Origin: Pseudomonas fluorescens Q2-87 | GTDB lineage: Bacteria; Pseudomonadota; Gammaproteobacteria; Pseudomonadales; Pseudomonadaceae | Direction: 5' to 3' | Length of the DNA: 64,000 nt | Assembly (NCBI RefSeq): GCF_000281895.1 | Contig: NZ_CM001558.1 | Coordinates: 3,910,556 to 3,974,555 of the forward strand | In this document: positions 1-64,000 of the stretch, piece after piece | Layout: the number at the start of each line of letters is the position of its first letter | Position numbering within the stretch: the stretch's first letter is position 1 | Notes under the pieces: model-generated | Database searches by the model: none | What the model was told of the DNA's origin: nothing | The model's input: the letters and a program-made list of their open reading frames with translations, nothing else | Program-made: the position numbers and the translations under genes

Positions 1-786
1 GCCGCCACGTTGAAGGAGGCCATGAACTGGCTGGCAGCCAGCAACCCGCTGGCCTTTATCCGAGCATTGGTCAGTGCCCAGGGGGATAACCGACTCGACG
101 ATGCCTATCTGCGCATGAAAGCCGACCGCATGGCCCATGACTATCAGGCACTGTTCGGCGGGCTGGCCAAGGAATTCGGCGTCACCTTGGTGGCAGGGTC
201 CATCGTATTGCCCGAGCCCAGCGTCAGCGAGGGCGAACTGAAAATTGGCCGCGGCGCCCTGTACAACGCCAGCCTGGTGTTCGGCAGCGACGGTCGGCCA
301 ATCGGCCAGCCCCAACGCCAGCGTCATCCAGTATTCGAGCAGCAGGATGTGCTGGGGGCTGCCCCGCCGGATACGACTCACGTCGTCGATACGCCTGCCG
401 GACGCCTGGGCGTGCTGATCGGCAGCGACAGTTGGTACCCGGTCCACTACCGGCAGCTCAACGACCAGGGCGCCCAATTGATAGCGGTGCCCGCGTTCGT
501 CACTGGCCGAGGCACATGGGACAAGCCTTGGGGCGGTTACAAAGGCTTGTCCACGCCAAGCGAAGTGAGCCTCAAGCCCGGAGAAGTGAGTGAAGGCCAG
601 GCCTGGCATCGCCTGACACTGATCAGCCAGTTGCCAATCAGTCAGGCCCGCGGAGGCGTCAGCGTGTTCCTGCGCGGCCAGTTCTGGGACAGCGGCAGCG
701 CCGGCCAGAGTTTTATCAGCCACAACGGCCAACAGTTCCCTGATGGCGAAGCCCGTGGCGCCCGCCTGCTGAACCTGTGGCTGTGA
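1..786 (+). CDS. Carbon-nitrogen hydrolase (nitrilase-fold) family protein, 5' partial
   Basis: The reading frame is open from base 1, so the gene begins outside the window; the TTG at 10 is probably internal. The protein resembles the nitrilase superfamily: a GSIVLPEP strand, an ALYNASLVF strand, then GRLGVLIGSDSWYP followed by GAQLIAVPAF. In active members the LIGSD stretch carries the catalytic cysteine (usually I-C-x-D), but here Gly/Ser sits there. The stretch where the catalytic lysine is expected reads GQPQRQRHP, with no Lys. The fold is therefore fairly clear, while hydrolase activity is doubtful. It ends two bases before the start of the AraC-type gene, so the two are probably co-transcribed. 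Confidence 0.75.
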   Translation, partial: AATLKEAMNWLAASNPLAFIRALVSAQGDNRLDDAYLRMKADRMAHDYQALFGGLAKEFGVTLVAGSIVLPEPSVSEGELKIGRGALYNASLVFGSDGRPIGQPQRQRHPVFEQQDVLGAAPPDTTHVVDTPAGRLGVLIGSDSWYPVHYRQLNDQGAQLIAVPAFVTGRGTWDKPWGGYKGLSTPSEVSLKPGEVSEGQAWHRLTLISQLPISQARGGVSVFLRGQFWDSGSAGQSFISHNGQQFPDGEARGARLLNLWL

Positions 787-788
787 AC

Positions 789-1826
789 ATGAAGCCACAA
801 CCAATGCGCCTGGGGGACTTGTCGGTGGGCTTCGTCCACAGCCTGGCCGATGCGGTTGCCAGCCACGGCCAGGACCCCCTGCCCTTGCTTGAACAGTACG
901 GCCTCGATGCGGCGCGCCTGGCCGAGCCCGGCGCAAGGCTGTCGATCCCACGCTACATGCGCCTGGGGCATGCCGCGATTCAACTGACCGACGATCCGGC
1001 CCTGGGCCTGCGCATGGGTCGGCTGAGCCGTCTGAGCCAGGCAGGGCTAGCGGGTGTTACCGCAGCCCAGGCACCGACCGTGCGAGAGGCAGCCCGTTGC
1101 ATGACCCGCTTCGAGCCGCTGTATGGCTCCAACTACCGCGGCCAGTCCAGTTTTCATGAGGATGCCCGCGGCGCCTGGCTAAGGTTCTATTCCATCAACC
1201 CCTACAACGCCTATAACCGCTTCGTCGTGGATTCGATAATCGCCGGCTGGCTTGCGCAACTCTCCAGCGTCGGTGGCGTCGCGCTGCGCCCCGAACGCAT
1301 CGACATCGAATTCGAAGAACCGGTCTATATGGATGCCTACCGCATCCTCGGTGACTGCCCGATCCAGTTTGGCGCCGAACAGAACCAACTGCGCCTGGGC
1401 CTGGACAGCCTCGCCCAACGCAATCCGCAGCATTGCCCCAGTACCTGGCAACACCTGCTTCAGTTGTGCGAACGGGAATTGGAACAGCTGACCCGCACGC
1501 GCAGCCTGCGTGAACGCATCATCCAGATGCTGGGGCCATTGCTCAACGGCGGTCGGGAACCCGGACTGGAAGAAATGGCGGCTCGCCTGAAATTGCCGAC
1601 CTGGACGCTACGTCGCAAGCTGGCCGAAGAAGGCACGCAATTTCGCGCCATCCTCAACGACACCCGCCGCGACCTGGCGATGACCTACATACGCGATACT
1701 GAACTGGCGTTCGGTGAAATCGCCTACTTGCTGGGATTCGCCTCAGCCGAGGCCTTTCAACGTGCCTTCAAGCGCTGGAACGACCAGACGCCGGGAGAGT
1801 TTCGTCGCGGCCACCGGATCAACTGA
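789..1826 (+). CDS. AraC-family transcriptional regulator (arabinose-binding-like N-domain)
   Basis: A 345-residue regulator. The N-terminal two thirds match the OruR/ArgR-like AraC group (AHSLADAV-type start, then GLRMGRL). The last ~100 residues are the double helix-turn-helix: GLEEMAARLKLPTWTLRRKL for the first and FGEIAYLLGFASAEAFQRAF for the second. The ATG at 789 follows the upstream TGA (784-786) by two bases, which indicates translational coupling; GTG starts at 777 or 783 are also possible. The target is unknown, and the nitrilase-fold gene in front is the natural candidate. Confidence 0.85.
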   Translation: MKPQPMRLGDLSVGFVHSLADAVASHGQDPLPLLEQYGLDAARLAEPGARLSIPRYMRLGHAAIQLTDDPALGLRMGRLSRLSQAGLAGVTAAQAPTVREAARCMTRFEPLYGSNYRGQSSFHEDARGAWLRFYSINPYNAYNRFVVDSIIAGWLAQLSSVGGVALRPERIDIEFEEPVYMDAYRILGDCPIQFGAEQNQLRLGLDSLAQRNPQHCPSTWQHLLQLCERELEQLTRTRSLRERIIQMLGPLLNGGREPGLEEMAARLKLPTWTLRRKLAEEGTQFRAILNDTRRDLAMTYIRDTELAFGEIAYLLGFASAEAFQRAFKRWNDQTPGEFRRGHRIN

Positions 1827-1857
1827 GCTTCAAGCTTGCCGCTTGCCAGCAGTCGCC

Positions 1858-1944
1858 TCAGAGCTCCGTGGCATCTTCGGCGGGTTCCAGCGGGTCCAGT
1901 TCATACGCCTGGTATTCCAGCAGCTCTTCCTGATAATCGTCCAT
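1858..1944 (-). CDS. Small conserved acidic protein, 28 aa
   Basis: A very short acidic ORF beginning MDDYQEELLEYQAYELDP. The ATG at 1944 is preceded by a strong ribosome binding site (AGGGGAAGGA, about 6 bases upstream), which the longer in-frame start at 2043 lacks. The composition (Asp/Glu/Leu/Tyr, no signal or membrane segment) suggests a soluble, possibly helical peptide. I recall similar short sequences in other pseudomonads but know no function. It stands alone, convergent with the AraC gene. Confidence 0.6.
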   Translation of the reverse strand: MDDYQEELLEYQAYELDPLEPAEDATEL

Positions 1945-2114
1945 TACGCGTCCTTCCCCTGTTATCGAAACCAATGCCCTGATGGCGCTGGAATCAGCAT
2001 AAAGCTGCTTTATGAATAAAATATGAAGCACAGGCTTCATCAATTAAACGTAGCACAGCGTTGGGAAGTTAACGCCTGAAGGCGTGACAAGGAATGTCTT
2101 CCTCGCCAGTGGCC

Positions 2115-2954
2115 TCAGTACGCGGGGAGCGCCTGGATCGATTCGCTCGGAGCCGGCAAGGTGCTCGCAGGCGGCGGCGTGACCGCTTCCATTGTCGACT
2201 CCGGGCCTACCGGCGCGGCAGGCTCAGCCGGCGCAATTGGCGCTGGCTCGACTGGCGGTGCGACCGGTTCCGACACGGCGGCGGCCGGTTCAACGGGGGC
2301 TGGCGCCGCAGCGTCCTGCACGATGCCAGGTGCGGGTTCTGGCGCCAGCGCCGCCGGCTCGGCCTTGGTTTCCGGGATCCCCAGCTCAGTTTTCGGTTTT
2401 TCGGCGTCCTGGGCAGCCTTTTTCGCCTCTGGCGGAAGGAACAACTCTACCAACGCAAAGAAACGCTCATAGAACTTCGCGGCCGATACCGTTTCGCTGG
2501 CGACCTTGACCATCGAATCATCCGACGAACCGATCGGCATCGATACCGAGCCCAGTACGCCCACGCCAAGGCTGGCGGAGTTGTTGGTCTTCTTCAGGGC
2601 GTAACGGTCCTGCAAGGCATTGGCGAACATGGTTGCACGGTGCCCGGCTCCGCCATCTTCGGCACAGACCAGGTTGAAACTGATCTCCATGTGCGTGTCA
2701 CCGGTCTGCTGAAAGCTCTTGTGCCCACTGACCAACTTCGGATCACTGCTGGTAATGATGTAGCCCTGGCTGAGCAGCGCCCGGCGCCCGGCTTCGCAGG
2801 TCGCGGCGTCACTCACCGGATAAGTGCGCGAAAACGTCCCGGAGTCGTCGAAATTCTCGTGCTCATAAATGGCAGCTTTCTTGGACGAGCAACCGGCTGC
2901 GGCGACCAACACCAATGCAAGCCCGATGGTGCGCGTATGAAATGATTTGAACAT
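2115..2954 (-). CDS. DUF2242-type lipoprotein
   Basis: A 279-residue protein with a lipoprotein signal: a hydrophobic stretch ending LVAAAGC, so lipidation is expected at about Cys22. The mature part starts with SSKKAAIYEHENF and matches what I know of DUF2242 proteins, a family of unknown function. The last ~110 residues are a Pro/Ala/Glu low-complexity tail (repeated APEPAP, PVEPAP), likely extended and periplasmic. The ATG at 2954 is the only start that preserves the signal peptide. No operon partner is seen. Confidence 0.8.
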   Translation of the reverse strand: MFKSFHTRTIGLALVLVAAAGCSSKKAAIYEHENFDDSGTFSRTYPVSDAATCEAGRRALLSQGYIITSSDPKLVSGHKSFQQTGDTHMEISFNLVCAEDGGAGHRATMFANALQDRYALKKTNNSASLGVGVLGSVSMPIGSSDDSMVKVASETVSAAKFYERFFALVELFLPPEAKKAAQDAEKPKTELGIPETKAEPAALAPEPAPGIVQDAAAPAPVEPAAAVSEPVAPPVEPAPIAPAEPAAPVGPESTMEAVTPPPASTLPAPSESIQALPAY

Positions 2955-3126
2955 TGAACATCCTGAGAAAAACGGTCCGGGGCGTATTGTGCAACAGAAC
3001 GCCGCCAGGCAGCGTGGCTAATCTTGTTTCAAAGGGGTTACAAGTCTACTGGGGGTTGTTTGCAGGAAAAAGACATTCACCCGCCGGATCGACGAACACC
3101 CTGCCCAAAAGGCAAAAAGCAGAAAC

Positions 3127-3152
3127 AAAAAACCCCGGCGTTTCGGCCGGGG
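3127..3152 (-). terminator. Rho-independent terminator of ppiD
   Basis: The stem CCCCGGC/GCCGGGG (3133-3139 with 3146-3152) has a six-base loop. On the minus strand it is followed by a run of T, 24 bases after the ppiD stop. Confidence 0.85.
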
Positions 3153-3175
3153 TCCTGTTTGATTGACCACAAGCG

Positions 3176-5047
3176 TCAGAAACGCTTGATGTCCGCCTGG
3201 CTCTCCAACTGCTTGCGGTAAGCAGCGAAGTCCTGCTGGCCGACACGGGACGCGAGATAGCGGCGATACTCGGCTTTCTCTTGCTCGGTCGGTGCCGCCG
3301 CTTCGTTCACGCCGTTCAAACGCACCACCACCAGGCCGCCGTCAGGCAACGTCACGCTGGTGAACGTCGGCTTGTCCTTGGAATCAGGCTTGGGCATCCG
3401 GAACAATGCCTGCAACACGGCCGGGTCGATGCCTTCCTGGTTACGGGTCGCCGCTTCAGTGGCTTTCCAGGCTTGGCCGTCGACTGGCTTATTCAGCGCC
3501 GTCTTGCCATCACGCAGGCTGGCGATCAACTCGTCGGCCCGGGTCTTGGCAGCCGAACTGGCGTGTTCCTTGGCCAGTTGTGCACGAATAGGCCCTGCGA
3601 CGCTTTCCAGCGGCAATTGCGCAGGCTTGCGGTGCTCCTTGGCACGCAACACCACGACGGTTTCCGGGTCCAGCTCGATAGCGGTGCTGTTAGCGCCTTC
3701 ATCCAGCACTTCCGGGCTGAACGCAGCGGTTACCACGGCACGGTTGGCCGCAATCCCGTCACCACCTTCACGACCGAACGGTGCCGATGTGTGAACGGTC
3801 AGCTTCAGATCCTGGGCCGGTTGCGCCAGGTCGGAGGCTTCGAACGAGGCGTCTTCCAATTGCTTGGTTGCTTCTACGAAACGCTGCTCGACCTGCTGGG
3901 TTTTCAGCTCGCGGGTCAGCTTGTCTTTCAAGCTTGCAAAGGTCGGCACTTCAGGTGCTTCGACGCCCAGCAGCTTGATCAGGTGCAAACCGAAGCTGGT
4001 GCGAACCGGCGCCGAAACCTGATCCTTGTTCAGGGCATACAAGGCCTTCTCGAACTCTGGATCGTAGACGCCTGGACCGGCATAACCGAGGTCGCCACCG
4101 TTGGTGGCCGAGCCCGGATCCTGGGAAAACTCCTTCGCCAGTGCTTCGAACGACTCACCCTTGGCCAAGCGAGCCTGGATCTCCTCGATCTTCGCCTTGG
4201 CCTGGGCTTCGGTGACCTTATCGTTCACCTCGATCAGAATGTGCGCAGCTCGACGCTGTTCGGACAGATTGGCGATTTCCTTCTGATAGGCCGCCTGCAA
4301 GTCTTCATCTTTCACGCTGACCTGATCGAAGAAAGAGGCTTTCTTCAGTTCGAGGTAGTCGATGACCACCTGGTCGGGCGTCATGAATTCCTTGGCATGC
4401 TTGTCGTAGTAAGCCTTGACCTCTTCATCGGTCAGCTTCACGGACGACGGATCGGCCTTGATGTTCAGGGTGGCGAAATCACGAGTCTGTTTTTCCAGCC
4501 TGGCGAACGCCAACACCTGCGCATCGGTGACGAAACCGCTGCCAGCAAGACCTGCGCGCAGCTGGCCGATCAGCATTTCCTGAGCCAGCATCTGGCGGAA
4601 CTGCATACGGTTGTAGCCCAGCTGGCGGATCACCTGGTCGAAACGTTCAGGGCTGAATTTGCCCTCTACCTGGAATTCAGGCGTCTGCAGGATCACTTGA
4701 TCCAGCGCGGCTTCGGAAAAAGCGAATTTTGCGTCGTGTGCGCCTTGCAGCAACAGCTTGCGATCGATCAGGCCCTTGAGCGCCGAATCACGCAGCATTT
4801 TCTCGTCCAGCAGGGAGGCGTCGAAATCCTTGCCCAGCTGTTGCATGAGCTGACGGCGTTGCATGTCGACCGCTTGGCTCAGTTCGTTCTGACTGATTTC
4901 TTCGCCGTTGACCTTCGCCGCGTCGTTGCTGTTGGTAGTGGCCTTGAAAATGGCATCGAAACCGGTCAACGCCATCAATGCGACGATGACCCCGATGATG
5001 GTTTTGGCAATCCAGCCTTGTGAATTGTCCCTGATATTCTGCAGCAT
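3176..5047 (-). CDS. ppiD: Peptidyl-prolyl isomerase/periplasmic chaperone PpiD
   Basis: A 623-residue inner-membrane-anchored periplasmic folding factor. It starts MLQNIRDNSQGWIAKTI, then has one membrane helix (about residues 13-34, ending DAIF). A SurA-type N-terminal chaperone region follows (about 35-170). The parvulin domain starts at AAHILIEVND (about 268) and includes GGDLGYAGPGVYDPEFEKAL. Length and layout match PpiD. As in other pseudomonads it lies downstream of hupB and lon. A strong terminator follows it. Confidence 0.95.
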   Translation of the reverse strand: MLQNIRDNSQGWIAKTIIGVIVALMALTGFDAIFKATTNSNDAAKVNGEEISQNELSQAVDMQRRQLMQQLGKDFDASLLDEKMLRDSALKGLIDRKLLLQGAHDAKFAFSEAALDQVILQTPEFQVEGKFSPERFDQVIRQLGYNRMQFRQMLAQEMLIGQLRAGLAGSGFVTDAQVLAFARLEKQTRDFATLNIKADPSSVKLTDEEVKAYYDKHAKEFMTPDQVVIDYLELKKASFFDQVSVKDEDLQAAYQKEIANLSEQRRAAHILIEVNDKVTEAQAKAKIEEIQARLAKGESFEALAKEFSQDPGSATNGGDLGYAGPGVYDPEFEKALYALNKDQVSAPVRTSFGLHLIKLLGVEAPEVPTFASLKDKLTRELKTQQVEQRFVEATKQLEDASFEASDLAQPAQDLKLTVHTSAPFGREGGDGIAANRAVVTAAFSPEVLDEGANSTAIELDPETVVVLRAKEHRKPAQLPLESVAGPIRAQLAKEHASSAAKTRADELIASLRDGKTALNKPVDGQAWKATEAATRNQEGIDPAVLQALFRMPKPDSKDKPTFTSVTLPDGGLVVVRLNGVNEAAAPTEQEKAEYRRYLASRVGQQDFAAYRKQLESQADIKRF

Positions 5048-5117
5048 GCGTCCCCCAGAAACGGTTGAACTTCAAATTTAGGCAACCGTGGAGCGTGGGT
5101 AGAATCCGGATAGAAGA

Positions 5118-5141
5118 AAGGCGCATCCGAGGATGCGCCTT
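5118..5141 (-). terminator. Hairpin downstream of the tRNA-like element
   Basis: A perfect inverted repeat, AAGGCGCATCC/GGATGCGCCTT, with a 2-base centre. On the minus strand it is followed by TTTCTTCT. It lies 8 bases after the CCA end of the tRNA-like element and in front of ppiD, so it could end a short tRNA-like transcript or a hupB read-through. Confidence 0.6.
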
Positions 5142-5149
5142 CTCGTAAC

Positions 5150-5224
5150 TGGCGGAGCGGACCAGGCTCGAACCTGCAAGCCCTGGCGTGCCAGACCGGT
5201 TGCAACCGGCCGTATTACCGCTCC
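5150..5224 (-). pseudogene. tRNA-like element derived from tRNA-Asp, anticodon position GGC
   Basis: On the minus strand this 75-base element has a perfect 7-bp acceptor stem (GGAGCGG/CCGCTCC), discriminator G and an encoded CCA. It aligns along its length with the usual bacterial tRNA-Asp (same acceptor, GGTTCGAGC in the T arm, CACGCC around the anticodon). The anticodon loop reads CTGGCAC, giving GGC where tRNA-Asp has GTC. The D stem (ATAC against GCAA) has only two pairs. The anticodon and T stems each have a mismatch plus wobble pairs. I read it as a degenerate tRNA-Asp copy, possibly still transcribed because a hairpin follows. Whether it is charged cannot be told. Confidence 0.55.
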
Positions 5225-5271
5225 GCTGCCAAGCCAGGCATGACCCCGACCCGGATAAACTCAACGAAACC

Positions 5272-5544
5272 TTAGTTAACGGCTTCTTTCAGCGCTTTAC
5301 CAGCTTTGAAGCCTGGCTTCTTGGCAGCAGGGATTTCCAGAGTCTTACCGGTCTGCGGGTTGCGACCGGTACGCGCTGGACGATCAGTTACGGAGAAGGT
5401 GCCGAAACCAACCAGAACCACGGAGTCGCCAGCCTTCAGAGCGCCAGTGACGGATTCGATTACAGCGTCCAGCGCACGGCCAGCAGCAGCTTTCGGGATA
5501 TCAGCGGATGCAGCGATAGCATCAATCAGTTCCGACTTGTTCAC
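5272..5544 (-). CDS. hupB: DNA-binding protein HU-beta
   Basis: A 90-residue nucleoid protein of normal HU length. It starts [20 protein letters not shown] and contains [24 protein letters not shown], the beta-arm region with the Arg-Asn-Pro tip that inserts in the DNA minor groove. It binds DNA without strong sequence preference and compacts or bends it. It lies directly downstream of lon on the same strand, as in other gammaproteobacteria. Confidence 0.96.
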
Positions 5545-5691
5545 TCTAAGTCCCCTTTATCTATTTTGAGATGATTCTAAGTTTTTTTGGTAATGCAAAA
5601 ACGAGCGCTGAATGGCCTGCAAACACTTAAGAGCCGCTTTATAACAAGGGCTCTAAAAAACTGTCAAGGAAGCCCCCCAGGCAAATGCGTA

Positions 5692-8088
5692 TTAATGCGT
5701 GCTAATTCTTTCCTTAGAGTCAGACTCTCGCTTTTCATCCTTCGCGACAATCTCCGGAGCCACATCCGGTAAGGGCTCCGGCGCGTATTGCAGCGCAATT
5801 TGCAGGACCTCGTCAATCCATTTAACAGGTTTGATTTGAAGATCCTGCTTAATATTGTCAGGAATTTCCTTCAGATCACGCACGTTCTCTTCGGGAATGA
5901 TCACAATCTTGATCCCGCCACGGTGAGCCGCCAGCAGTTTTTCCTTCAAGCCACCAATGGCCAATACCTGACCACGCAGTGTGATTTCACCCGTCATGGC
6001 GACATCGGCGCGCACCGGAATACCGGTCAATGCCGACACCAGGGCCGTGCACATGCCTACGCCTGCGCTTGGGCCATCCTTGGGCGTAGCCCCTTCCGGC
6101 ATATGGATATGCGTGTCACGCTTCTCATGGAAATCCAGCGGGATCCCCAGGCTGCGGGCACGGCTGCGAACCACTGTCAGTGCCGCCGTGATCGATTCCA
6201 CCATCACGTCGCCCAGGGAGCCGGTCTTGATCAACTGCCCCTTGCCCGGCACTACAGCCGCCTCGATGGTCAGCAGCTCACCGCCGACCTGCGTCCACGC
6301 CAAGCCGGTCACCTGACCGATCTGGTCCTGCTGCTCGGCCAGGCCGTAGCGGAATTTACGCACACCCAGGAAATGCTCCAGCAGGTCCGAAGTGACCTTG
6401 ACCGCGAAGCGTTTTTCCAGCGCATGCTCCTTGACCGCCTTGCGGCAGACCTTGGCAATCTGCCGCTCCAGACCACGCACACCGGCTTCACGGGTGTAGT
6501 AGCGGATAATGTCGCGAATCGCTTCCTCGTCGAACTCCAGCTCGCCTTTCTTCAGGCCATTGGCCTGGATCTGCTTGGGCGAAAGGTACTTCACGGCGAT
6601 GTTGATCTTCTCGTCTTCGGTGTAGCCCGGCAGACGAATCACCTCCATCCGATCCAGCAACGCTGGCGGAATGTTCATGGAGTTGGAGGTGCAGAGGAAC
6701 ATTACATCGGACAGGTCGTAATCGACCTCAAGATAATGATCGTTGAAATTGTGATTCTGCTCCGGATCGAGCACTTCGAGCAACGCAGACGCTGGATCGC
6801 CGCGCATGTCGCTGCCCATCTTGTCGATTTCATCCAAAAGGAACAGCGGGTTGCGCACCCCCACCTTTGTCATCTTTTGAATCAATCTTCCTGGCATCGA
6901 ACCGATGTAAGTCCGACGGTGACCACGAATTTCCGCTTCATCGCGTACGCCGCCGAGGGCCATGCGGACGAATTTCCGATTGGTAGCGTGGGCAATCGAC
7001 TCGGCCAGGGAAGTTTTACCAACCCCAGGAGGACCGACCAGGCACAGAACCGGGCCACGAATCTTCTTCACGCGCTTCTGCACGGCGAGGTACTCAAGGA
7101 TGCGCTCCTTGACCTCTTCCAGCCCGTAATGGTCGGCGTCGAGGATGTCTTCGGCGCGCGCCAGGTCCAGGCGCACCTTGCTCTGGGCTTTCCATGGCAC
7201 CTGGACGAGCCAGTCGATGTAGGAACGCACGACAGTCGCTTCAGCAGACATTGGTGACATCTGCTTGAGCTTGTTCAGCTCAGCCTGGGCCTTGGCGAGC
7301 GCATCCTTGGGCAGGCCGGCCGCATCGATGCGCTTTTTCAGCTCTTCGATCTCGTTGTGACCTTCATCGCCATCACCGAGCTCTTTCTGAATGGCCTTCA
7401 TTTGCTCATTCAGGTAATACTCGCGCTGGCTGCGCTCCATCTGCTTCTTGACGCGACCACGAATGCGTTTTTCGACCTGCAACAGATCAATCTCACCATC
7501 GAGCAATGCCAGCACGTGTTCGACACGAGCCGACAAATCAACGATCTCGAGAATTTCCTGCTTCTGTTCGATCTTGAGGGCCATGTGGGCCGCCATCGTA
7601 TCGACCAGACGGCCAGGCTCGTCGATGCTGTTGAGCGACGACAGCACTTCCGCAGGCACCTTCTTGCCCAACTGCACGTATTGCTCGAATTGAGACAGCA
7701 GGCTGCGGACAAACACCTCGGATTCGCGCGCCGGTGCATCGACTTCTTCGATCAGCGACACTTCGGCCCGGCAATGGCCGTCCACTTCACTGAAACGCTC
7801 GACAGCACCGCGTTGCTCACCTTCGACCAGCACCTTGACGGTGCCATCGGGCAGCTTGAGCAACTGCAGGACCGTTGCAATCGTACCTACGCGATACAGC
7901 GCGTCTTCGCCGGGATCGTCGTCAGCAGGATTTCTCTGAGCCAGCAGAAGAATCTGCTTGTCACCCGTCATCGCAGCCTCGAGGGCTTCGATAGACTTCT
8001 CGCGCCCCACGAACAGCGGGATAACCATGTGCGGATACACCACGACATCACGCAATGGCAGGAGAGGCAATTCGATGGTTGTCTTCAT
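5692..8088 (-). CDS. lon: ATP-dependent protease La (Lon)
   Basis: A 798-residue cytosolic AAA+ serine protease that degrades misfolded and regulatory proteins. The substrate-binding LAN domain covers roughly residues 5-200 ([20 protein letters not shown]). The AAA+ module follows, with Walker [12 protein letters not shown] (about 355) and Walker [10 protein letters not shown]. The C-terminal protease domain carries the catalytic serine in [10 protein letters not shown] (about 680) and the lysine region [12 protein letters not shown]. Length is normal for LonA. The gene sits between clpX and hupB, all on the minus strand; no heat-shock promoter was assigned. Confidence 0.97.
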
Positions 8089-8207
8089 GATTTCGCCTCT
8101 ACGGCGGCCCTAAGGCCGGAAACAGATGGGAGTAAGCTTGAAACCAAGATGGGGGCAGGCTTGAAAAAAAACAAGCGCCAAGACGCGTCTAAATCGCGCA
8201 AAAAGCA

Positions 8208-8227
8208 AAGGGGCCCGAAGGCCCCTT
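8208..8227 (-). terminator. Rho-independent terminator of clpX
   Basis: The perfect stem AAGGGGCC/GGCCCCTT has a CGAA loop. On the minus strand a T-rich stretch (TTGCTTTTTG) follows. It lies 22 bases after the clpX stop and separates clpX from lon. Confidence 0.85.
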
Positions 8228-8249
8228 CTTTGTTCCGCCGGTCGGACGC

Positions 8250-9533
8250 TTAAGCGTCCGGTGCGGCCTTGGCAGCCGGCTCACTGTTTTCGTAGATATA
8301 CAGTGGCTTGGACTTGCCTTCTATCACACTTTCGTCGATCACGACTTTGCTCACCTCGGATTGCGAGGGGATTTCATACATCGTGTCGAGCAATACACCT
8401 TCCAGAATCGAGCGCAACCCACGGGCACCGGTTTTACGCTCCAGGGCACGCTTGGCGACCGACTTCAGCGCGTCGGAACGGAACTCCAGGTCTACGCCTT
8501 CCATCTCGAACAGCTTGGCATATTGCTTGGTCAACGCATTTTTCGGCTCGGTCAGAATCTGCATCAATGCCGCTTCATCCAACTCGTCCAGCGTGGCCAG
8601 GACCGGCAGACGACCGACGAACTCCGGGATCAGACCGAACTTGACCAAATCGTCAGGTTCGACTTCACGCAGGGATTCGCCCACCTTCTTGCCTTCTTCC
8701 TTGCTGCGCACTTCGGCGTTGAAACCGATGCCGCCACGAGTGGAACGGTTCTGGATAACCTTTTCCAGGCCAGAGAACGCGCCACCACAGATGAACAGGA
8801 TGTTGCGGGTGTCGACCTGCAGGAACTCTTGCTGCGGATGCTTGCGACCGCCTTGGGGCGGAACGGAAGCGACCGTACCTTCGATCAACTTGAGCAAGGC
8901 CTGCTGCACGCCCTCGCCGGAAACATCCCGGGTGATGGACGGGTTATCGGACTTGCGGGAAATCTTGTCGATTTCGTCGATGTAGACAATGCCCATCTGG
9001 GCCTTTTCCACATCGTAGTCGCATTTCTGCAGCAGCTTCTGAATGATGTTCTCGACGTCCTCACCCACATAGCCAGCCTCGGTAAGGGTGGTTGCGTCGG
9101 CGATGGTGAACGGAACGTTCAGCAAGCGGGCCAGGGTTTCAGCAAGCAGGGTCTTACCCGAGCCTGTCGGGCCGATCAGCAGGATGTTGCTTTTGCCGAG
9201 TTCGACGTCGTCATTTTTCTTGTCACGTTGGTTCAGGCGCTTGTAGTGGTTGTACACCGCTACGGCCAGTACTTTTTTCGCACGCTCCTGACCAATTACA
9301 TATTGGTCAAGGATGCCGCTGATTTCTTTAGGCGAAGGCAACTTATGCGCGCTGCTTTCGGCCTGGGCTTCCTGCACCTCCTCGCGGATGATGTCATTGC
9401 ACAGGTCGACGCACTCGTCGCAAATGAAGACCGAGGGGCCGGCAATCAATTTGCGTACTTCATGCTGGCTTTTGCCACAGAAGGAGCAATAAAGCAGTTT
9501 GCCGTTGTCCTCGCCGTTGCGGGTGTCAGTCAT
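8250..9533 (-). CDS. clpX: ATP-dependent Clp protease ATP-binding subunit ClpX
   Basis: A 427-residue AAA+ unfoldase that feeds substrates to ClpP. The N-terminal zinc-binding domain shows [14 protein letters not shown] and then [10 protein letters not shown], giving four cysteines. Walker A is [15 protein letters not shown] and Walker [11 protein letters not shown]. The ClpP-docking IGF loop is in [11 protein letters not shown] start at the ATG at 9533 ([12 protein letters not shown]), the family start, rather than the upstream in-frame ATG at 9566. The gene follows clpP in the same direction with about 106 bases between. Confidence 0.97.
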
Positions 9534-9639
9534 TCGATCGATCCAAATCCGATAGGCTTGCAACACAAGATGAAGGCAATTGCGGGCTTTTTCAAGCCCG
9601 CAGGCGGCCGGTCATCCCAACCACCTGCATCTGAGCCGC

Positions 9640-10281
9640 TTAGGCAGGCATTTGACGCTTGTTGATCACAGAGTCGATCAGGCCGTATTCGGCTGCACGC
9701 TCGGCGCTCATGAAGTTGTCACGCTCGGTATCACGCTCAATGGTTTCGAGGCTTTGGCCGGTGTGATGGGCCAGCAGCGAATTCAGGCGCGAACGTATAT
9801 GGAGGATTTCCTTGGCATGGATATCGATATCCGACGCCTGGCCCTGGAAGCCGCCCAATGGCTGGTGAATCATCATCCGCGAGTTAGGCAGGCAGTGACG
9901 CTTGCCCGCTGCGCCACCGGCGAGCAGGAACGCGCCCATGCTGCAGGCCTGGCCAATGCAGATGGTGGAAACGTCGGGCTTGATGAACTGCATGGTGTCG
10001 TAGATCGACATGCCAGCCGTCACCGAACCGCCAGGTGAGTTGATGTAGAGATGGATATCCTTGTCCGGGTTTTCCGCTTCAAGGAACAACAGCTGCGCCG
10101 CGACCAGGTTGGCCATGTAGTCTTCAACGGGGCCGATCAGGAAGATGACGCGTTCCTTGAGCAGACGCGAGTAGATGTCATAGGCACGTTCGCCACGGGC
10201 GGACTGCTCGATAACCATCGGGACCAGGCCGCCTGCGGCTTGGATGTCAGAGCTCTGCTGATAAAAAGAATTGCGGGACAT
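9640..10281 (-). CDS. clpP: ATP-dependent Clp protease proteolytic subunit ClpP
   Basis: A 213-residue serine protease that forms the double heptameric ring with ClpX or ClpA. The catalytic serine is in [12 protein letters not shown], the histidine in [10 protein letters not shown], and the aspartate in [10 protein letters not shown]. The start [18 protein letters not shown] is of the usual kind, with a short pro-region. It lies between tig and clpX on the same strand, the conserved order. Confidence 0.97.
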
Positions 10282-10320
10282 GTCTCGCAGTCACTCCCAA
10301 ATAGTTATGTCTTGAATACG

Positions 10321-10348
10321 CATAAGCCAGCACGAAGGCTGGCTTATG
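10321..10348 (-). terminator. Hairpin between tig and clpP
   Basis: A perfect inverted repeat CATAAGCCAGC/GCTGGCTTATG with a short CACGAAG-type loop, 27 bases after the tig stop. No strong T run follows on the minus strand, so it may be a weak terminator, attenuator or RNA-stability hairpin rather than a full stop. Confidence 0.55.
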
Positions 10349-10374
10349 GGTGTTTATTTCTTACCGCAGAACCA

Positions 10375-11685
10375 TCAATCGGCTTGTGGAGCTTCCACCG
10401 GCTTGACCGCTTCTTCGTAAGAGACCGCTTTATCGGTCACGCTAGCTTTCTGCAGAACAGTATCCACAACTTGTTCTTCCAGCACAACCGAACGGACTTC
10501 GTTCAGTTGCTGCTCGTTCTTGTAGTACCAGGACACGACTTGCTCAGGCTCTTGATAAGCCGAAGCCATTTCCTGGATCAGCTCACGAACGCGGGCTTCG
10601 TCAGGCTTGAGCTCGAACTGCTTGACCACTTCGGCCACGATCAGGCCCAGCACGACACGGCGCTTGGCTTGCTCTTCGAACAGCTCGGCAGGCAGTTGGT
10701 CCGGCTTGATGTTGCCGCCGAACTGCTGAACAGCCTGCACGCGCAGACGGTTCACTTCGTTGTCCAGCAGCGCCTTTGGCACTTCGATCGGGTTGGAAGC
10801 CAGCAGACCGTCCATGACCTGGTTCTTGACCTTGGACTTGATGGCCTGGCGCAGCTCACGCTCCATGTTCTTGCGAACTTCGGTGCGGAAACCTTCCAGA
10901 CCGGTTTCCTTGATACCGAACTGGGCGAAGAACTCTTCGTTCAGCTCAGGCAGCGTCGGCGCGGAAACACTGTTGACGGTCACGGTGAACTCGGCGGCTT
11001 TGCCAGCCAGGTCCAGGTTCTGGTAATCCTCTGGGAAGGTCACGTTCAGAACGCGCTCTTCGCCGGCCTTGGCGCCAACCAGGCCATCTTCGAAACCGGG
11101 GATCATGCGACCGGAGCCCAGCACCAGCTGGGTGGCCTTGGCGGAACCGCCAGCGAACACTTCGCCGTCGACTTTGCCAACGAAATCGATGTTCAGCTGA
11201 TCTTCGTTCTGGGCGGCACGATCGGCCACTTCAAAACGGGTGTTCTGCTTGCGCAGGATGTCCAGCATCTTGTCCAGGTCGGCATCCGACACGTCGGCGC
11301 TCAGGCGCTCGACGGCAATGGACTCGAAGCCGGCAACAGTGAACTCAGGGAACACTTCGAACGTGGCGACGAATTCCAGGTCCTTGCCTTTTTCCAGCAC
11401 TTTAGGCTCGACGGACGGTGCGCCAGCCGGGTTCAGCTTCTGCTCGACCACTGCTTCGTAGAACGAAGACTGGATCACGTCGCCCACGGCTTCCTGACGC
11501 GCATCAGCTTCGTAACGCTGACGGATCACGCTCATTGGCACTTTGCCTGGGCGGAAACCTGGGATTTTGGCCTTTTGGGCAGTCTGCTGCAGACGCTTGT
11601 TGACCTGAGTCTCGATGCGCTCAGCCGGCACGGTGATGCTCATGCGGCGCTCAAGAGCAGAAGTATTTTCAACAGAAACTTGCAT
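10375..11685 (-). CDS. tig: Trigger factor (ribosome-associated chaperone)
   Basis: A 436-residue chaperone that binds nascent chains at the ribosome exit tunnel. The N-terminal ribosome-binding domain has the signature [12 protein letters not shown] (about residues 43-54). The FKBP-like isomerase domain begins around [20 protein letters not shown]. The C-terminal helical arm domain ends EAPQAD. I start at [15 protein letters not shown] (11685), the family start; the longer frame to 11748 is upstream leader. It is the first gene of the tig-clpP-clpX-lon block. Confidence 0.96.
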
Positions 11686-12048
11686 GGATATTCCTCGTTG
11701 CACAGACGTTGGCCGGGCGTTTCCGACCCCAGAATCAAGGGCATGCATTCTAGTAGGTCAAACTCAAGAAGTCACCCTACTGAAAACGCGCAGGAAACAG
11801 GCGCCGAATTTACGGACAAGGCAAACAGGCATGCCCCGCCCGGATTGCATATACGGTTGATCAGTCCAAGGCTCTGCGCCCGCGCTTCTATATATAGAAG
11901 CGTTATGGGCGTGCGCAAAACTCCCGGCCCCACAAGGAGACCGACGGGCATGCCGCGCATCATCACGAAACACAATCGTGAGGAATCGATCGCTGCGTGC
12001 CCACTCCGGAAATGGAGCTGGCGACAAACACAGAACCCATCAAAAACA

Positions 12049-12085
12049 AAAACGGCGCAGCCCCTTTCAGGTACTGCGCCGTTTT
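12049..12085 (-). terminator. Terminator downstream of the tRNA operon
   Basis: A 12-bp perfect stem AAAACGGCGCAG/CTGCGCCGTTTT with a 13-base loop. On the minus strand TTTTTGTTTTTG follows. It lies 25 bases after the 3' end of tRNA-Leu. Confidence 0.85.
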
Positions 12086-12109
12086 CTGCTATTTAAATAG
12101 CGACTTGTA

Positions 12110-12194
12110 TGGTGCGGACGGAGAGACTCGAACTCTCACACCTTGCGGCGCTGGAACCTAAATCCAGTGTGTCTACCAATTCCACCACATCCGC
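12110..12194 (-). tRNA. tRNA-Leu (anticodon TAG)
   Basis: An 85-base class II tRNA. The acceptor is GCGGATG/CGTCCGC with encoded ACCA. The anticodon stem CTGGA/TCCAG encloses the loop TTTAGGT, giving TAG. The long variable arm (GCGCCGCAAGGTGT region) is typical of Leu. The T loop is TTCGAGT. It is the last of three tRNAs. Confidence 0.95.
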
Positions 12195-12252
12195 GTATCA
12201 AGCTTTTAAAGCAAAGGCGCCAGATTGTTAGATCTGGCGCCTTTCTAGAATA

Positions 12253-12329
12253 TGGGGTGGACGATGGGGATCGAACCCACGACAACGGGAGTCACAATCC
12301 CGTGCTCTACCAACTGAGCTACGCCCACC
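12253..12329 (-). tRNA. tRNA-His (anticodon GTG)
   Basis: Acceptor GTGGGCG/CGTCCAC, with the extra G-1 at 12329 facing C73, then CCA. The anticodon stem-loop GGGATTGTGACTCCC gives GTG. The D arm is TAGCTCAGTTGGTAGAGC and the T arm GGGTTCGATCCC. It is the middle gene of the Arg-His-Leu tRNA operon. Confidence 0.96.
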
Positions 12330-12368
12330 ATATTGCCTTGTTGCCTTACTTGTGCCAAAGCTGCCTAA

Positions 12369-12445
12369 TGGCGCACCCGGCAGGACTCGAACCTGCGACC
12401 ATCCGCTTAGAAGGCGGATGCTCTATCCAGCTGAGCTACGGGCGC
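12369..12445 (-). tRNA. tRNA-Arg (anticodon TCT)
   Basis: A 77-base tRNA. The acceptor is GCGCCCG/CGGGTGC with encoded GCCA. The anticodon arm CCGCCTTCTAAGCGG gives TCT. The T arm is GCAGGTTCGAGTCCTGC. It is first in the three-tRNA operon, which is divergent from folD. Confidence 0.96.
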
Positions 12446-12726
12446 CTTTTTAATCTGTATTCTTGGACGATTACAAACTAAGTGCTTTCAGTTTCACCGA
12501 GTTGAAGCAACCAACTCCGCTCCGCCTTCTTAACCAGTGCTAGGCTGTGCCCGACAAGTGCGACGAATGTTATAGACGGCCTGATAGGTCGTCAACTCTT
12601 TTTTAAAAAAAATTCATTTAATTAAAGGGGTTAGGGGAATTTGCAGACCAAGCGCCTTTGCCCTCACGCCCTGGCATGCGAGAATGCGTTCTCTTTTTTT
12701 CCCCTCTCGATGGTTAACCACGCGCA
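12446..12726. other. tRNA-folD intergenic region
   Basis: About 280 bases between the divergent tRNA operon and folD, AT-rich around 12598-12630 (TTTTTTAAAAAAAATTC). It must hold the tRNA promoter and the folD promoter, but I see no confident boxes and no gene. Confidence 0.4.
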
Positions 12727-13581
12727 ATGACTGCACAACTTATCGACGGCAAATCGATCGCCGCCAGCCTGCGCCAGCAGATCGCCCAACGAGTCACCGA
12801 GCGCCGCCAGCAAGGCCTGCGCACGCCCGGCCTTGCGGTGATCCTGGTCGGCAGCGATCCTGCCTCTCAGGTTTATGTCTCGCACAAGCGTAAAGACTGT
12901 GAAGAGGTCGGCTTCCTTTCCCAGGCCTACGACCTGCCTTCCGAAACCACCCAGCAAGCGTTGGCCGATCTGATCGACCGCCTCAATGATGATCCGAACA
13001 TCGACGGCGTTCTGCTCCAGCTTCCACTGCCTGAACACCTCGACGCCTCCAAGCTGTTGGAGCGCATCCGCCCGGACAAAGACGTCGACGGCTTCCACCC
13101 TTATAACGTCGGTCGCCTGGCCCAGCGCATCCCGCTGCTTCGCCCTTGCACCCCCAAAGGCATCATGACGCTGCTGGAAAGCACTGGCGTTGATCTGTAT
13201 GGCCTTGACGCCGTGGTCGTGGGCGCGTCCAACATTGTTGGCCGCCCGATGGCCATGGAGCTGCTGCTGGCGGGCTGCACCGTCACCGTGACCCACCGCT
13301 TCACCAAGGACCTGGCCGGCCATGTCGGTCGTGCGGACCTGGTGGTCGTGGCCGCCGGCAAGCCCGGCCTGGTGAAAGGCGAGTGGATCAAGGAAGGCGC
13401 CATCGTCATCGACGTGGGCATCAACCGCCAGGAGGATGGCAAACTGGTGGGCGACGTCATCTACGAGACCGCCCTGCCCCGCGCGGGCTGGATCACCCCG
13501 GTTCCTGGCGGTGTAGGCCCGATGACCCGAGCCTGCCTGCTGGAAAACACACTGTACGCGGCAGAGACGCTGCACAGCTGA
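12727..13581 (+). CDS. folD: Bifunctional methylenetetrahydrofolate dehydrogenase/cyclohydrolase
   Basis: A 284-residue cytosolic enzyme. It interconverts 5,10-methylene-, methenyl- and 10-formyl-tetrahydrofolate, supplying one-carbon units for purines and formyl-methionine. Signatures are [13 protein letters not shown] (with the catalytic Lys), [26 protein letters not shown], the dinucleotide-binding [11 protein letters not shown] and the C-terminal [14 protein letters not shown]. Length is normal. It is alone on the plus strand, followed by a REPIN palindrome. Confidence 0.97.
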
Positions 13582-13596
13582 TCCGCGTCAACCAAG

Positions 13597-13692
13597 ACCT
13601 GTGGGAGCGAGCTTGCTCGCGATAGCTGTAGCCCGGCCGACATCCAAGTCGGATGCTACACCGCTATCGCGAACAAGCTCGCTCCCACAGGT
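13597..13692. repeat. REPIN-type palindrome (two inverted REP sequences)
   Basis: A 96-base imperfect palindrome. The outer arms are ACCTGTGGGAGCGAGC and the inverse GCTCGCTCCCACAGGT. A smaller nested hairpin lies in the centre (TGTAGC/GCTACA and CCGAC/GTCGG). The GTGGGAGCGAGC core is the common pseudomonad REP motif moved by RAYT transposases. It sits in the folD-pbpG gap, where it may also act as a transcription end. Confidence 0.85.
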
Positions 13693-13898
13693 GCTTCTGG
13701 CGCCAGGAAATTCGAGTCGCGCACATTACGAATTTTTCAGATTCGATTCGCCACAATCACGCCTGCATTAAATTTTATTTATTCAGCCCTCCCAGTGGTA
13801 CAGGCATGTAGCGCTGTTGTCGCCCATACTCCTAAAATGCGACGTTTTTTCTATAGTCGTCGCTGAACGACATCTTCAACTTCATCGAGTCTATTCGC

Positions 13899-14837
13899 GT
13901 GAAAATCCGTATTTCGATCTTCAGCCTGTTCTTTGCTTTCACGGGCCTCTTCATCACGCAAACGTCCAGCGCGCAGGAAACCATCGCCCCTCCACGAGAC
14001 ACCACGAAGTTGCAAGTTGCCTCGGGCAGCGCGATCCTGCTGGACCTGCAGACAGACAAAGTCGTTTATTCGAGCAATCCAGACGTGGTGGTGCCCATCG
14101 CTTCCGTAACCAAGCTGATGACCGGCCTGGTCGTGCTGGACGCCAAGCAGAACCTCGATGAATACATTTCCATCACCATCACCAACACCCCCGAAATGAA
14201 AGGCGTGTTTTCCCGGGTCAAACTCAACAGCGAACTGTCACGCCGAGACGTGCTGCTGATTGCCTTGATGTCTTCGGAAAACCGTGCCGCCGCTAGCCTC
14301 GCCCACCATTATCCGGGCGGTTACGCAGCGTTCATCGCAGCCATGAACGCCAAGGCCAAGGCATTGGGCATGACCAGCACCCATTACGTCGAACCCACGG
14401 GCCTGTCGATCCACAACGTCTCAACCGCCAGGGACCTGACCAAACTGCTGATCGCCGCGCGCAAATATCCGCTGCTGAGCGAACTGAGTACCACCAAGGA
14501 AAAGACCGTGACCTTCCGCAAACCGGTCTACAGCCTGGGTTTTCGCAACACCGACCACTTGGTCCACAAGGCCAACTGGGACATCCAACTGACCAAGACC
14601 GGCTTTACCAATGAAGCGGGCCATTGCCTGGTGCTGGTGACAAAAATGAATGATCGCCCGATGGCGCTGGTCATTCTCGATGCTTTTGGCAAGTACACGC
14701 ACTTCGCCGATGCCAGCCGGATTCGAAGTTGGATGGAAACCGGTAAAAGCACCAACGTGCCGGCAGTGGCCCTTCAATATAAAGCAGCCAAGAATCTCAA
14801 GAGTCGCCAGAGTGGCGTGGTGGAAGCGTCCAAATAA
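13899..14837 (+). CDS. pbpG: D-alanyl-D-alanine endopeptidase PbpG (PBP7)
   Basis: A 312-residue periplasmic penicillin-binding protein that cuts D-Ala-meso-DAP cross-links. It has a signal peptide (hydrophobic 6-20, cleavage near SSAQE). Active-site motifs are SVTKLM (SxxK), SSENRAA (SxN) and [11 protein letters not shown] (KTG). The start is GTG at 13899, keeping the signal peptide intact. A perfect terminator follows. Length fits PBP7 rather than DacA/DacC, which have a further C-terminal domain. Confidence 0.92.
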
Positions 14838-14853
14838 TCCGCTTCAAAAAAAG

Positions 14854-14879
14854 AGCCCCGATTTGTCGGGGCTTTTTTT
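14854..14879. terminator. Bidirectional terminator between pbpG and the small acidic gene
   Basis: The perfect stem AGCCCCGA/TCGGGGCT has a TTTG loop, seven T on the right and seven A on the left, so it serves both converging genes. Confidence 0.92.
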
Positions 14880-14881
14880 GC

Positions 14882-15079
14882 TCAGTGCTTGAGATCTCCC
14901 AGCGGATCATACGACTTGGGTTTCTCCTGCTCTTTTTTCTCGTCCAGCGGTGCCTTGGCCGGCCCTACCGGATCGACCTGGGGATCATCAAGATCCGGCG
15001 AGTCCGGATCGAAGCCCAGGTCATCTCCTGAAGAATGCTCTGATGAATGTGGCCCCGTAGGTGTTTTGGACTGTGCCAT
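14882..15079 (-). CDS. Small acidic hydrophilic protein, 65 aa
   Basis: The start is at MAQSKTPTGPHSS with a perfect GAGGAGG ribosome binding site; the longer in-frame extension to 15355 overlaps the neighbouring gene and lacks one. The product is Asp/Pro/Lys rich (DLGFDPDSPDLDDPQVD) and ends SYDPLGDLKH. It has no membrane segment and is probably disordered. I do not know its function. Confidence 0.7.
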   Translation of the reverse strand: MAQSKTPTGPHSSEHSSGDDLGFDPDSPDLDDPQVDPVGPAKAPLDEKKEQEKPKSYDPLGDLKH

Positions 15080-15176
15080 GCATGCCTCCTCGATCACGGT
15101 CGGGAAATTCCGTACCCTGACGATAAGAGCCCAGGCATGGCCGGGCGTGCCCGGCAAGTGACGAACGGGACTGGCG

Positions 15177-15854
15177 TCAGTGTGCGGCGCCCAGGGCCTT
15201 GGTCGCCCGCGCCGCGGCTTGTTCCTGCCCTGCCCCGGCCAAATCGGCAGCCGCTTTGAGCCAGCGCTGCGAGTCGACACTGGCCGGAAGCTCGGTGGGC
15301 CGTTGGGCCAGCACCGCCCAACCACCCGCGCTCTTGAAGGCCGATTCGAAAGCACTGAAGCTCATCAACTGCCGCCGGTTCATGCCTGAGCGCAGCAAGA
15401 CCGTCTGTTTCTGACGGTTGTAGCCCGCGAGGATCCCGTATCGCGGTTCTGCCCAGAATACCGAACCGTCGATATAGCGCACCAACACGGGATAGCCCGC
15501 CGCGACCTGCTCCAACAGTGCGGGCAGTCTGCCGTCGAGGGGGTACACCACCAGGCCGTACTCGCGCACCAGGGTCTGCATGTTTTGCTGCAACGCCGCT
15601 TCGCCCCCCGGCAGGTGCAACGGTTTTTCCAGCAACCCCGGCGTGATCACGGTGCCCTGCAACGTCAGCAAGGCGGCCAGGGACTGCGGCGCGCCCTGAT
15701 ACAGTTCGCCACGGAAGAACGGCACGCTGTTGAGCTCCACTCGTTCGGGCAGGCGCTGGATCTGCGGTGACACGCCGCCCGCGCAACCAGCGAGGGCCGC
15801 GAAACAGGCCGTGGCCAATACCAGTGATCGAAAAGAGGAAATTACCGGCAACAT
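15177..15854 (-). CDS. C39 peptidase-like lipoprotein lacking catalytic residues
   Basis: A 225-residue protein starting MLPVISSFRSLVL with lipobox ALAGC (lipid Cys near residue 22). The body looks like the C39-fold lipoproteins of pseudomonads (VELNSVPFFRGELYQ, then AALLTLQG, then RYGILAGYN). Where active members have Y-x-C-G-P the sequence reads YQGAPQS, and no His occupies the usual place before the YGILAGYN strand (WAEPRYG). It is therefore likely a non-catalytic relative, perhaps a binding protein. The start at 15854 was chosen because it gives the signal peptide and has AAGAGAG upstream. Confidence 0.6.
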   Translation of the reverse strand: MLPVISSFRSLVLATACFAALAGCAGGVSPQIQRLPERVELNSVPFFRGELYQGAPQSLAALLTLQGTVITPGLLEKPLHLPGGEAALQQNMQTLVREYGLVVYPLDGRLPALLEQVAAGYPVLVRYIDGSVFWAEPRYGILAGYNRQKQTVLLRSGMNRRQLMSFSAFESAFKSAGGWAVLAQRPTELPASVDSQRWLKAAADLAGAGQEQAAARATKALGAAH

Positions 15855-16079
15855 GATGACTCTCTTGTTCAGGAACCCGATATCCGGGCCAGGCTTGGGC
15901 CGTCGATCATAAGGCGCCCACACGCCTGGGTATAGCCTTAAACCGCAGTTGCGACGTTGCGATAGAACCAAGCGGTCCATGGCCAAGCGCCAACGATCGA
16001 CTGCCTGCAACACTTGAGCGACTAGACTGTCCATTGTACCGAGTGCATGGCCCCTGAGCCGGGGCAGAAGGAGGCGCCG

Positions 16080-16244
16080 ATGAGCCTGACCACGACAATT
16101 CTGATGCTGATATTCGGCGGGCTAAGCGTAGCGACTGCCATGCTGTGGGGCGTGCTGCGCGTTGCTCGCCGCCATCATCACGCGCCGTCTGCACAGCCGG
16201 GAAAAGCCGAGAAAACCACCCGTCGTCACGCCGCCGCCCACTGA
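16080..16244 (+). CDS. Small single-pass membrane protein, 54 aa
   Basis: The start ATG at 16080 follows AGAAGGAGG. The sequence MSLTTTILMLIFGG leads into one membrane helix (about residues 4-26, ending GVLRVA), then a basic His/Arg-rich tail (RRHHHAPS, ending RRHAAAH). No family is recognised. It stands between the C39-like gene and the terC-type gene. Confidence 0.55.
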   Translation: MSLTTTILMLIFGGLSVATAMLWGVLRVARRHHHAPSAQPGKAEKTTRRHAAAH

Positions 16245-16271
16245 CAGCCAGCCACGCAGAAAAACCAGACA

Positions 16272-16305
16272 AAAAAAACCGCCCGGGCTCGAACCCGGAC
16301 GGTTT
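16272..16305 (-). terminator. Terminator of the TerC-family gene
   Basis: The stem ACCGCCCGGG/CCCGGACGGT with loop CTCGAA is followed on the minus strand by eight T. It lies 15 bases after the TerC-family stop. Confidence 0.88.
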
Positions 16306-16319
16306 GCGCGCGCCTTGAA

Positions 16320-17069
16320 TCAGGCTTGTTCGGACGATGCCTTTTGCCGGGCACGACGGGACATCATATTCAGCACCTCGATCGCCGCCGAGAACGCCAT
16401 GGCCGCATAGATATAGCCCTTGGGCACATGGGCGCCGAAGCCTTCGGCGATCAGTGTCATACCGATCATGATCAGGAAGCCCAGGGCCAACATGACCACC
16501 GTCGGGTTGTCATTGATGAACTTGGCCAACGGCTCGGCTGCCAACAACATCACCAGCACCGAGATCACCACGGCGATGATCATGATCGGCAAGTGCTCGG
16601 TCATGCCCACGGCCGTGATGATGCTGTCGATGGAGAACACCAAGTCCAGCATCAGGATCTGCCCGATCGCAGCGGCAAAACCCAACGTCACGCCAGACGT
16701 GGCCGATTTCGGATCGTTCGGCGCAGGGTCCATGCTGTGGTGGATTTCCGTGGTGGCTTTCCACAGCAGGAACAGGCCGCCGGCGATCAGGATCATGTCC
16801 TTCCAGGAGAACGCCTGGCCAAGGATCTCGAAGACCGGCTCAGTCAACTGGACGATAAAGGCGATAGTGCTCAGCAAGCCCAGGCGCAGGATCAGGGCCA
16901 TGCCGATACCGATTCGCCGGGCCTTGGCGCGATGCTGTTCGGGCAATTTGTTGGTCAGAATCGAAATGAAAATGAGGTTATCGATGCCGAGCACGATTTC
17001 CATGACAACCAAGGTAGCCAAGGCGATCCACGCGGTGGGGCTGGCGGCGAGCTGTAAAAGATAATCCAT
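16320..17069 (-). CDS. TerC-family integral membrane protein
   Basis: A 249-residue multi-pass protein with about seven membrane helices. Acidic residues typical of TerC/YkoY proteins lie inside helices: [14 protein letters not shown] near residue 28 and [18 protein letters not shown] near 140. The family is linked to metal (manganese/calcium) export or tellurite resistance, but this subgroup is not assigned a substrate. A lipoprotein gene lies 26 bases upstream in the same direction, so the two are probably co-transcribed. Confidence 0.85.
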
Positions 17070-17095
17070 GGGTCAGTCCTGACTGATGTGCCGAG

Positions 17096-17347
17096 TTAGA
17101 TGGTTTTGGTAGGGGCTTGTGTTTGGTCAGCTTCGTCCGCCGGCTCTTTCTTCGGGCTGATCAACCCGCCAGTGGCTTCGCTCAAGGCCTGCTCGGCCGC
17201 CTTGTGGGTATCGTCGATGGCCTGCTTGGCGGTTTCGGCAGCTTGTCCCATCAGTTGTTGGGCGCTTTTTTCGGCCTGCTCGCAGCCTGCCAGTGTCAGG
17301 GAAGACACCATCAGTAAAGCCGTCAGCCCAAGGGATTTGTATGTCAT
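17096..17347 (-). CDS. Small lipoprotein, 83 aa
   Basis: The start MTYKSLGLTALLM (17347) gives a clean lipoprotein signal ending LTLAGC, with lipid Cys near 21. The mature part is Ala/Gln/Glu-rich and helical (AEKSAQQLMGQAAETAKQAI), then a charged tail (KKEPADEADQ). Amphipathic helix repeats suggest a small surface or periplasmic lipoprotein of unknown role. It lies just upstream of the TerC-family gene. Confidence 0.7.
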   Translation of the reverse strand: MTYKSLGLTALLMVSSLTLAGCEQAEKSAQQLMGQAAETAKQAIDDTHKAAEQALSEATGGLISPKKEPADEADQTQAPTKTI

Positions 17348-17485
17348 GAGTCGATGCCTCTTGAAGAATGAGAAGGCGCACGAGGGTGGCACACCAATGG
17401 CGAGGCATTCTAGAGAGCCTAATACTTCAGGAAAATTCGTATTTTCAGCGGCTATACTTCGGTTTTTACGAACTCAAGTGATACC

Positions 17486-18382
17486 ATGCTCAATTACCGA
17501 CAACTGCATTACTTCTGGGTCGTGGCGAAAACAGGCAGCATTGTGCGGGCGTGCGAGCAGCTGAACCTGACCCCACAAACCATCAGCGGACAGATCTCCC
17601 TGTTCGAGCAAACCTATAACATCAAATTGTTTCGCCGCGTCGGGCGCCAACTGGAACTGACCGAGGCCGGCCGCCAGACCTTGCCCTACGCCGAACATAT
17701 GTTTCAGCTCGGGGGCGAGCTGGAACTGATGCTGCGGGCCCAGCCCAACGAGCAGCAAACCCTGTTTCGGGTTGGGGTGGCAGACGTGGTGCCCAAGTCC
17801 ATCGTCTATCGGCTGCTGGCGCCGACCATGGAATTGACTGAACCGCTGCGCATCACTTGTCGCGAGGACAAGCTCGAAAGACTGCTGGCGGACCTGGCGA
17901 TCCAGCGTCTGGACCTGGTGATTTCCGACAGCCCGATGCCCACTCATCTGGACATCAAGGGTTATAGCCAGAAGCTGGGGGAATGTGGGATCAGCTTTTT
18001 CGCCACCGCCGCCCTGGCCGAGCGCTACGGGACGGATTTCCCCCATGGTCTGCACGATGCCCCATTGCTGATCCCGGGGCCCGAGACCGTCGTGCGCAGC
18101 CGCTTGCAGCGCTGGTTCGCCGAGCAACAAATCCAACCGCGCATCGTCGGCGAGTTCGACGACAGCGCGTTGATGCAGGCCTTCGGCCAATCAGGCAGCG
18201 GGATTTTCATTGGCCCGAGCGTGATCGCCGACGAGGTAAAGCGCCAATATGGCGTGCAGGTGATCGGCCAGACCGACGCGGTCAGCGAATCCTTCTACGC
18301 CATTTCCGTGGAACGCAAGGTCAGCCACCCGGGCATCGTTGCGATTGCCGAGGGCGCTCGACGCGAGCTGTTCAGCGTTTAG
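17486..18382 (+). CDS. nhaR: LysR-family regulator, NhaR type
   Basis: A 298-residue regulator beginning MLNYRQLHYFWVVAKTGSI. The winged helix-turn-helix is within residues 1-60 (ACEQLNLTPQTISGQISLFE) and the effector-binding domain fills the rest. The start and the TPQTISGQI recognition helix are what I know from NhaR, which senses Na+ in enterobacteria. No nhaA lies nearby, so the local target is unknown. It ends 4 bases inside the converging MFS gene. Confidence 0.8.
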   Translation: MLNYRQLHYFWVVAKTGSIVRACEQLNLTPQTISGQISLFEQTYNIKLFRRVGRQLELTEAGRQTLPYAEHMFQLGGELELMLRAQPNEQQTLFRVGVADVVPKSIVYRLLAPTMELTEPLRITCREDKLERLLADLAIQRLDLVISDSPMPTHLDIKGYSQKLGECGISFFATAALAERYGTDFPHGLHDAPLLIPGPETVVRSRLQRWFAEQQIQPRIVGEFDDSALMQAFGQSGSGIFIGPSVIADEVKRQYGVQVIGQTDAVSESFYAISVERKVSHPGIVAIAEGARRELFSV

Positions 18383-19539
18383 GCATCGGTGCAAGCCGCG
18401 CGAGGCTTGAAGGTCATCAACAGCAACGCCAGCAGAATCGATACGAAGATGAAACCGGCCGCCGCAAACCCGACGCTGCCCAGCCCCAGCGTATCGATGA
18501 CCCGACCACCGACCATCGCGCCCAGGCCAATCCCCAGGTTGGCCCCGGCAATGTTCAACGATGCAGCAAACGCCGGGGCTTGCGGGGCCGCCTTCATCAA
18601 CCGCACGTGGCTGACCAGGAACAACGCAGCCTGGGTCACGCCCCAGATACCCATCGCCGCCGCCAGCGCGAGGGGCGAATGAATGCTCGGCACCAACGCC
18701 ACCACGCCGCCGATCAGGAACAGGCAAAACACCATCGACGCGATCAACGGGTGCTTGTCCACCGCACGACCGCCCAACGAATTGCCCAGCAGCCCGACGG
18801 CGCCGAAGCCCATCAGGCACCAGCCCACCAACGTGCCGTCGAAACCGGCAAGGCGCTCAAGAATATCCGCTAGATAGGTGTAGGCCGTGAACATGCCGCT
18901 GAAGACCAGGATCGATAACAGCACATGCCCCTGCATCAGCGGGCTGCGCAGGATCTTGAACTGCGAACGCAAGCTCACCTGCTGCTGGTGCAGGTTGGTT
19001 TTAGGCAGGTAGATAAACAGCAACAACGCCTTGGCGAAGGCGATGACCGCCAGGATCGCAAAGGCGCTGCGCCAGCCAAACGCATCGGAAATCAATGTCC
19101 CTACCGGAATACCGAACACCGTCGCACAAACGATGCCGAAGCCGATCCGGGCGATGGCGCGCCCAGCGTACTCAGGCCCGACAATGTCCACCGCCGTTTC
19201 ACTGGCCAGGGCCCAGAACACCGGCAACCCCAGGGCCGGTATCAAGCGGGCAATGGCCATCACCCAGATGTTGGGGGCGAACGTCGCCAGCAGGTTGGCC
19301 AGGCCGAACATCACCAGCACGCTGATAAACAACTTGCGTCGCTCGAAACGGGCGAACCAGGCCGTCAGGAATGGCCCGAACGCCGCCACCGTAAACGCAA
19401 ACAGCGTCACCAGCAGCCCCGCTTGGGGAATGGTGACGTGCAGGTCGCGAGCGATGGATGGCAACAGGCCGACGATGACGAATTCCGTGGTCAGCACGGT
19501 AAAACCGGCGGCCGACAGCAGGAAAATGGGTAACAACAT
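18379..19539 (-). CDS. MFS efflux transporter (DHA1, AraJ/YdhP-like)
   Basis: A 386-residue transporter with about 12 membrane helices. The N-terminal motif is FTVLTTEFVIVGLLPSIA, and the loop 2-3 motif is FARFERRKLFISVLVMFG. Such DHA1 carriers export sugars, purines or drugs; the substrate is not readable. I start at 19539 (MLLPIFLLSAAGF) because GGAG lies at the correct spacing and the longer frame adds no helix. It converges with nhaR with a 4-base overlap. Confidence 0.8.
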   Translation of the reverse strand: MLLPIFLLSAAGFTVLTTEFVIVGLLPSIARDLHVTIPQAGLLVTLFAFTVAAFGPFLTAWFARFERRKLFISVLVMFGLANLLATFAPNIWVMAIARLIPALGLPVFWALASETAVDIVGPEYAGRAIARIGFGIVCATVFGIPVGTLISDAFGWRSAFAILAVIAFAKALLLFIYLPKTNLHQQQVSLRSQFKILRSPLMQGHVLLSILVFSGMFTAYTYLADILERLAGFDGTLVGWCLMGFGAVGLLGNSLGGRAVDKHPLIASMVFCLFLIGGVVALVPSIHSPLALAAAMGIWGVTQAALFLVSHVRLMKAAPQAPAFAASLNIAGANLGIGLGAMVGGRVIDTLGLGSVGFAAAGFIFVSILLALLLMTFKPRAACTDA

Positions 19540-19816
19540 GCAGAACTCCAGCAAAACGACGACACCAGCGTTAGCCCGAAGGCTCGCTGGCGGAATGGAA
19601 AGTTGATAGGGCAAAGCCTAACAGAATGCGCCCACCAGACAAACGCGCATGCACACCGGGTGACGGATCGTCACAGGTCCGTCAGATTTTTCCTCGGCCT
19701 GTGATAAAGTCCGCGGCCTGCAAACCCCGTACTTTCCCTCGGTCCGCTCATGTGGCCTGCCCGCTTGTTGCCCTGACTCGTCGACCGTCGTACACAATAA
19801 AATCAGAGATGCCGCT
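19540..19816. other. Intergenic region between MFS gene and sstT
   Basis: A 277-base divergent promoter region. It must carry promoters for the MFS gene and sstT. I see no convincing operator or RNA element. Confidence 0.35.
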
Positions 19817-21049
19817 ATGACAGCTTCGTCCGTTACCCCTTTGCAACGCCTCAAGCGCACCAGCCTGGTGACGCGAATCATCATTGGTCTGATTGCTGGT
19901 ATCGTCCTGGCATGGCTGGCGCCCGACCTGGCCAAGTCCACCGCGTTCATTGGCAAGGTCTTCGTGTCCGCGCTCAAGGCCGTCGCGCCGATCCTGGTGT
20001 TCGTACTGGTGATGGCGTCGATCGCCAACCACAAGCACGGCCAGGAAACCCACATCCGACCGATCCTGTTCCTTTACCTGCTGGGCACTTTCGCCGCAGC
20101 GGTGGTCGCGGTGGTTGCCAGTACGCTGTTTCCCTCCAGCCTCGTGCTGTCGACCCAGGATGTCGCCGTCACCGCGCCCGGCGGCATCGGCGAGGTGCTG
20201 CAGAGCCTGTTGCTCAGTGTGGTGGACAACCCGGTCCGGGCACTGATGGAGGGTAATTTCATCGGCATCCTGGCCTGGGCCATTGGTATGGGCATCGCCA
20301 TTCGCCATGCCGGCGAAACCACACGCACCGTGCTCGGCGACCTGTCCAACGGCGTGACCGTGATCGTGCGCCTGGTGATCAGCTTCGCGCCGCTGGGGAT
20401 TTTCGGCCTGGTGGCATCGACCCTGGCCACGTCCGGCTTCGGTGCCTTGCTGGGCTACCTGCACCTGCTCACGGTCTTGATTGGCTGCATGCTATTCGTT
20501 GCCCTGGTGGTGAATCCGCTCATCGTGTTCTGGAAGTTGCGTCGCAACCCGTTCCCGCTAGTGTTTACCTGCTTGCGCGAAAGTGGCATCACGGCGTTTT
20601 TCACCCGCAGTTCGGCGGCGAACATTCCGGTGAACCTGGAACTGAGCAAGCGCCTGGGCCTGCATGAAGACACCTACTCGGTGTCGATCCCACTGGGTGC
20701 GACCATCAACATGGCAGGCGCCGCGATCACCATCACCGTGCTGACCCTGGCCGCTGTGCACACCCTGGGTATCGCGGTGGATGTGCCGACGGCCGTGTTG
20801 TTGAGCGTCGTCGCGGCCATTTGCGCCTGCGGCGCATCCGGCGTGGCGGGCGGCTCGCTGCTGCTGATTCCCCTGGCCTGCAGCCTGTTCGGGATCCCCA
20901 GCGAAGTCGCCATGCAGGTGGTCGCGGTGGGCTTCATCATTGGCGTCTTGCAGGATTCGGCGGAGACCGCGTTGAATTCGTCGACGGATGTGCTGTTCAC
21001 CGCGGCCGGGTGCCTGGGTGAGGAAGAAAAGCACGCGCGTACCGCTTAA
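19817..21049 (+). CDS. sstT: Serine/threonine:Na+ symporter SstT
   Basis: A 410-residue member of the dicarboxylate/amino acid:cation symporter family in the inner membrane, importing serine and threonine with sodium. Signatures are [40 protein letters not shown] (the serine-rich hairpin) and [20 protein letters not shown]. The start is ATG at 19817. The length and the [10 protein letters not shown] block fit SstT rather than GltP/DctA. A bidirectional terminator follows. Confidence 0.93.
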
Positions 21050-21110
21050 AAGCGCGTCGTCTGTTCGCGATAGCGGTATCAAATCCCCTAGAAGTTAACC
21101 AGACAGCCAC

Positions 21111-21150
21111 AAAAAAGCCCGGGAACGGCTCACACCGTCCCGGGCTTTTT
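21111..21150. terminator. Bidirectional terminator between sstT and the DUF1993 gene
   Basis: The stem GCCCGGGAACGG/CCGTCCCGGGC with one bulge and loop CTCACA is flanked by six A on the left and five T on the right. Confidence 0.9.
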
Positions 21151-21163
21151 CATGCCTGCGGGT

Positions 21164-21673
21164 TTAGAACGCGCCCATGTAATCGCGCTTGCCCACTTCC
21201 ACGCCGTTGTGGCGCAGCAAGGCATAGGTGGTGGTGACGTGGAAGAAGAACTGCGGCAGACCGTAGGTCAGCAGGTAGTTTTGACCGGTGAAGCGTTTTT
21301 CCTTCGGCGTGCCCGGACGGGTCACGATTTCAATGTTTTCCTTGCCATCGATCTGCGCCGGGCTGATGCCGTCGATGAAGGCCAATACCTTGGCGATCAA
21401 GGCTTGCAGGTCAGCGAATGTGGTTTCGCTGTCGTCGTATTTCGGCACTTCGATCTCGGCCAGGCGTGCGGATACACCTTTGGCGAAGTCCACGGCGATC
21501 TGCACCTGCCGCACCAGCGGGAACATGTCCGGGAACAGACGGGCTTGCAGCAGAGCGTTCGGCTCGATGTTTTTCGCGCTGGCGTGGGCTTCGGCCTTGT
21601 TCAGGACGTCGCTCAGGGCGTTGAGCATTTGTTTGAAGACCGGGATGGAAGCGGCGTACAGGGAAATAGTCAT
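21164..21673 (-). CDS. DUF1993 domain protein
   Basis: A 169-residue helical protein starting MTISLYAASIPVFKQML and ending GKRDYMGAF. The segments RLFPDMFPLVRQVQIAVDFA and PQFFFHVTTTYALLRHNGVE are typical of DUF1993, which I know as a DinB-like four-helix bundle of unknown function. The His in FFFHVTT and in LLRHNG could be metal ligands. It is monocistronic as far as can be seen, divergent from yceH. Confidence 0.85.
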   Translation of the reverse strand: MTISLYAASIPVFKQMLNALSDVLNKAEAHASAKNIEPNALLQARLFPDMFPLVRQVQIAVDFAKGVSARLAEIEVPKYDDSETTFADLQALIAKVLAFIDGISPAQIDGKENIEIVTRPGTPKEKRFTGQNYLLTYGLPQFFFHVTTTYALLRHNGVEVGKRDYMGAF

Positions 21674-21803
21674 GGCGATCTCATGCAGGTGGGAAAAGAG
21701 GACAAAACAAACGTGGCGCGATTATAGCCACGGCTGCTGCACCGCTTGTCTTTTATTGCGCAAGGATTAGGCTAGGCGGCTTCCACAGCATAGGGAACGC
21801 GCG

Positions 21804-22454
21804 ATGAGCATCGAAGAACAACATCAGGCTGAAGAACCACGGCTCAACAGCACGGAAATTCGCATCCTCGGCGCGCTGGTCGAGAAACAGGCCACCAACC
21901 CCGAAACCTACCCGCTGACGCTGAACGCGCTGGTACTGGCCTGCAACCAGAAAACCAGCCGTGAACCGGTGACGAACCTCAACCCCGGCCAGGTCGGCCA
22001 GAGCCTGCGGGCGCTGGAAGGTCGCGGCTTTACCAGACTGGTGATGGGTAGCCGCGCCGACCGTTGGGAACATCGGGTCGACAAAGCCCTGGAGTTGGTG
22101 CCGGCCCAGGTGATCCTGATGGGTTTGCTGTTCCTGCGCGGCCCGCAAACGGTCAACGAGCTGCTGACCCGCAGCGGTCGGATGCACGACTTCGAAGATG
22201 CCGAACAAGTGGTGCATCAGCTTGAACGCCTGATCGCCCGTGGCCTGGCATTGCTGGTGCCGCGCCAGGCCGGCCAGCGCGAAGACCGCTATGTACACGC
22301 GATGGGCGATCCGGCGGACATCGAAGCCATTCTTGCCGCCCGTCATCAGCCGGCCGACCGTAGCGTCGGCAGCGGTGGCGTGTCGCTGGAGCGCATTGAA
22401 GAGCTCGAAGCGCGGATCGCAGCACTGGAAGAGCGTTTGGCGCGCCTGGAATAA
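21804..22454 (+). CDS. yceH: YceH-family (DUF480) winged-helix protein
   Basis: A 216-residue cytosolic protein. [20 protein letters not shown] and then [20 protein letters not shown] are the DUF480 signature, forming two tandem winged-helix domains. It ends with a coiled-coil ([19 protein letters not shown]). The function is not established. The start [15 protein letters not shown] fits the family. It converges with the shikimate dehydrogenase-like gene, with 7 bases between stops. Confidence 0.9.
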
Positions 22455-22461
22455 CCGCCGA

Positions 22462-23280
22462 TCAGGACCGGGCGAAGGCCACGGCTTTTTCGAACTGCTC
22501 CAGGTTGGGCCGCACGCCGGTATACAGCACGAACTGCTCCAGGGCCTGGATCGCAATGACTTCCAGCCCGGTGATGACCCGCTTGTCCTCAGCCTGGGCA
22601 CGCACGATCAATGGCGTTTGCGACGGAATCGCCACGACATCGAACACGGTCTCGGCCGCCGCGATGGTCTCGGCATCGAATGCCAACTGGTCGGCTTCGG
22701 GGCCGCCGGTCATGCCGATCGGCGTGACGTTGATCAGCATCTGCGGCCGCCGACCCCCCAGTTCGGCTTGCCACTCATAGCCCAGGGACTCGGCCAGGGC
22801 GCGCCCGGTGGTTTCATTGCGGGCAACGATCAAACCGTTTTTGTACCCACCGTCGCGCAAGGCGCTGGCCACGGCCTTGGCCATGCCCCCGCTGCCGCGC
22901 AGGGCAAAGGTCGAGTCCTTGGGCACGGCATGGCTCTGCAATAGCTGCGCAACGGCGATGTAGTCGGTGTTGTAAGCCTTTAAATGGCCCTGGGTGTTGA
23001 CGATGGTATTGATGGACTGGATGGCCGCGGCGGAAGGGTCAAGCTCGTCCATCAGGGCTATACAAGCCTCCTTGAACGGCATCGACACCCCACAGCCGCG
23101 AATGCCCAGGGCGCGAATTCCCCTGACTGCGCCAGGCAGGTCTTGGCTGCTGAATGCCTTGTAATAGAAATTCAGGCCCAGTTGCTCATACAAATGGTTA
23201 TGAAAACGCAGGCCGAAATTTCCGGGGCGTCCCGATAGCGACATGCACAATTGGGTGTCTTTGTTCGGATTGATCTGCAC
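22462..23280 (-). CDS. Shikimate 5-dehydrogenase-like protein
   Basis: A 272-residue NAD(P)-dependent dehydrogenase of the AroE/YdiB fold. The substrate domain shows CMSLSGRPGNFG and GCGVSMPFKEA (with the catalytic Lys), and INTIVNTQGHLKAYNTDY. The nucleotide domain has LRGSGGMAKAVASAL. The SGRPGNFGLRFHNHLYEQ start differs from aroE proper, so this is a paralogue whose substrate is uncertain. I choose the GTG at 23280 because AAGGAG lies 7 bases upstream; the longer frame runs into non-coding DNA. Confidence 0.82.
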   Translation of the reverse strand: MQINPNKDTQLCMSLSGRPGNFGLRFHNHLYEQLGLNFYYKAFSSQDLPGAVRGIRALGIRGCGVSMPFKEACIALMDELDPSAAAIQSINTIVNTQGHLKAYNTDYIAVAQLLQSHAVPKDSTFALRGSGGMAKAVASALRDGGYKNGLIVARNETTGRALAESLGYEWQAELGGRRPQMLINVTPIGMTGGPEADQLAFDAETIAAAETVFDVVAIPSQTPLIVRAQAEDKRVITGLEVIAIQALEQFVLYTGVRPNLEQFEKAVAFARS

Positions 23281-23461
23281 GCGGGTCTCCTTTGCATTCT
23301 CTTTTCGGACAGACGGGATCACCGTCCCGGCAGACCTTACACAATATTTACCCAACGGCGTCGCAAATCCTGGGAAAATCGCTGTCAGAGCAAGTATCCC
23401 CGCGACCCTCATCGGGTCTGTTGCAGACCACAGGCGCCGGGGCCGGAACGAGGAACAACAC

Positions 23462-23812
23462 ATGAATCGTAAACTTCCCATCATTGCCCTGCTGCTGGGG
23501 GCACTCACGGTCACCGGCCAGGCATCCGCCCACGGTCGTGGTGGTTGGGAGGGGCCCGCAGTGTTTGGCGCCATCGTCGGTTCAGCCATCGTCGGCTCGG
23601 CCTTCATCAACCGTGATCGGCCGGTGTACGTCCAACAACCGGTCTACGTGCAGCCACAACCGGTGTACGTGCAGCAACCGCCGCCGGTCTACTACCAGCC
23701 GCAGCCGGTGTATGTAGAACAACCGATTTACTATCGCCCAGCACCGGTGTATTACGGGCCACCACGTGGCTATTACTACGGCCCGCCCCGTGGTCATTAC
23801 GGCCGCTGGTAA
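23462..23812 (+). CDS. Secreted Pro/Tyr/Gln-rich repeat protein, 116 aa
   Basis: A signal peptide (MNRKLPIIALLLGALTVTG, cleavage after QASA) is followed by HGRGGWEGP, a small glycine/alanine helix (FGAIVGSAIVGSAF), then many near-repeats of PVYVQQP and PVYYGPPRG to the end. Such proteins are exported and often surface or periplasmic; no enzymatic motif is seen. The ATG at 23462 gives the signal peptide; the longer frame upstream overlaps the divergent dehydrogenase promoter. Confidence 0.7.
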   Translation: MNRKLPIIALLLGALTVTGQASAHGRGGWEGPAVFGAIVGSAIVGSAFINRDRPVYVQQPVYVQPQPVYVQQPPPVYYQPQPVYVEQPIYYRPAPVYYGPPRGYYYGPPRGHYGRW

Positions 23813-23833
23813 TCAGCCGCTGAGGCTATAAAA

Positions 23834-23870
23834 AAACAGCCTGTGATCGAGGATCACAGGCTGTTTTTTT
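23834..23870. terminator. Bidirectional terminator
   Basis: A long perfect stem AAACAGCCTGTGATC/GATCACAGGCTGTTT with a 3-base loop, with A and T runs on both sides, between the converging PVYVQ-repeat gene and permease gene. Confidence 0.92.
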
Positions 23871-23891
23871 GCGGCGCAGTCAGCGGCTCAA

Positions 23892-25412
23892 TCAGAAGTG
23901 CTCGCTGCTTTTCAATCGCGCCGGTCCATGCTCGGCTGAGGCTTGGGAGGGCTCGGCCACCACCGGCACTTCGTTGCCATCGCAGTCATGCAGCTTGCCA
24001 TCACTGAAATAGTCACCTTCGCGCAGGGCCGCCAGGTCCTGGTAACGCAACACCCGTTCGGTGCCGGCGGCAAAGACCGACTGCTGGTCCGAGTTGCCCG
24101 TAGTGAAGTGGTTGAAGGCCAGGTTCAGCACGATCGCCATGATGGCCGAGGAGCTGATTCCGGAGTGGAAGATGGTCGCGAACCAACTCGGGAAATGGTC
24201 ATAGAAATTCGGGGCCGCGATGGGAATCATGCCGAAACCGATGGAAGTGGCGACGATGATCAGATTGACGTTGTTACGGTAATCGACCTTCGACAGCGTA
24301 CGGATGCCGCTGGCGGCAACGGTGCCGAACAGCACGATACCGGCGCCGCCCAGCACAGAAGTCGGCACGGCGGCGATCACCCGGCCCATGAATGGCAACA
24401 GACCGAGCACTACCAGGAACACCCCGCCGGTCGCCACCACGAAACGGCTCTTGATGCCGGTCACCGCCACCAGCCCGACGTTCTGGGCAAAGGCACTTTG
24501 AGTGAAGGAACCGAAGATCGGCGCGATCATGCTCGACAGCATGTCGGCGCGCAGGCCGTTACCCAGGCGCCGTGAGTCGACTTTGGTGCCGATGATCTCA
24601 CCCACCGCCAGGATGTCGGCAGAGGTCTCCACCAGGGTCACCATGATCACGATGCACATCGACAGAATCGCGGCGATGTGGAAGGTCGGCATGCCGAAGT
24701 GAAAGGGTGTGGGGAAGCCGAACATCGGTCCCTGGCTGACCGAGGAGAAATCCGCCATGCCAAGGAATACGGCGATAATCGTACCGATGACCATCGCCAG
24801 CAGGATCGAAAGCCGGGAAATCGTCGCACTGCCCATCTTGCTCAGCACCAGCACCAACACCAGGGTCACCGCCGCCAGGCCAATATTGGCCATGCTGCCA
24901 AAATCGCTGGCGTGGCTGTTGCCACCCATGGCCCAGCGCGCCGCTACCGGCATCAGGGTCAGGCCGATGGTGGTGATGACGATGCCGGTCACCAGCGGCG
25001 GAAAAAATCGGGTAATACGCGAGAACACCGGGGTAATCAGCAAGCCTATCAGGGACGCGGCGATGACCGCGCCAAGAATGGCTTGAAAGCCCCCTTCTCC
25101 ACCGCTGCCGACAATCGCCACCATGGTCGCGACGCCCGAAAACGATACGCCCTGCACCAACGGCAACTGACAGCCGAAAAACGGCAGGCCAAGGGTTTGC
25201 AATAACGTCGCCAGGCCTCCCGCAAACAATGACGCCGCAATCAACAGGCCGATGTCCGCCGGCGAAAGCCCGGCCGCCTGGCCGATGATCAACGGCACCG
25301 CGACGATGCCACCGTACATGGTCAACACATGCTGCAGGCCGTAAGCCATATTCGCGCCGACGCCGAGGTTTTCGTCCTCGGGCCGTGGGAGTGAAACATG
25401 GGGCGTTTTCAT
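23892..25412 (-). CDS. NCS2 nucleobase:cation symporter (uracil/xanthine permease type)
   Basis: A 506-residue transporter with 12-14 membrane helices. NMAYGLQHVLTMYGGIVAVP is the conserved first segment with the substrate-binding Gln-His. QNVGLVAVTGIKSRFVVATG is the NCS2 signature. QLPLVQGVSFSG lies in helix 3. The xanthine/urate subgroup is favoured by this signature, but the exact purine is inferred. A GTTGTATACAAC palindrome lies about 70 bases upstream of the start and may be its operator. Confidence 0.87.
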   Translation of the reverse strand: MKTPHVSLPRPEDENLGVGANMAYGLQHVLTMYGGIVAVPLIIGQAAGLSPADIGLLIAASLFAGGLATLLQTLGLPFFGCQLPLVQGVSFSGVATMVAIVGSGGEGGFQAILGAVIAASLIGLLITPVFSRITRFFPPLVTGIVITTIGLTLMPVAARWAMGGNSHASDFGSMANIGLAAVTLVLVLVLSKMGSATISRLSILLAMVIGTIIAVFLGMADFSSVSQGPMFGFPTPFHFGMPTFHIAAILSMCIVIMVTLVETSADILAVGEIIGTKVDSRRLGNGLRADMLSSMIAPIFGSFTQSAFAQNVGLVAVTGIKSRFVVATGGVFLVVLGLLPFMGRVIAAVPTSVLGGAGIVLFGTVAASGIRTLSKVDYRNNVNLIIVATSIGFGMIPIAAPNFYDHFPSWFATIFHSGISSSAIMAIVLNLAFNHFTTGNSDQQSVFAAGTERVLRYQDLAALREGDYFSDGKLHDCDGNEVPVVAEPSQASAEHGPARLKSSEHF

Positions 25413-25480
25413 GGTTCGGGGATTCCCTGTTTTTTGTTATGCGCACACTGTATTCAAAACTCACGACAAATGTCCATATA

Positions 25481-25492
25481 GTTGTATACAAC
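25481..25492. promoter_or_regulatory. 12-bp palindrome upstream of the permease gene
   Basis: GTTGTATACAAC is a perfect dyad, 69-80 bases before the permease ATG. TTGTATACAA-type dyads are common sites for GntR-type regulators of purine use, so this is a candidate operator. That link is inference; no regulator gene is adjacent. Confidence 0.45.
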
Positions 25493-25554
25493 TTGTTGCC
25501 ATGCACGCGTCCAACTGAACCGCACCGCGCAGCCAAAAAGCCCCGTTCCAGCCG

Positions 25555-26373
25555 TTAAAGCAGCCCTGCCAACGCGGGCCGCAGTAGCTCGCGCGGTGGT
25601 ACTGTCAGGTCGAACTCTTTTTCCAGCAGGTCGATCAATCCATCGGCGTCGGTGACCACCCGTCGCTCGCTCTCCTGCCCTATCCGGTGCACCGCATAAC
25701 TGTTGCCGTTAAGGGTCTTGCGCAAGCCGTCCCCGGTGCGAGCCACCATCAACCGCCCCATGAATGGCGATTCAGGGTGAGTGCTGACGTACCAGTTGCC
25801 GACGGTGTAGTCGATGTCCTCCTGGCGTTGCAGGTCGAACAGATACATCGCTCGCCACTCCCCAGCAACGTTGGCGCGCAGCATATAACCGTCCTCGTTG
25901 AGGTCGATGCGGTACGGTTCATGGGGGGTCGCCTGGGTATCGCGGCTGTCCAGCAGCAGCGGCGCGGTGGGCACCATGCCGCCGAAACCGACGTCAGTGA
26001 TGTAACGCACATCGCCGAACGTCACCAGGCTGAGCCGGTGGGTCCGGGCGGGCCAGGCGCCTTCCCCGGCATTCATTACCACGCGTCCGGAGATGCTTCG
26101 GGCGTCGAAGCCCAGTTCCAGCAACAGCGTCAGGAATAATTGATTGAGTTCATAGCAGTAGCCGCCTCGCCCTTGCTCGAGCACCTTGCGCTCCACCGAT
26201 TCGAGGTCGATGGGCACCGGTTGACGCAGTAGCGTCGCGAGGGTCTCGAAAGGAAATTCGGCGGTGTGGCGCCATTGCAGTTGACGCAACGTATCAAGGG
26301 TCGGGGCTGGCGGCTTGTCAAAGCCCAGCCGTCGCAGATATCGACCCGTATCGCTCAGTCGGGGTTGGCTCAT
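25555..26373 (-). CDS. Arylamine N-acetyltransferase
   Basis: A 272-residue cytosolic enzyme that moves acetyl from acetyl-CoA to arylamines or hydrazines. The Cys-His-Asp triad is visible: Cys in GRGGYCYELNQLF (about residue 69), His in ARTHRLSLV (about 107) and Asp in ITDVGFGG (about 122). The start MSQPRLSDTGRYLRRLGFD (26373) is the family start; the upstream ATG at 26409 is rejected. It lies alone between the permease and xthA. Confidence 0.92.
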   Translation of the reverse strand: MSQPRLSDTGRYLRRLGFDKPPAPTLDTLRQLQWRHTAEFPFETLATLLRQPVPIDLESVERKVLEQGRGGYCYELNQLFLTLLLELGFDARSISGRVVMNAGEGAWPARTHRLSLVTFGDVRYITDVGFGGMVPTAPLLLDSRDTQATPHEPYRIDLNEDGYMLRANVAGEWRAMYLFDLQRQEDIDYTVGNWYVSTHPESPFMGRLMVARTGDGLRKTLNGNSYAVHRIGQESERRVVTDADGLIDLLEKEFDLTVPPRELLRPALAGLL

Positions 26374-26489
26374 GAGGGTGTCCTTTTCCTGGTGCGGCGC
26401 AGGGCTCAAGGCAAGCGCGCTGCCGTTGGGCGCCAGGTATAAGGCATTCCTTTTTCAGAGACAACCGCCCGCCACGACGCTGGGGCCCC

Positions 26490-27284
26490 TCACCGGCGTT
26501 TTCGCGACGCCAGCCGGATCCAAGTGGGCGCATGGTCGCTGGGGTGCGGCTGGTTCCTGACCCAGGCGTCGACGCCCGCCTCGCTCAGGTACGGACTGGC
26601 CGCCGGGTTTAGTAGCAGGTGGTCAATCCGCAGTCCGGAGTTCTTTTGCCAATGCTGGCGAAAATAATCCCAGAAGGTGTAGATCCGTTCATCCGGATAG
26701 AGGTGGCGCAGCGAATCGGTCCAGCCCTGGTCCAGCAATCGCTGGTAGCACGCACGGCTTTCAGGTTGCAACAACGCGTCCTTGAGCCATGAACGCGGGT
26801 TGTAGATGTCCATGTCGGTGGGGACCACATTGTAGTCACCGGCCAGCACCACAGGATGGTCGCTGGCTTGCAACGCCTGGGCGTAATCGATCAGCCGTTC
26901 GAACCAGTCCAGTTTGTAGTCGAACTTGGGGCCTGGCTGCGGATTGCCATTGGGCAGGTACAGGCAGCCCACCAACACACCATGCACCGCCGCCTCCAGA
27001 TAGCGGCTGTGGCTGTCGTCGTCCCCGCCGGGCAGGCCGCGGCGGCTCTCCAGCGGTTGCGCATCGCGGGCGAGGATGGCGACGCCATTCCAGGACGCCT
27101 GCCCATGCCAGATCGCCCCGTACCCCGCCGACTCTAGCTCCGCCGCCGGGAAGTCCTTGTCCAGCGCCTTGAGTTCCTGCAAGCAGGCGATGTCGGGTTT
27201 CTCCCGCTCCAGCCACTCCAGCAAATTGGGCAACCGGGCCCGGATGCCATTGATGTTGAACGTCGCGATCCTCAGGTTTTTCAT
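26490..27284 (-). CDS. xthA: Exodeoxyribonuclease III
   Basis: A 264-residue AP endonuclease/3' exonuclease of base-excision repair. Motifs are MKNLRIATFNINGIRAR, DIACLQELKA (metal-binding Glu), VVLAGDYNVVPTDMDIY (Asp/Asn), LRIDHLLLNP and the final PSDHAPTWIRL (catalytic Asp-His). Length and motifs fit the XthA/ExoA group. The gene stands alone. Confidence 0.93.
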   Translation of the reverse strand: MKNLRIATFNINGIRARLPNLLEWLEREKPDIACLQELKALDKDFPAAELESAGYGAIWHGQASWNGVAILARDAQPLESRRGLPGGDDDSHSRYLEAAVHGVLVGCLYLPNGNPQPGPKFDYKLDWFERLIDYAQALQASDHPVVLAGDYNVVPTDMDIYNPRSWLKDALLQPESRACYQRLLDQGWTDSLRHLYPDERIYTFWDYFRQHWQKNSGLRIDHLLLNPAASPYLSEAGVDAWVRNQPHPSDHAPTWIRLASRKRR

Positions 27285-27354
27285 AGGGCCAGAACTCGAA
27301 ATGCCAGGATACTAGCTGTGACCGGCAACCGGCGCCGGTGGTTGCAACGGGCAT

Positions 27355-29931
27355 TCAGGAAGCGGTTTTCGACAGGGACTGGCCACTATCCAACAGGCGC
27401 GCGAACGCCTGTTTGTCGATCGGCCGGCTGAGGAAATACCCCTGCACTTCGTGGCACTGGTCCGAGCCCAACGAACCAAGCTGGGCCTGGGTTTCGACAC
27501 CTTCCGCCGTGACGGTCAACCCCATGGCCTTGCCCAGGTTGATGATCGCCTGGACCACCGCCCTATCGTTACTGCTGTTGCTCATGGACGCGATAAACCG
27601 CTTGTCGATCTTGATGCCATCAAACGGGTAGGTGCGCAGGTAACCCAGGGAGGAATAACCGGTACCGAAATCGTCCATATTCAAGCGCACGCCCAATTCC
27701 TTCAGGGCATTCATGACCTGGAGCGCACCGTCCACATCGTTAAGCATGACGTTTTCGGTGATTTCCAGTTCCAGACGGCTCGCTGGAAAGCGCGTGTCGA
27801 TCAGCACCTGGCGAACATCTTCCACCACATCGCTGCGCTCGAATTGCGCCGGCGACAGGTTGACCGACACCATCAGTTCCCCCGGCCAGGTCAGCGCGGT
27901 TTCGCAAGCCTCGCGCAATACCCATTGCGAAAGCGGCACGATCAGGTCGGTCTGCTCCGCCAGCGGAATAAAGGTGTCGGGGCCCAACAGGCCTTGGGTC
28001 GGATGTTGCCAGCGAACCAACGCTTCGACGGCCACGATCGCCTGGCCATCGACCTTGTAGCGCGGCTGGAAATGCAGGACGAATTCGTTTCGCTTCACCG
28101 CTTGGCGCAAGTCGCTTTCCATTTGCCGCCGGTGCTGGATCTGATCGTTCATTTGCGGGGCGAAATAGCACCAGGTCTTCTTGCCCTCGGATTTGGCCTG
28201 GTACAAGGCGATGTCGGCGCAGCGAATCAGTTCGCCTGGCACGTACCCCTGGCGACGGCTCACGGCGATGCCGATGCTGGCGCCGATGTGCAAGGAGTGA
28301 GTCTCATAAGGGATCGGTTGCTGCAAGCTGTCGATCAACCGCGCGCAGAATCGGTCGATCTCGGTGCTGTGCTCGACCCCCTTGAGCACCACCACGAATT
28401 CGTCACCGCCCAGCCGTGCCACCAGATCGTGCTCGCGAGTGCTGTCGCGCAGCCGCTGGGCGACCTCCAGCAGCACCGCATCGCCCGCTGGATGGCCGAG
28501 CGAATCGTTGATTGGCTTGAAGTTGTCCAGGTCCACCATCAACAGGGCCAACGGCGCGGAATGCTCCTTGGCCAACAAAGCATCATCCAGGTAGCGCGCC
28601 AATTTGTTGCGGTTCGGCAGGCCCGTCAACGCATCGTGCAGCGATAGATGCTGGACCTGGGCATGGGCCGCCACCTCATCGGTGATATCGCTGGCAGTGC
28701 CGCGATACCCCGCCACCGCGCCCTTATCGTAGATCGGCCGCGCCGACACCCGACAGAAGCGCAATTGCCCGGAATGCTCGCGGTAGGAACAGCGCAAGTG
28801 ACTGGTGCTCTGCTCCAGCGTCAACTTGCTCAGCCACAGGGCAATCGGCGTGGTGTCGCAATACAACAGTTGCTCAAGGTCTTGTCCCAGCCATTGCTGG
28901 TGGGAATATCCCGTAACGGTATTGAAGCGTCCCGACAGATAAGTGATGCGTCGTTCGTCGTCGACTTCCCAGATCCAGTCGGAGGCGGCCTCAGCCACAG
29001 CCCGAAAGCGTTCTTCGCTGGCCTCAAGGGCGCGGGTGGACGTCTCCAAGCTGTCGTAGCTGGCATCCACGTGCCGAGCCGTGCGCAGGGCGTAGCGAAA
29101 AAAATAGGCGGTCAACAAAGCCAGGACCAACAGAGCGCCACCCAGCACCGGCACCAGGGACCAGAGCAATTGCTGGCCGGGCCGTTCCAGCCGGGACACC
29201 AAACTGTAGCCAGTGCTGTCGAGCGGCACGGCGGGCTGGCCCGGTTCCAGCTCGGTGTCCTTCTTGAGATTCAAGTCGGTGAGGCCGTAGCTCTTGCCCA
29301 GCTTGCGCAACTTGACGGGGGTCAGTTGATCGACAAACAGCAGGACCGAGGTACCTTCGGGCTTTACCTGGGGGCGCTCGTCATTGGGCAGTATCACCGA
29401 AGCCGTGACGACAGCCGGCCAGCCTTCGAACAGTGTGTAGCGGATCGCCGGCACCGTCAGGTCGGGCTGCCCTTGCAGGTGCTGTACCAGATCCTCCAAC
29501 GGCGTGTCCATGTAGGCCGCCGCGTCGGCCTGGACATACCTGCCCCGCACAACCGTGTACTTGGTGCGCTGCCGGTCAATGACAAACACACCCTCATATT
29601 CGTCATTGGTGAACAGGGTCTTGCCCATATTCTGTTCGGCATAGGCCCACTGCACATCGACTTCGCCGTTGAGGTGGTCATAGGCGGTGGTCCAATAGGC
29701 GTAACTGGCGATGTAGTTTTTTGAGGCAGTGATGCGATTGTCGAGGGCGCGCTCGGTGTAGAAAAGGGTTTTACGCACGTCTTCTTCGTCCAGCTTATGG
29801 GCGATGTTGAACAGCGCGAAAACGGCTACCAGGACGCCCAGGACAAACAGTCCCGCGACACCCGCCACCAGGCGACGGGTAATGGGGGTGTGGCGCGTGG
29901 TGTTTGAGGGGGTATCGGCAGCGGAATCCAT
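27355..29931 (-). CDS. CHASE4-PAS-GGDEF-EAL c-di-GMP enzyme
   Basis: An 858-residue inner-membrane protein. A first membrane helix (about 20-42) precedes a periplasmic sensor resembling CHASE4 (NYIASYAYWTTAYDHL and VFVIDRQRTKYTVVRGRYV). A second helix lies at about 250-275, then a PAS domain (FRAVAEAASDWIWEVDD). The GGDEF domain has LVARLGGDEFVVVL with the inhibitory RxxD site intact (REHD, five residues before). The EAL domain has VAVEALVRWQHP, LEITENVML, NMDDFGTGYSSLGYL and TAEGVETQAQ. All catalytic motifs of both domains are present, so it may both make and break c-di-GMP. The signal sensed is unknown. Confidence 0.92.
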   Translation of the reverse strand: MDSAADTPSNTTRHTPITRRLVAGVAGLFVLGVLVAVFALFNIAHKLDEEDVRKTLFYTERALDNRITASKNYIASYAYWTTAYDHLNGEVDVQWAYAEQNMGKTLFTNDEYEGVFVIDRQRTKYTVVRGRYVQADAAAYMDTPLEDLVQHLQGQPDLTVPAIRYTLFEGWPAVVTASVILPNDERPQVKPEGTSVLLFVDQLTPVKLRKLGKSYGLTDLNLKKDTELEPGQPAVPLDSTGYSLVSRLERPGQQLLWSLVPVLGGALLVLALLTAYFFRYALRTARHVDASYDSLETSTRALEASEERFRAVAEAASDWIWEVDDERRITYLSGRFNTVTGYSHQQWLGQDLEQLLYCDTTPIALWLSKLTLEQSTSHLRCSYREHSGQLRFCRVSARPIYDKGAVAGYRGTASDITDEVAAHAQVQHLSLHDALTGLPNRNKLARYLDDALLAKEHSAPLALLMVDLDNFKPINDSLGHPAGDAVLLEVAQRLRDSTREHDLVARLGGDEFVVVLKGVEHSTEIDRFCARLIDSLQQPIPYETHSLHIGASIGIAVSRRQGYVPGELIRCADIALYQAKSEGKKTWCYFAPQMNDQIQHRRQMESDLRQAVKRNEFVLHFQPRYKVDGQAIVAVEALVRWQHPTQGLLGPDTFIPLAEQTDLIVPLSQWVLREACETALTWPGELMVSVNLSPAQFERSDVVEDVRQVLIDTRFPASRLELEITENVMLNDVDGALQVMNALKELGVRLNMDDFGTGYSSLGYLRTYPFDGIKIDKRFIASMSNSSNDRAVVQAIINLGKAMGLTVTAEGVETQAQLGSLGSDQCHEVQGYFLSRPIDKQAFARLLDSGQSLSKTAS

Positions 29932-30090
29932 TGGCCTGCTCCTATCCTGTCAACGCTGGCTTCGACGGTGAGCACGGCGAGAGTCGTTGGCGAGTTCGCA
30001 AGATTGCGACAAGGCCTGCACGCTCCGGCGTTTCGCCAGCGAAGTCCTGAGCAATGGACCGCCACGAACCGTCGATGATTCCAACCGATC
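29932..30090. other. Gap between the two c-di-GMP genes
   Basis: Short non-coding stretch with no terminator-like hairpin, so read-through between the two same-strand genes is possible. Nothing else is seen. Confidence 0.3.
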
Positions 30091-31683
30091 TCAGCGATCC
30101 GAGCGTTCCAGCGCATCGAGCCCGCCTTCCAACGACAACACTGCCACACGATTGCGGCCGCTGTGCTTGGCCTGGTAAAGCGCCGCGTCGGCCCGTTGGA
30201 TAAACACCTCGACGCTGTCCAGGCTGCTGGGCACGAAGGCATAGCAGCCCAGGCTCACCGTCAGGAAACCGGTGGGAGAGCCGGAATGGGCGATGTGCTT
30301 GTCGATGATCCTATGGCGGATCTGCTCGGCCAGCGCCATGGCCCCGTGAAGATTGGTATCTGGCAGCAACACCGCGAATTCTTCGCCACCGTAACGCACC
30401 GCCAGGTCAGCCTTGCGATGGCAGCAGTCCTTGAGCACCGTCGCCACTTGCGCCAGGCAATGGTCCCCGGCGACATGCCCGTAGGTGTCGTTGTAGCGCT
30501 TGAAGAAATCGATATCGACCATGATCAGGCTCAGCGGGCTGCGCTGGCGGGCACCGCGCCCAAACTCGATGTCCAGCGCGCGCTCGAACAATCGCCGGTT
30601 CGCCAGGCCCGTCAGGCTGTCATGGGTGGCGATCAGTTCCAGCGCTTGCTGGGCCTCGCGCAGGTCTGCTTCGATCCGCTCGCTGTTGCGCACCTGGCGT
30701 ACGAATACCCAGCCGAACAGGCAAATCCCCAGGACCACCAGGGCCACGATGAGGCTCGATTGAAAGGCCCTGTCATGCCAGCCTGCCAGAATCGCGTCTT
30801 CGGACATGGCGGCGGTGACGACCAGCGGATAAGCCTGCAGATGTTGATGCCCATACAGCCTGACAATGCCGTCAACGTCAGACCGGATCATTGCATCGCC
30901 AGACATCCCCGTTGCCAGGTCATGCTTGAAAATATGCTCTTCCGCCAGCGGACGACCAATCCGCGCCTCATCGAAGGGCCGGCGTGCCAGCAATGTCCCA
31001 TCGGACAACGCCAGGCTCATCTCACCCTGATCGTCCAGGCTGAAGCTTTTGAAGAATCGATCGAAGTACGACATCTTGATCCCGGCCATCAGCACGCCTT
31101 GGAAGTTGCCGTCCTGGTCATTCAGGCGTCGTGAAATCGGGATGATCCAATCGCCGTTCTGGCGACTGCGAATCGCCGGCCCGACATGGCCGATCAAGGA
31201 CGCGTTCTGTTGGTGGAAAGTGAAATACTCGCGATCCGCCACCCCCGCCCCTCTTTGCAAATATTCGAAAGAGGTGGTGACCCAGTGACCGTTCTTATCG
31301 AACAGGAACAAACCGTGCAATTGCTCCAGCGACTGCACGCGCCGGGCAAAGGTTTGTTGCAAGCGTGGCTGTGTCGTCGGGCCGAACCCATCGACCTGAA
31401 TCCAGTCCGCCAGGCTGGCGAGGACCAGATCGGCCTGAAGAAACGTGTCCTGGGCCTGCTGCGCCATGGCCCGGGTAAGGTTGGCCGAGGCGATACGGGC
31501 CGATTGCAAGTCATAACGACGGGACTGCTCCAACTGCAGGTAGAGCAAACCACAAAGGCACAGGCACACCGCAGCGATAAACGTCACCGCTGCCTTGAGT
31601 AAAGGCAGGCGTTTGAGGTTACCGCCAGGGGCGTGGAACGGATCGATGATGGGGACTGGCAAGCGAATTCCTGAAGAGGACAA
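30091..31683 (-). CDS. Membrane diguanylate cyclase with double-Cache-type sensor
   Basis: A 530-residue protein. It has an N-terminal helix (about 25-45), then a periplasmic dCache-like sensor (FGPTTQPRLQQTFARRVQSL, REYFTFHQQNASLIGHVGP, GVLMAGIKMSYFDRFFKSFS). A second helix (about 290-312) leads to a GGDEF domain with RYGGEEFAVLLPDT. The RxxD inhibitory site is present (RKAD, five residues before GGEEF). It makes c-di-GMP in response to an unknown ligand. It lies upstream of, and in the same direction as, the hybrid GGDEF-EAL gene. Confidence 0.9.
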   Translation of the reverse strand: MSSSGIRLPVPIIDPFHAPGGNLKRLPLLKAAVTFIAAVCLCLCGLLYLQLEQSRRYDLQSARIASANLTRAMAQQAQDTFLQADLVLASLADWIQVDGFGPTTQPRLQQTFARRVQSLEQLHGLFLFDKNGHWVTTSFEYLQRGAGVADREYFTFHQQNASLIGHVGPAIRSRQNGDWIIPISRRLNDQDGNFQGVLMAGIKMSYFDRFFKSFSLDDQGEMSLALSDGTLLARRPFDEARIGRPLAEEHIFKHDLATGMSGDAMIRSDVDGIVRLYGHQHLQAYPLVVTAAMSEDAILAGWHDRAFQSSLIVALVVLGICLFGWVFVRQVRNSERIEADLREAQQALELIATHDSLTGLANRRLFERALDIEFGRGARQRSPLSLIMVDIDFFKRYNDTYGHVAGDHCLAQVATVLKDCCHRKADLAVRYGGEEFAVLLPDTNLHGAMALAEQIRHRIIDKHIAHSGSPTGFLTVSLGCYAFVPSSLDSVEVFIQRADAALYQAKHSGRNRVAVLSLEGGLDALERSDR

Positions 31684-32008
31684 AGCATGAGCAATTCGCC
31701 CAAAGCCCCCAATATCCGTGAGCTTATCCTACCGTTTGTGAGGCGGCAATTTGCCTTTGTTGCGCAGCCGATGGGTGGCGGAGTGGATCCAAAATCAAAC
31801 CCCAACGCCGCTGAAACCGGTGTGTGGCGGGGGATTGGCTCCTTGGGGCGACTGCGCAAAACGGGATGATCCGTCGATGATGATTCAACCTCGTATTTCA
31901 CGGTTTCGAAGAGCTGTTTTTTACAAGCAAACCTCGCCGGGGGCTATCTAAATTGCGTAACGCCCCCTAACTTAGATCGCCTTTGATTGCCAAGCGCCCC
32001 CGCCGACC
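31684..32008. other. Intergenic region before chrA
   Basis: About 325 bases between divergent genes, the centre AT-rich (31880-31950). Open frames here lack ribosome sites and known features. It presumably holds both promoters; I see no specific operator. Confidence 0.35.
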
Positions 32009-33364
32009 ATGAACAGACCGCCCCAAACCGTCGACGCCCCCCTGACTCGTCCCGCGACCGTCAGCCTGCGAGAAGCTTTCTGGTTCTGGCTCAAGCTGGG
32101 CTTCATCAGTTTTGGCGGGCCGGCGGGACAGATCTCGATCATGCATCAGGAACTGGTGGAGCGCCGACGGTGGATTTCCGAGCGGCGCTTCCTGCATGCG
32201 CTCAATTACTGCATGTTGTTACCGGGACCTGAAGCCCAGCAGTTGGCAACGTACCTGGGTTGGCTGATGCACCGCAGCTGGGGCGGGGTCATCGCAGGGG
32301 CGTTGTTTGTCCTGCCTTCGCTGTTCATCCTCATCGCATTGTCCTGGCTGTACGTCGCCTTCGGAGAAGTGCCGATAGTGGCAGGCGTTTTCTATGGCAT
32401 CAAACCGGCCGTGACGGCCATCGTGTTGCATGCCGCCCACCGTATCGGCTCCCGTGCACTCAAGAACGGTTGGCTGTTGGCGATCGCTGCGGCGTCATTC
32501 ACCGCGATATTTGCTTTTAACCTCCCGTTCCCGCTGATCGTGCTAGGTGCGGCTGTCATCGGTTACTTCGGCGGACGCTGGGCTCCAGGGAAATTCAGCC
32601 TGGGCGGTCACGATGCCAAGGAGCAATCCTTCGGCCCGGCCTTGATCGACGACGACACACCAACCCCGGATCACGCCCGTTTCAGCGCCTTCAGACTCGC
32701 TCGGCTGGTTGTCATCGGTGCCCTGCTCTGGGTATTGCCGATGGGGCTGCTGACGGCACTGTTCGGCTGGAGCGGGACGCTGACCCAAATGGCCTGGTTC
32801 TTTACCAAGGCCGCACTGCTGACGTTCGGTGGCGCCTATGCGGTTTTGCCTTACGTGTATCAGGGCGCCGTCGGACATTTCGGTTGGCTGACGCCGACGC
32901 AGATGATCGACGGCCTGGCCTTGGGCGAAACCACGCCCGGGCCATTGATCATGGTCGTGGCGTTCGTCGGTTTTGTCGGGGGTTATGTCATGCAGGTGTT
33001 CGGCCCCGAACAGGCCTTCCTCGCTGGCGCCGTGGCGGCCACGCTGGTGACCTGGTTTACGTTCCTGCCTTCGTTTCTGTTCATCCTGGCCGGCGGCCCA
33101 TTGGTCGAATCGACCCACAACGCGTTGAAATTCACTGCTCCGCTGACCGCGATTACCGCCGCGGTGGTCGGGGTGATCCTCAACCTCGCCTGTTTCTTCG
33201 GCTATCACGTGCTGTGGCCCAAAGGATTTTCCGGCGCGCTGGACTGGCCGTCAGCAATCATTGCCCTTGCCGCGGCCATTGCGCTGTTTCGCTACAAGCG
33301 CGGCGTTATCCAAGTATTGGTGGCGTGCGGGTTGGCCGGGTTGGCGGTGCATTTGCTGCGCTAG
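32009..33364 (+). CDS. chrA: Chromate efflux transporter ChrA
   Basis: A 451-residue inner-membrane protein with two homologous CHR halves. The first has FGGPAGQISIMHQELVERRR and LPGPEAQQLATYLGW, the second TFGGAYAVLPYVYQG and LGETTPGPLIMVVAFVGF. The long (two-domain) form expels chromate by antiport in known members. The start is ATG at 32009. No chrB regulator is adjacent, so control is not visible. Confidence 0.92.
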   Translation: MNRPPQTVDAPLTRPATVSLREAFWFWLKLGFISFGGPAGQISIMHQELVERRRWISERRFLHALNYCMLLPGPEAQQLATYLGWLMHRSWGGVIAGALFVLPSLFILIALSWLYVAFGEVPIVAGVFYGIKPAVTAIVLHAAHRIGSRALKNGWLLAIAAASFTAIFAFNLPFPLIVLGAAVIGYFGGRWAPGKFSLGGHDAKEQSFGPALIDDDTPTPDHARFSAFRLARLVVIGALLWVLPMGLLTALFGWSGTLTQMAWFFTKAALLTFGGAYAVLPYVYQGAVGHFGWLTPTQMIDGLALGETTPGPLIMVVAFVGFVGGYVMQVFGPEQAFLAGAVAATLVTWFTFLPSFLFILAGGPLVESTHNALKFTAPLTAITAAVVGVILNLACFFGYHVLWPKGFSGALDWPSAIIALAAAIALFRYKRGVIQVLVACGLAGLAVHLLR

Positions 33365-33469
33365 GGAGACGGTGGCGACCACGATTGCGAGATCGCCTCA
33401 TGACCCAGCGCAAATGCCATCCCCCCCTCATCGGCTAAGCTCAACCTATCATCAAGACAGGGAATCGAC

Positions 33470-33955
33470 ATGAGCAAGGCAGACCAGCTAGCGGCCAAAC
33501 TGAGGCAAACCCAGCAAACCCGTGCCGACACCGACAATTGCGCCGACCTGGCAATCGAACATTGGCCCGCCCAGGTCTACGAGCTGTACCGTCAGATCGA
33601 AACGTGGCTGGCGCCGGTGTGCGAGGCCGGCCTGGATATCCGGCGCAACCCTACCCACGTGTTCGAAAGCCATTCCAGCAGTTCGACGTACCACTACGCC
33701 ATCGATCAGCTGATCATCGAAGGCAACCATCGACGCATCACCCTTGACCCAATCGCGCGCTTCTCGGCCAAAGGAGACGGCTGCATCGAGATCCACATGA
33801 AAGGACAGGAGCATTGTCTTTTACGGACATTGGGCGAGCATGGCGAATCGTTGTGGCATATCCAGGCGCTGCGCTCGGCCGGAAAACAGCCCGACCCCGT
33901 GGCGTTGGACGAGGACGCGCTGCTGTCATTGATCGAGGAAGGCCTGGGGCTATAA
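33470..33955 (+). CDS. Conserved hypothetical protein, 161 aa
   Basis: The start is ATG at 33470, after GACAGGGAATCGAC. The N-terminus is helical (KADQLAAKLRQTQQTRAD), then a mixed alpha/beta body (THVFESHSSSSTYHYAIDQL and ITLDPIARFSAKGDGCIEIH) and an acidic C-terminus (LDEDALLSLIEEGLGL). No signal or membrane segment. I do not recognise a family. Coding is supported by codon bias and by the lack of any longer alternative. Confidence 0.65.
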   Translation: MSKADQLAAKLRQTQQTRADTDNCADLAIEHWPAQVYELYRQIETWLAPVCEAGLDIRRNPTHVFESHSSSSTYHYAIDQLIIEGNHRRITLDPIARFSAKGDGCIEIHMKGQEHCLLRTLGEHGESLWHIQALRSAGKQPDPVALDEDALLSLIEEGLGL

Positions 33956-34003
33956 CGCGAATGGGCAGCCCTGAGACTGCCCACTGTTGTAGCGCAACAC
34001 CGA

Positions 34004-34282
34004 CTAGAGGCTGATCCGTGTGGCCGATTCGGGCACGGGATCAACAGGCTCCCTTCGCGTTGCCCCTGCCGTTTGCCGTCCCAGCAGAACACTCAGGGCG
34101 TTGTCGATCTCGTCAGCCGCGCCGTTTGCGTACCGCGCATCGGCCCAACCCCAGTAATGATCAGCCATCAACCCACCCACCGCTTGTGCGCACAGCTCAT
34201 CGCTGCTGATGCCCATTTTTCCGGCAGCAGCGATCACCGCCATAAGGGCCTGTTCCAATTGAGAAATTCTCTCGGTAGCCAC
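34004..34282 (-). CDS. Hypothetical protein, 92 aa
   Basis: The predicted soluble protein begins MATERISQLEQALMAVIAAAG and contains GGLMADHYWGWADARYANGA. It is helical and mildly acidic with a Pro/Arg tail. It converges with the 161-aa gene. No recognised family; coding is plausible but not certain. Confidence 0.5.
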   Translation of the reverse strand: MATERISQLEQALMAVIAAAGKMGISSDELCAQAVGGLMADHYWGWADARYANGAADEIDNALSVLLGRQTAGATRREPVDPVPESATRISL

Positions 34283-34400
34283 AACTAATCAACTCGACTG
34301 ATCGTTGAGCGAAGCTTACCAAGATATCAATGTGCCACCAACTCCAGGCGCCCAATGGTCATTCCAATCATTGCCTTTGGCGTTGGACCGGCGCGGCTGA

Positions 34401-35630
34401 TCAACCCGCCGTGTTGTAGCTCACTGCGCGGCGCAGCGATGAACAATCCCGACGGGCCGCGCGCGCCGCCAGAACACTCAAAACCGCAGCAACGCAGAGC
34501 ACGGCGGCGCTGGTTTCGAAGGTCGCCTGGTAGCCACTCAGGTCAAACAGAATGCCGCCCATTGTTGCACCCGCCGCGATAGCAAGCTGGACGATGGCGA
34601 CCATCAGCCCGCCCCCCGCTTCGGCGTTATCCGGTAGCGTTCGCGCCAGCCAGGTCCACCAACCAACAGGGGCTGCCGTGGCCACCAGCCCCCAGAGGCC
34701 GAGCAGTAGGGTCGTGATCGTCATCGACTGTGCAAACCACATCAGGGCAATGGCGATTGCAGCCATCAACAGGGGAATGACCACGAGTGTTCGATACAGA
34801 CCGTTCTTCAGGAGTGCGCCGATCAGGAAGGTTCCCAGCAAACCTGCCATTCCGATCACCAGCAGCATGAAGGACAGCATGGGAACGCTCACCTGCGTCA
34901 CCGTTTCCAGAAACGGTCGCAGATACGTGAACAGCATGAACTGGCCCATGAAGAACGCGCTGACCGCCAGCATGCCCAGCGCAACGGGCGCGCGGGTCAT
35001 TAACTTAAAGACGTTGCCACTGCCTTTCTTCGTTCGTGAATGCATGGAGGGCAGGCGTAACAGCAGCCAGACCAGCGCCACCGCCGCAACAGGCACGATG
35101 CAAAAGAACGCGCCCCGCCAACCGATGATCGCCCCGAGGAAGCTGCCCAACGGTGCCGCCACCACCGTCGCCAGGGCATTGCCGCCATTGACGACGGCCA
35201 ATGCCCGCGGCACTTGATCGTCCGGTACCAGCCGCATGGCCGTGGCGGCCGACAGCGACCAGAAACCGCCAATCGCCACGCCGATCAACGCGCGGCCCAG
35301 CATGAACGTCGTGTAATTCGGAGCCAGCGCGACCACGGTTCCAGACACGATCATCAGCAGCGTCAATCCTGACAACAGCCACTTGCGGTCGATCCGGGCG
35401 GCAATCGAAGCGATGAACAGACTGGCAATCAAGGCGAAGGCGCCGGAGACGGCAATGCCTTGGCCGGCCTGCCCTTCGCTGACGTGAAGGGCAGCCGCAA
35501 TCGGTGTCAGCAGGCTGACCGGCATGAACTCCGACGCAACAAGGGCGAACGCGGCGAGCGACATGGCGAGTACGGCACCCCAGGCGGGTTGGCCTGGTGG
35601 TTTCGGCAATGAGGTATCGGTCATTGGCAT
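34401..35630 (-). CDS. MFS transporter (DHA1 family)
   Basis: A 409-residue carrier with 12 predicted helices. PAWGAVLAMSLAAFALVASE and FMPVSLLTPIAAALHVSEGQ mark helix 1 and its loop; ARIDRKWLLSGLTLLMIVSG is the conserved loop 2-3. I start at MPMTDTSLPK (35630), just after AAAGG; the longer frame to 35798 runs into the divergent promoter. It is divergent from an AraC regulator (start 35910), the usual layout of a regulated efflux pump. Confidence 0.82.
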   Translation of the reverse strand: MPMTDTSLPKPPGQPAWGAVLAMSLAAFALVASEFMPVSLLTPIAAALHVSEGQAGQGIAVSGAFALIASLFIASIAARIDRKWLLSGLTLLMIVSGTVVALAPNYTTFMLGRALIGVAIGGFWSLSAATAMRLVPDDQVPRALAVVNGGNALATVVAAPLGSFLGAIIGWRGAFFCIVPVAAVALVWLLLRLPSMHSRTKKGSGNVFKLMTRAPVALGMLAVSAFFMGQFMLFTYLRPFLETVTQVSVPMLSFMLLVIGMAGLLGTFLIGALLKNGLYRTLVVIPLLMAAIAIALMWFAQSMTITTLLLGLWGLVATAAPVGWWTWLARTLPDNAEAGGGLMVAIVQLAIAAGATMGGILFDLSGYQATFETSAAVLCVAAVLSVLAARAARRDCSSLRRAVSYNTAG

Positions 35631-35909
35631 TGGACCTTTGAGTTTCTTGGTGGACTTGAAAATCGGCGGCGCACTTCGCGATCCCTGAAGGCCAGGTGTT
35701 GCCTGCGCAGGTTCGAACACGTATTGGGTAACGCCCTCCTGAGTCAGGTTGGATTGCATTCTCAAGGCCCGACCTGGATCACAGGTAGCGCAATGCACTG
35801 GTTTTTTTGCCCGATCCTATGAGTTCGTCCATTTCGTGTAGGCAGCGCTTCGCTTGGCGGGTTAATGTCCTGCCTATAGCTCTTAACCGAACATGGCACC
35901 GACCCCACC

Positions 35910-36827
35910 ATGGCAAGCCAACGCAGATCCCTACAAGAGACGCTCGCCGACCTCATTGGCGCCCGCACCCCACAGCCAGGCGACTTTGAAATGCCGATTG
36001 CCGGGCTCAGCTTTTTCCGCCGTGAAGCCCCGGCGGCGCCCGTCATTTGCATGATCGAACCGAGCATCGTGCTCGTGGCTCAAGGCGTGAAGCAGGCTTG
36101 GGTAGGCGGCAAGGCGTACGGGTACGATACCGGACGCTTCCTCATGACCTCGCTGGATATTCCCGCCAACTCGGAAGTGTTGATGGCGAGCCCGGAGACG
36201 CCCTGTCTTGGGCTGGTCTTGAAGCTCGATCTGCGCATGGTTGCCGATCTGGTCGCTCAAGGGGGCCTGGCACCGCACCGTGATCGGCCCGTCGGGATCG
36301 GCGCGGGAATCGGCACCACAACGGCCGACTTGCTGGCGCCGTTCGTGCGCCTGCTGGCATTGCTCGATGAGCCCGAAGCGATTCCGGTACTGGCGCCGCT
36401 GATCCAGCGTGAGATTCACTACCGGCTTTTGATGAGCGACCAAGCCGCCCGCCTGCGGCAGATCGCTTCCGTGGACAGCCAGGGCTACCGGATCGCAAAG
36501 GCCATCGACTGGTTGAAGTTCAACTACACCGAGCCCGTGCGCGTTGAAGAGCTGGCGGCGCGCGTGCAAATGAGCGCCCCTACGTTTCACCACCACTTCC
36601 GCCAGCTCACAGCGATGAGCCCACTGCAATATCAAAAGTGGCTGCGATTGAATGAAGCAAAACGCCTGATGCTCAGCGAGCACCTGGACGTGGCAAGCGC
36701 GGCCTTCAAAGTGGGCTATGAAAGCCCTTCCCAGTTCAGCCGAGAATATGCCCGCCTGTTCGGCGCGCCGCCCAAGCGGGATATTGCGGCATTGCGACAG
36801 CCGGGCAGCAAGCGCGAGGTTGTTTGA
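35910..36827 (+). CDS. AraC-family transcriptional regulator (cupin N-domain)
   Basis: A 305-residue regulator. The N-terminal domain has LSFFRREAPAAPVICMIEPS and IVLVAQGVKQAWVGGKAYGY, typical of the AraC_N/cupin_6 group. The C-terminal DNA-binding part has VRVEELAARVQMSAPTFHHHF and LDVASAAFKVGYESPSQFSR, ending with RLFGAPPKRDI. It lies divergent from the MFS gene and very likely controls it. Confidence 0.88.
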   Translation: MASQRRSLQETLADLIGARTPQPGDFEMPIAGLSFFRREAPAAPVICMIEPSIVLVAQGVKQAWVGGKAYGYDTGRFLMTSLDIPANSEVLMASPETPCLGLVLKLDLRMVADLVAQGGLAPHRDRPVGIGAGIGTTTADLLAPFVRLLALLDEPEAIPVLAPLIQREIHYRLLMSDQAARLRQIASVDSQGYRIAKAIDWLKFNYTEPVRVEELAARVQMSAPTFHHHFRQLTAMSPLQYQKWLRLNEAKRLMLSEHLDVASAAFKVGYESPSQFSREYARLFGAPPKRDIAALRQPGSKREVV

Positions 36828-36855
36828 TTCATTCAGGCTGCTTGGTTTTCCATTC

Positions 36856-36883
36856 GTGGCGAGGGGATAAATCACCTCGCCAC
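36856..36883. repeat. Small palindrome (REP-like/terminator)
   Basis: GTGGCGAGG/CCTCGCCAC with a GGATAAATCA loop. GTGGCGAGGGGAT is a frequent intergenic motif in the fluorescens group. It lies between the converging AraC and racemase genes and may stop transcription. Confidence 0.65.
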
Positions 36884-36904
36884 AGCTGCTGTGCTCGACT
36901 GTAA

Positions 36905-38422
36905 CTACAGTGTTTCAACTCCCTCCAAGTTCCCCAGGACGCTCACCGGCTTATCGGTCTTTTCTGCCAACCCGATACACTTCAACGCCAGGATCATCGT
37001 TGGATCAACGAGCGTCACCGTGTGCCCATTGATGTTGAACGCCTCACAGTGCTCAAACAACAGCGGTAACTCCGTACATCCCAGGATCAGAACCTGCGCG
37101 CCCAACTCGCAGAGATGCTCGGCCGCTAAAGACAGTTGCTCCTTGCACAGCCCTTGAGTGAAACCGGCCTTGATACCCCGTGGGCCGTAGATGGCTTCCA
37201 TGACCATCGCCTGGTAATCGACGCCGGGCGTAAGGAGCTGAACCCCGGCGCGACGCGCGGCCTGATGATAGACCTGGCTCTGCACGGTACCGGATGTCGC
37301 CAACAGCCCTATCGCCTTGCCCGTACCGTATGTATGCGCTATCCACTCCACCGTCTCGGTCAGCATGTTCACGATGGGTATGCGCAGGTGCGCCTGGATG
37401 CGCTCGACAAAAGCATGAGCGGTATTGCAGGGAATCGCGATGGCATTCGCACCCGCGCTTTCGAGACGTTTGCAAGCAGCGTACATCGCCAGGGTCGGAT
37501 CGGTTTCGTCCCGCAGCAGGTTGGCTGTTCGGTCCGGTATTTGCGGGTTTTGCTCGACGACCATCTTGATGTGGTCCTGATCCTTTCCTGCCGGCGTATT
37601 GGCTACGACCTTGGCCATGAAATCTACCGTGGCGGCAGGCCCGACGCCGCCGACGATGCCCAGCTTGAAGGACAGACGCCTGGGTTGCTGATCCAGCGTC
37701 GCGAAGTCGGCGTAGATCTCGTTGCTGTCCAGCACGCTGATGCCGCGCCGCTGCAAGTCGGCACAGACCAGGGAAAGTTCGGTCATCCCGGGCAAAACTA
37801 CCGCTGCGCCTTGGGCTTGTAGCGAAAGGCAAGCCTGGTAAACCGCCTCAATTGGTACGCCTTCCAGGTGGCCGTCCTTGATCCCGTTAACGCCGTACAT
37901 CGCCTCCATCAGCCCCGATTGAGCGTCAGTGTCGGGATAGACAATCTTGAAGTCCTGGGCGAAGTACCGTTCGAACAAGCCGCAATGGCGGACGAAGTCG
38001 GAGGCGATAATCCCCAGTGTCGCCTGGGGCGCAACCGTGCGGCGGACGTGCCGGCTCAAGGCAGCCATCATGTCCAGCACGGGAATGCCCAGTTCCTCTT
38101 CGATCTCAGCGCGGAAGGTCTGGCTGGCGAAGCACGGCAGCATCACCGCATCGAAACCACTTTGCTCGAACGATTTGCACACCTGGAACGCATAGAATTT
38201 GCGCGACGTCATGCTCGCGCCCTGGTCCAGGGGCAGCAACACATCCTTGAAGGGGTGCTGCTCGAAAAGGAAGTGGTAGCGACCTTGATCCTCGAGCACG
38301 GCCCGGGACTTGACCAACTTGTAGAACAGATCGCCCCCGGCCAGCGACCCAAGCCCACCGACGATACCCAACTTGCGAACAATAGAACCCTTGTGGCTCG
38401 CCTTCGCTTTGACCTTCATCAT
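36905..38422 (-). CDS. Tandem aspartate/glutamate racemase-family fusion protein
   Basis: A 505-residue protein made of two racemase domains in tandem. Domain 1 begins KLGIVGGLGSLAGGDLFYKL (about 15) and domain 2 KLGIVGGVGPAATVDFMAKV (about 255). Active racemases use two cysteines. Domain 2 has both (IAIPCNTAHAF and LILGCTELPLL). Domain 1 keeps the first (VMLPCFASQTF) but has VVLPGMTELSL at the second site, Gly instead of Cys. Domain 1 therefore probably cannot racemise. The start is at 38422/38419 after GAGGAG. It lies 7 bases downstream of the symporter gene, same strand, so an operon for import and conversion of acidic amino acids is likely. Confidence 0.85.
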   Translation of the reverse strand: MMKVKAKASHKGSIVRKLGIVGGLGSLAGGDLFYKLVKSRAVLEDQGRYHFLFEQHPFKDVLLPLDQGASMTSRKFYAFQVCKSFEQSGFDAVMLPCFASQTFRAEIEEELGIPVLDMMAALSRHVRRTVAPQATLGIIASDFVRHCGLFERYFAQDFKIVYPDTDAQSGLMEAMYGVNGIKDGHLEGVPIEAVYQACLSLQAQGAAVVLPGMTELSLVCADLQRRGISVLDSNEIYADFATLDQQPRRLSFKLGIVGGVGPAATVDFMAKVVANTPAGKDQDHIKMVVEQNPQIPDRTANLLRDETDPTLAMYAACKRLESAGANAIAIPCNTAHAFVERIQAHLRIPIVNMLTETVEWIAHTYGTGKAIGLLATSGTVQSQVYHQAARRAGVQLLTPGVDYQAMVMEAIYGPRGIKAGFTQGLCKEQLSLAAEHLCELGAQVLILGCTELPLLFEHCEAFNINGHTVTLVDPTMILALKCIGLAEKTDKPVSVLGNLEGVETL

Positions 38423-38429
38423 GCGCTCC

Positions 38430-39725
38430 TCAAACAACCGGAACCGGTGCGGATCGAGACCGAACGGGAGCCTGCACGTTATCGTCCTCGATGGTCTCGT
38501 CGAGAGGCTCGGACTGGGCGACAACAGCCGTCGCGATGCTGTTACCCACCACGTTGGTGGCGGTGCGCGCCATATCCAGGAACTGGTCGATGCCGATGAT
38601 CAGCAGCAGCCCCGCCTCGGGAAGATTGAACATCGGCAACGTGGCCGCGACCACGACGACCGAAGCGCGGGCAACACCGGCCATGCCCTTGCTGGTGATC
38701 ATCAGCGTCAGAAGAATAAGCAGTTGCTGAGTGAAACTCAGCTCAATGTTGTAGGCCTAGGCGATGAACAGGATGGCGAACGCCTGGTACATCATGGAGC
38801 CGTCCAGGTTGAACGAGTAACCCAGGGGCAATACGAAACTGGAGACGCGTTTGGGGGCGCCGAACTTCTCCAGCGCTTCAATGGTTTTCGGATAAGCGGA
38901 CTCGCTGCTGGCAGTCGAAAAAGCCAGGAGAATCGGCTCGCGAATGAGCTTGCCAAGCCGCCAAACGGAACGCCCCAGGAACAGGTACCCGGCACCGAAC
39001 AACAGTGCCCAGAGGATCAGAATCCCGAGGTAGAACTCCGCGATCAGCTTGCCGTAATCCACCAGCAAGCCAAGCCCTTGGGTGGTGATTGCCGAAGCAA
39101 TGGCGGCGAAAACCCCGATCGGTGCGAAAGCCATCACGAAGTCGGTAATCCTGAACATCACCTTCGCCAGTTCTTCGATGGCGTCCGTGATCCGGGTATA
39201 TCCGGCCCGTTTCACACCGGCAAGGGCAAAGCCGAAGAACAGCGAGAACACCACGATCTGCAAAATCTCATTGTTGGCCATGGCCTCGGCGATGCTGCGT
39301 GGAAACACATGGCCAATGAACGCCTTGAGGCTGAAGTCACCGGTATTGACCGGCACGGCAACTGCCGCGTGCTGGGCCACGTCCATATTCAGCCCGGCCC
39401 CGGGTTGGAACAGATTGACCAGACCCATCCCAATCAATAGCGATACAAGCGACGCCGTTACGAACCACGCCATCGCCCGGGCACCGATTCTTCCGACGGA
39501 TCGGGAATTGCCCATACTGGCGATGCCCCCCACCAGTGTCGCGAAGACCAGGGGCGCGATGATCATTTTGATCATGCGCAAGAAAATATCGGTGGCCATC
39601 GAGAAGTACCCAGCCATCTCTTTGGCACTTTGCTCGCTCCCTGCGAAATGGTGACACGCCCAACCGACCAGTACGCCCAAGGCAATGCCCATTGCAATTC
39701 GACGTGGGAGCTTATTCTTCTTCAC
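38430..39725 (-). pseudogene. Dicarboxylate/glutamate:cation symporter, broken by one amber codon
   Basis: The full frame codes 431 residues of a GltP/DctA-type symporter (KMIIAPLVFATLVGGIASMG, then SFNLDGSMMYQAFAILFIA). After FAILFIA there is a TAG at 38757-38759. The same frame then continues AYNIELSFTQQLLILLTLMI and TSKGMAGVARASVVVVAATL, ending near 38430. Family members have Gln (CAG) at the stop position, so a single C-to-T change explains it. Unless the codon is suppressed or is a sequencing error, the last ~110 residues, which include substrate-site segments, are lost. The racemase gene follows directly. Confidence 0.88.
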
Positions 39726-39952
39726 GGTTCTGTCCTCAAGTAGTTCTTGGAGTTTTTTACTTGGCAGGAATCAAGTGGCGGCCCCCATGCCCTACGCGGC
39801 ACAGTGGCTTCGAAAGTGATTCTAAGGGGCGCATCCAGAGGCATGATGAGTAATCCAGATCAGCCCATGCGCTTTTGGAATAGTTGGTCAAATGCCGCTA
39901 TAAACCCGGTGATTGCGCAGTAAGATGGCGCACCGACCGCGGGAGATTCGAG

Positions 39953-40900
39953 ATGCAACTCAAATGGCTGGACGATCTTCTGGCAATTGCTGAGTGGAAG
40001 AACTTCTCCCGCGCGGCCGAAGTTCGTTGCGTGACCCAATCGGCCTTGTCCCGTCGGATCCAGTCCCTTGAGGAATGGGTAGGGGTCAAGTTGGTGGATC
40101 GTGGCACCTACCCCGTCCAGCTCACATCGGCGGGCATCACCTTTTGCGCTGAAAGCAGAGAGGCGCTCGCTGGTTTACTCAGGTTGCGTTCGACCTTGCG
40201 TGACGTGGAACGGATGCCGGGACGCTCCATCCAGATCACCGCCGGCCACAGCCTGTCGATGACCTTCCTGCCGAAATGGCTCACCCAATTCCAGCAACAC
40301 AACGAGCAATTTAATGCCCGTGTGGTGGCCGCCAACATCCACGACGCCGTTATCGCGCTGGAAGAAGGCAGTTGCGACCTGATGATGGTTTACCACCACC
40401 CGCTCACCCCGATCCTGCTGGACCCCGAACGCTTTGGCAGCCTGACCCTTGGCCACGACGCGTTTATTCCTTTGTGCGCACCCAACCCGAAAGGTGAACC
40501 GCTGTTTCGCCTGCCCGGACGCTCCGGCAAACCTGTTCCCTATCTCGCCTACACAGCCACGACATTCCTCGGCCGCGTCGCTGACATCGTCATCAAGAAT
40601 GGCCCCGCCCCCACTGCACTGGAGCGCTGCTATGAAGCCGACATGGCGATGTTGCTGATGCGAATGGCCATTGAAGGCTACGGCGTGGCCTGGCTGCCGC
40701 AGAGTGCGGTGGCCGACGAGCTGGAGCGTGGGCTGTTGGTGCGAGCCGGTGACGAGCAGTGGAGCACGCGTTTAGAGATCCGCTCATATTGCGCGATTGC
40801 CAATCGTAATCCGACGATGGGCAAGCTTTGGAAGACGTTGGAGGGAGCTTCGTTGCATCGGCCGGGCAGCGCAGCATTTGTGACAGCAGATACTGACTGA
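39953..40900 (+). CDS. LysR-family transcriptional regulator
   Basis: A 315-residue regulator starting MQLKWLDDLLAIAEWKNFSR, with the helix-turn-helix AAEVRCVTQSALSRRIQSLE (residues 20-39) and an effector domain that contains TAGHSLSMTFLPKWLTQFQQ. The ATG at 39953 is the LysR start; the longer frame from 39884 adds nothing. It is divergent from the symporter-racemase operon and is the likely controller of it. Confidence 0.88.
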   Translation: MQLKWLDDLLAIAEWKNFSRAAEVRCVTQSALSRRIQSLEEWVGVKLVDRGTYPVQLTSAGITFCAESREALAGLLRLRSTLRDVERMPGRSIQITAGHSLSMTFLPKWLTQFQQHNEQFNARVVAANIHDAVIALEEGSCDLMMVYHHPLTPILLDPERFGSLTLGHDAFIPLCAPNPKGEPLFRLPGRSGKPVPYLAYTATTFLGRVADIVIKNGPAPTALERCYEADMAMLLMRMAIEGYGVAWLPQSAVADELERGLLVRAGDEQWSTRLEIRSYCAIANRNPTMGKLWKTLEGASLHRPGSAAFVTADTD

Positions 40901-41032
40901 CTCACCTCACTCACACGCTGTTTGCAAATAGTCGGTTCACACCGATGTAATAAGCCATCCCGACCACTGGCAGGCCGCAATGCGGTGTGGTTAGCTACCT
41001 GCACTTCCCTCCCTTTGCCGCCGAAGCCATAA

Positions 41033-43186
41033 ATGAACCTTACCCAGCCTCGTTTGAGATTGCTGTTGATACTGAGCGCGATCCTGTTAGTGGTGGGCGC
41101 TACGTCCTACTACCTGTTTCGCCAGAGCAATACATGGGCAGATGAAAGCTTCAGCGCCGAGGATATGAACGAAGGAGGCATAGAAGACATCGGCACGCTG
41201 ACGCTGCCAGAGGCGCAAAAGCGTCTGAATTACTTGATCCACGACACTGGTGAAACCCTAAGAATTCTGGATTTGGTGATTGACTCGGAATTTAGCCTGA
41301 CCGTTGACAAGACCGAGTCGGCCAGCAGCCAAGAACTGCGGTACGAGGAGCTGTTTGTTCCTTTCACCAGTGCACAAGTGAAGACGGCCCTGGCGTCGAG
41401 CCATGACCTGCGGTTCGCTCAAAGATTGTTTGCTGACAGTTCCGAAGTGCGGTTCGACACCAGCAACCTTGACCCCCTGTGGAAACGCGCCGCCTCGCCG
41501 GATGAGGCGGCGGCCGAACAGTACCGTCCAGAACGCTTGCGTTTTCGAGACGGCAGCGAGACAGCGTTTGCCGATATCAAGGTATCCCCCCAATCAGGCC
41601 CTGATGATAGCGAGTCATTCGATGCCCCCATCACATTGGCGGTCAACAAACCCTTGGCCAGCCTCAGCCTGACGATCGCGTACCGCAGCTATCCGGCATT
41701 CAAAAAAATCGTCCTGGACAAGGACCACCCACGAGTGACCTTGGACGACGGCCAAACTTTCCAGCTCACTGCCCTGGGTGACGGCAGCGCCTCGATACGG
41801 CTGAGTATCCCCAAAATGTCGACCTTCGTGGTGCAGGGTTTGACCGGCTCGGGCAAGGCGCTTTACAGCAACGGCAACAGCACCCGCTCCTTCCCTTCGG
41901 ACGGCGAAATTGCGGCGATGCATGCTTTTTACAACGCCCTGCTGCAAACCAAGGAGGATCTCGATCGGCTCAAGACCAGTCAGGCCGTGCAACAACAAGT
42001 GGAGCAACTGGCCAATAATCTCTCCACCCTGGCGGGGCCGCTGAAAAACACCGAGGTCGACTACCAGTTCGAGTCCACGCCTCAGCGTATCGTCATTCAT
42101 GTGCTCGATCCGATGGAAGACAACATCGCCGTCATCGACGAGGTGCACAACGTTCTGGCAGAGCAACCGCGTTACATCGCCCGCGAGCGAAAATCCGGTC
42201 TTTACGGCTTCATCGACCAGGCCGGTCAATGGTTAATCAAACCGCGCTGGAGAGAAGTGCAGGATGGCGGAGTGGCAGATACCTACACGTTGTTTACGCT
42301 GGAAAAATCCAGCGAGCCACAACGGGACGTGCGGGAGGTGCGGAGCCAACTCGCCTACTTCGCCGCCGGCAGCAATAAACTCATAGACCTGCCGTTCGAG
42401 TACATATCGCAGACATTGGACAATGACCTGCTGCTGGTAGAGCGTGAAACCAACGGCCCCTATGGGATCTACGACGCCAAGGCGCACCGCTTCACCCTGC
42501 CAATGAAGTTCGTCAATCCCACGGTAACCGGCAACGTGTTCATCGCCCGCCTCGGCAATAAAACTTATGCCACGGAAGGTTACTACGGCGCTTATACCCT
42601 GGCCGGCAGGGAGATTTTGCCACCGCAGTTCTCCTATATTGAGCAAAGCGGTGATCACCTCTACACCCGCTCAGCCGACCAGAGTCACCAGGACGTTTTC
42701 GACCTGGAAGGCAAGCGAATCAACCCACAGGGCTATAACGCAATCGGTGTTTTTTTTAGTGAACAACCGCTGTTGGTGCAGGACGGTAAAAGTAAGAAGT
42801 TTGCTTTTATCAACCGCCAGGGCGCGTTGCTTCCCATCAAACTGCCCTATGACGAGGTAGAGCCGTTTTCCAACGGCATGGCGGTGGTCGGTCGTGACCA
42901 ACGCTATGGAGCCATCGACCTGACCGGCAGATTGCGGGTTCCGCTGGAGTACAACAGGATCAATGCGTTCCAGACCCGCTACGCCGCCGCCATCCCGGCC
43001 GGCAGTGGATCTGGACTGGTACTGATCAATCAACGCAACGAACAGTTCAAGAAGCTCGGTTCCTACACCAGCATGACAGTCCCGGATAACAGCAACGAAG
43101 CCCGTTACAACGTGAGGGACCCGAATAATTCTGACGAGTACCTGGTCTATGACGCCGACGGCAATCTTGTGAAGGAAGAAGAGTAG
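41033..43186 (+). CDS. WG-repeat protein with N-terminal membrane anchor
   Basis: A 717-residue protein. One membrane helix near the N-terminus (LLLILSAILLVVGATSYYLF) suggests anchoring with the rest in the periplasm. The middle (60-360) is of unknown fold. From about 385 there are several WG-type repeats: YGFIDQAGQWLIKPRW, YGIYDAKAHRFTLP, YGAYTLAGREILPPQFSYI, FAFINRQGALLPIKLPYDEV and YGAIDLTGRLRVPLEYNRI. WG repeats are thought to form beta-rich binding surfaces. The partner is unknown. No operon neighbours are in the same direction. Confidence 0.8.
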   Translation: MNLTQPRLRLLLILSAILLVVGATSYYLFRQSNTWADESFSAEDMNEGGIEDIGTLTLPEAQKRLNYLIHDTGETLRILDLVIDSEFSLTVDKTESASSQELRYEELFVPFTSAQVKTALASSHDLRFAQRLFADSSEVRFDTSNLDPLWKRAASPDEAAAEQYRPERLRFRDGSETAFADIKVSPQSGPDDSESFDAPITLAVNKPLASLSLTIAYRSYPAFKKIVLDKDHPRVTLDDGQTFQLTALGDGSASIRLSIPKMSTFVVQGLTGSGKALYSNGNSTRSFPSDGEIAAMHAFYNALLQTKEDLDRLKTSQAVQQQVEQLANNLSTLAGPLKNTEVDYQFESTPQRIVIHVLDPMEDNIAVIDEVHNVLAEQPRYIARERKSGLYGFIDQAGQWLIKPRWREVQDGGVADTYTLFTLEKSSEPQRDVREVRSQLAYFAAGSNKLIDLPFEYISQTLDNDLLLVERETNGPYGIYDAKAHRFTLPMKFVNPTVTGNVFIARLGNKTYATEGYYGAYTLAGREILPPQFSYIEQSGDHLYTRSADQSHQDVFDLEGKRINPQGYNAIGVFFSEQPLLVQDGKSKKFAFINRQGALLPIKLPYDEVEPFSNGMAVVGRDQRYGAIDLTGRLRVPLEYNRINAFQTRYAAAIPAGSGSGLVLINQRNEQFKKLGSYTSMTVPDNSNEARYNVRDPNNSDEYLVYDADGNLVKEEE

Positions 43187-43202
43187 GGATTTTCCTCAAG
43201 AC

Positions 43203-44033
43203 TCAGGGACTCATTATTCGCTTACCTTGCTTCTCCCTCACCTCCAGCGCCTGCCCATCCCGCTGCTTACCTTGCCGCGCCTGGCCGACCAGTAGCGGTA
43301 TCAAGTCGCCCTCCGGCAAGTGCCGCCAGAAACGCCCGGGCATGTGCTGGCGCAGCGCCTGGGGATTGAGCCGCGCCGGGTTGAAAATGTGCCGGTAATA
43401 GGTCCGCCACAGCTCGGCGCCGGGATCTTCGGCGTGACGTGCCCATTGTCGCCATTGCTCGGGGCAATGGCGCTGGTAGTCCAGCCGCTGGCCATCGAAG
43501 CGGATGCCGTCGCGAGGCGTTGCGATCAGCCAGCGTTGTTTGCCAAGCCGCTCGGCAAAATGCCCACTCGCGCTTTCAAGGATGTCATGGGCTGGCTCAT
43601 GAAAAGACACCAGGTCCAGCTGCAATGACTCGGCTATCGCCGGGGGCAACGGGATGAAACGTACAAAGGCGTGCAGATGATGCGCTTCACGCTGGACCTG
43701 CTTGATCCGCCGCTGCAATTCACTGCCCAGGCGATCACCGGCCAGCATGGCGGTGCGGTCGCCATGCGCGACGCGCCAGAGCACTTCGTACAGCAGGTTC
43801 CAGCGCTGCTCGCCCTGGTAACGCCCGGCCTGTTCGAGCTGAGCCAACAAGGCCGCCGGCACCCGCGTGCGGTACGGCCCTGGACCTAGGGGCAATGGCG
43901 TCGGCACAGCCAACAAGTCAGCCATGGGGCCTTGGGCCCATGTGACATCGCTCGGATCGATACCATGGCCGAGCAGCGTCCGCGCCTGGTCGCGCCACGT
44001 GGAGAAATCGTCATCACACTCCAATGCGATCAT
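43203..44033 (-). CDS. Putative DNA repair protein, TIGR03915/DUF4130 type
   Basis: A 276-residue protein. REAHHLHAFVRFIPLPPAI, VSFHEPAHDILESASGHFAE and DGIRFDGQRLDYQRHCP are features I know from the TIGR03915 family, which always sits beside a radical SAM partner. The final part (LWRTYYRHIFNPARLNPQAL) is the conserved tail. The ATG at 44033 overlaps the stop of the upstream radical SAM gene as ATGA, showing translational coupling. A DNA repair or modification role is proposed for the pair but, to my knowledge, not proven. Confidence 0.85.
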   Translation of the reverse strand: MIALECDDDFSTWRDQARTLLGHGIDPSDVTWAQGPMADLLAVPTPLPLGPGPYRTRVPAALLAQLEQAGRYQGEQRWNLLYEVLWRVAHGDRTAMLAGDRLGSELQRRIKQVQREAHHLHAFVRFIPLPPAIAESLQLDLVSFHEPAHDILESASGHFAERLGKQRWLIATPRDGIRFDGQRLDYQRHCPEQWRQWARHAEDPGAELWRTYYRHIFNPARLNPQALRQHMPGRFWRHLPEGDLIPLLVGQARQGKQRDGQALEVREKQGKRIMSP

Positions 44034-45250
44034 CCCCACAGACCCATCTGTACCGGCCTCTGGGGATCGCGCAAACGCGCCCGTAGCAAACCGCTGCGCA
44101 CCTGGGCGTCAGCGGGCCGGTAGTCGCTGGTAACAATGAACGGGCGCGCCTTCTCCAACACGCACCGCAACTGCACCAGGTCGTCATAGCGGACCCGCCG
44201 CTCCTTGCGCAACGCAACCAGCCTTTGGACGCTACGCAGGCCAATCCCTGGAATACGCGCCAGCAATGCGGGTTCGGCGCGATTGACATCGAGCGGGAAT
44301 ACCTCCCGGTTGGCAAGCGCCCAGGCCAGCTTGGGGTCGATGTCCAGGTCCAGGTTGCCGGTATTGCTTAAAAGCTCACCCGCCTTGTAGCCATAACCGC
44401 GCATGAGGAAATCGGCCTGATAGAGTCGATGCTCACGCAACAAGGGAGGCGCCGCCAGGGGCACGCTGGCAGGGCTGTCAGGAATCGGACTGAATGCAGA
44501 GTAATAGACCCGTCGCAGGCCATAACCCTGGTAGAGCGATTCGGCGTTGCTCAGGATGGCGTGGTCATCGGTGGCATCAGCACCCACGATCACTTGGGTG
44601 CTCTGCCCCGCCGGGGCAAATCGGGGCGCCCGCGGCTCGCCGGCCACGGCTTGCTGGCCCAGTTGGATGGTGCCCATGGCTTGGCGGATCGTCGTCAGCT
44701 GCTTTTCCGGTGCCAGGCGCTTGAGGCTGACTTCCGAGGACAGCTCGATGTTCACGCTCAGGCGATCAGCCAGCCGCCCTGCCTCTTCGATTAGCAGCGG
44801 ATCGGCATCCGGAATGGTCTTGAGGTGAATATAACCACGAAACTGATGCTCTTCGCGGAGCAACCGCGCCACGCGAATCAACTGCTCCATGGTGTAATCG
44901 GCCGATCGAATGATGCCGGAACTCAGGAACAAGCCACTGATGCAGTTGCGGCGATAGAAATCCAGCGTCAACCGCACCACCTCCTCAGGCGTGAAGCGCG
45001 CCCTCGGCACGTTGCTGGAACGGCGGTTGACACAGTACTGGCAGTCGTACAGGCAAAAATTGGTCAGCAACACCTTCAGCAACGAGACACAGCGCCCATC
45101 CGGCGTGTAACTGTGACAAATCCCCATGCCATCGGTGGCGCCAAGCCCCTCGCGGCCTCGGGAGCTGCGCTTCGGAGCTCCACTGCTGGCGCAGGAGGCG
45201 TCATATTTGGCAGCGTCGGCAAGAATGCCAAGCTTGGCGATCAGTTGCAT
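44030..45250 (-). CDS. Putative DNA modification/repair radical SAM protein, TIGR03916 type
   Basis: A 406-residue enzyme. The radical SAM 4Fe-4S motif is in FCLYDCQYCVNRRSSN (CxxxCxxC, about residue 76-83). The C-terminal region has helix-hairpin-helix-like sequence LARIPGIGLRSVQRLVALRK, which fits nucleic-acid contact. The start at MQLIAKLGILADAAKYDASC (45250) is the family start; the upstream ATG at 45313 has no advantage. It forms an ATGA-overlapping operon with the DUF4130 gene. Confidence 0.87.
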   Translation of the reverse strand: MQLIAKLGILADAAKYDASCASSGAPKRSSRGREGLGATDGMGICHSYTPDGRCVSLLKVLLTNFCLYDCQYCVNRRSSNVPRARFTPEEVVRLTLDFYRRNCISGLFLSSGIIRSADYTMEQLIRVARLLREEHQFRGYIHLKTIPDADPLLIEEAGRLADRLSVNIELSSEVSLKRLAPEKQLTTIRQAMGTIQLGQQAVAGEPRAPRFAPAGQSTQVIVGADATDDHAILSNAESLYQGYGLRRVYYSAFSPIPDSPASVPLAAPPLLREHRLYQADFLMRGYGYKAGELLSNTGNLDLDIDPKLAWALANREVFPLDVNRAEPALLARIPGIGLRSVQRLVALRKERRVRYDDLVQLRCVLEKARPFIVTSDYRPADAQVRSGLLRARLRDPQRPVQMGLWG

Positions 45251-45465
45251 GGGAGCGTCTCGATACTGGATGCATACACAGTATTTTGAGATGTGCGGCG
45301 ATGCAAGCGCCATTGGTCAATTGTGAGCAGATGAAAGCCGGTTCGTCCGGGCCCTCCACATAGGCCATGCCAGTGAGGGAGCTGCGCACCGTTGACATGT
45401 CCTTATGCGTTCATTCCGCCGGGTGATACAGTTGCCATCAATTAAAATCTGCTAAAGCACAAAAA

Positions 45466-46197
45466 ATGTACAGGACGACGTCATTCCCACCCAACAAAGA
45501 AGGTCGTGATTTTGCGGTGGGCGACATTCACGGACACTTCAAACTTCTAACACAAGCCTTGGATAAGTTGGATTTCAATAGCGAAGTGGACCGTATTTTT
45601 TCTGTGGGAGACCTCATCGACCGAGGCCCCGACTCCATAGACGCATTGAACTGGCTTGAAAAACCGTGGTTCCATGCCGTGCGCGGCAACCATGAACATA
45701 TGCTTATCGAGTGCATCTCCGGCCACGGCGACATACCCAGGCATATCCGAAATGGAGGGGCTTGGCTCTACGAATTACAGCCAGACATCCAGCGTGAACT
45801 CTTAAAAGCTTTACAAGCACTCCCATTGATCATTGAAATCAATTTATCAAGCGATCAAACAATTGGAATAGTCCATGCCGAAGCCCCTGTCATGAGGAGT
45901 AACGATGGCTGGCAAGAAGCTAAAGACGCTATTACTGGAAAATCGGGGAAGCAGCATCAGCGGCAAGCCTTGAAAACAGCGTTGTATACAAGAGAGAAAA
46001 TCGAGCAGCAAGACCACACGCCTATTAAAGGCATCGACCGGCTCTATGTCGGGCATTCAACAGTGCCTGGCGTCAGGCGCTTGGGCAATGTTATATATAT
46101 TGATACTGGCTGCGCATTTTCCGACGGCGCGTTAAGCTTGGTGAACATCCAGACTGAAATGATCGCCAGTATAAGCATGAGCGAAGCGCGCCCTTAA
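45466..46197 (+). CDS. Metallophosphoesterase (PrpA/lambda phosphatase-like)
   Basis: A 243-residue enzyme with the binuclear metal motifs of PPP-type phosphatases: FAVGDIHGHF (DxH), FSVGDLIDRGPDS (GDxxDRG), AVRGNHEHM (GNHE), and later YVGHSTVPGV (His). Bacterial members of this size are protein or dinucleotide phosphatases. The base composition is more AT-rich than the preceding genes, so it marks the start of the accessory region. The start ATG is at 45466. Confidence 0.88.
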   Translation: MYRTTSFPPNKEGRDFAVGDIHGHFKLLTQALDKLDFNSEVDRIFSVGDLIDRGPDSIDALNWLEKPWFHAVRGNHEHMLIECISGHGDIPRHIRNGGAWLYELQPDIQRELLKALQALPLIIEINLSSDQTIGIVHAEAPVMRSNDGWQEAKDAITGKSGKQHQRQALKTALYTREKIEQQDHTPIKGIDRLYVGHSTVPGVRRLGNVIYIDTGCAFSDGALSLVNIQTEMIASISMSEARP

Positions 46198-46398
46198 TAA
46201 ACACAGGGCAGATGTTCCGAATCCGGAACGACCAAAACGATGCAGCACGGCCATTCGGACCCGGCTCTCCAAAGGAACTCAACAATACGTCGAGAGGAGC
46301 AGTCCACGGTTTTTCAGTAGCGTTTGTAGCCTGCCCCTTTTTCGCATAACTTTCGAGAAGCGCCGCTCAAAGTTTCTCGAAACTTATTCTTCTATGAC
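46198..46398. other. Non-coding AT-mixed stretch
   Basis: I see no gene, tRNA or strong hairpin between the phosphatase stop and the small broken ORF. Confidence 0.3.
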
Positions 46399-46589
46399 TT
46401 AATAACTAGCATGATCATCGGGATTTGACTGAGCATCAAGAAGCCTCTTCACCTCATCGGCGGAATTTTGAGGCAACGTGAGGGTCCCACCCGTTTGACT
46501 GCCCCCTGGAATGGCCGCCCCGGATAGTCCGGATCGTCAGGAGAATATTCGCGGATAAAATATTGCTTATATAGAGTATCTTGACTCAT
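46399..46589 (-). pseudogene. Small ORF with strong RBS, apparently frameshifted
   Basis: An ATG at 46589 has GAGGAGG at the correct spacing and reads MSQDTLYKQYFIREYSPDDP then DYPGRPFQG. At a run of five G the sense-looking frame moves: the continuation GSQTGGTLTLPQNSADEVKR and LLDAQSNPDDHASY is in another frame and ends at 46399. One more G would join them into a 63-residue protein. Read without correction, a 45-46-residue product ends with a different tail. I do not recognise a family. Confidence 0.4.
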
Positions 46590-46651
46590 GACAACCTCCT
46601 CAAATTAACCTAATAGATTTTTCCCTACCGCCCTCATGACGGCACAGTAAA

Positions 46652-46721
46652 GATTGAAGATTGAAGGTTGAAGATTGAAGGTTGAAGGTTGAAGGTTGAA
46701 GGTTGAAGGTTGAAGGTTGAA
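46652..46721. repeat. Ten tandem 7-bp repeats (GRTTGAA)
   Basis: Ten contiguous heptamers, three GATTGAA (units 1, 2, 4) and seven GGTTGAA. The period is 7, so any open frame through it is low-complexity and probably not real (minus-strand FNLQPST-like). It lies between the broken small ORF and the tRNA-like RNA. Such arrays vary in copy number by slippage and can be replication or protein-binding sites. Confidence 0.9.
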
Positions 46722-46925
46722 AAAATATTGTCACAGAAGATTACGACGCGGAAGCGTGTACTTGCGCGAAGTATCGCAAGACGCATAGTTAGAGCATTGA
46801 TCCCTATGGCTACGAATCCTGCCCTTTCACGAGATGACATATTGTCCAAGCTTCTCGCAAAAGGTGTCGGACACACAAGTTAAAAACCAGACAACAGACT
46901 AATCAACTTGTGAAGCTTAAGAAAT

Positions 46926-47052
46926 TGGTGGCTGGCGGAGGACTCGAACCTCCATCTACCCCTCGAATACCACCTAAAATCCAGGTGTCATTCGAGGGAA
47001 GGCTGCGCCGTAGCGCAGCCGTAGGGCGCATTACCGATTATGCTAACCAGCC
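46926..47052 (-). ncRNA. tRNA-like RNA with two hairpins in place of an anticodon arm
   Basis: On the minus strand this 127-base element has a 7-bp acceptor stem (GGCTGGT/GCCAGCC), discriminator A and encoded CCA. The D arm is perfect (GCAT/ATGC, loop AATCGGTA with GG). The T arm is perfect (GGAGG/CCTCC, loop TTCGAGT). Between D and T arms, where an anticodon arm should be, a 4-bp stem (CTAC/GTAG) encloses two hairpins. One is GGCTGCGC-TACG-GCGCAGCC, an 8-bp stem with a UNCG-type tetraloop. The other is a 9-bp stem CCCTCGAAT/ATTCGAGGG topped, after a 2x2 internal loop, by CACCT/AGGTG with a 7-base loop GGATTTT. No U33-type anticodon loop exists. The first base coincides with the last base of the upstream gene's stop codon. 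It could be a tmRNA-like or decoy RNA, or a tRNA gene altered by insertion. Confidence 0.6.
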
Positions 47053-47834
47053 TACATTTTCGAAAATAGCTCATTCGCAGAATAACTGTCAAGGAGATAT
47101 TCTTGTTGAAGATGCTGAATAATTCCTTTAGCTCGCCTATCCCCGGTTATTCCCTTATACCTTTTTGCCACCAAAGGAAGCACATCTTTTTCTGGATCTA
47201 ATGACTTGACACACAAATCTAGAATCACCTGCTGCCAGACTTTCGACAACAAAATCATATCCTGACTATTCAAACTTCCCGGCTGACTTGGAGTGCATCC
47301 ATACTTAGCGGCTATATTAGTAACTTGGGGTTGACCGAAAGAATACGCCGCACTAGCTTTGCCTCCATGAAAATTTTCGTTTCTTAGCTTCCTATAATAA
47401 TCAATTATCGCAACATCCCCAACATCCACCAGCTCGCCCATCGCCACATCATCATTCACTATCGTAGAGGAGTCATTCCTTGAAGCATATAAAACGCGGA
47501 CAGTCTGTCGTAAATAATCTCCCTCCACGGCAGCTGTAGGTTTGCGCACCAAGGGCTGCTTTCTTATTTTTTCACACGCAACTTCAGCCTTACCATTTAT
47601 AAAAGCTATATGAGAAACATAAACAAACTGTTTCGTACGATCCAACTCTAGCTGATCTAAATACAACCTCCCATACCCTAATAGCTTTGCCTTTGCCGCT
47701 ATAAACTTGGAAGGACTTACACTAACTTTAGCATCATCCAAGAAAATCCTAACCGATGAGTCCACAATAGCCATGTATGGATTGATGCTACCCAACTCTT
47801 TCTTCAACTCAGTAAAAATTGCACCTGGCGTCAT
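47052..47834 (-). CDS. HEPN-motif protein of unknown function, 260 aa
   Basis: The ATG at 47834 has GGAGGG at good spacing (an in-frame GTG at 47846 is the alternative). The protein is mixed helical, with an early strand-rich part (SSVRIFLDDAKVSVSPSKF, FVYVSHIAFING). In the second half YYRKLRNENFHGGKAS contains R-x4-H in the RNxxxH form typical of HEPN RNase or nucleotide-binding domains. It ends with a helical tail (SYSANELFSKM). It follows the AAA/TOPRIM gene by 40 bases and directly abuts the tRNA-like RNA, so it is likely part of one unit. I know no named family; the HEPN call rests on the motif and its context. Confidence 0.55.
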   Translation of the reverse strand: MTPGAIFTELKKELGSINPYMAIVDSSVRIFLDDAKVSVSPSKFIAAKAKLLGYGRLYLDQLELDRTKQFVYVSHIAFINGKAEVACEKIRKQPLVRKPTAAVEGDYLRQTVRVLYASRNDSSTIVNDDVAMGELVDVGDVAIIDYYRKLRNENFHGGKASAAYSFGQPQVTNIAAKYGCTPSQPGSLNSQDMILLSKVWQQVILDLCVKSLDPEKDVLPLVAKRYKGITGDRRAKGIIQHLQQEYLLDSYSANELFSKM

Positions 47835-47874
47835 CACACCCTCCACCCAAAACTTTAAAGCCCAAAAGAAGTTC

Positions 47875-49585
47875 TCAACTAGTCAAAGCAGGCATTCCGC
47901 TCATGGCGTTTATTTTATTGATAGCATTCACAAACGAAATTAAAAAACCATCTCGACCTTCCGCCACACCACAATAATAAGTTATATACTCTTTGAATTT
48001 GAGCTTATCTTTGTCCGCCCACGACTTACAATTCGCAACTGGTGTTTTAGCCTCATCCATAACATCCTTAACTGCTAACGACTTAATACCCGCATCCTTA
48101 AACTCACCCAAAAGACGCTCGCGTTCTTTTTTAAACTTTACGAAAAAATTATCATCATTTTCCAACTCCAAGATAAACACTATAATTCGCCGCTCAATTG
48201 CCAATCCCTGATCATCAGGCAACGTCAAATAGAGGCTTTTATTTTTATATTGTCAGTCACTGTAGCGGGTACATCCCCATCAAATAAAACCAGGCTCCGT
48301 TCAAGTAGCAACGGGTAGTTCACACACAAGGCACGTAATGCGGAATAAGATGTACCCGGACCATTTTCCTGTTTATTCAATGACGAATGAAACTCAACAC
48401 AGCTTAATATTTTTCTCGACTTTATTAGTTTTTTTGCAAAATGGACAGCATGATCATCCTCGCAAAAAACTCTTATTTTTCTAGCTTTAACAGCCTCTTC
48501 TGGATCCTGAAGTGTCAGCTCTTTGTATGCCAGTTCATAAGGAGGATTACGAAGAATCGGATAGTTTCCGTCCACCGCGGTAGATTTGCTAACAAAATTA
48601 ACTACTATTCTATCTTTCTTTAAGTTCTCACCATGCTCCAAATAAATATGAGAAATCAGATGGAGCGAATGCGTTGATACGATCACCTGAACGTTGTACT
48701 TACTCGACCAGCGCTGGAGATAATCAAAAAGTCTTAATTGAGCAACAGGATGTAAACTACTTTCGAATTCATCTATACAAAAATCCCATTACCCCCACCA
48801 TTTCTCCCTTTAAAAGAGCGCCTAAAACCTAGAAGCCTATTGAATATAGCCCCCAAATTATCCTCCCCCGAAGATATCGAAAGCCAATCATACCTCGCGC
48901 CTTCTCCTACAGGGGCAAAAGTTGTCTTGACATTTTTTTCGTGCACGGGAGTAAACTGATTATAATCAGTACTTGGCAATACCGTTTCATAGTAGTCCTT
49001 CAGATCAGCAGCTTCTTCGGGACTCAAATCAAGTGACGCCGCCTTATCCGGGACGGCCTTAGTATCAACCAAAGGATACAGTCTTTTCAAATTTAGAAAG
49101 GACGTATTATATGCAAAGTTACCATCTCCCTTTTCAGCGCCAGACACTACAACTCGATGGCGATTAGTTTTATCGCCAACATAGTACATCGCCACAGTTT
49201 CTTTCAGCATTATCCCTTTGTCCGTACAAAGGATCAAGTCATATTCATACCTATCCCTGTCGAAAACAGGAGACAACTTAAATACTTCTTTTAATGGCGT
49301 TTTCAGAACCTTGCCAAAGACATCTTGAGCCTCACTATTAAAGGGGTGCGCTATCAACCCCATCAAGGATGTTTTCATCGTCCCATTACGGCCAGAAAAT
49401 ATCGTAATGTTTTTCCCTAAAAAAACATCTTGATCCTGCATAGTTCTAAATCGCTTAATCGCAATACCTGCGATTGAGGCAATAACAACTTCCTTGTTTT
49501 CTGAATAACCCAGCTCAATCTTAGTTGAAGCCGAAGGAAATTTTTTCATCCCGGAGAGTCTCATTATGACAAAATGCCACCACAT
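47875..49585 (-). pseudogene. OLD-like AAA ATPase with TOPRIM domain, two frameshifts
   Basis: Three frames joined give about 570 residues. ATPase parts: Walker A FSGRNGTMKTSL (about 63-74), ABC-like signature SISSGEDNLGAI, Walker B GIFCIDEFESSLHP and H-loop IVSTHS. TOPRIM parts: RVFCEDDHAVHFAKKLI (Glu), LVLFDGDV (DxD) and TLPDDQGLAIE. The first frame break is at a run of five T (about 48780-48784), right before Walker B. The second is at a run of five A near 48240. Adding one base at each restores a continuous protein. The family (OLD/GajA-type nucleases) includes phage-defence effectors. As read, the gene is dead unless the sequence is wrong or frameshifting is programmed. Confidence 0.75.
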
Positions 49586-49646
49586 TACACCTTTTGCACA
49601 TAATTGGTCAAAATTGAAATAACAAAAGCCCAGCGTTTTTTAGAAC

Positions 49647-50442
49647 TCAGAACAGCCTATCAAGCAAACTGGGCTCCCAATTCATAATCACCAACTCCCG
49701 ACTCACTTCTGCGTTTCCTTGCCGTTGATTAGTGGAACTGTAGCGAATATCCAGCGTCTCTAAGTAAAAGCCCTCAAACACCCGCCGAATGTCTGGGTGA
49801 TCGTTAATGCTCACCATCACCTTGCCCTTGCACCGACGCATGAAATAGGCCATTCGCTCGTAGTTTTCGAACGGAAAGTCCACCCCATATCCGGCTGTCT
49901 GCCAGTAAGGCGGATCCATGTAGTGGAAGGTATGGGGGACGGTCGTAGCGCTCTGCACATTCTAGCCAGGGCAGGTTTTCGACGTAGGTGCCAGACAGAC
50001 GCTGCCAGGCGGCCGAGAGATTTTCCTCGATCCGCAACAGGTTGATGGCTGGGCCGGTAGTGGCAGTGCCGAACGTCTGCCCGGTGACCTTGGCGGCGAA
50101 GGCATGGTGCTGCAGGTAGAAAAATCGTGCGGCGCGCTGGATGTAGGTGAGGGTTTCGGGGCGGCTCATCTTCTGCCACTCGAACACCTGCCGAGAACTG
50201 TGCGCCCATTTGAATTGGCGCACGAACTCTTCGAGGTGGTTCTGCGCCACGCGGTACAGCGTCACCAGGTCGCCGTTGATGTCGTTGAGGACTGCGACCG
50301 GTGCTGCCTGAGGCCGCATGAAGTAGAGCGCGGCACCGCCGGCAAAGACTTCAACGTAGCATTCGTGAGGTGGGAACAAAGGAATGAGGCGGTCGGCCAG
50401 GCGGTGTTTGCCGCCCATCCAAGGGACGATGGGTGTAGACAT
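49647..50442 (-). pseudogene. DNA adenine methylase (Dam/D12 class), frameshifted
   Basis: The start MSTPIVPWMGGKHRLADRLI (50442) holds the SAM-binding PWMGGK and then YVEVFAGGAALYFM. The frame is lost after ECAERYDRP at a run of five C near 49943. In the next frame HTFHYMDPPYWQTAGYGVDF carries the catalytic DPPY motif and continues to LLDRLF. A run of four C would restore a 264-residue phage-type Dam. A LexA box stands 18 bases before the ATG. It lies next to lysis genes and belongs to prophage remains. Confidence 0.8.
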
Positions 50443-50459
50443 AGATAGCAAGACCTTTA

Positions 50460-50475
50460 CTGTATGGATAAACAG
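50460..50475. promoter_or_regulatory. LexA (SOS) box upstream of the phage dam
   Basis: CTGTATGGATAAACAG fits CTG-N10-CAG with the usual TAT and A-rich centre. It sits 18 bases before the dam ATG, with the GTAAAGG ribosome site between, so the methylase would be damage-induced. Confidence 0.7.
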
Positions 50476-50592
50476 GTGCCAGCTTCGCCGCGCTTCGTGC
50501 ACGGAGTAAGAGCCTTGGCTGGACTTGCAGGGACAATCTGCAGGGACGGCGGTAGGGTTGGATGTTGACGCATCCAACCCGGCCGCTCTTTT

Positions 50593-51135
50593 TCACTTCG
50601 GTGTTGAGACTTCTTTTACATAGGCCTGACAGGCAGCCAGGGCGATCAGTCCTTGGTCGCCGGCATCGGTGATGCTGATAATTCGTTGAGCATGCGCCGG
50701 GTCAAGTTGGGCTCTTGTGGCTCCATGAACCACGCTGCCGGTTGTGGTGACGGCTGACACTGTGCGGCCACTGGCTGCATCGGTGGCGTCGAGTAGGACT
50801 GACAGGCGCAGATCAGCAGTGGCAAGACGGTCGCGCAGGGGACTTTGATCACGTCGGGCATCGTTTAGGGCTCGGTAATGTGTTTGTTCACTGGCTGAAA
50901 GCCGCTGCTCCAGGGCGAGACGTTTGGCCTGCTCAGCTTGTTGCTGCGCTGCAGCCGCCAGAGTCTGTTGGTTAAGGCTTTCCGCCTGAAGGCTGGGTTG
51001 TTGCTCCAGCTGCCGACCGTAGCGCCAGTCCTGAACTTGCCAGGTCCGCGCGGCAGATCCGCCGGCCAATGCGGCCAGCAGCACACCGATGGCCAGCAGC
51101 CGATACGGCACCGGGATCAGGTCGACGAGACGCAT
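50593..51135 (-). CDS. Phage i-spanin (Rz-like lysis protein)
   Basis: A 180-residue protein starting MRLVDLIPVPYRLLAIGVLL, one N-terminal membrane helix (about 12-30), then a long helical Gln/Ala/Glu-rich periplasmic part (ESLNQQTLAAAAQQQAEQAK). This is the layout of Rz. The C-terminus is GLIALAACQAYVKEVSTPK. It overlaps the upstream lysin fragment by 19 bases and encloses an Rz1-like frame, as in intact P2-like phages. Confidence 0.82.
   Translation of the reverse strand: MRLVDLIPVPYRLLAIGVLLAALAGGSAARTWQVQDWRYGRQLEQQPSLQAESLNQQTLAAAAQQQAEQAKRLALEQRLSASEQTHYRALNDARRDQSPLRDRLATADLRLSVLLDATDAASGRTVSAVTTTGSVVHGATRAQLDPAHAQRIISITDAGDQGLIALAACQAYVKEVSTPK
50646..50861 (-). CDS. Phage o-spanin (Rz1-like lipoprotein), nested in Rz
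   Basis: A 71-residue frame inside the Rz gene, shifted relative to it. It begins MPDVIKVPCATVLPLLICAC, giving a lipoprotein signal with lipid Cys near 20 (ICAC). A Pro/Gln-rich mature part (PPMQPVAAQCQPSPQPAAW) follows. Nested Rz1 with a proline-rich lipoprotein is the classical spanin arrangement. Confidence 0.7.
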   Translation of the reverse strand: MPDVIKVPCATVLPLLICACQSYSTPPMQPVAAQCQPSPQPAAWFMEPQEPNLTRRMLNELSASPMPATKD

Positions 51136-51411
51136 AGCACCGCCCTCGCCCGCGCCCACAATTCCAGCCGATCCGCCAAGCCATTGAGGCCGCCATTGAT
51201 CTTGCGGGTGATCGCCTCAAACTCATCGCGATCTGCCAGCGCGTTCAGCTCGCGGACCCACCAGAACCATGCAGCCGACTCGGCGGCCCATTGCGGCAGC
51301 TCGAGCAGCTCGGGGGTGCGCAACAATCGCTCATCACCAAACAGAGCCAGGCTGCAGCGCAGGTAATTGTTGCGGCCGGTCACCTGAATCAAGCCGCGAC
51401 CGCGATAGCGC
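51117..51411 (-). pseudogene. GH19 endolysin, C-terminal fragment
   Basis: The frame reads YRGRGLIQVTGRNNYLRC, SAAWFWWVRELNALADRD and FEAITRKINGGLNGLADRLE. These are the C-terminal half of phage/plant-type chitinase-like (GH19) lysins. The catalytic N-terminal half with the glutamates is missing. At about 51410 the sequence changes into the gpD-like frame, so a deletion has fused the two. Residues left are about 98. Confidence 0.78.
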
Positions 51412-51661
51412 TGGCCACCTCAACCGTGTCCACCGCGTAACGCCCCTGGCGCGCCAAGGACGTTTCGGCATAGCCCTGGTAGATCTCGATAGAGCTGCCA
51501 CGCCGAGGCAGCTGCACCTCGCCGTCACGGTCATCAATGCGCAACTCAAACTCGTCGGAGTCCATACCTGGCTTGTCAGAGGTGCGCAGCAAAAACGACC
51601 TATCATTGATCAGGGTCGTGATATCGGCGCCATCGGCAACGATTCGAAAAGTGGGGGTCAT
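51389..51661 (-). pseudogene. Phage tail/late-control protein gpD, N-terminal fragment
   Basis: The start MTPTFRIVADGADITTLIND (51661), then DKPGMDSDEFELRIDDRDGE and IEIYQGYAETSLARQGRYAV, matches the beginning of P2-type gpD (about 330 residues in full). After DTVEVAS the frame runs out into the lysin sequence and stops. It is a deletion remnant of about 90 residues. Confidence 0.78.
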
Positions 51662-51672
51662 GAATTTTGTCC

Positions 51673-51697
51673 AAAAAAAACCCGCGCAAGGCGGGTC
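51673..51697 (-). terminator. Terminator between tail genes X and D
   Basis: The stem ACCCGC/GCGGGT (51680-51685 with 51691-51696) is followed on the minus strand by eight T. It would end transcription from genes U and X. Confidence 0.75.
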
Positions 51698-51757
51698 AAA
51701 AAACAAAGTGTCGCTACGCGTAACGCAACGGTCTGTCGGCGGCGGAATCGCCCAAGG

Positions 51758-51964
51758 TCAATCCCACAAGCTAATCCCTTCCTCGGTCGGGCTGGGCAGG
51801 TCCGGCAGCACGATCAGCACCCCAGCGCGGTAGGGCTGGGGTTCATCCGCCAGCCCCTGATTCGCATCCAGCACCGCCTCGGTGCTGCCGTTCAGGTGGC
51901 CATAAACGTTATGACAAATGACATTGAGCATGTCCCCATCAGACGTTCTGCATGTCGTCGCCAT
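51758..51964 (-). CDS. Phage tail protein X (LysM-like)
   Basis: A 68-residue protein starting MATTCRTSDGDMLNVICHNV, containing STEAVLDANQGLADEP, ending EEGISLWD. This is the short P2 gpX type. Its start overlaps the end of gene U, as in intact tail modules. It belongs to the U-X-D order of P2-like phages and of tailocins. Confidence 0.85.
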   Translation of the reverse strand: MATTCRTSDGDMLNVICHNVYGHLNGSTEAVLDANQGLADEPQPYRAGVLIVLPDLPSPTEEGISLWD

Positions 51965-52514
51965 AGCGCGCAAACTCCAGAGTGAACCCTTGTTTACGGG
52001 GAATCCCGCCGTGCATCAGCGCGCCCTGCTCCTCGTTGATATTCTTCAGGCACCAGGTCCCAATCACTTCGCCATAGCCCGTGGTCAGGGTCAGCGGCTG
52101 AAGCCTGGCTCCAATGCTGCGCAACGTGTCGAGCTGCTTGAGGCCACCCTTGAAGCCCGGGTAAATCGTCCCTTTGAGCGTTAGCTTTTCCTCCCCCATT
52201 CCTACGGCCTGCTGCGCCGGACGGCGCGACAGTCGCTCCTGTGAAGCCCAGCGAAATTCGGTCGAACGGCTCAGCTCGTCGAAGGCCGCCGTGTCCAGGT
52301 TGAAGTAGTAGGGCTGAACTTTGGGGTCACGGGGCTGGATGATCAGCAAGTGGGGAAACAGCTTCACCGCCTCCGGCGCCGGCGTGGCATCCACGGCAAA
52401 GGAACTGGTGGGCACGATGTTCGCCAACGACGGGCTGACTTTGCCGGCGATGTTATTGATCGCCGTCGCCGCCTTGCCCGCCTGTTCCTTCAGCGTACCC
52501 ATGCGCATGCTCAC
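51939..52514 (-). CDS. Phage tail protein U
   Basis: About 191 residues. FDELSRSTEFRWASQERLSR, RPAQQAVGMGEEKLTLKGTI and RKQGFTLEFARYGDDMQNV are the gpU core. The first ~50 residues (TLKEQAGKAATAINNIAGKV) are Ala-rich helix and may come from a truncated tape-measure end or be natural. The start lies at the very border with the head-to-head cytosine methylase fragment (ATGCGCATG at 52501-52509 is used on both strands), which suggests a deletion junction here. Confidence 0.75.
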   Translation of the reverse strand: MSMRMGTLKEQAGKAATAINNIAGKVSPSLANIVPTSSFAVDATPAPEAVKLFPHLLIIQPRDPKVQPYYFNLDTAAFDELSRSTEFRWASQERLSRRPAQQAVGMGEEKLTLKGTIYPGFKGGLKQLDTLRSIGARLQPLTLTTGYGEVIGTWCLKNINEEQGALMHGGIPRKQGFTLEFARYGDDMQNV

Positions 52515-52707
52515 CCCTCGCGAGCTGTACCGCGCTCAGAGCTTTCCCGACAACTACGTCATCGACAGAGGACACGACGGTCGGAAGTTCAGCAATAAGA
52601 CGCAGGTAATGATGGTGGGTAATTCGGTTTCGCCGTGGCCAATGATGACGTTAGTTGGCGCAAACAAAGTTGAAGTAGATGGCGATTTGATAGGAGCGGC
52701 AGCATGA
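52501..52707 (+). pseudogene. C5-cytosine DNA methyltransferase, C-terminal fragment
   Basis: RMLTPRELYRAQSFPDNYVI, DRGHDGRKFSNKTQ and VMMVGNSVSPWPMM are the last conserved motifs (IX-X region) of Dcm-like enzymes. The catalytic PCQ part is absent. About 68 residues remain. The stop overlaps the prtN-type gene ATG (ATGA at 52704-52707), as would a real phage operon. Confidence 0.75.
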
Positions 52708-52964
52708 ATACACTTTGTTTACTCATGGCCCAATACCATAGACAGGCTGTCATCCCGCTCAGTCGCGTTTGTGCTGATTACATGCACCTGACTGTTGAGA
52801 GATTCAAACTGAAATGTATGTCAGGAGAAATAGACATTCCAATTGTCAGGCTTGGCGCCAACAGCCAAAAGGCAGCCCTTGGCATTCACCTAAGAGATTT
52901 AGCCGATTACATCGACAAACAAAGAGGCAAGGCGACTAAAGAACAAAAACAACTTATGCGCTAA
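52704..52964 (+). CDS. prtN: Pyocin activator PrtN-like protein
   Basis: An 86-residue protein starting MNTLCLLMAQYHRQAVIPLS, then RVCADYMHLTVERFKLKCMS and ALGIHLRDLADYIDKQRGKA. This is the PrtN pattern; in Pseudomonas aeruginosa PrtN switches on pyocin genes. Here no intact pyocin cluster follows, only tail remnants on the other strand. The ATGA overlap with the methylase fragment shows an old operon. Confidence 0.8.
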   Translation: MNTLCLLMAQYHRQAVIPLSRVCADYMHLTVERFKLKCMSGEIDIPIVRLGANSQKAALGIHLRDLADYIDKQRGKATKEQKQLMR

Positions 52965-53041
52965 CTCAAATACGAGCTATATTTTTTTGCAGCCTCAGAG
53001 GGATTACCAATTCGCATTTGTAATCCCTCAAAAAATCCAAT

Positions 53042-53959
53042 ATGATAAGCGATTTTCTAGAGAATAGTCAGATGCTTACACCGTTACGCTATCCCGGTGG
53101 CAAGGCCAAGCTTGGGGCCTGGCTTGCGCACCTGCTAAGGAATAACAATATTCAAGATGGCTCGTACATCGAGGCATACGCCGGCGGCGCGGGTGCAGCA
53201 ATTTATTTGCTGAGCAACAAGTATGTAAAAAACATATTTATCAATGATATTGACCCTGCAATTTATAGCTTCTGGAACTCCATTACCAATGATAGCCGCA
53301 GCTTCATCAAGCTTCTGTTTGAAACCGAAGTCACTATCGACGAAAGGGAGAAGCAGCGAGAGATATATTTCAACCCCCTAAAACACACTGAACTGGAATT
53401 AGGCTTCGCCACCTTCTTCCTTAACAGAACCAATCGCTCAGGCATTATAAAAGGGGGAGTTATTGGGGGGAAAAACCAGGACGGAAATTACAAAATTGAC
53501 GCCCGGTATGCAAAAGAAAATCTAGCTAAACGCATCCTAGATATAAGCGAAATGAGATCCAAAATAACAATTTCGTCGGATGACGCCATAAAATTCATGA
53601 ACAAAGTTCCGCACAATGCGAACTCATTGATAAACCTTGACCCACCGTACTACAAGAAGGCCGACCAACTTTACTCAAGTTTTTATACGCACGACGACCA
53701 CGTACGCATTGCGCAACTGGTACACTCAATAAAGACACCAATCATTGTGACGTATGACAACTGCGAAGAAATTCAAGAAATTTACGAAGACCACAACACA
53801 TTAACATTCAACATCATTTACTCAAGCCACTTGGAACGCCCCGCCGCAAAAGAGCTTCTAATCTACAAGAATATAAACATCGACCCCTTACCGTTCACAT
53901 CAAAACAGATAAGCCCAATTAAGGAGCCGAGCACAAAGCAATTAAGCCTTAGCAGCTAG
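53042..53959 (+). CDS. D12-class N6-adenine DNA methyltransferase
   Basis: A 305-residue enzyme. The SAM motif is LRYPGGKAKLGAWLAHLLR (about 14-32), then YIEAYAGGAGAAIYLL. The catalytic motif is NLDPPYYKKADQLYSSFYT (about 198). NRTNRSGIIKGG is a typical D12 block. All catalytic features are intact. The gene is AT-rich compared with core genes. Its stop lies 18 bases inside the end of the converging ParB-domain gene. Confidence 0.9.
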   Translation: MISDFLENSQMLTPLRYPGGKAKLGAWLAHLLRNNNIQDGSYIEAYAGGAGAAIYLLSNKYVKNIFINDIDPAIYSFWNSITNDSRSFIKLLFETEVTIDEREKQREIYFNPLKHTELELGFATFFLNRTNRSGIIKGGVIGGKNQDGNYKIDARYAKENLAKRILDISEMRSKITISSDDAIKFMNKVPHNANSLINLDPPYYKKADQLYSSFYTHDDHVRIAQLVHSIKTPIIVTYDNCEEIQEIYEDHNTLTFNIIYSSHLERPAAKELLIYKNINIDPLPFTSKQISPIKEPSTKQLSLSS

Positions 53960-55435
53960 CAACTGCCATAGCAATTTCAAGAAATGATAGAACTCATCCC
54001 AAGTTTTTATAACATCCGCATCCTTGGGATTAAACATTTCAGAATGAATAAACTTTTGCATAGTTGGCACTGTCACGATCGAATTTTGCGCCATCAACTC
54101 GACCTTCTGAAACAGATCCGACCCTGTCCCCTCTACTAAAATATTATCATCAATCAACTTTTTTCGAATAAATCTAAGCATATCCTTTATTGAGGCACCA
54201 TCAATACGCCCCTCCTCCATCAATTCGTTTCTCCTCACGAATGCCCTGAAGGTACTTTCAACAAAGGCCCGCACAAGCATCATTCCCGCTATCGGACACT
54301 TTTCGACAGTCTGAAGCTCTTTATAGATATCTCTAATTTTTTGTTCGCTCGTGGGCATTTCCAGAGGATGCAAAGCCCTAGTCACATACTTTTTCCGCAG
54401 AGAGCTGTGAGTTGCGGGTGTCGTACCGTTCTTCCCACCCTTTACATCCGCTCCCCCAGCCCCAGGAGCACCTGCTTGCGCAGGACCTACTTGAGGCTTG
54501 CCACCTTCCGTAACACTGATACCATTTCCGCCAGGCTGGCCGCCGGCCTGCGGAGATGCGGGTCTTGCACCAGGTCCATTGCCGCCCGGCACAGGGTCCA
54601 CCACATCAACAGAATCCAACTTCATTTCGTGCCGAATCGCATCGATATACAGGTCACGATTTGCCGCACCCATCAGAGACATTGTCCCAGGAGTATCTCC
54701 ACGTTTAACATGAATATAGCCAGACTCAATATCACCAATAATTTTCTTAACGATCACAACCGCCGTGAACAACGGCACCACTGGATAAATATTATCCTCA
54801 CCATCAAATTCGAAGCCAAGTAACTTAATATTTTTTGCCGCACTAAAAAACCGGCCCAAAGTAGTAATACTAAAATTATCGGGAACCTCTAAATCATTTT
54901 CATCAGCCCAAAGCATGAGTTTTGCGGCCTTCCAATATGGCCCTTTCTCACCAATCGAAATCTGATAGAACTCTTGCTGTAGAGACTCCCAGTTCTTCCG
55001 ACCTAGCCCGCCATTTTCACCGGTATGGGCTCGCCAAATATACGCGTTAATTGCCTCTTCACTTGAACCGACCATGCAATCAACCTTGCCGATTAGATTG
55101 CCGTTATCCTCAGCCGTCTTCGCAAGCTTAGTAAATCGATCCCTGGAAGCTTTATCAGGACAGAGGTGCGGCCGATTCAACAGCTTTAGAGCTGAAATCC
55201 GACGATTTCCATCTCTAACTTTATATTTATTTCCGTCTTTGTGAACCACGATATGTTCGATGGACAACCCAGCTTCAGCGATATCCTTGGCAAGCGCAAA
55301 AAAAGGCTGCCCGTACGAAATCATTCGAGCTAAAACAGCATCTTGATCTTTGGCGAAACCGAGACGGGGGTTTTTCTCATCCAATGTCAACAGATCAATA
55401 GAAACCGCTTTCTTTTCCTTGAACTCAGCTCTCAT
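53942..55435 (-). CDS. ParB/Srx-domain protein with Gly/Pro linker
   Basis: A 497-residue protein. The N-terminal ParB-like domain has DEKNPRLGFAKDQDAV and RDGNRRISALKLLNR (about 74-88). A middle region of unknown fold (95-280) is followed by a Gly/Pro/Ala linker (about 285-345). A helical C-terminal domain (AGMMLVRAFVESTFRAFVRR and IRKKLIDDNILVEGTGSDLF) completes it. There is no ParA nearby, so plasmid partition is unlikely. ParB-fold domains occur in nucleases and CTPases of defence systems. Tail-to-tail overlap with an adenine methylase hints at a modification/restriction-like pair. Confidence 0.75.
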   Translation of the reverse strand: MRAEFKEKKAVSIDLLTLDEKNPRLGFAKDQDAVLARMISYGQPFFALAKDIAEAGLSIEHIVVHKDGNKYKVRDGNRRISALKLLNRPHLCPDKASRDRFTKLAKTAEDNGNLIGKVDCMVGSSEEAINAYIWRAHTGENGGLGRKNWESLQQEFYQISIGEKGPYWKAAKLMLWADENDLEVPDNFSITTLGRFFSAAKNIKLLGFEFDGEDNIYPVVPLFTAVVIVKKIIGDIESGYIHVKRGDTPGTMSLMGAANRDLYIDAIRHEMKLDSVDVVDPVPGGNGPGARPASPQAGGQPGGNGISVTEGGKPQVGPAQAGAPGAGGADVKGGKNGTTPATHSSLRKKYVTRALHPLEMPTSEQKIRDIYKELQTVEKCPIAGMMLVRAFVESTFRAFVRRNELMEEGRIDGASIKDMLRFIRKKLIDDNILVEGTGSDLFQKVELMAQNSIVTVPTMQKFIHSEMFNPKDADVIKTWDEFYHFLKLLWQLLAAKA

Positions 55436-55573
55436 TTTTAATCTCAGCTATAGGCAAAATTTGGGTAAAAAGACAGGCCACATGTCTTTTTAACATCACG
55501 AAACAGAGAACATACTAATTTTGCCCACTGCAAGCAACGACCCACCTGACCAAAAAGAATGTGAAATATTTCG

Positions 55574-56667
55574 TCACCTCTTGAGAAGGCTAGCTTTCCA
55601 TTGCCAACTTTTATAGGAATCCCCCCTTTCTCTCAGGTGCGTATAGCGGCGTAATGAGTTCCAATCACGATGCCCTGAAACGCTGGCCACCCTCGGAATA
55701 TCCCAATCCATTTCAAACAGCCGACTCACCCCGTCATGCCGCAGATCATGAAAATGCAGATCTTCAATGCCCAACAGCGGGCATGCCCGAGTGAAGACTG
55801 CCGACACTGACTTACCGTTGTAGGGAAAAATCTCCTTCTCTGCCTTAGGCATGGTCTTCAGAATCGCCCAGGCTTCGTCAGGCAGATGGCACCAGACGTC
55901 GTTGCCAATCTTTTGCCCAGGATTCTTCATGTCCCGCACCAGAACGGCTTGCCGGTTCTCGTCAAGATCCTCCCACCGGATCCGCGTGATCTCCTCCTGC
56001 CGGCGCGTTGAGAAGATCGCCAAAGCGATCATCTTCGGCATGTGGATCGACTCCGGCCGGCGCTTCAGCGCCCCGAAAAAATGCTCCATGAGTTTATCCA
56101 GCTCTTCCAGGGTAGGCCGTCAGTTACGCTCCTTGCTTTTGCTCACCATGCCCAGCTTGCGTAACACCTTGCGCGCATCCGGCATGGCCAGCGGATCGAC
56201 CTCATAGCCCCAAGCGGGCCGAGCCACGGACAACACCGCACCCAAATGCGACAGATCGTTGCCAACGTCTGCGCCTGAACACTGCCGCCCTCCTTCCCGA
56301 TTCGCCACTGCGCGAACTCCACCAACTTCTGGCTGGTCAGCGCCGAATCGTCGAGCTCGCCCAACCAGGTATCCTTGATCGCCTTCAGCGTGGCGTTCTT
56401 GGTCTTCCCTAGCTGACGGATCTTTTCGTATTCGTTCAGATACTGCTCGATCATTTTATTGATCGTCACACCCTTGCGGTTCGCGCGCTCGATGCCGCCA
56501 GGTTCCGCCAGCTCCGTTTCTCGCCGCTTGATCCAGGCCTGCGCAACCTGCTTGCAGTCGGAGGCTTGGCTTTCCTGATAAACTGTCGCCCCGTCCCGAT
56601 TGATCCGTATCTGCGCTGTGCAGGCCGTCGAGTTGTCCTTGCCCTTACGTGATGTGATCGTGCCCAT
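55574..56667 (-). pseudogene. Tyrosine-recombinase integrase, frameshift and nonsense
   Basis: The N-terminal part (MGTITSRKGKDNSTACTAQI to GKEGGSVQAQT) and the C-terminal catalytic part are in different frames. One G seems lost near 56274. The next frame then hits TGA at 56120-56122 after SKSKERN, followed in frame by RPTLEELDKLMEHFF. Catalytic residues survive: Arg in TRRQEEITRIRW, HDLRHDG, SGHRDWNSLRRYTHL. Corrected, it would be about 365 residues, a phage/island integrase. Mobility of the element is therefore lost. Confidence 0.85.
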
Positions 56668-57041
56668 TTCCAGTTGCTACAGCGCCGAAGTCATTTGCTA
56701 CATTGCAGCAAGCGACTTCAGAAACAGGGGAAAAATGGGTAGAAGCCTCTGTATGAAGACCAGCATCAATGAATTCTGAAAATCCTGTACTGCCCGTAAA
56801 CATTAGCGTTGCCCGCTCTGAACCGTCCCGGCGCTTCAGTGTGGCCCCCATGATGGATTGGAACTTCTAACTCTACAGCCCACGTAGTACGAGCTTTGTA
56901 GCCGTGTCGATCAAGCTCCGTACCATTTTTGTACCAACCCCTGGCCCAAAGCATCAATGACCGGCGTTTTTCTCACTAGCTCCACCAATCCGAGGCAGCG
57001 CTACTGCTATGCTTAATTCCTTCCGAGACGAGTCGGCGATC
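56668..57041. other. Non-coding region beside the broken integrase
   Basis: About 370 bases. I see repeated TTGCTACA-type words near 56670-56710 but no gene, tRNA or attachment site I can support. Confidence 0.3.
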
Positions 57042-57257
57042 ATGGCAAGCGAATACTCACTGGCGGATGTTCTGTACAGGATTTATCAAAATCAGTTGGC
57101 CCTAGAGGCAGCAATAATGGAGCTGACGCTGTGGGCTGAACAGCAAGACGCTGTGGAGGTAGGTGAGAATATTCGAGGGGCACTCAGCACCATTACCGAA
57201 AATGCCGGACATATCAAACAAGGACTCGCCCGATTAAAAGGGGCGGGCTTCATCTAA
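57042..57257 (+). CDS. Small helical hypothetical protein, 71 aa
   Basis: The start MASEYSLADVLYRIYQNQLA (57042) is chosen over 57009, which adds a less regular leader. The protein is one long helix-rich sequence (EAAIMELTLWAEQQDAVEVG, ending LARLKGAGFI) with no signal. It resembles small regulatory-size proteins on pseudomonad islands, but I know no function. Confidence 0.55.
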   Translation: MASEYSLADVLYRIYQNQLALEAAIMELTLWAEQQDAVEVGENIRGALSTITENAGHIKQGLARLKGAGFI

Positions 57258-57442
57258 ATGGCAATAGCGGCTGTTTAGAAACCTACTGGTAAGGGTAAAG
57301 CCCTAGCCAAAAAACCTTACCATTTGCCCTCTCAGGTAAAGCCCTCCTCGGCGAACTGTCTCATGCGCATTGGCGCGCTGCTATGCTTGTCGCTCCCATC
57401 CATCGCAGGAGCGACTATGGCGACGCCGGTCACGACTTTGGA

Positions 57443-57688
57443 TCAATCTTTTTCGATAGCGTGTGCGTAATAGCTAACCGCTTCCCCCATTAATCGTCGC
57501 CAGTCGTGCTTATCAATAATTCCCTGTTGCTTGAGATCATCGGCCATCCTAGTCAGCTTCTCATACTGCTTCTCGACATCCATTCGGATGTCAGGCTCGG
57601 CAAGCGCTTTGTGCCAAGCGGCTAAAGCCTGCTCCCTGCGGTCTTTACCCATCGTTGTAGCCTCGTCGTCACGTAGCGGTGTAGACAT
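57443..57688 (-). CDS. Small hypothetical protein, 81 aa
   Basis: Helical, charged: REQALAAWHKALAEPDIRM, EKLTRMADDLKQQGIIDKH, ending SYYAHAIEKD. The start at 57688 lacks a good ribosome site; the internal ATG at 57652 (MGKDRREQ) has GACGAGG upstream and may be the real one. Function unknown. Confidence 0.5.
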   Translation of the reverse strand: MSTPLRDDEATTMGKDRREQALAAWHKALAEPDIRMDVEKQYEKLTRMADDLKQQGIIDKHDWRRLMGEAVSYYAHAIEKD

Positions 57689-57876
57689 TAACGTTCAATG
57701 ACCCGTTCCAAAACCAGCTCATCGTATGAGAACGTTCTCAGCTGCGGACGGCCAGTTTGGTGGTGTCCTCTCGTGAAGGCCACGGGCTTGCTCAATCCTA
57801 TGACCGTTCGGATAGGTGTGGGGAACCGGAGCTTTAACGAAAAAATCGAAGTAGAAATCACAAGCTATTCCAGATT

Positions 57877-58128
57877 ATGAATATCGAAAATACAGCCCAT
57901 CTGATCAGTTTTTTACTGGAGCAAATGACCGCCGATATGCGATACGAGGCGGATGAGCTGAGCGGAGAGCGGGAAATCATTTTGTTCGGAATTCGGGAGA
58001 TGCTGCAGCTCGGTCTGCTGACTGCAGAATGTGAATACGCGGAAATTTCCGATGCTAACGGACCGCTTTTGGCGTCTGCTTCTAATATATGCCTAACAAA
58101 AAGGGGGGTAAATTTTAAAAGGCATTAG
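57877..58128 (+). CDS. Small hypothetical protein, 83 aa
   Basis: It begins MNIENTAHLISFLLEQMTAD, helical and acidic, with EREIILFGIREMLQLGLLTA and a short C-terminal strand part (ISDANGPLLASASNICLTKR). No membrane segment. AT-richer than core. Unknown; perhaps island-specific. Confidence 0.5.
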   Translation: MNIENTAHLISFLLEQMTADMRYEADELSGEREIILFGIREMLQLGLLTAECEYAEISDANGPLLASASNICLTKRGVNFKRH

Positions 58129-58190
58129 GCCACTATTTACTTAAATCACCGCTGGAATAAGCTTGTCAGCTTAAATTCCGAGGTGTTGAA

Positions 58191-58505
58191 ATGGACAGGT
58201 TGTCGAAGATCGAGATCGAGGCAGCACTGAGGGATCTACTCCCTGGGTGCTCAGTGGAATGCACCTTAAATTTCGACGGAACCGCCTCGCTTTTGGTAGC
58301 AGGTCATGACGGAGAATCTTTTGCCGTTGTCGGTCTGATCAGACACCAGTTTCGAGGCGAAGTAGGCTTAAGGAAGCTGGCTCGATTCATCTTTGAAGAC
58401 ATCGAATTGGCTCGCCAAGGCTTAAAAACTCATAAAGTGCAGGTGGTCTCGCCTTCATCCTTCCACGCTAAGCCTCCGCCAAAGCTAAAGAAAACTCTCC
58501 ATTGA
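58191..58505 (+). CDS. Hypothetical protein, 104 aa
   Basis: It begins MDRLSKIEIEAALRDLLPGC. The middle (CTLNFDGTASLLVAGHDGES, FAVVGLIRHQFRGEVGLRKL) suggests a small alpha/beta domain, with a basic tail (KPPPKLKKTLH). The start ATG is at 58191, after GAGGTGTTGAA. No family recognised. It is convergent with the orphan receiver gene. Confidence 0.5.
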   Translation: MDRLSKIEIEAALRDLLPGCSVECTLNFDGTASLLVAGHDGESFAVVGLIRHQFRGEVGLRKLARFIFEDIELARQGLKTHKVQVVSPSSFHAKPPPKLKKTLH

Positions 58506-58539
58506 GCACGCTTCTGCGCTGAGCATCCTATCGCTACGT

Positions 58540-58935
58540 CTATGATGTGCGCTGAAGTAGATGCTTCATCGAGGCTATCAAGTCGTTTACGGCCCACGGT
58601 TTTTGCAAATATAGGGTTGGACCAGGCACTGATCCAGGAAGAAATTGATATCCTGATGTGAGTATCGAACCGATGGAAGGCCATTTGCCCCTAACCATCT
58701 TGATAAAATCCATGCCATTGATTTGCCCAGGAACGCCGTAGTCGACAATTACGAGGCAACATCGAACCTGAGATTGAAGCAGGTAAATCAAGGCTTCATC
58801 GGCCGATCCGAAAGCGACGGTTTCAGCTCCAATGTCTTCCAAGATCTCAACCATGAGTACACGCAGTGTTTGATCATCCTCAACGATCAATACTTCGCCT
58901 TCAAAAGGGCCAATTTCTTCCCAGTTTGTGATCAT
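58540..58935 (-). CDS. Orphan response-regulator receiver domain, 131 aa
   Basis: The start MITNWEEIGPFEGEVLIVED (58935). Receiver features: acidic pair in LIVEDDQTLRV, phospho-acceptor Asp in CLVIVDYGVPGQ (about residue 68), Thr/Ser in ILTSGYQF and Lys in TLYLQKPWAV. There is no output domain and no kinase nearby, so it is a single-domain receiver. Similar stand-alone receivers occur beside hybrid kinases in rhizobia and pseudomonads. The longer frame to 59028 is not supported by a ribosome site. Confidence 0.78.
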   Translation of the reverse strand: MITNWEEIGPFEGEVLIVEDDQTLRVLMVEILEDIGAETVAFGSADEALIYLLQSQVRCCLVIVDYGVPGQINGMDFIKMVRGKWPSIGSILTSGYQFLPGSVPGPTLYLQKPWAVNDLIASMKHLLQRTS

Positions 58936-59217
58936 ATTTTGTCTCTGCCAGAAACGGCTGGCGCATGCAGCCAGCACGAGCGGATGCTCCTCTATATCGC
59001 GATCCCAATATGATGAGGCAATGCTCAATTGAGCGTAGCGTACTCGACCGGTGCCGCGCCGTTTTTAACACCTTCCACAACCTCACCGGCTGACGCTTTG
59101 TGAACCAGTGCGTGCGAGTGAATGAGAAGGTGAGAACTGCGCAATCCTGCACACAGCTTCAGGCGGTGGCCCGCTCGAGGCATGTCCAGCGTTTTTATGT
59201 TGACCCACGGGAAAGAG

Positions 59218-59488
59218 GTTAGGAGGGTTAGTTTTTTACTCGCTGCCCTGAAAGCCTTGTCTGGTAAGGCTTCGCGAAGGATTCGCGAAGGTTAGTTTTT
59301 GGTTAGATTGTGGTTATTTCCTAACCTTTATTGGCGTTAAATATTCAGCTTATAAATTCTTTTAAATACAGTCACTTATGGATTCCTAACCTCTAACCTA
59401 ACCCAACCTAACCCTTCAAAGTTAGGTCTCAAGCCCAACAAATACGGGCCCTCCAGCCCACAACATCCCTCTCAAAAAAAACCTAACC
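59218..59488. repeat. Ten GGTTAG hexamers, inverted around an AT-rich centre
   Basis: GGTTAG occurs on the plus strand at 59218, 59226, 59290 and 59301. The complement CTAACC occurs at 59321, 59386, 59393, 59398, 59408 and 59483. The middle (59327-59385) is AT-rich (TTAAATATTC, TATAAATTCTTTTAAATA). Two TTCGCGAAGG copies lie at 59271-59291. There is no ORF I can support. The layout resembles iterons around an unwinding region, as in replication origins of phages, satellites or plasmids. Confidence 0.6.
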
Positions 59489-59760
59489 CTTTTCCCGTGG
59501 CGCCTCCGAAATCCGTACGCCTTTGCACGCGTATGAGCATTGCGAAAGACACCCACCTTCGCAGGGATCCGCAGGTATTCGATAGCCTGGATAAGCTCCG
59601 ATAGCGCCCGGAGGGCTTGGTTACAGTGGGAGTGCAGAAGCGCGGAGAAAAAGACCTATTTAGACCGGAGGCGAGGTGGGGGGACGACGGCGCGCGCCAG
59701 GTTTGAAGCACGCCACTGCCCGCCGATAGCGCCCCATTTCGGTGCGATTTCTTGGGGACG
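59489..59760. other. Non-coding region before the rulB terminator
   Basis: A GC-rich stretch after the hexamer array, with an open minus-strand frame of Arg/Ser/Pro-rich composition that looks like chance. Nothing supported. Confidence 0.3.
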
Positions 59761-59785
59761 AAAAAAAGCCGCCTCGGCGGGCGGC
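59761..59785 (-). terminator. Terminator of the rulAB operon
   Basis: The stem GCCGCC/GGCGGC (59768-59773 with 59780-59785) is followed on the minus strand by seven T, 16 bases after the rulB stop. Confidence 0.85.
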
Positions 59786-59800
59786 TCATGGATCAGCAGA

Positions 59801-61078
59801 TCATCGACAGGGCACCTGCCACAGCTGGTCCAGCCTGGTCGTGTAGCTCTGGCTCATCATCTCCCGCCGCATGCCCCAGTCAGGGTTGACGGGCACGCTG
59901 GCTGATCGGAGTGTCCCTCTCCCCCATCGCCCGTTGATCTGGTCCAGCACAGCCATCAACTTCGTGGCGTCGGCTGGTTGGGAGGTGGCAAACAGGTCGT
60001 CGGTGTACTCCCCCTGCTGACATAGGTTCATCAACAGCACCTCAGCTTTGCTGTACTTGAAGCCCGGCCGAAACACGCGGTCGAGCGCGTCCACTGCTGC
60101 CTTGGTCAGCAGCCGCACATCATCAGTGGGGTACGGCATGTCGATCAGCACACCAGTGGCGTACTTCGCCTCCTCCGGGTTGAACATGCCGGTGCGGATG
60201 CTAACGCGGATCTTCTTGCACAGCGACTGCTGCGCCCTGAGCTTTTCCGAAGCACGCATCATGTATGTAGCCACCGCTTCCTTGATGGGTGCCAGGTCCG
60301 TGAGCCGCTTCCCGAACATCCGACTACAGCAGATTTCCTGCTTCGGTGGGTCCGGCTCGTCCAGCTCCAGGCACGGCGTGCCGGCCAGCTCCCGGGCAGT
60401 CTTCTCGATCACCACGCTGAACTTCTTGCGTAGCGTCCACGGGTCGGCCTTCGCCAGGTCCATTGCGGTCTTGATGCCCATAGCGTCCAGGTGAAGTTTC
60501 ATCTTGCGGCCGACGCCCCAGACCTCGGACACGTCGGTGTTGCGCAGAACCCAGTCACGCTTGAACGGGTCGCAGATATCGACCACGCCGCCGGTTTCCA
60601 CCTGAAGCCGTTTGGCGGTGTGATTTGCCAGCTTTGCCAGGGTTTTGGTGTGGGCGATCCCCACCCCAACAGGGATGCCTGTGCAGCGCAGTACCAGGCT
60701 GCGGATCTTCCGACCGAGGGCATCCCGGCCGTCGATGCCGGTCAAGTCGGCAAAGGCTTCGTCGATGCTGTAGACCTCGACGGCAGGCACCAATGATTCA
60801 ATGAGCGTCATGACCCGCTCGCTCATGTCGCCATAGAGCGCATAGTTCGAAGAGAACGGAACGATGCCGTGCTTGTGCAGCTTGTGCTTGATCTGGAAAT
60901 ACGGTTCGCCCATCTTCACATAGGGCTTGGCGTCGTAACTACGGGCGATCACGCAGCCATCGTTGTTGCTCAGCACCACAATGGGCACGCGGGCCAGGTC
61001 GGGTCGAAACACGCGCTCGCAACTGGCATAGAAGCTGTTGCAGTCGATCAGGGCAAAAACTGGCTGGGGTTTAGACAT
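59801..61078 (-). CDS. rulB: Y-family DNA polymerase, RulB/UmuC type
   Basis: A 425-residue error-prone translesion polymerase. FALIDCNSFYASCERVF and PIVVLSNNDGCVIARSYDAK are the UmuC start motifs, with the first catalytic Asp in DCNSFY. YSIDEAFADLTG holds the Asp-Glu pair. GVGIAHTKTLAKLANH is the second conserved block. The start MSKPQPVFALID (61078) overlaps the rulA stop by 8 bases (ATGTCTAA), a tight operon. rulAB cassettes are frequent on pseudomonad plasmids and integrative elements. Confidence 0.94.
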   Translation of the reverse strand: MSKPQPVFALIDCNSFYASCERVFRPDLARVPIVVLSNNDGCVIARSYDAKPYVKMGEPYFQIKHKLHKHGIVPFSSNYALYGDMSERVMTLIESLVPAVEVYSIDEAFADLTGIDGRDALGRKIRSLVLRCTGIPVGVGIAHTKTLAKLANHTAKRLQVETGGVVDICDPFKRDWVLRNTDVSEVWGVGRKMKLHLDAMGIKTAMDLAKADPWTLRKKFSVVIEKTARELAGTPCLELDEPDPPKQEICCSRMFGKRLTDLAPIKEAVATYMMRASEKLRAQQSLCKKIRVSIRTGMFNPEEAKYATGVLIDMPYPTDDVRLLTKAAVDALDRVFRPGFKYSKAEVLLMNLCQQGEYTDDLFATSQPADATKLMAVLDQINGRWGRGTLRSASVPVNPDWGMRREMMSQSYTTRLDQLWQVPCR

Positions 61079-61496
61079 GGCTGCGCACACTGCATGTAAT
61101 GACGCCCCAGATCACCAGCTCGTCGCCCTCAAGCACGTACCTCGGTGGATACTTTGGGTTCTCCGACAGGAGAATCACCTCCTTGCCGCGAATGCAAAGC
61201 CGCTTGCATACGGGTTCGTTGTTCAGCAGCGCTACGACGATGTGACCGTGTGCTGGCTCCAGAGCGCGGTCCACCACAGCGAGATCGCCTTCAAAAATAC
61301 CGGCGCCTTGCATACTCTCCCCAGCGATTGAGACCAGGTAGACATGCGGGGCGCGAATGTTCAGAACCTCATCCAGTGAGATGTGCGCTTCGATGTGATC
61401 CGCCGCCGGAGATGGAAAGCCGGCAGGCACTCGAAACGAACACAAGGGCAGCTTCAAGCCACCCGTGGCGATAGGGCCTAGAATTGAGAAGCTCAT
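61071..61496 (-). CDS. rulA: UmuD/RulA-type SOS mutagenesis protease subunit
   Basis: A 141-residue S24 peptidase-like protein. The self-cleavage site is near FRVPAGFPSPA (Ala-Gly). Catalytic Ser is in IAGESMQGAGI and Lys in EPVCKRLCIRG. After RecA-stimulated self-cleavage it joins the RulB polymerase. The start MSFSILGPIATGG (61496) is the family start; the longer frame to 61802 is non-coding. A LexA box lies 23 bases before it. Confidence 0.92.
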   Translation of the reverse strand: MSFSILGPIATGGLKLPLCSFRVPAGFPSPAADHIEAHISLDEVLNIRAPHVYLVSIAGESMQGAGIFEGDLAVVDRALEPAHGHIVVALLNNEPVCKRLCIRGKEVILLSENPKYPPRYVLEGDELVIWGVITCSVRSHV

Positions 61497-61518
61497 AACG
61501 CACGATTCCCAAAAAATA

Positions 61519-61534
61519 CTGTACGAACATACAG
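61519..61534. promoter_or_regulatory. LexA (SOS) box of rulAB
   Basis: On the minus strand CTGTATGTTCGTACAG is a near-perfect palindromic LexA site (CTG-N10-CAG), 23 bases upstream of the rulA ATG. Confidence 0.9.
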
Positions 61535-61739
61535 TTAATCTTGTACAAATTTTCCGGTCAATTTGTATAGGAAAAATCTGACAGGCGGGATAGCCGCGTG
61601 CGAGCGGTTCGTCAAGCCGATACCCGGGCCCGTCCCAGCGATGGTGAGGTAGATCATCAGCAGCGGTTCGCGTGCGCCCCACGTAGACATGTTGATGGCA
61701 CTTCGATATTGTTATTCTTTTGAAAATAAGGGACAAGGA

Positions 61740-62723
61740 ATGAAGCGAAAACTTCAGGTGTTCATATCTAGCACTTACACAGATCTGATTGAGGAACGAC
61801 AAGCAGCTGTAGGTGCTATTCTAAAGTCAGGTCATATCCCTGCTGGCATGGAGCTTTTTACGGCCGGTGATCGTTCTCAGATGGAAACAATTAACGACTG
61901 GATTGATCAATCAGACGTTTACATGTTGATCCTTGGCGGTAGATATGGATCCATCGAAAGCTCTACGAATTTGAGCTACACAGAATTGGAGTTCGACTAC
62001 GCCGTCGCACAAAATAAGCCGATGTTTTCAGTAGTAATCAAGGAAGACGCGCTGGAAAGAAAAGTGCGCGACTGCGGAACGAATTATCTTGAAAAAGACA
62101 ACCCAAAGGAACTGAAGGCGTTTCGAGAAAAAGCACTCGGAAGAATATCCTCATTCTTTGACGACCTTAAAGATATAAAGCTTTGCGTATATGAAAGTCT
62201 TTCTGATTATGCGGGAAGAGGCGAGTTAACAGGGTGGGTCTCAGCAAGCGAAATTGTCGATACCAAGCCCTTATTCGAAGAAATAAAAAAGCTATCGGAT
62301 GAAAACACTGAACTAAAAGAAATAATTAAAAGTTTAGAAAGTCGCCCTTTACCCGCCCCAGCCAAGCCGGCTGGAGACACAGAAAAACTTTCAGAAATAG
62401 CGGAAGTATTAAGCCATCTTACAGTAACCATCCCAGCAACTGTAACCTCAACTGAAAAGGAAGAAGAAAACAGCCTTTTAGATATTTTTTACAACACACG
62501 AAGTAAATTAATACAAGGCGTAACCAACGCAGCATCAGGGGCGACTGACGTAAGTAGATTCCTTTATTTCAATATCTGCCCAAAGCTACAAATTCACGGC
62601 CTAACAGAGAACGAGAAGGTTACAGGCGTAAAATATAGAAGATACTTCGTGACTAAACTAGGATTACAACTGCTCGCACATATCGAAAAAGAACAAGTAG
62701 CTTTAAAGAAGCAGCAAAAATAA
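61740..62723 (+). CDS. DUF4062 domain protein
   Basis: A 327-residue AT-rich gene. The start MKRKLQVFISSTYTDLIEER (61740) with AAGGA upstream has the DUF4062 signature, followed by AGMELFTAGDRSQMETINDW and SDVYMLILGGRYGSIESSTN, then LSYTELEFDYAVAQ. The fold is related to TIR/nucleoside-deoxyribosyltransferase-like domains. A coiled-coil linker (about 200-225) leads to a C-terminal domain ending FVTKLGLQLLAHIEKEQVAL, possibly winged-helix. DUF4062 occurs in STAND-type and other immune proteins, so a defence role is plausible. No partner gene is adjacent. Confidence 0.8.
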   Translation: MKRKLQVFISSTYTDLIEERQAAVGAILKSGHIPAGMELFTAGDRSQMETINDWIDQSDVYMLILGGRYGSIESSTNLSYTELEFDYAVAQNKPMFSVVIKEDALERKVRDCGTNYLEKDNPKELKAFREKALGRISSFFDDLKDIKLCVYESLSDYAGRGELTGWVSASEIVDTKPLFEEIKKLSDENTELKEIIKSLESRPLPAPAKPAGDTEKLSEIAEVLSHLTVTIPATVTSTEKEEENSLLDIFYNTRSKLIQGVTNAASGATDVSRFLYFNICPKLQIHGLTENEKVTGVKYRRYFVTKLGLQLLAHIEKEQVALKKQQK

Positions 62724-62742
62724 ACCAACAGTAAAAGAACGC

Positions 62743-62775
62743 ATTCGAAGCCGCCATGATGGCGGCTAATCGAAT
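62743..62775. terminator. Hairpin after the DUF4062 gene
   Basis: ATTCGAAGCCGCC/GGCGGCTAATCGAAT with loop ATGAT, 20 bases after the stop. Only a short TTT is seen after it, so it may be a weak terminator. Confidence 0.55.
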
Positions 62776-62903
62776 TTACCCAAAAAGTTCCGCCATCCAA
62801 CATTCGCCGCAAACATATCAACTTCCAATTTATGGTTACGGACTCCACCGACTTTTCTGCCACTGGCGCCAGTTCGCTGCACAGAACCGAACGCCTAGGA
62901 ATC

Positions 62904-63929
62904 TTAAGCCTCCCCGCCGTTTGCGTAGTGTTTGAAGCGCAGTATTTCCTCCCCTAGCCAGTGATTTAATTGCGTCATCCGCGTCTGGATGGGCTCAAGC
63001 TCGTTGGCTGCATAGATCTGCGCTGCCTCCCTGATCGACCCAAAACCGCCCGCGTTCTGGGGCACAATCCCCATTAGTTGCGGTGGAATCCGCAGGCTCG
63101 CCAGCACATCATCACGGGTCTGATTCTTGATCGAGTTGAATTCGTCTTTGGCCGCTACCTCGCTGACAGGGATTAGCTGAATCCCGTCCTTCTTGCCCGT
63201 GGGCGAGTAGACAAACAAGTTTCGAAAATTCCCTGGTCCCTTGGACTCTTTCAGCGCATTTCGCAACGCATCAATATCCGCCTCAGTCTGCGCCGCGTCG
63301 GTCATGTACAGGATGAAACCGGCGTGACTCCCGTTCTCGTAATACTTGCGCCGGAACAGCGTCGCCGACTCATTCAATAACGCCGACTGCAACGCACTGA
63401 TCCACTCAGGCAACCCATAAATCTCCTGGTGCAGATCCGCTTCACGCAGATGAAAAATGCTCCCTGGCTCAAACGCGTGCTCGTTCTTCCAGCCCTGCAC
63501 CTGGTAGAACTGCCCCTCCGGCCCAACCCGCATGTACTTCGCAAGCGACGGCACCAGTTGCCGAGTGTTGCCCAGCACCGAACGGCGTTTCTCCAGGTAT
63601 CCATTCCCCAGGCACAGGAAATCCAGGGCGAACTGTTCAAAAGCGGCTCGGGACAGCATCGGATGCGGGATAAAGGTCTTGCTCAACAGGTTGCGCTTGA
63701 ACATCAACCCCGAATGCAGATGCACGCTCGCCCCCACCGAGCGGGCCAGGCCGTTGAGCGACAGAGGCGGCTCATACCACCGTCCGTTGAACCAACACTC
63801 CAGGTAATCGAACACCTCTCGCCCACCCAACACCGGCGTCGGCTCTCCGAAGCTAAACACCTGAGTACCCGCACTGGTGGCATCGAGGGCGGCCGGCAAA
63901 AGATCCTGGCTGGCAAGTTGTTCGGTCAT
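62904..63929 (-). CDS. P2-type phage portal protein (gpQ/PBSX-like)
   Basis: A 341-residue protein. TQVFSFGEPTPVLGGREVFD, YYENGSHAGFILYMTDAAQT, TRDDVLASLRIPPQLMGIVP and GGFGSIREAAQIYAANELEP are standard portal features. It forms the dodecameric ring for DNA packaging. Length is normal and the frame is intact. The ATG overlaps the stop of an upstream gene as TGATG. Other capsid genes lie outside the window or are lost. Confidence 0.92.
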   Translation of the reverse strand: MTEQLASQDLLPAALDATSAGTQVFSFGEPTPVLGGREVFDYLECWFNGRWYEPPLSLNGLARSVGASVHLHSGLMFKRNLLSKTFIPHPMLSRAAFEQFALDFLCLGNGYLEKRRSVLGNTRQLVPSLAKYMRVGPEGQFYQVQGWKNEHAFEPGSIFHLREADLHQEIYGLPEWISALQSALLNESATLFRRKYYENGSHAGFILYMTDAAQTEADIDALRNALKESKGPGNFRNLFVYSPTGKKDGIQLIPVSEVAAKDEFNSIKNQTRDDVLASLRIPPQLMGIVPQNAGGFGSIREAAQIYAANELEPIQTRMTQLNHWLGEEILRFKHYANGGEA

Positions 63930-64000
63930 CAGTAAATCTCCATTCGCCCGGTATTGGCAGCGGTCTGCCCTTCGAGCGGTTCGTTCTGCAATGCGTGGAA
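63929..64000 (-). CDS. 3' end of a gene upstream of the portal gene, partial
   Basis: The last 23 codons before TGA (63929-63931) read FHALQNEPLEGQTAANTGRM then EIY. The stop overlaps the portal ATG, so it is co-translated with it. Too short to identify. Confidence 0.5.
   Translation of the reverse strand, partial: FHALQNEPLEGQTAANTGRMEIY

Follow-up and report, generated by a model that had tools for sequence, protein, structure and literature searches.

The DNA analyzed here places an OLD-like ATPase gene, a gene for a protein with a HEPN-type motif, and a tRNA-shaped RNA next to one another, and it raises the question of which of these belong together and what the RNA does. In the window (the whole stretch of 64,000 nucleotides, to which all coordinates without a locus name refer), the minus strand carries, in 5′ to 3′ order, a D12-class DNA adenine methyltransferase gene split into two overlapping open reading frames (ORFs) (49647..50577), a broken OLD-like AAA/TOPRIM ATPase gene (47875..49585), a gene for a 260-amino-acid (aa) RNENFH protein (47052..47834), and a 127-nt tRNA-like RNA with an encoded 3′ CCA (46926..47052). 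We confirmed on one strand all three elements named in a preliminary description of this DNA: the AAA/TOPRIM ATPase, which is frameshifted, the RNxxxH protein of 260 aa, and the tRNA-like RNA lacking an anticodon. The 40-nt spacing between the ATPase stop codon and the ATG of the HEPN-like gene was likewise confirmed, whereas the supposed 0-base gap between protein gene and RNA is actually a one-base overlap, the last base of the stop codon being the first base of the RNA. The locus lies in a prophage-like region. Beyond it, a metallophosphoesterase gene on the plus strand (45466-46197; PF00149, 3e-12) faces the unit, and about ten copies of the 7-base unit AAGGTTG (46650-46721) follow some 200 bases past the RNA 3′ end.

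The HEPN-like gene reads from an ATG at 47834 to a stop codon at 47054-47052, and its product contains the motif R-N-E-N-F-H (R151-N-x-x-x-H156). R151 and H156 were invariant in 20 of 20 aligned rows, and N152 was kept in at least 18 of them. This is the RxxxxH motif of HEPN ribonucleases, often RN-xxx-H at a helix end, and the structural model has a helix at residues 138 to 155. Structure comparison, which had been proposed as a check on the fold, gave weak matches, and a HEPN fold is weakly supported by these together with the motif. No PADLOC family matched the window protein or its relatives P0009, P0016, and P0019. The protein is under purifying selection, with a dN/dS of 0.136 between the window gene and the copy at a second Pseudomonas locus, L002 (83% identical protein).

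A tRNA-like RNA without an anticodon arm

The RNA folds at -69.4 kcal/mol (129 nt, including two extra 5′ bases), with a z score of -6.8 and none of 200 shuffled sequences as good. All its parts lie on the minus strand: a 7-bp acceptor stem (5′ strand, 47046..47052; 3′ strand, 46930..46936, followed by A and CCA), a D arm with GG in its loop (47028..47043), and a T arm (46937..46953; GGAGG-TTCGAGT-CCTCC). An anticodon arm with a 7-nt loop is absent, in line with the earlier reading of the RNA as a tRNA mimic without an anticodon, and two hairpins stand in its place in four of four RNA sequences; hairpin 1 (47001..47020) has 8 bp and a UACG loop, and hairpin 2 occupies 46960..46998. Thus, the RNA resembles canonical bacterial tRNAs in its 7-bp acceptor stem, D arm with GG, T arm with TTCGAGT or TTCGAAT, and encoded CCA, whereas it differs from them in the replaced anticodon arm and in its length of 126 to 131 nt.

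Existing tools do not assign the RNA to a family. ARAGORN does not report the window RNA, Rfam gave no family at the gathering threshold for the window or at an E value of ≤1 for L001, L002, L007, and L008, and the NCBI annotation of a relative on one E. coli plasmid is "tRNA-OTHER." With a covariance model built from the four RNAs, ordinary tRNA genes likewise reach about 50 bits, and 16 of 16 such loci checked were tRNA genes. Compared with 36 distinct host tRNA sequences (50 loci read of 67 tRNA matches), the 5′ strand of the acceptor stem agrees at no more than 5 of its 7 bases. A search for a parent tRNA yielded none that was clear, the best body scores, those of tRNA-Cys and tRNA-Lys(UUU), not being decisive; a tRNA with an intron, a tmRNA, and an attachment-site remnant were dropped as identities by inspection.

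We further tested 29 pairs (acceptor, D, T, and hairpin 2) in the four distinct RNA sequences. The structure held in 115 of 115 cells with two-sided changes at 11 of the 29 pairs, and covariation was 0.506 versus 0.210 in shuffles (0 of 500 as high) and at most 0.126 when the structure was slid, figures that are favored by drawing the structure from the same sequences and that come from only four of them. Standard pairs were found in every tested cell of the acceptor, D, and T arms, which are kept along with the CCA in all four sequences (one T-stem cell of L007 being a gap), and hairpin 2 showed two-sided changes at 6 of 13 tested pairs. Relative to the window, the acceptor stem of L013 has one G-C replaced by A-U and a U-G by G-C. 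MAFFT did not align hairpin 1 in register, and this hairpin was therefore excluded from the pair counts and the RNA model; its pairing comes from single-sequence folding, and one C-G pair of the window is U-A in L002. In L007 and L013 the unconstrained minimum-energy fold deviates in the D-arm region, and forming the canonical D arm there takes 0.7 and 4.3 kcal/mol, respectively. As judged from the sequences, the tRNA-like RNA is under selection as a structure.

Linkage of the RNA to HEPN-like genes

Protein searches identified 8 and then 19 HEPN-like homologues, the first eight close (62 to 95% identity, with Pseudomonas as the source of the three named ones) and the rest at 25 to 31%. A viral contig, L001, carries a 100% identical protein, the same interrupted ATPase frames, and the same RNA; it may come from the same or a nearly identical strain and was not counted as independent. 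The relative at L002 combines the 83% identical protein with an intact ATPase (558 aa) and an intact methyltransferase (267 aa). Furthermore, when 72,556 plasmid records were searched in translation, the distant form turned up in 49, all of them enterobacterial. There the same RNA, complete with acceptor stem, D arm, both hairpins, T arm, and CCA, lies directly at the 3′ end of the gene. The metagenomic contig L013, which from our reading of its ORFs is a phage contig with lysozyme- and terminase-like genes, also has a distant homologue with the same RNA. In total, the RNA was read or matched by the model in the window and at L001, L002, L007 to L010, L013, and L084, the first eight of these representing four distinct sequences.

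The plasmid collection contains the RNA at ≥99% in 50 records, and a protein search with a sister sequence listed 50 records, 49 full length and one with the last 46 residues only, the two sets being compared by their totals. That one record (L084:3001-3253) keeps an intact RNA, and the remnant of the protein gene is immediately preceded by a gene for an IS3-family transposase. No HEPN-like homologue without the RNA was seen at the DNA level. Thus, the HEPN-like protein and the tRNA-like RNA form one conserved unit, and the earlier suggestion that the two belong together is borne out by the same RNA in the same place beside homologues of 25 to 31% identity.

Relatives were few in the collections searched. 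The protein was found in 1 of 5,426 E. coli genomes (on a plasmid), in none of 50,697 phage records searched by protein with three HEPN queries, and in 1 of 57 and 1 of 398 genomes of two further sets, both times the window's own. Genome contigs scanned with Pseudomonas-type patterns gave no further relatives. At 1e-15 or better, the RNA model matched 1 of 390 genomes of the order, again the window's own; among the matches listed for 369 genomes of the class (the best 8 or 9 candidates per genome scored), only the window RNA exceeded 56 bits, the others being 75 to 77 nt. A looser DNA pattern, which would miss L013, retrieved 33 viral stretches, two of them known loci, and by eye the architecture was present in none of the other 31.

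The stop codon of the HEPN-like gene overlaps the 5′ end of the RNA at seven of seven loci computed, in two different frames: it occupies RNA positions -1 to 1 in the window and L002 and positions 13 to 15 at the other loci. Since the first RNA bases are read in different protein frames, their conservation is not protein conservation, and the RNA itself is conserved. The window and L002 are 84.0% identical over the HEPN gene and 93.7% over the RNA, and identity falls to 35.5% over the 300 nt that follow, so conservation ends with the RNA. Homologues known as protein bear the signature of the overlap as well: a [GD]W[LIV]A C terminus occurs in 11 of 11 sequences of the non-Pseudomonas type, and a KAG C terminus in four of the Pseudomonas type fits, by back-translation, the same RNA bases in a third frame. 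The C termini of P0001, P0002, and P0007 resemble that of the window protein and are uninformative by themselves. P0004 reads on into translated RNA that it matches only in pieces and from different frames, so its RNA may be altered.

As for the genomic setting, an "abortive infection family protein" gene lies about 0.6 kb after the RNA at four of four plasmid loci (L007:6068-6886 and the same place in L008 to L010); the one copy tested, that of L007, matched Abi_C at 1.1e-14 and AbiJ at 7.6e-11. In the phage contig, a DUF4145 protein (PD-T7-4-like; second upstream) and another protein precede the unit (L013:3337-4759), which is possibly a cargo spot before the lysis genes. Prophage, plasmid, and phage settings with defense-like genes fit a role in antiphage defense.

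Possible roles of the RNA and of the neighboring ATPase

We give an even chance to a two-part antiphage unit of the toxin-antitoxin type in which the anticodon-less tRNA mimic restrains a HEPN tRNA nuclease. The toxin would be a HEPN ribonuclease, most likely cutting tRNA or a similar RNA, and the antitoxin would be the tRNA-shaped RNA released from the 3′ end of the toxin's own transcript. As a pseudosubstrate with no anticodon loop to cut, the RNA would occupy the tRNA-binding site of the nuclease and keep the enzyme inactive; for a blocker of a tRNA anticodon nuclease, one would expect just such a tRNA body, lacking the anticodon loop and encoded where the toxin gene ends. If RNase P matures the 5′ end of the RNA as it does that of a normal pre-tRNA, it would remove or split the toxin stop codon. 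Because this cut would fall at the stop codon, one transcript could not yield both the mature RNA and a complete toxin message, and such mutual exclusion would act as a built-in dosage control. Infection would then free the toxin, whether by depleting the RNA, by bringing in a phage nuclease that acts on RNA, or by triggering release directly. An antitoxin-like or decoy role, already suggested in the preliminary description, is thus the best reading of the RNA. A more specific version is tentative, in our estimate perhaps one chance in three: the RNA would be an antitoxin of a new class, derived from an entire tRNA whose anticodon arm was swapped for two hairpins to give an uncuttable filler of the tRNA site of a HEPN tRNA nuclease, with toxin and antitoxin as alternative products because RNase P maturation destroys the toxin stop codon.

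The main rival, which we consider rather unlikely, is a bait or cofactor role: the RNA would sit on the HEPN protein as a cofactor or decoy tRNA, and phage enzymes that attack tRNA or repair RNA, or changed tRNA processing, would alter it and activate the nuclease. The RNA retains what a stand-in for tRNA would require, namely the tRNA body, its elbow arms, and the CCA, and the occurrence in a phage contig, in prophages, and on plasmids with defense-like genes suits such a sensor. Nevertheless, the RNA offers no anticodon loop to attack, its hairpin loop sequences are not conserved among the four RNAs (by eye), and there is no known trigger. Less probable still is that the tRNA-like fold acts in cis only: as a signal for 3′ processing, by RNase P and tRNA 3′ maturation, it would shorten the toxin mRNA and restrict how much of it is translated, and the RNA, once mature, would have no separate role. 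The coincidence of RNA start and ORF end at all seven loci agrees with this idea, which is also compatible with the antitoxin reading in that both can be true together; RNase P, however, does not need two such extra hairpins, one of them with compensatory changes.

It was also proposed that the OLD-like ATPase belongs to the unit; in such a three-part system, it would sense for the HEPN-RNA pair. This we consider improbable; the HEPN and RNA pair of the proposal stands, and the ATPase, as a core part, was rejected on the basis of its genomic context. In the window, L001, and L002, the three lie close together on the same strand. The window ATPase consists of three ORF pieces in three frames (49585-48773, 48686-48225, and 48228-47875), and it is broken whereas the HEPN gene and RNA are intact. 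It is 88.4% identical to the intact relative (558 aa; L002:4287-5960), and the 2 gap columns (1,711 versus 1,713 bases) are consistent with two frame breaks. The intact copy matched Pfam AAA_15 (2e-15) and no Pfam TOPRIM family, while the profile matched an OLD-family endonuclease (6p74, 2.5e-5) and an AAA ATPase (9n69, 2.5e-6); E364, D424, and D426, invariant in 19 of 19 aligned relatives, were read as the TOPRIM-like E and DxD.

The check suggested beforehand, that HEPN homologues always adjoin the ATPase, failed at five loci: no ATPase is annotated around the HEPN-like gene at the four plasmid loci, and none occurs among the ORFs of ≥90 aa at L013:1000-10000. Conversely, ATPase relatives are common (533 proteins at an E value of ≤0.001, versus 19 HEPN-like relatives), and only two plasmid records, both Acinetobacter and outside the genera of the HEPN carriers, have one at ≤1e-20. 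We found 14 ATPase loci without HEPN, 11 viral (L047 to L057) and 3 genomic (L059, L060, and L135), and the RNA model matched none of 12 (L051 and L055 left out; ORFs are identical in L050/L051 and in L054/L055). A D12 methyltransferase adjoins the ATPase in 11 of the 14 (convergent in L135) and is one gene away in L057, as confirmed by Pfam for L047 and L135 and by resemblance for the rest, with the downstream side listed for the viral loci; at L052 a transposase gene follows, and the L053 contig ends inside the ATPase. For the window methyltransferase, Pfam was run on the L002 copy.

Since its relatives mostly lie beside a D12 methyltransferase and none at an E value of ≤1e-20 is on plasmids of HEPN-bearing genera, the ATPase more likely works with the methyltransferase and is probably outside the core unit. 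The recurrent OLD-like ATPase and D12 methyltransferase pair (L047:5001-7573 and similar loci, L135, L059, and L060) looks like a methylation-linked defense system of its own, and the Pseudomonas loci more likely hold two defense-type modules side by side. The contigs of a metagenomic ATPase, P0021, and of the HEPN protein P0004 are both given a length of 4,099, and thus ATPase and HEPN genes may also be neighbors where the HEPN protein is 63% identical; their proximity in Pseudomonas may then be of long standing, and the two may be functionally linked there.

Finally, a nonfunctional remnant, i.e., a tRNA gene or attachment site that has decayed next to a gene unrelated to it, is very improbable: tRNA genes often serve as attachment sites, the region is prophage-like, and the plasmid relative is annotated merely as tRNA-OTHER, but the same architecture with compensatory changes holds a fixed place beside proteins of 25 to 31% identity on plasmids and a phage contig.

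Comparison with known systems

In RloC, PrrC, OLD/Gabija, and PARIS, an ATPase adjoins a HEPN or TOPRIM effector, and the best PADLOC match of the intact ATPase relative was AriA (5.9e-17); unlike in these systems, the ATPase is missing from homologous HEPN-RNA loci (the four plasmid loci and L013). The likeness to PD-Lambda-5 concerns the ATPase module (methyltransferase plus partner) and not the HEPN-RNA unit. The L047 methyltransferase matched PD-Lambda-5_B at 4.7e-109 and the window-type one (L002) at only 1.8e-16, and PD-Lambda-5_A was not among the best 25 of 98 PADLOC matches of the ATPase. Type III toxin-antitoxin systems have an upstream repeated RNA, whereas here the RNA is downstream and, by the RNA model, in one copy at the loci searched.

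Among the closest known systems are HepS of prophage Gifsy-1 and AbiF. To our knowledge, an RNA of this form has no precedent, and open-licence literature, screened by title or abstract start, gave no description of a HEPN gene paired with an RNA of tRNA-like form. Of the cases tested by experiment, AbiF of C. difficile is the closest, an RxxxxH protein on a prophage with one structured RNA; this RNA, RCd22, binds the HEPN toxin directly and neutralizes it both in cis and in trans (PMC12373285). RCd22 is described there as an upstream RNA of about 100 nt that contains a terminator and two repeats of the abiF motif (RF03085) (PMC12373285), whereas the tRNA-like RNA is downstream, tRNA-shaped, and overlaps the toxin stop codon. 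The searches made found no relation to AbiF/RCd22, and the window has no RF03085 match at the gathering threshold. We infer direct neutralizing binding of the HEPN toxin also for the tRNA-like RNA, and the unit looks like an RNA-controlled HEPN toxin with a new form of RNA. Such toxins are thought, as stated for AbiF, to be close to the origin of Cas13 (PMC12373285).

If our reading is true, the way in which the toxin stop codon overlaps the start of the tRNA-like RNA would provide a simple means of posttranscriptional dosage control that is open to testing, and the identity of an RNA filed as "tRNA-OTHER" by an annotation pipeline would be explained. Besides, a natural tRNA mimic that stays uncut would be a probe of how HEPN nucleases choose tRNAs, and a HEPN protein under a tRNA-shaped RNA would be a second solution beside the AbiF type.
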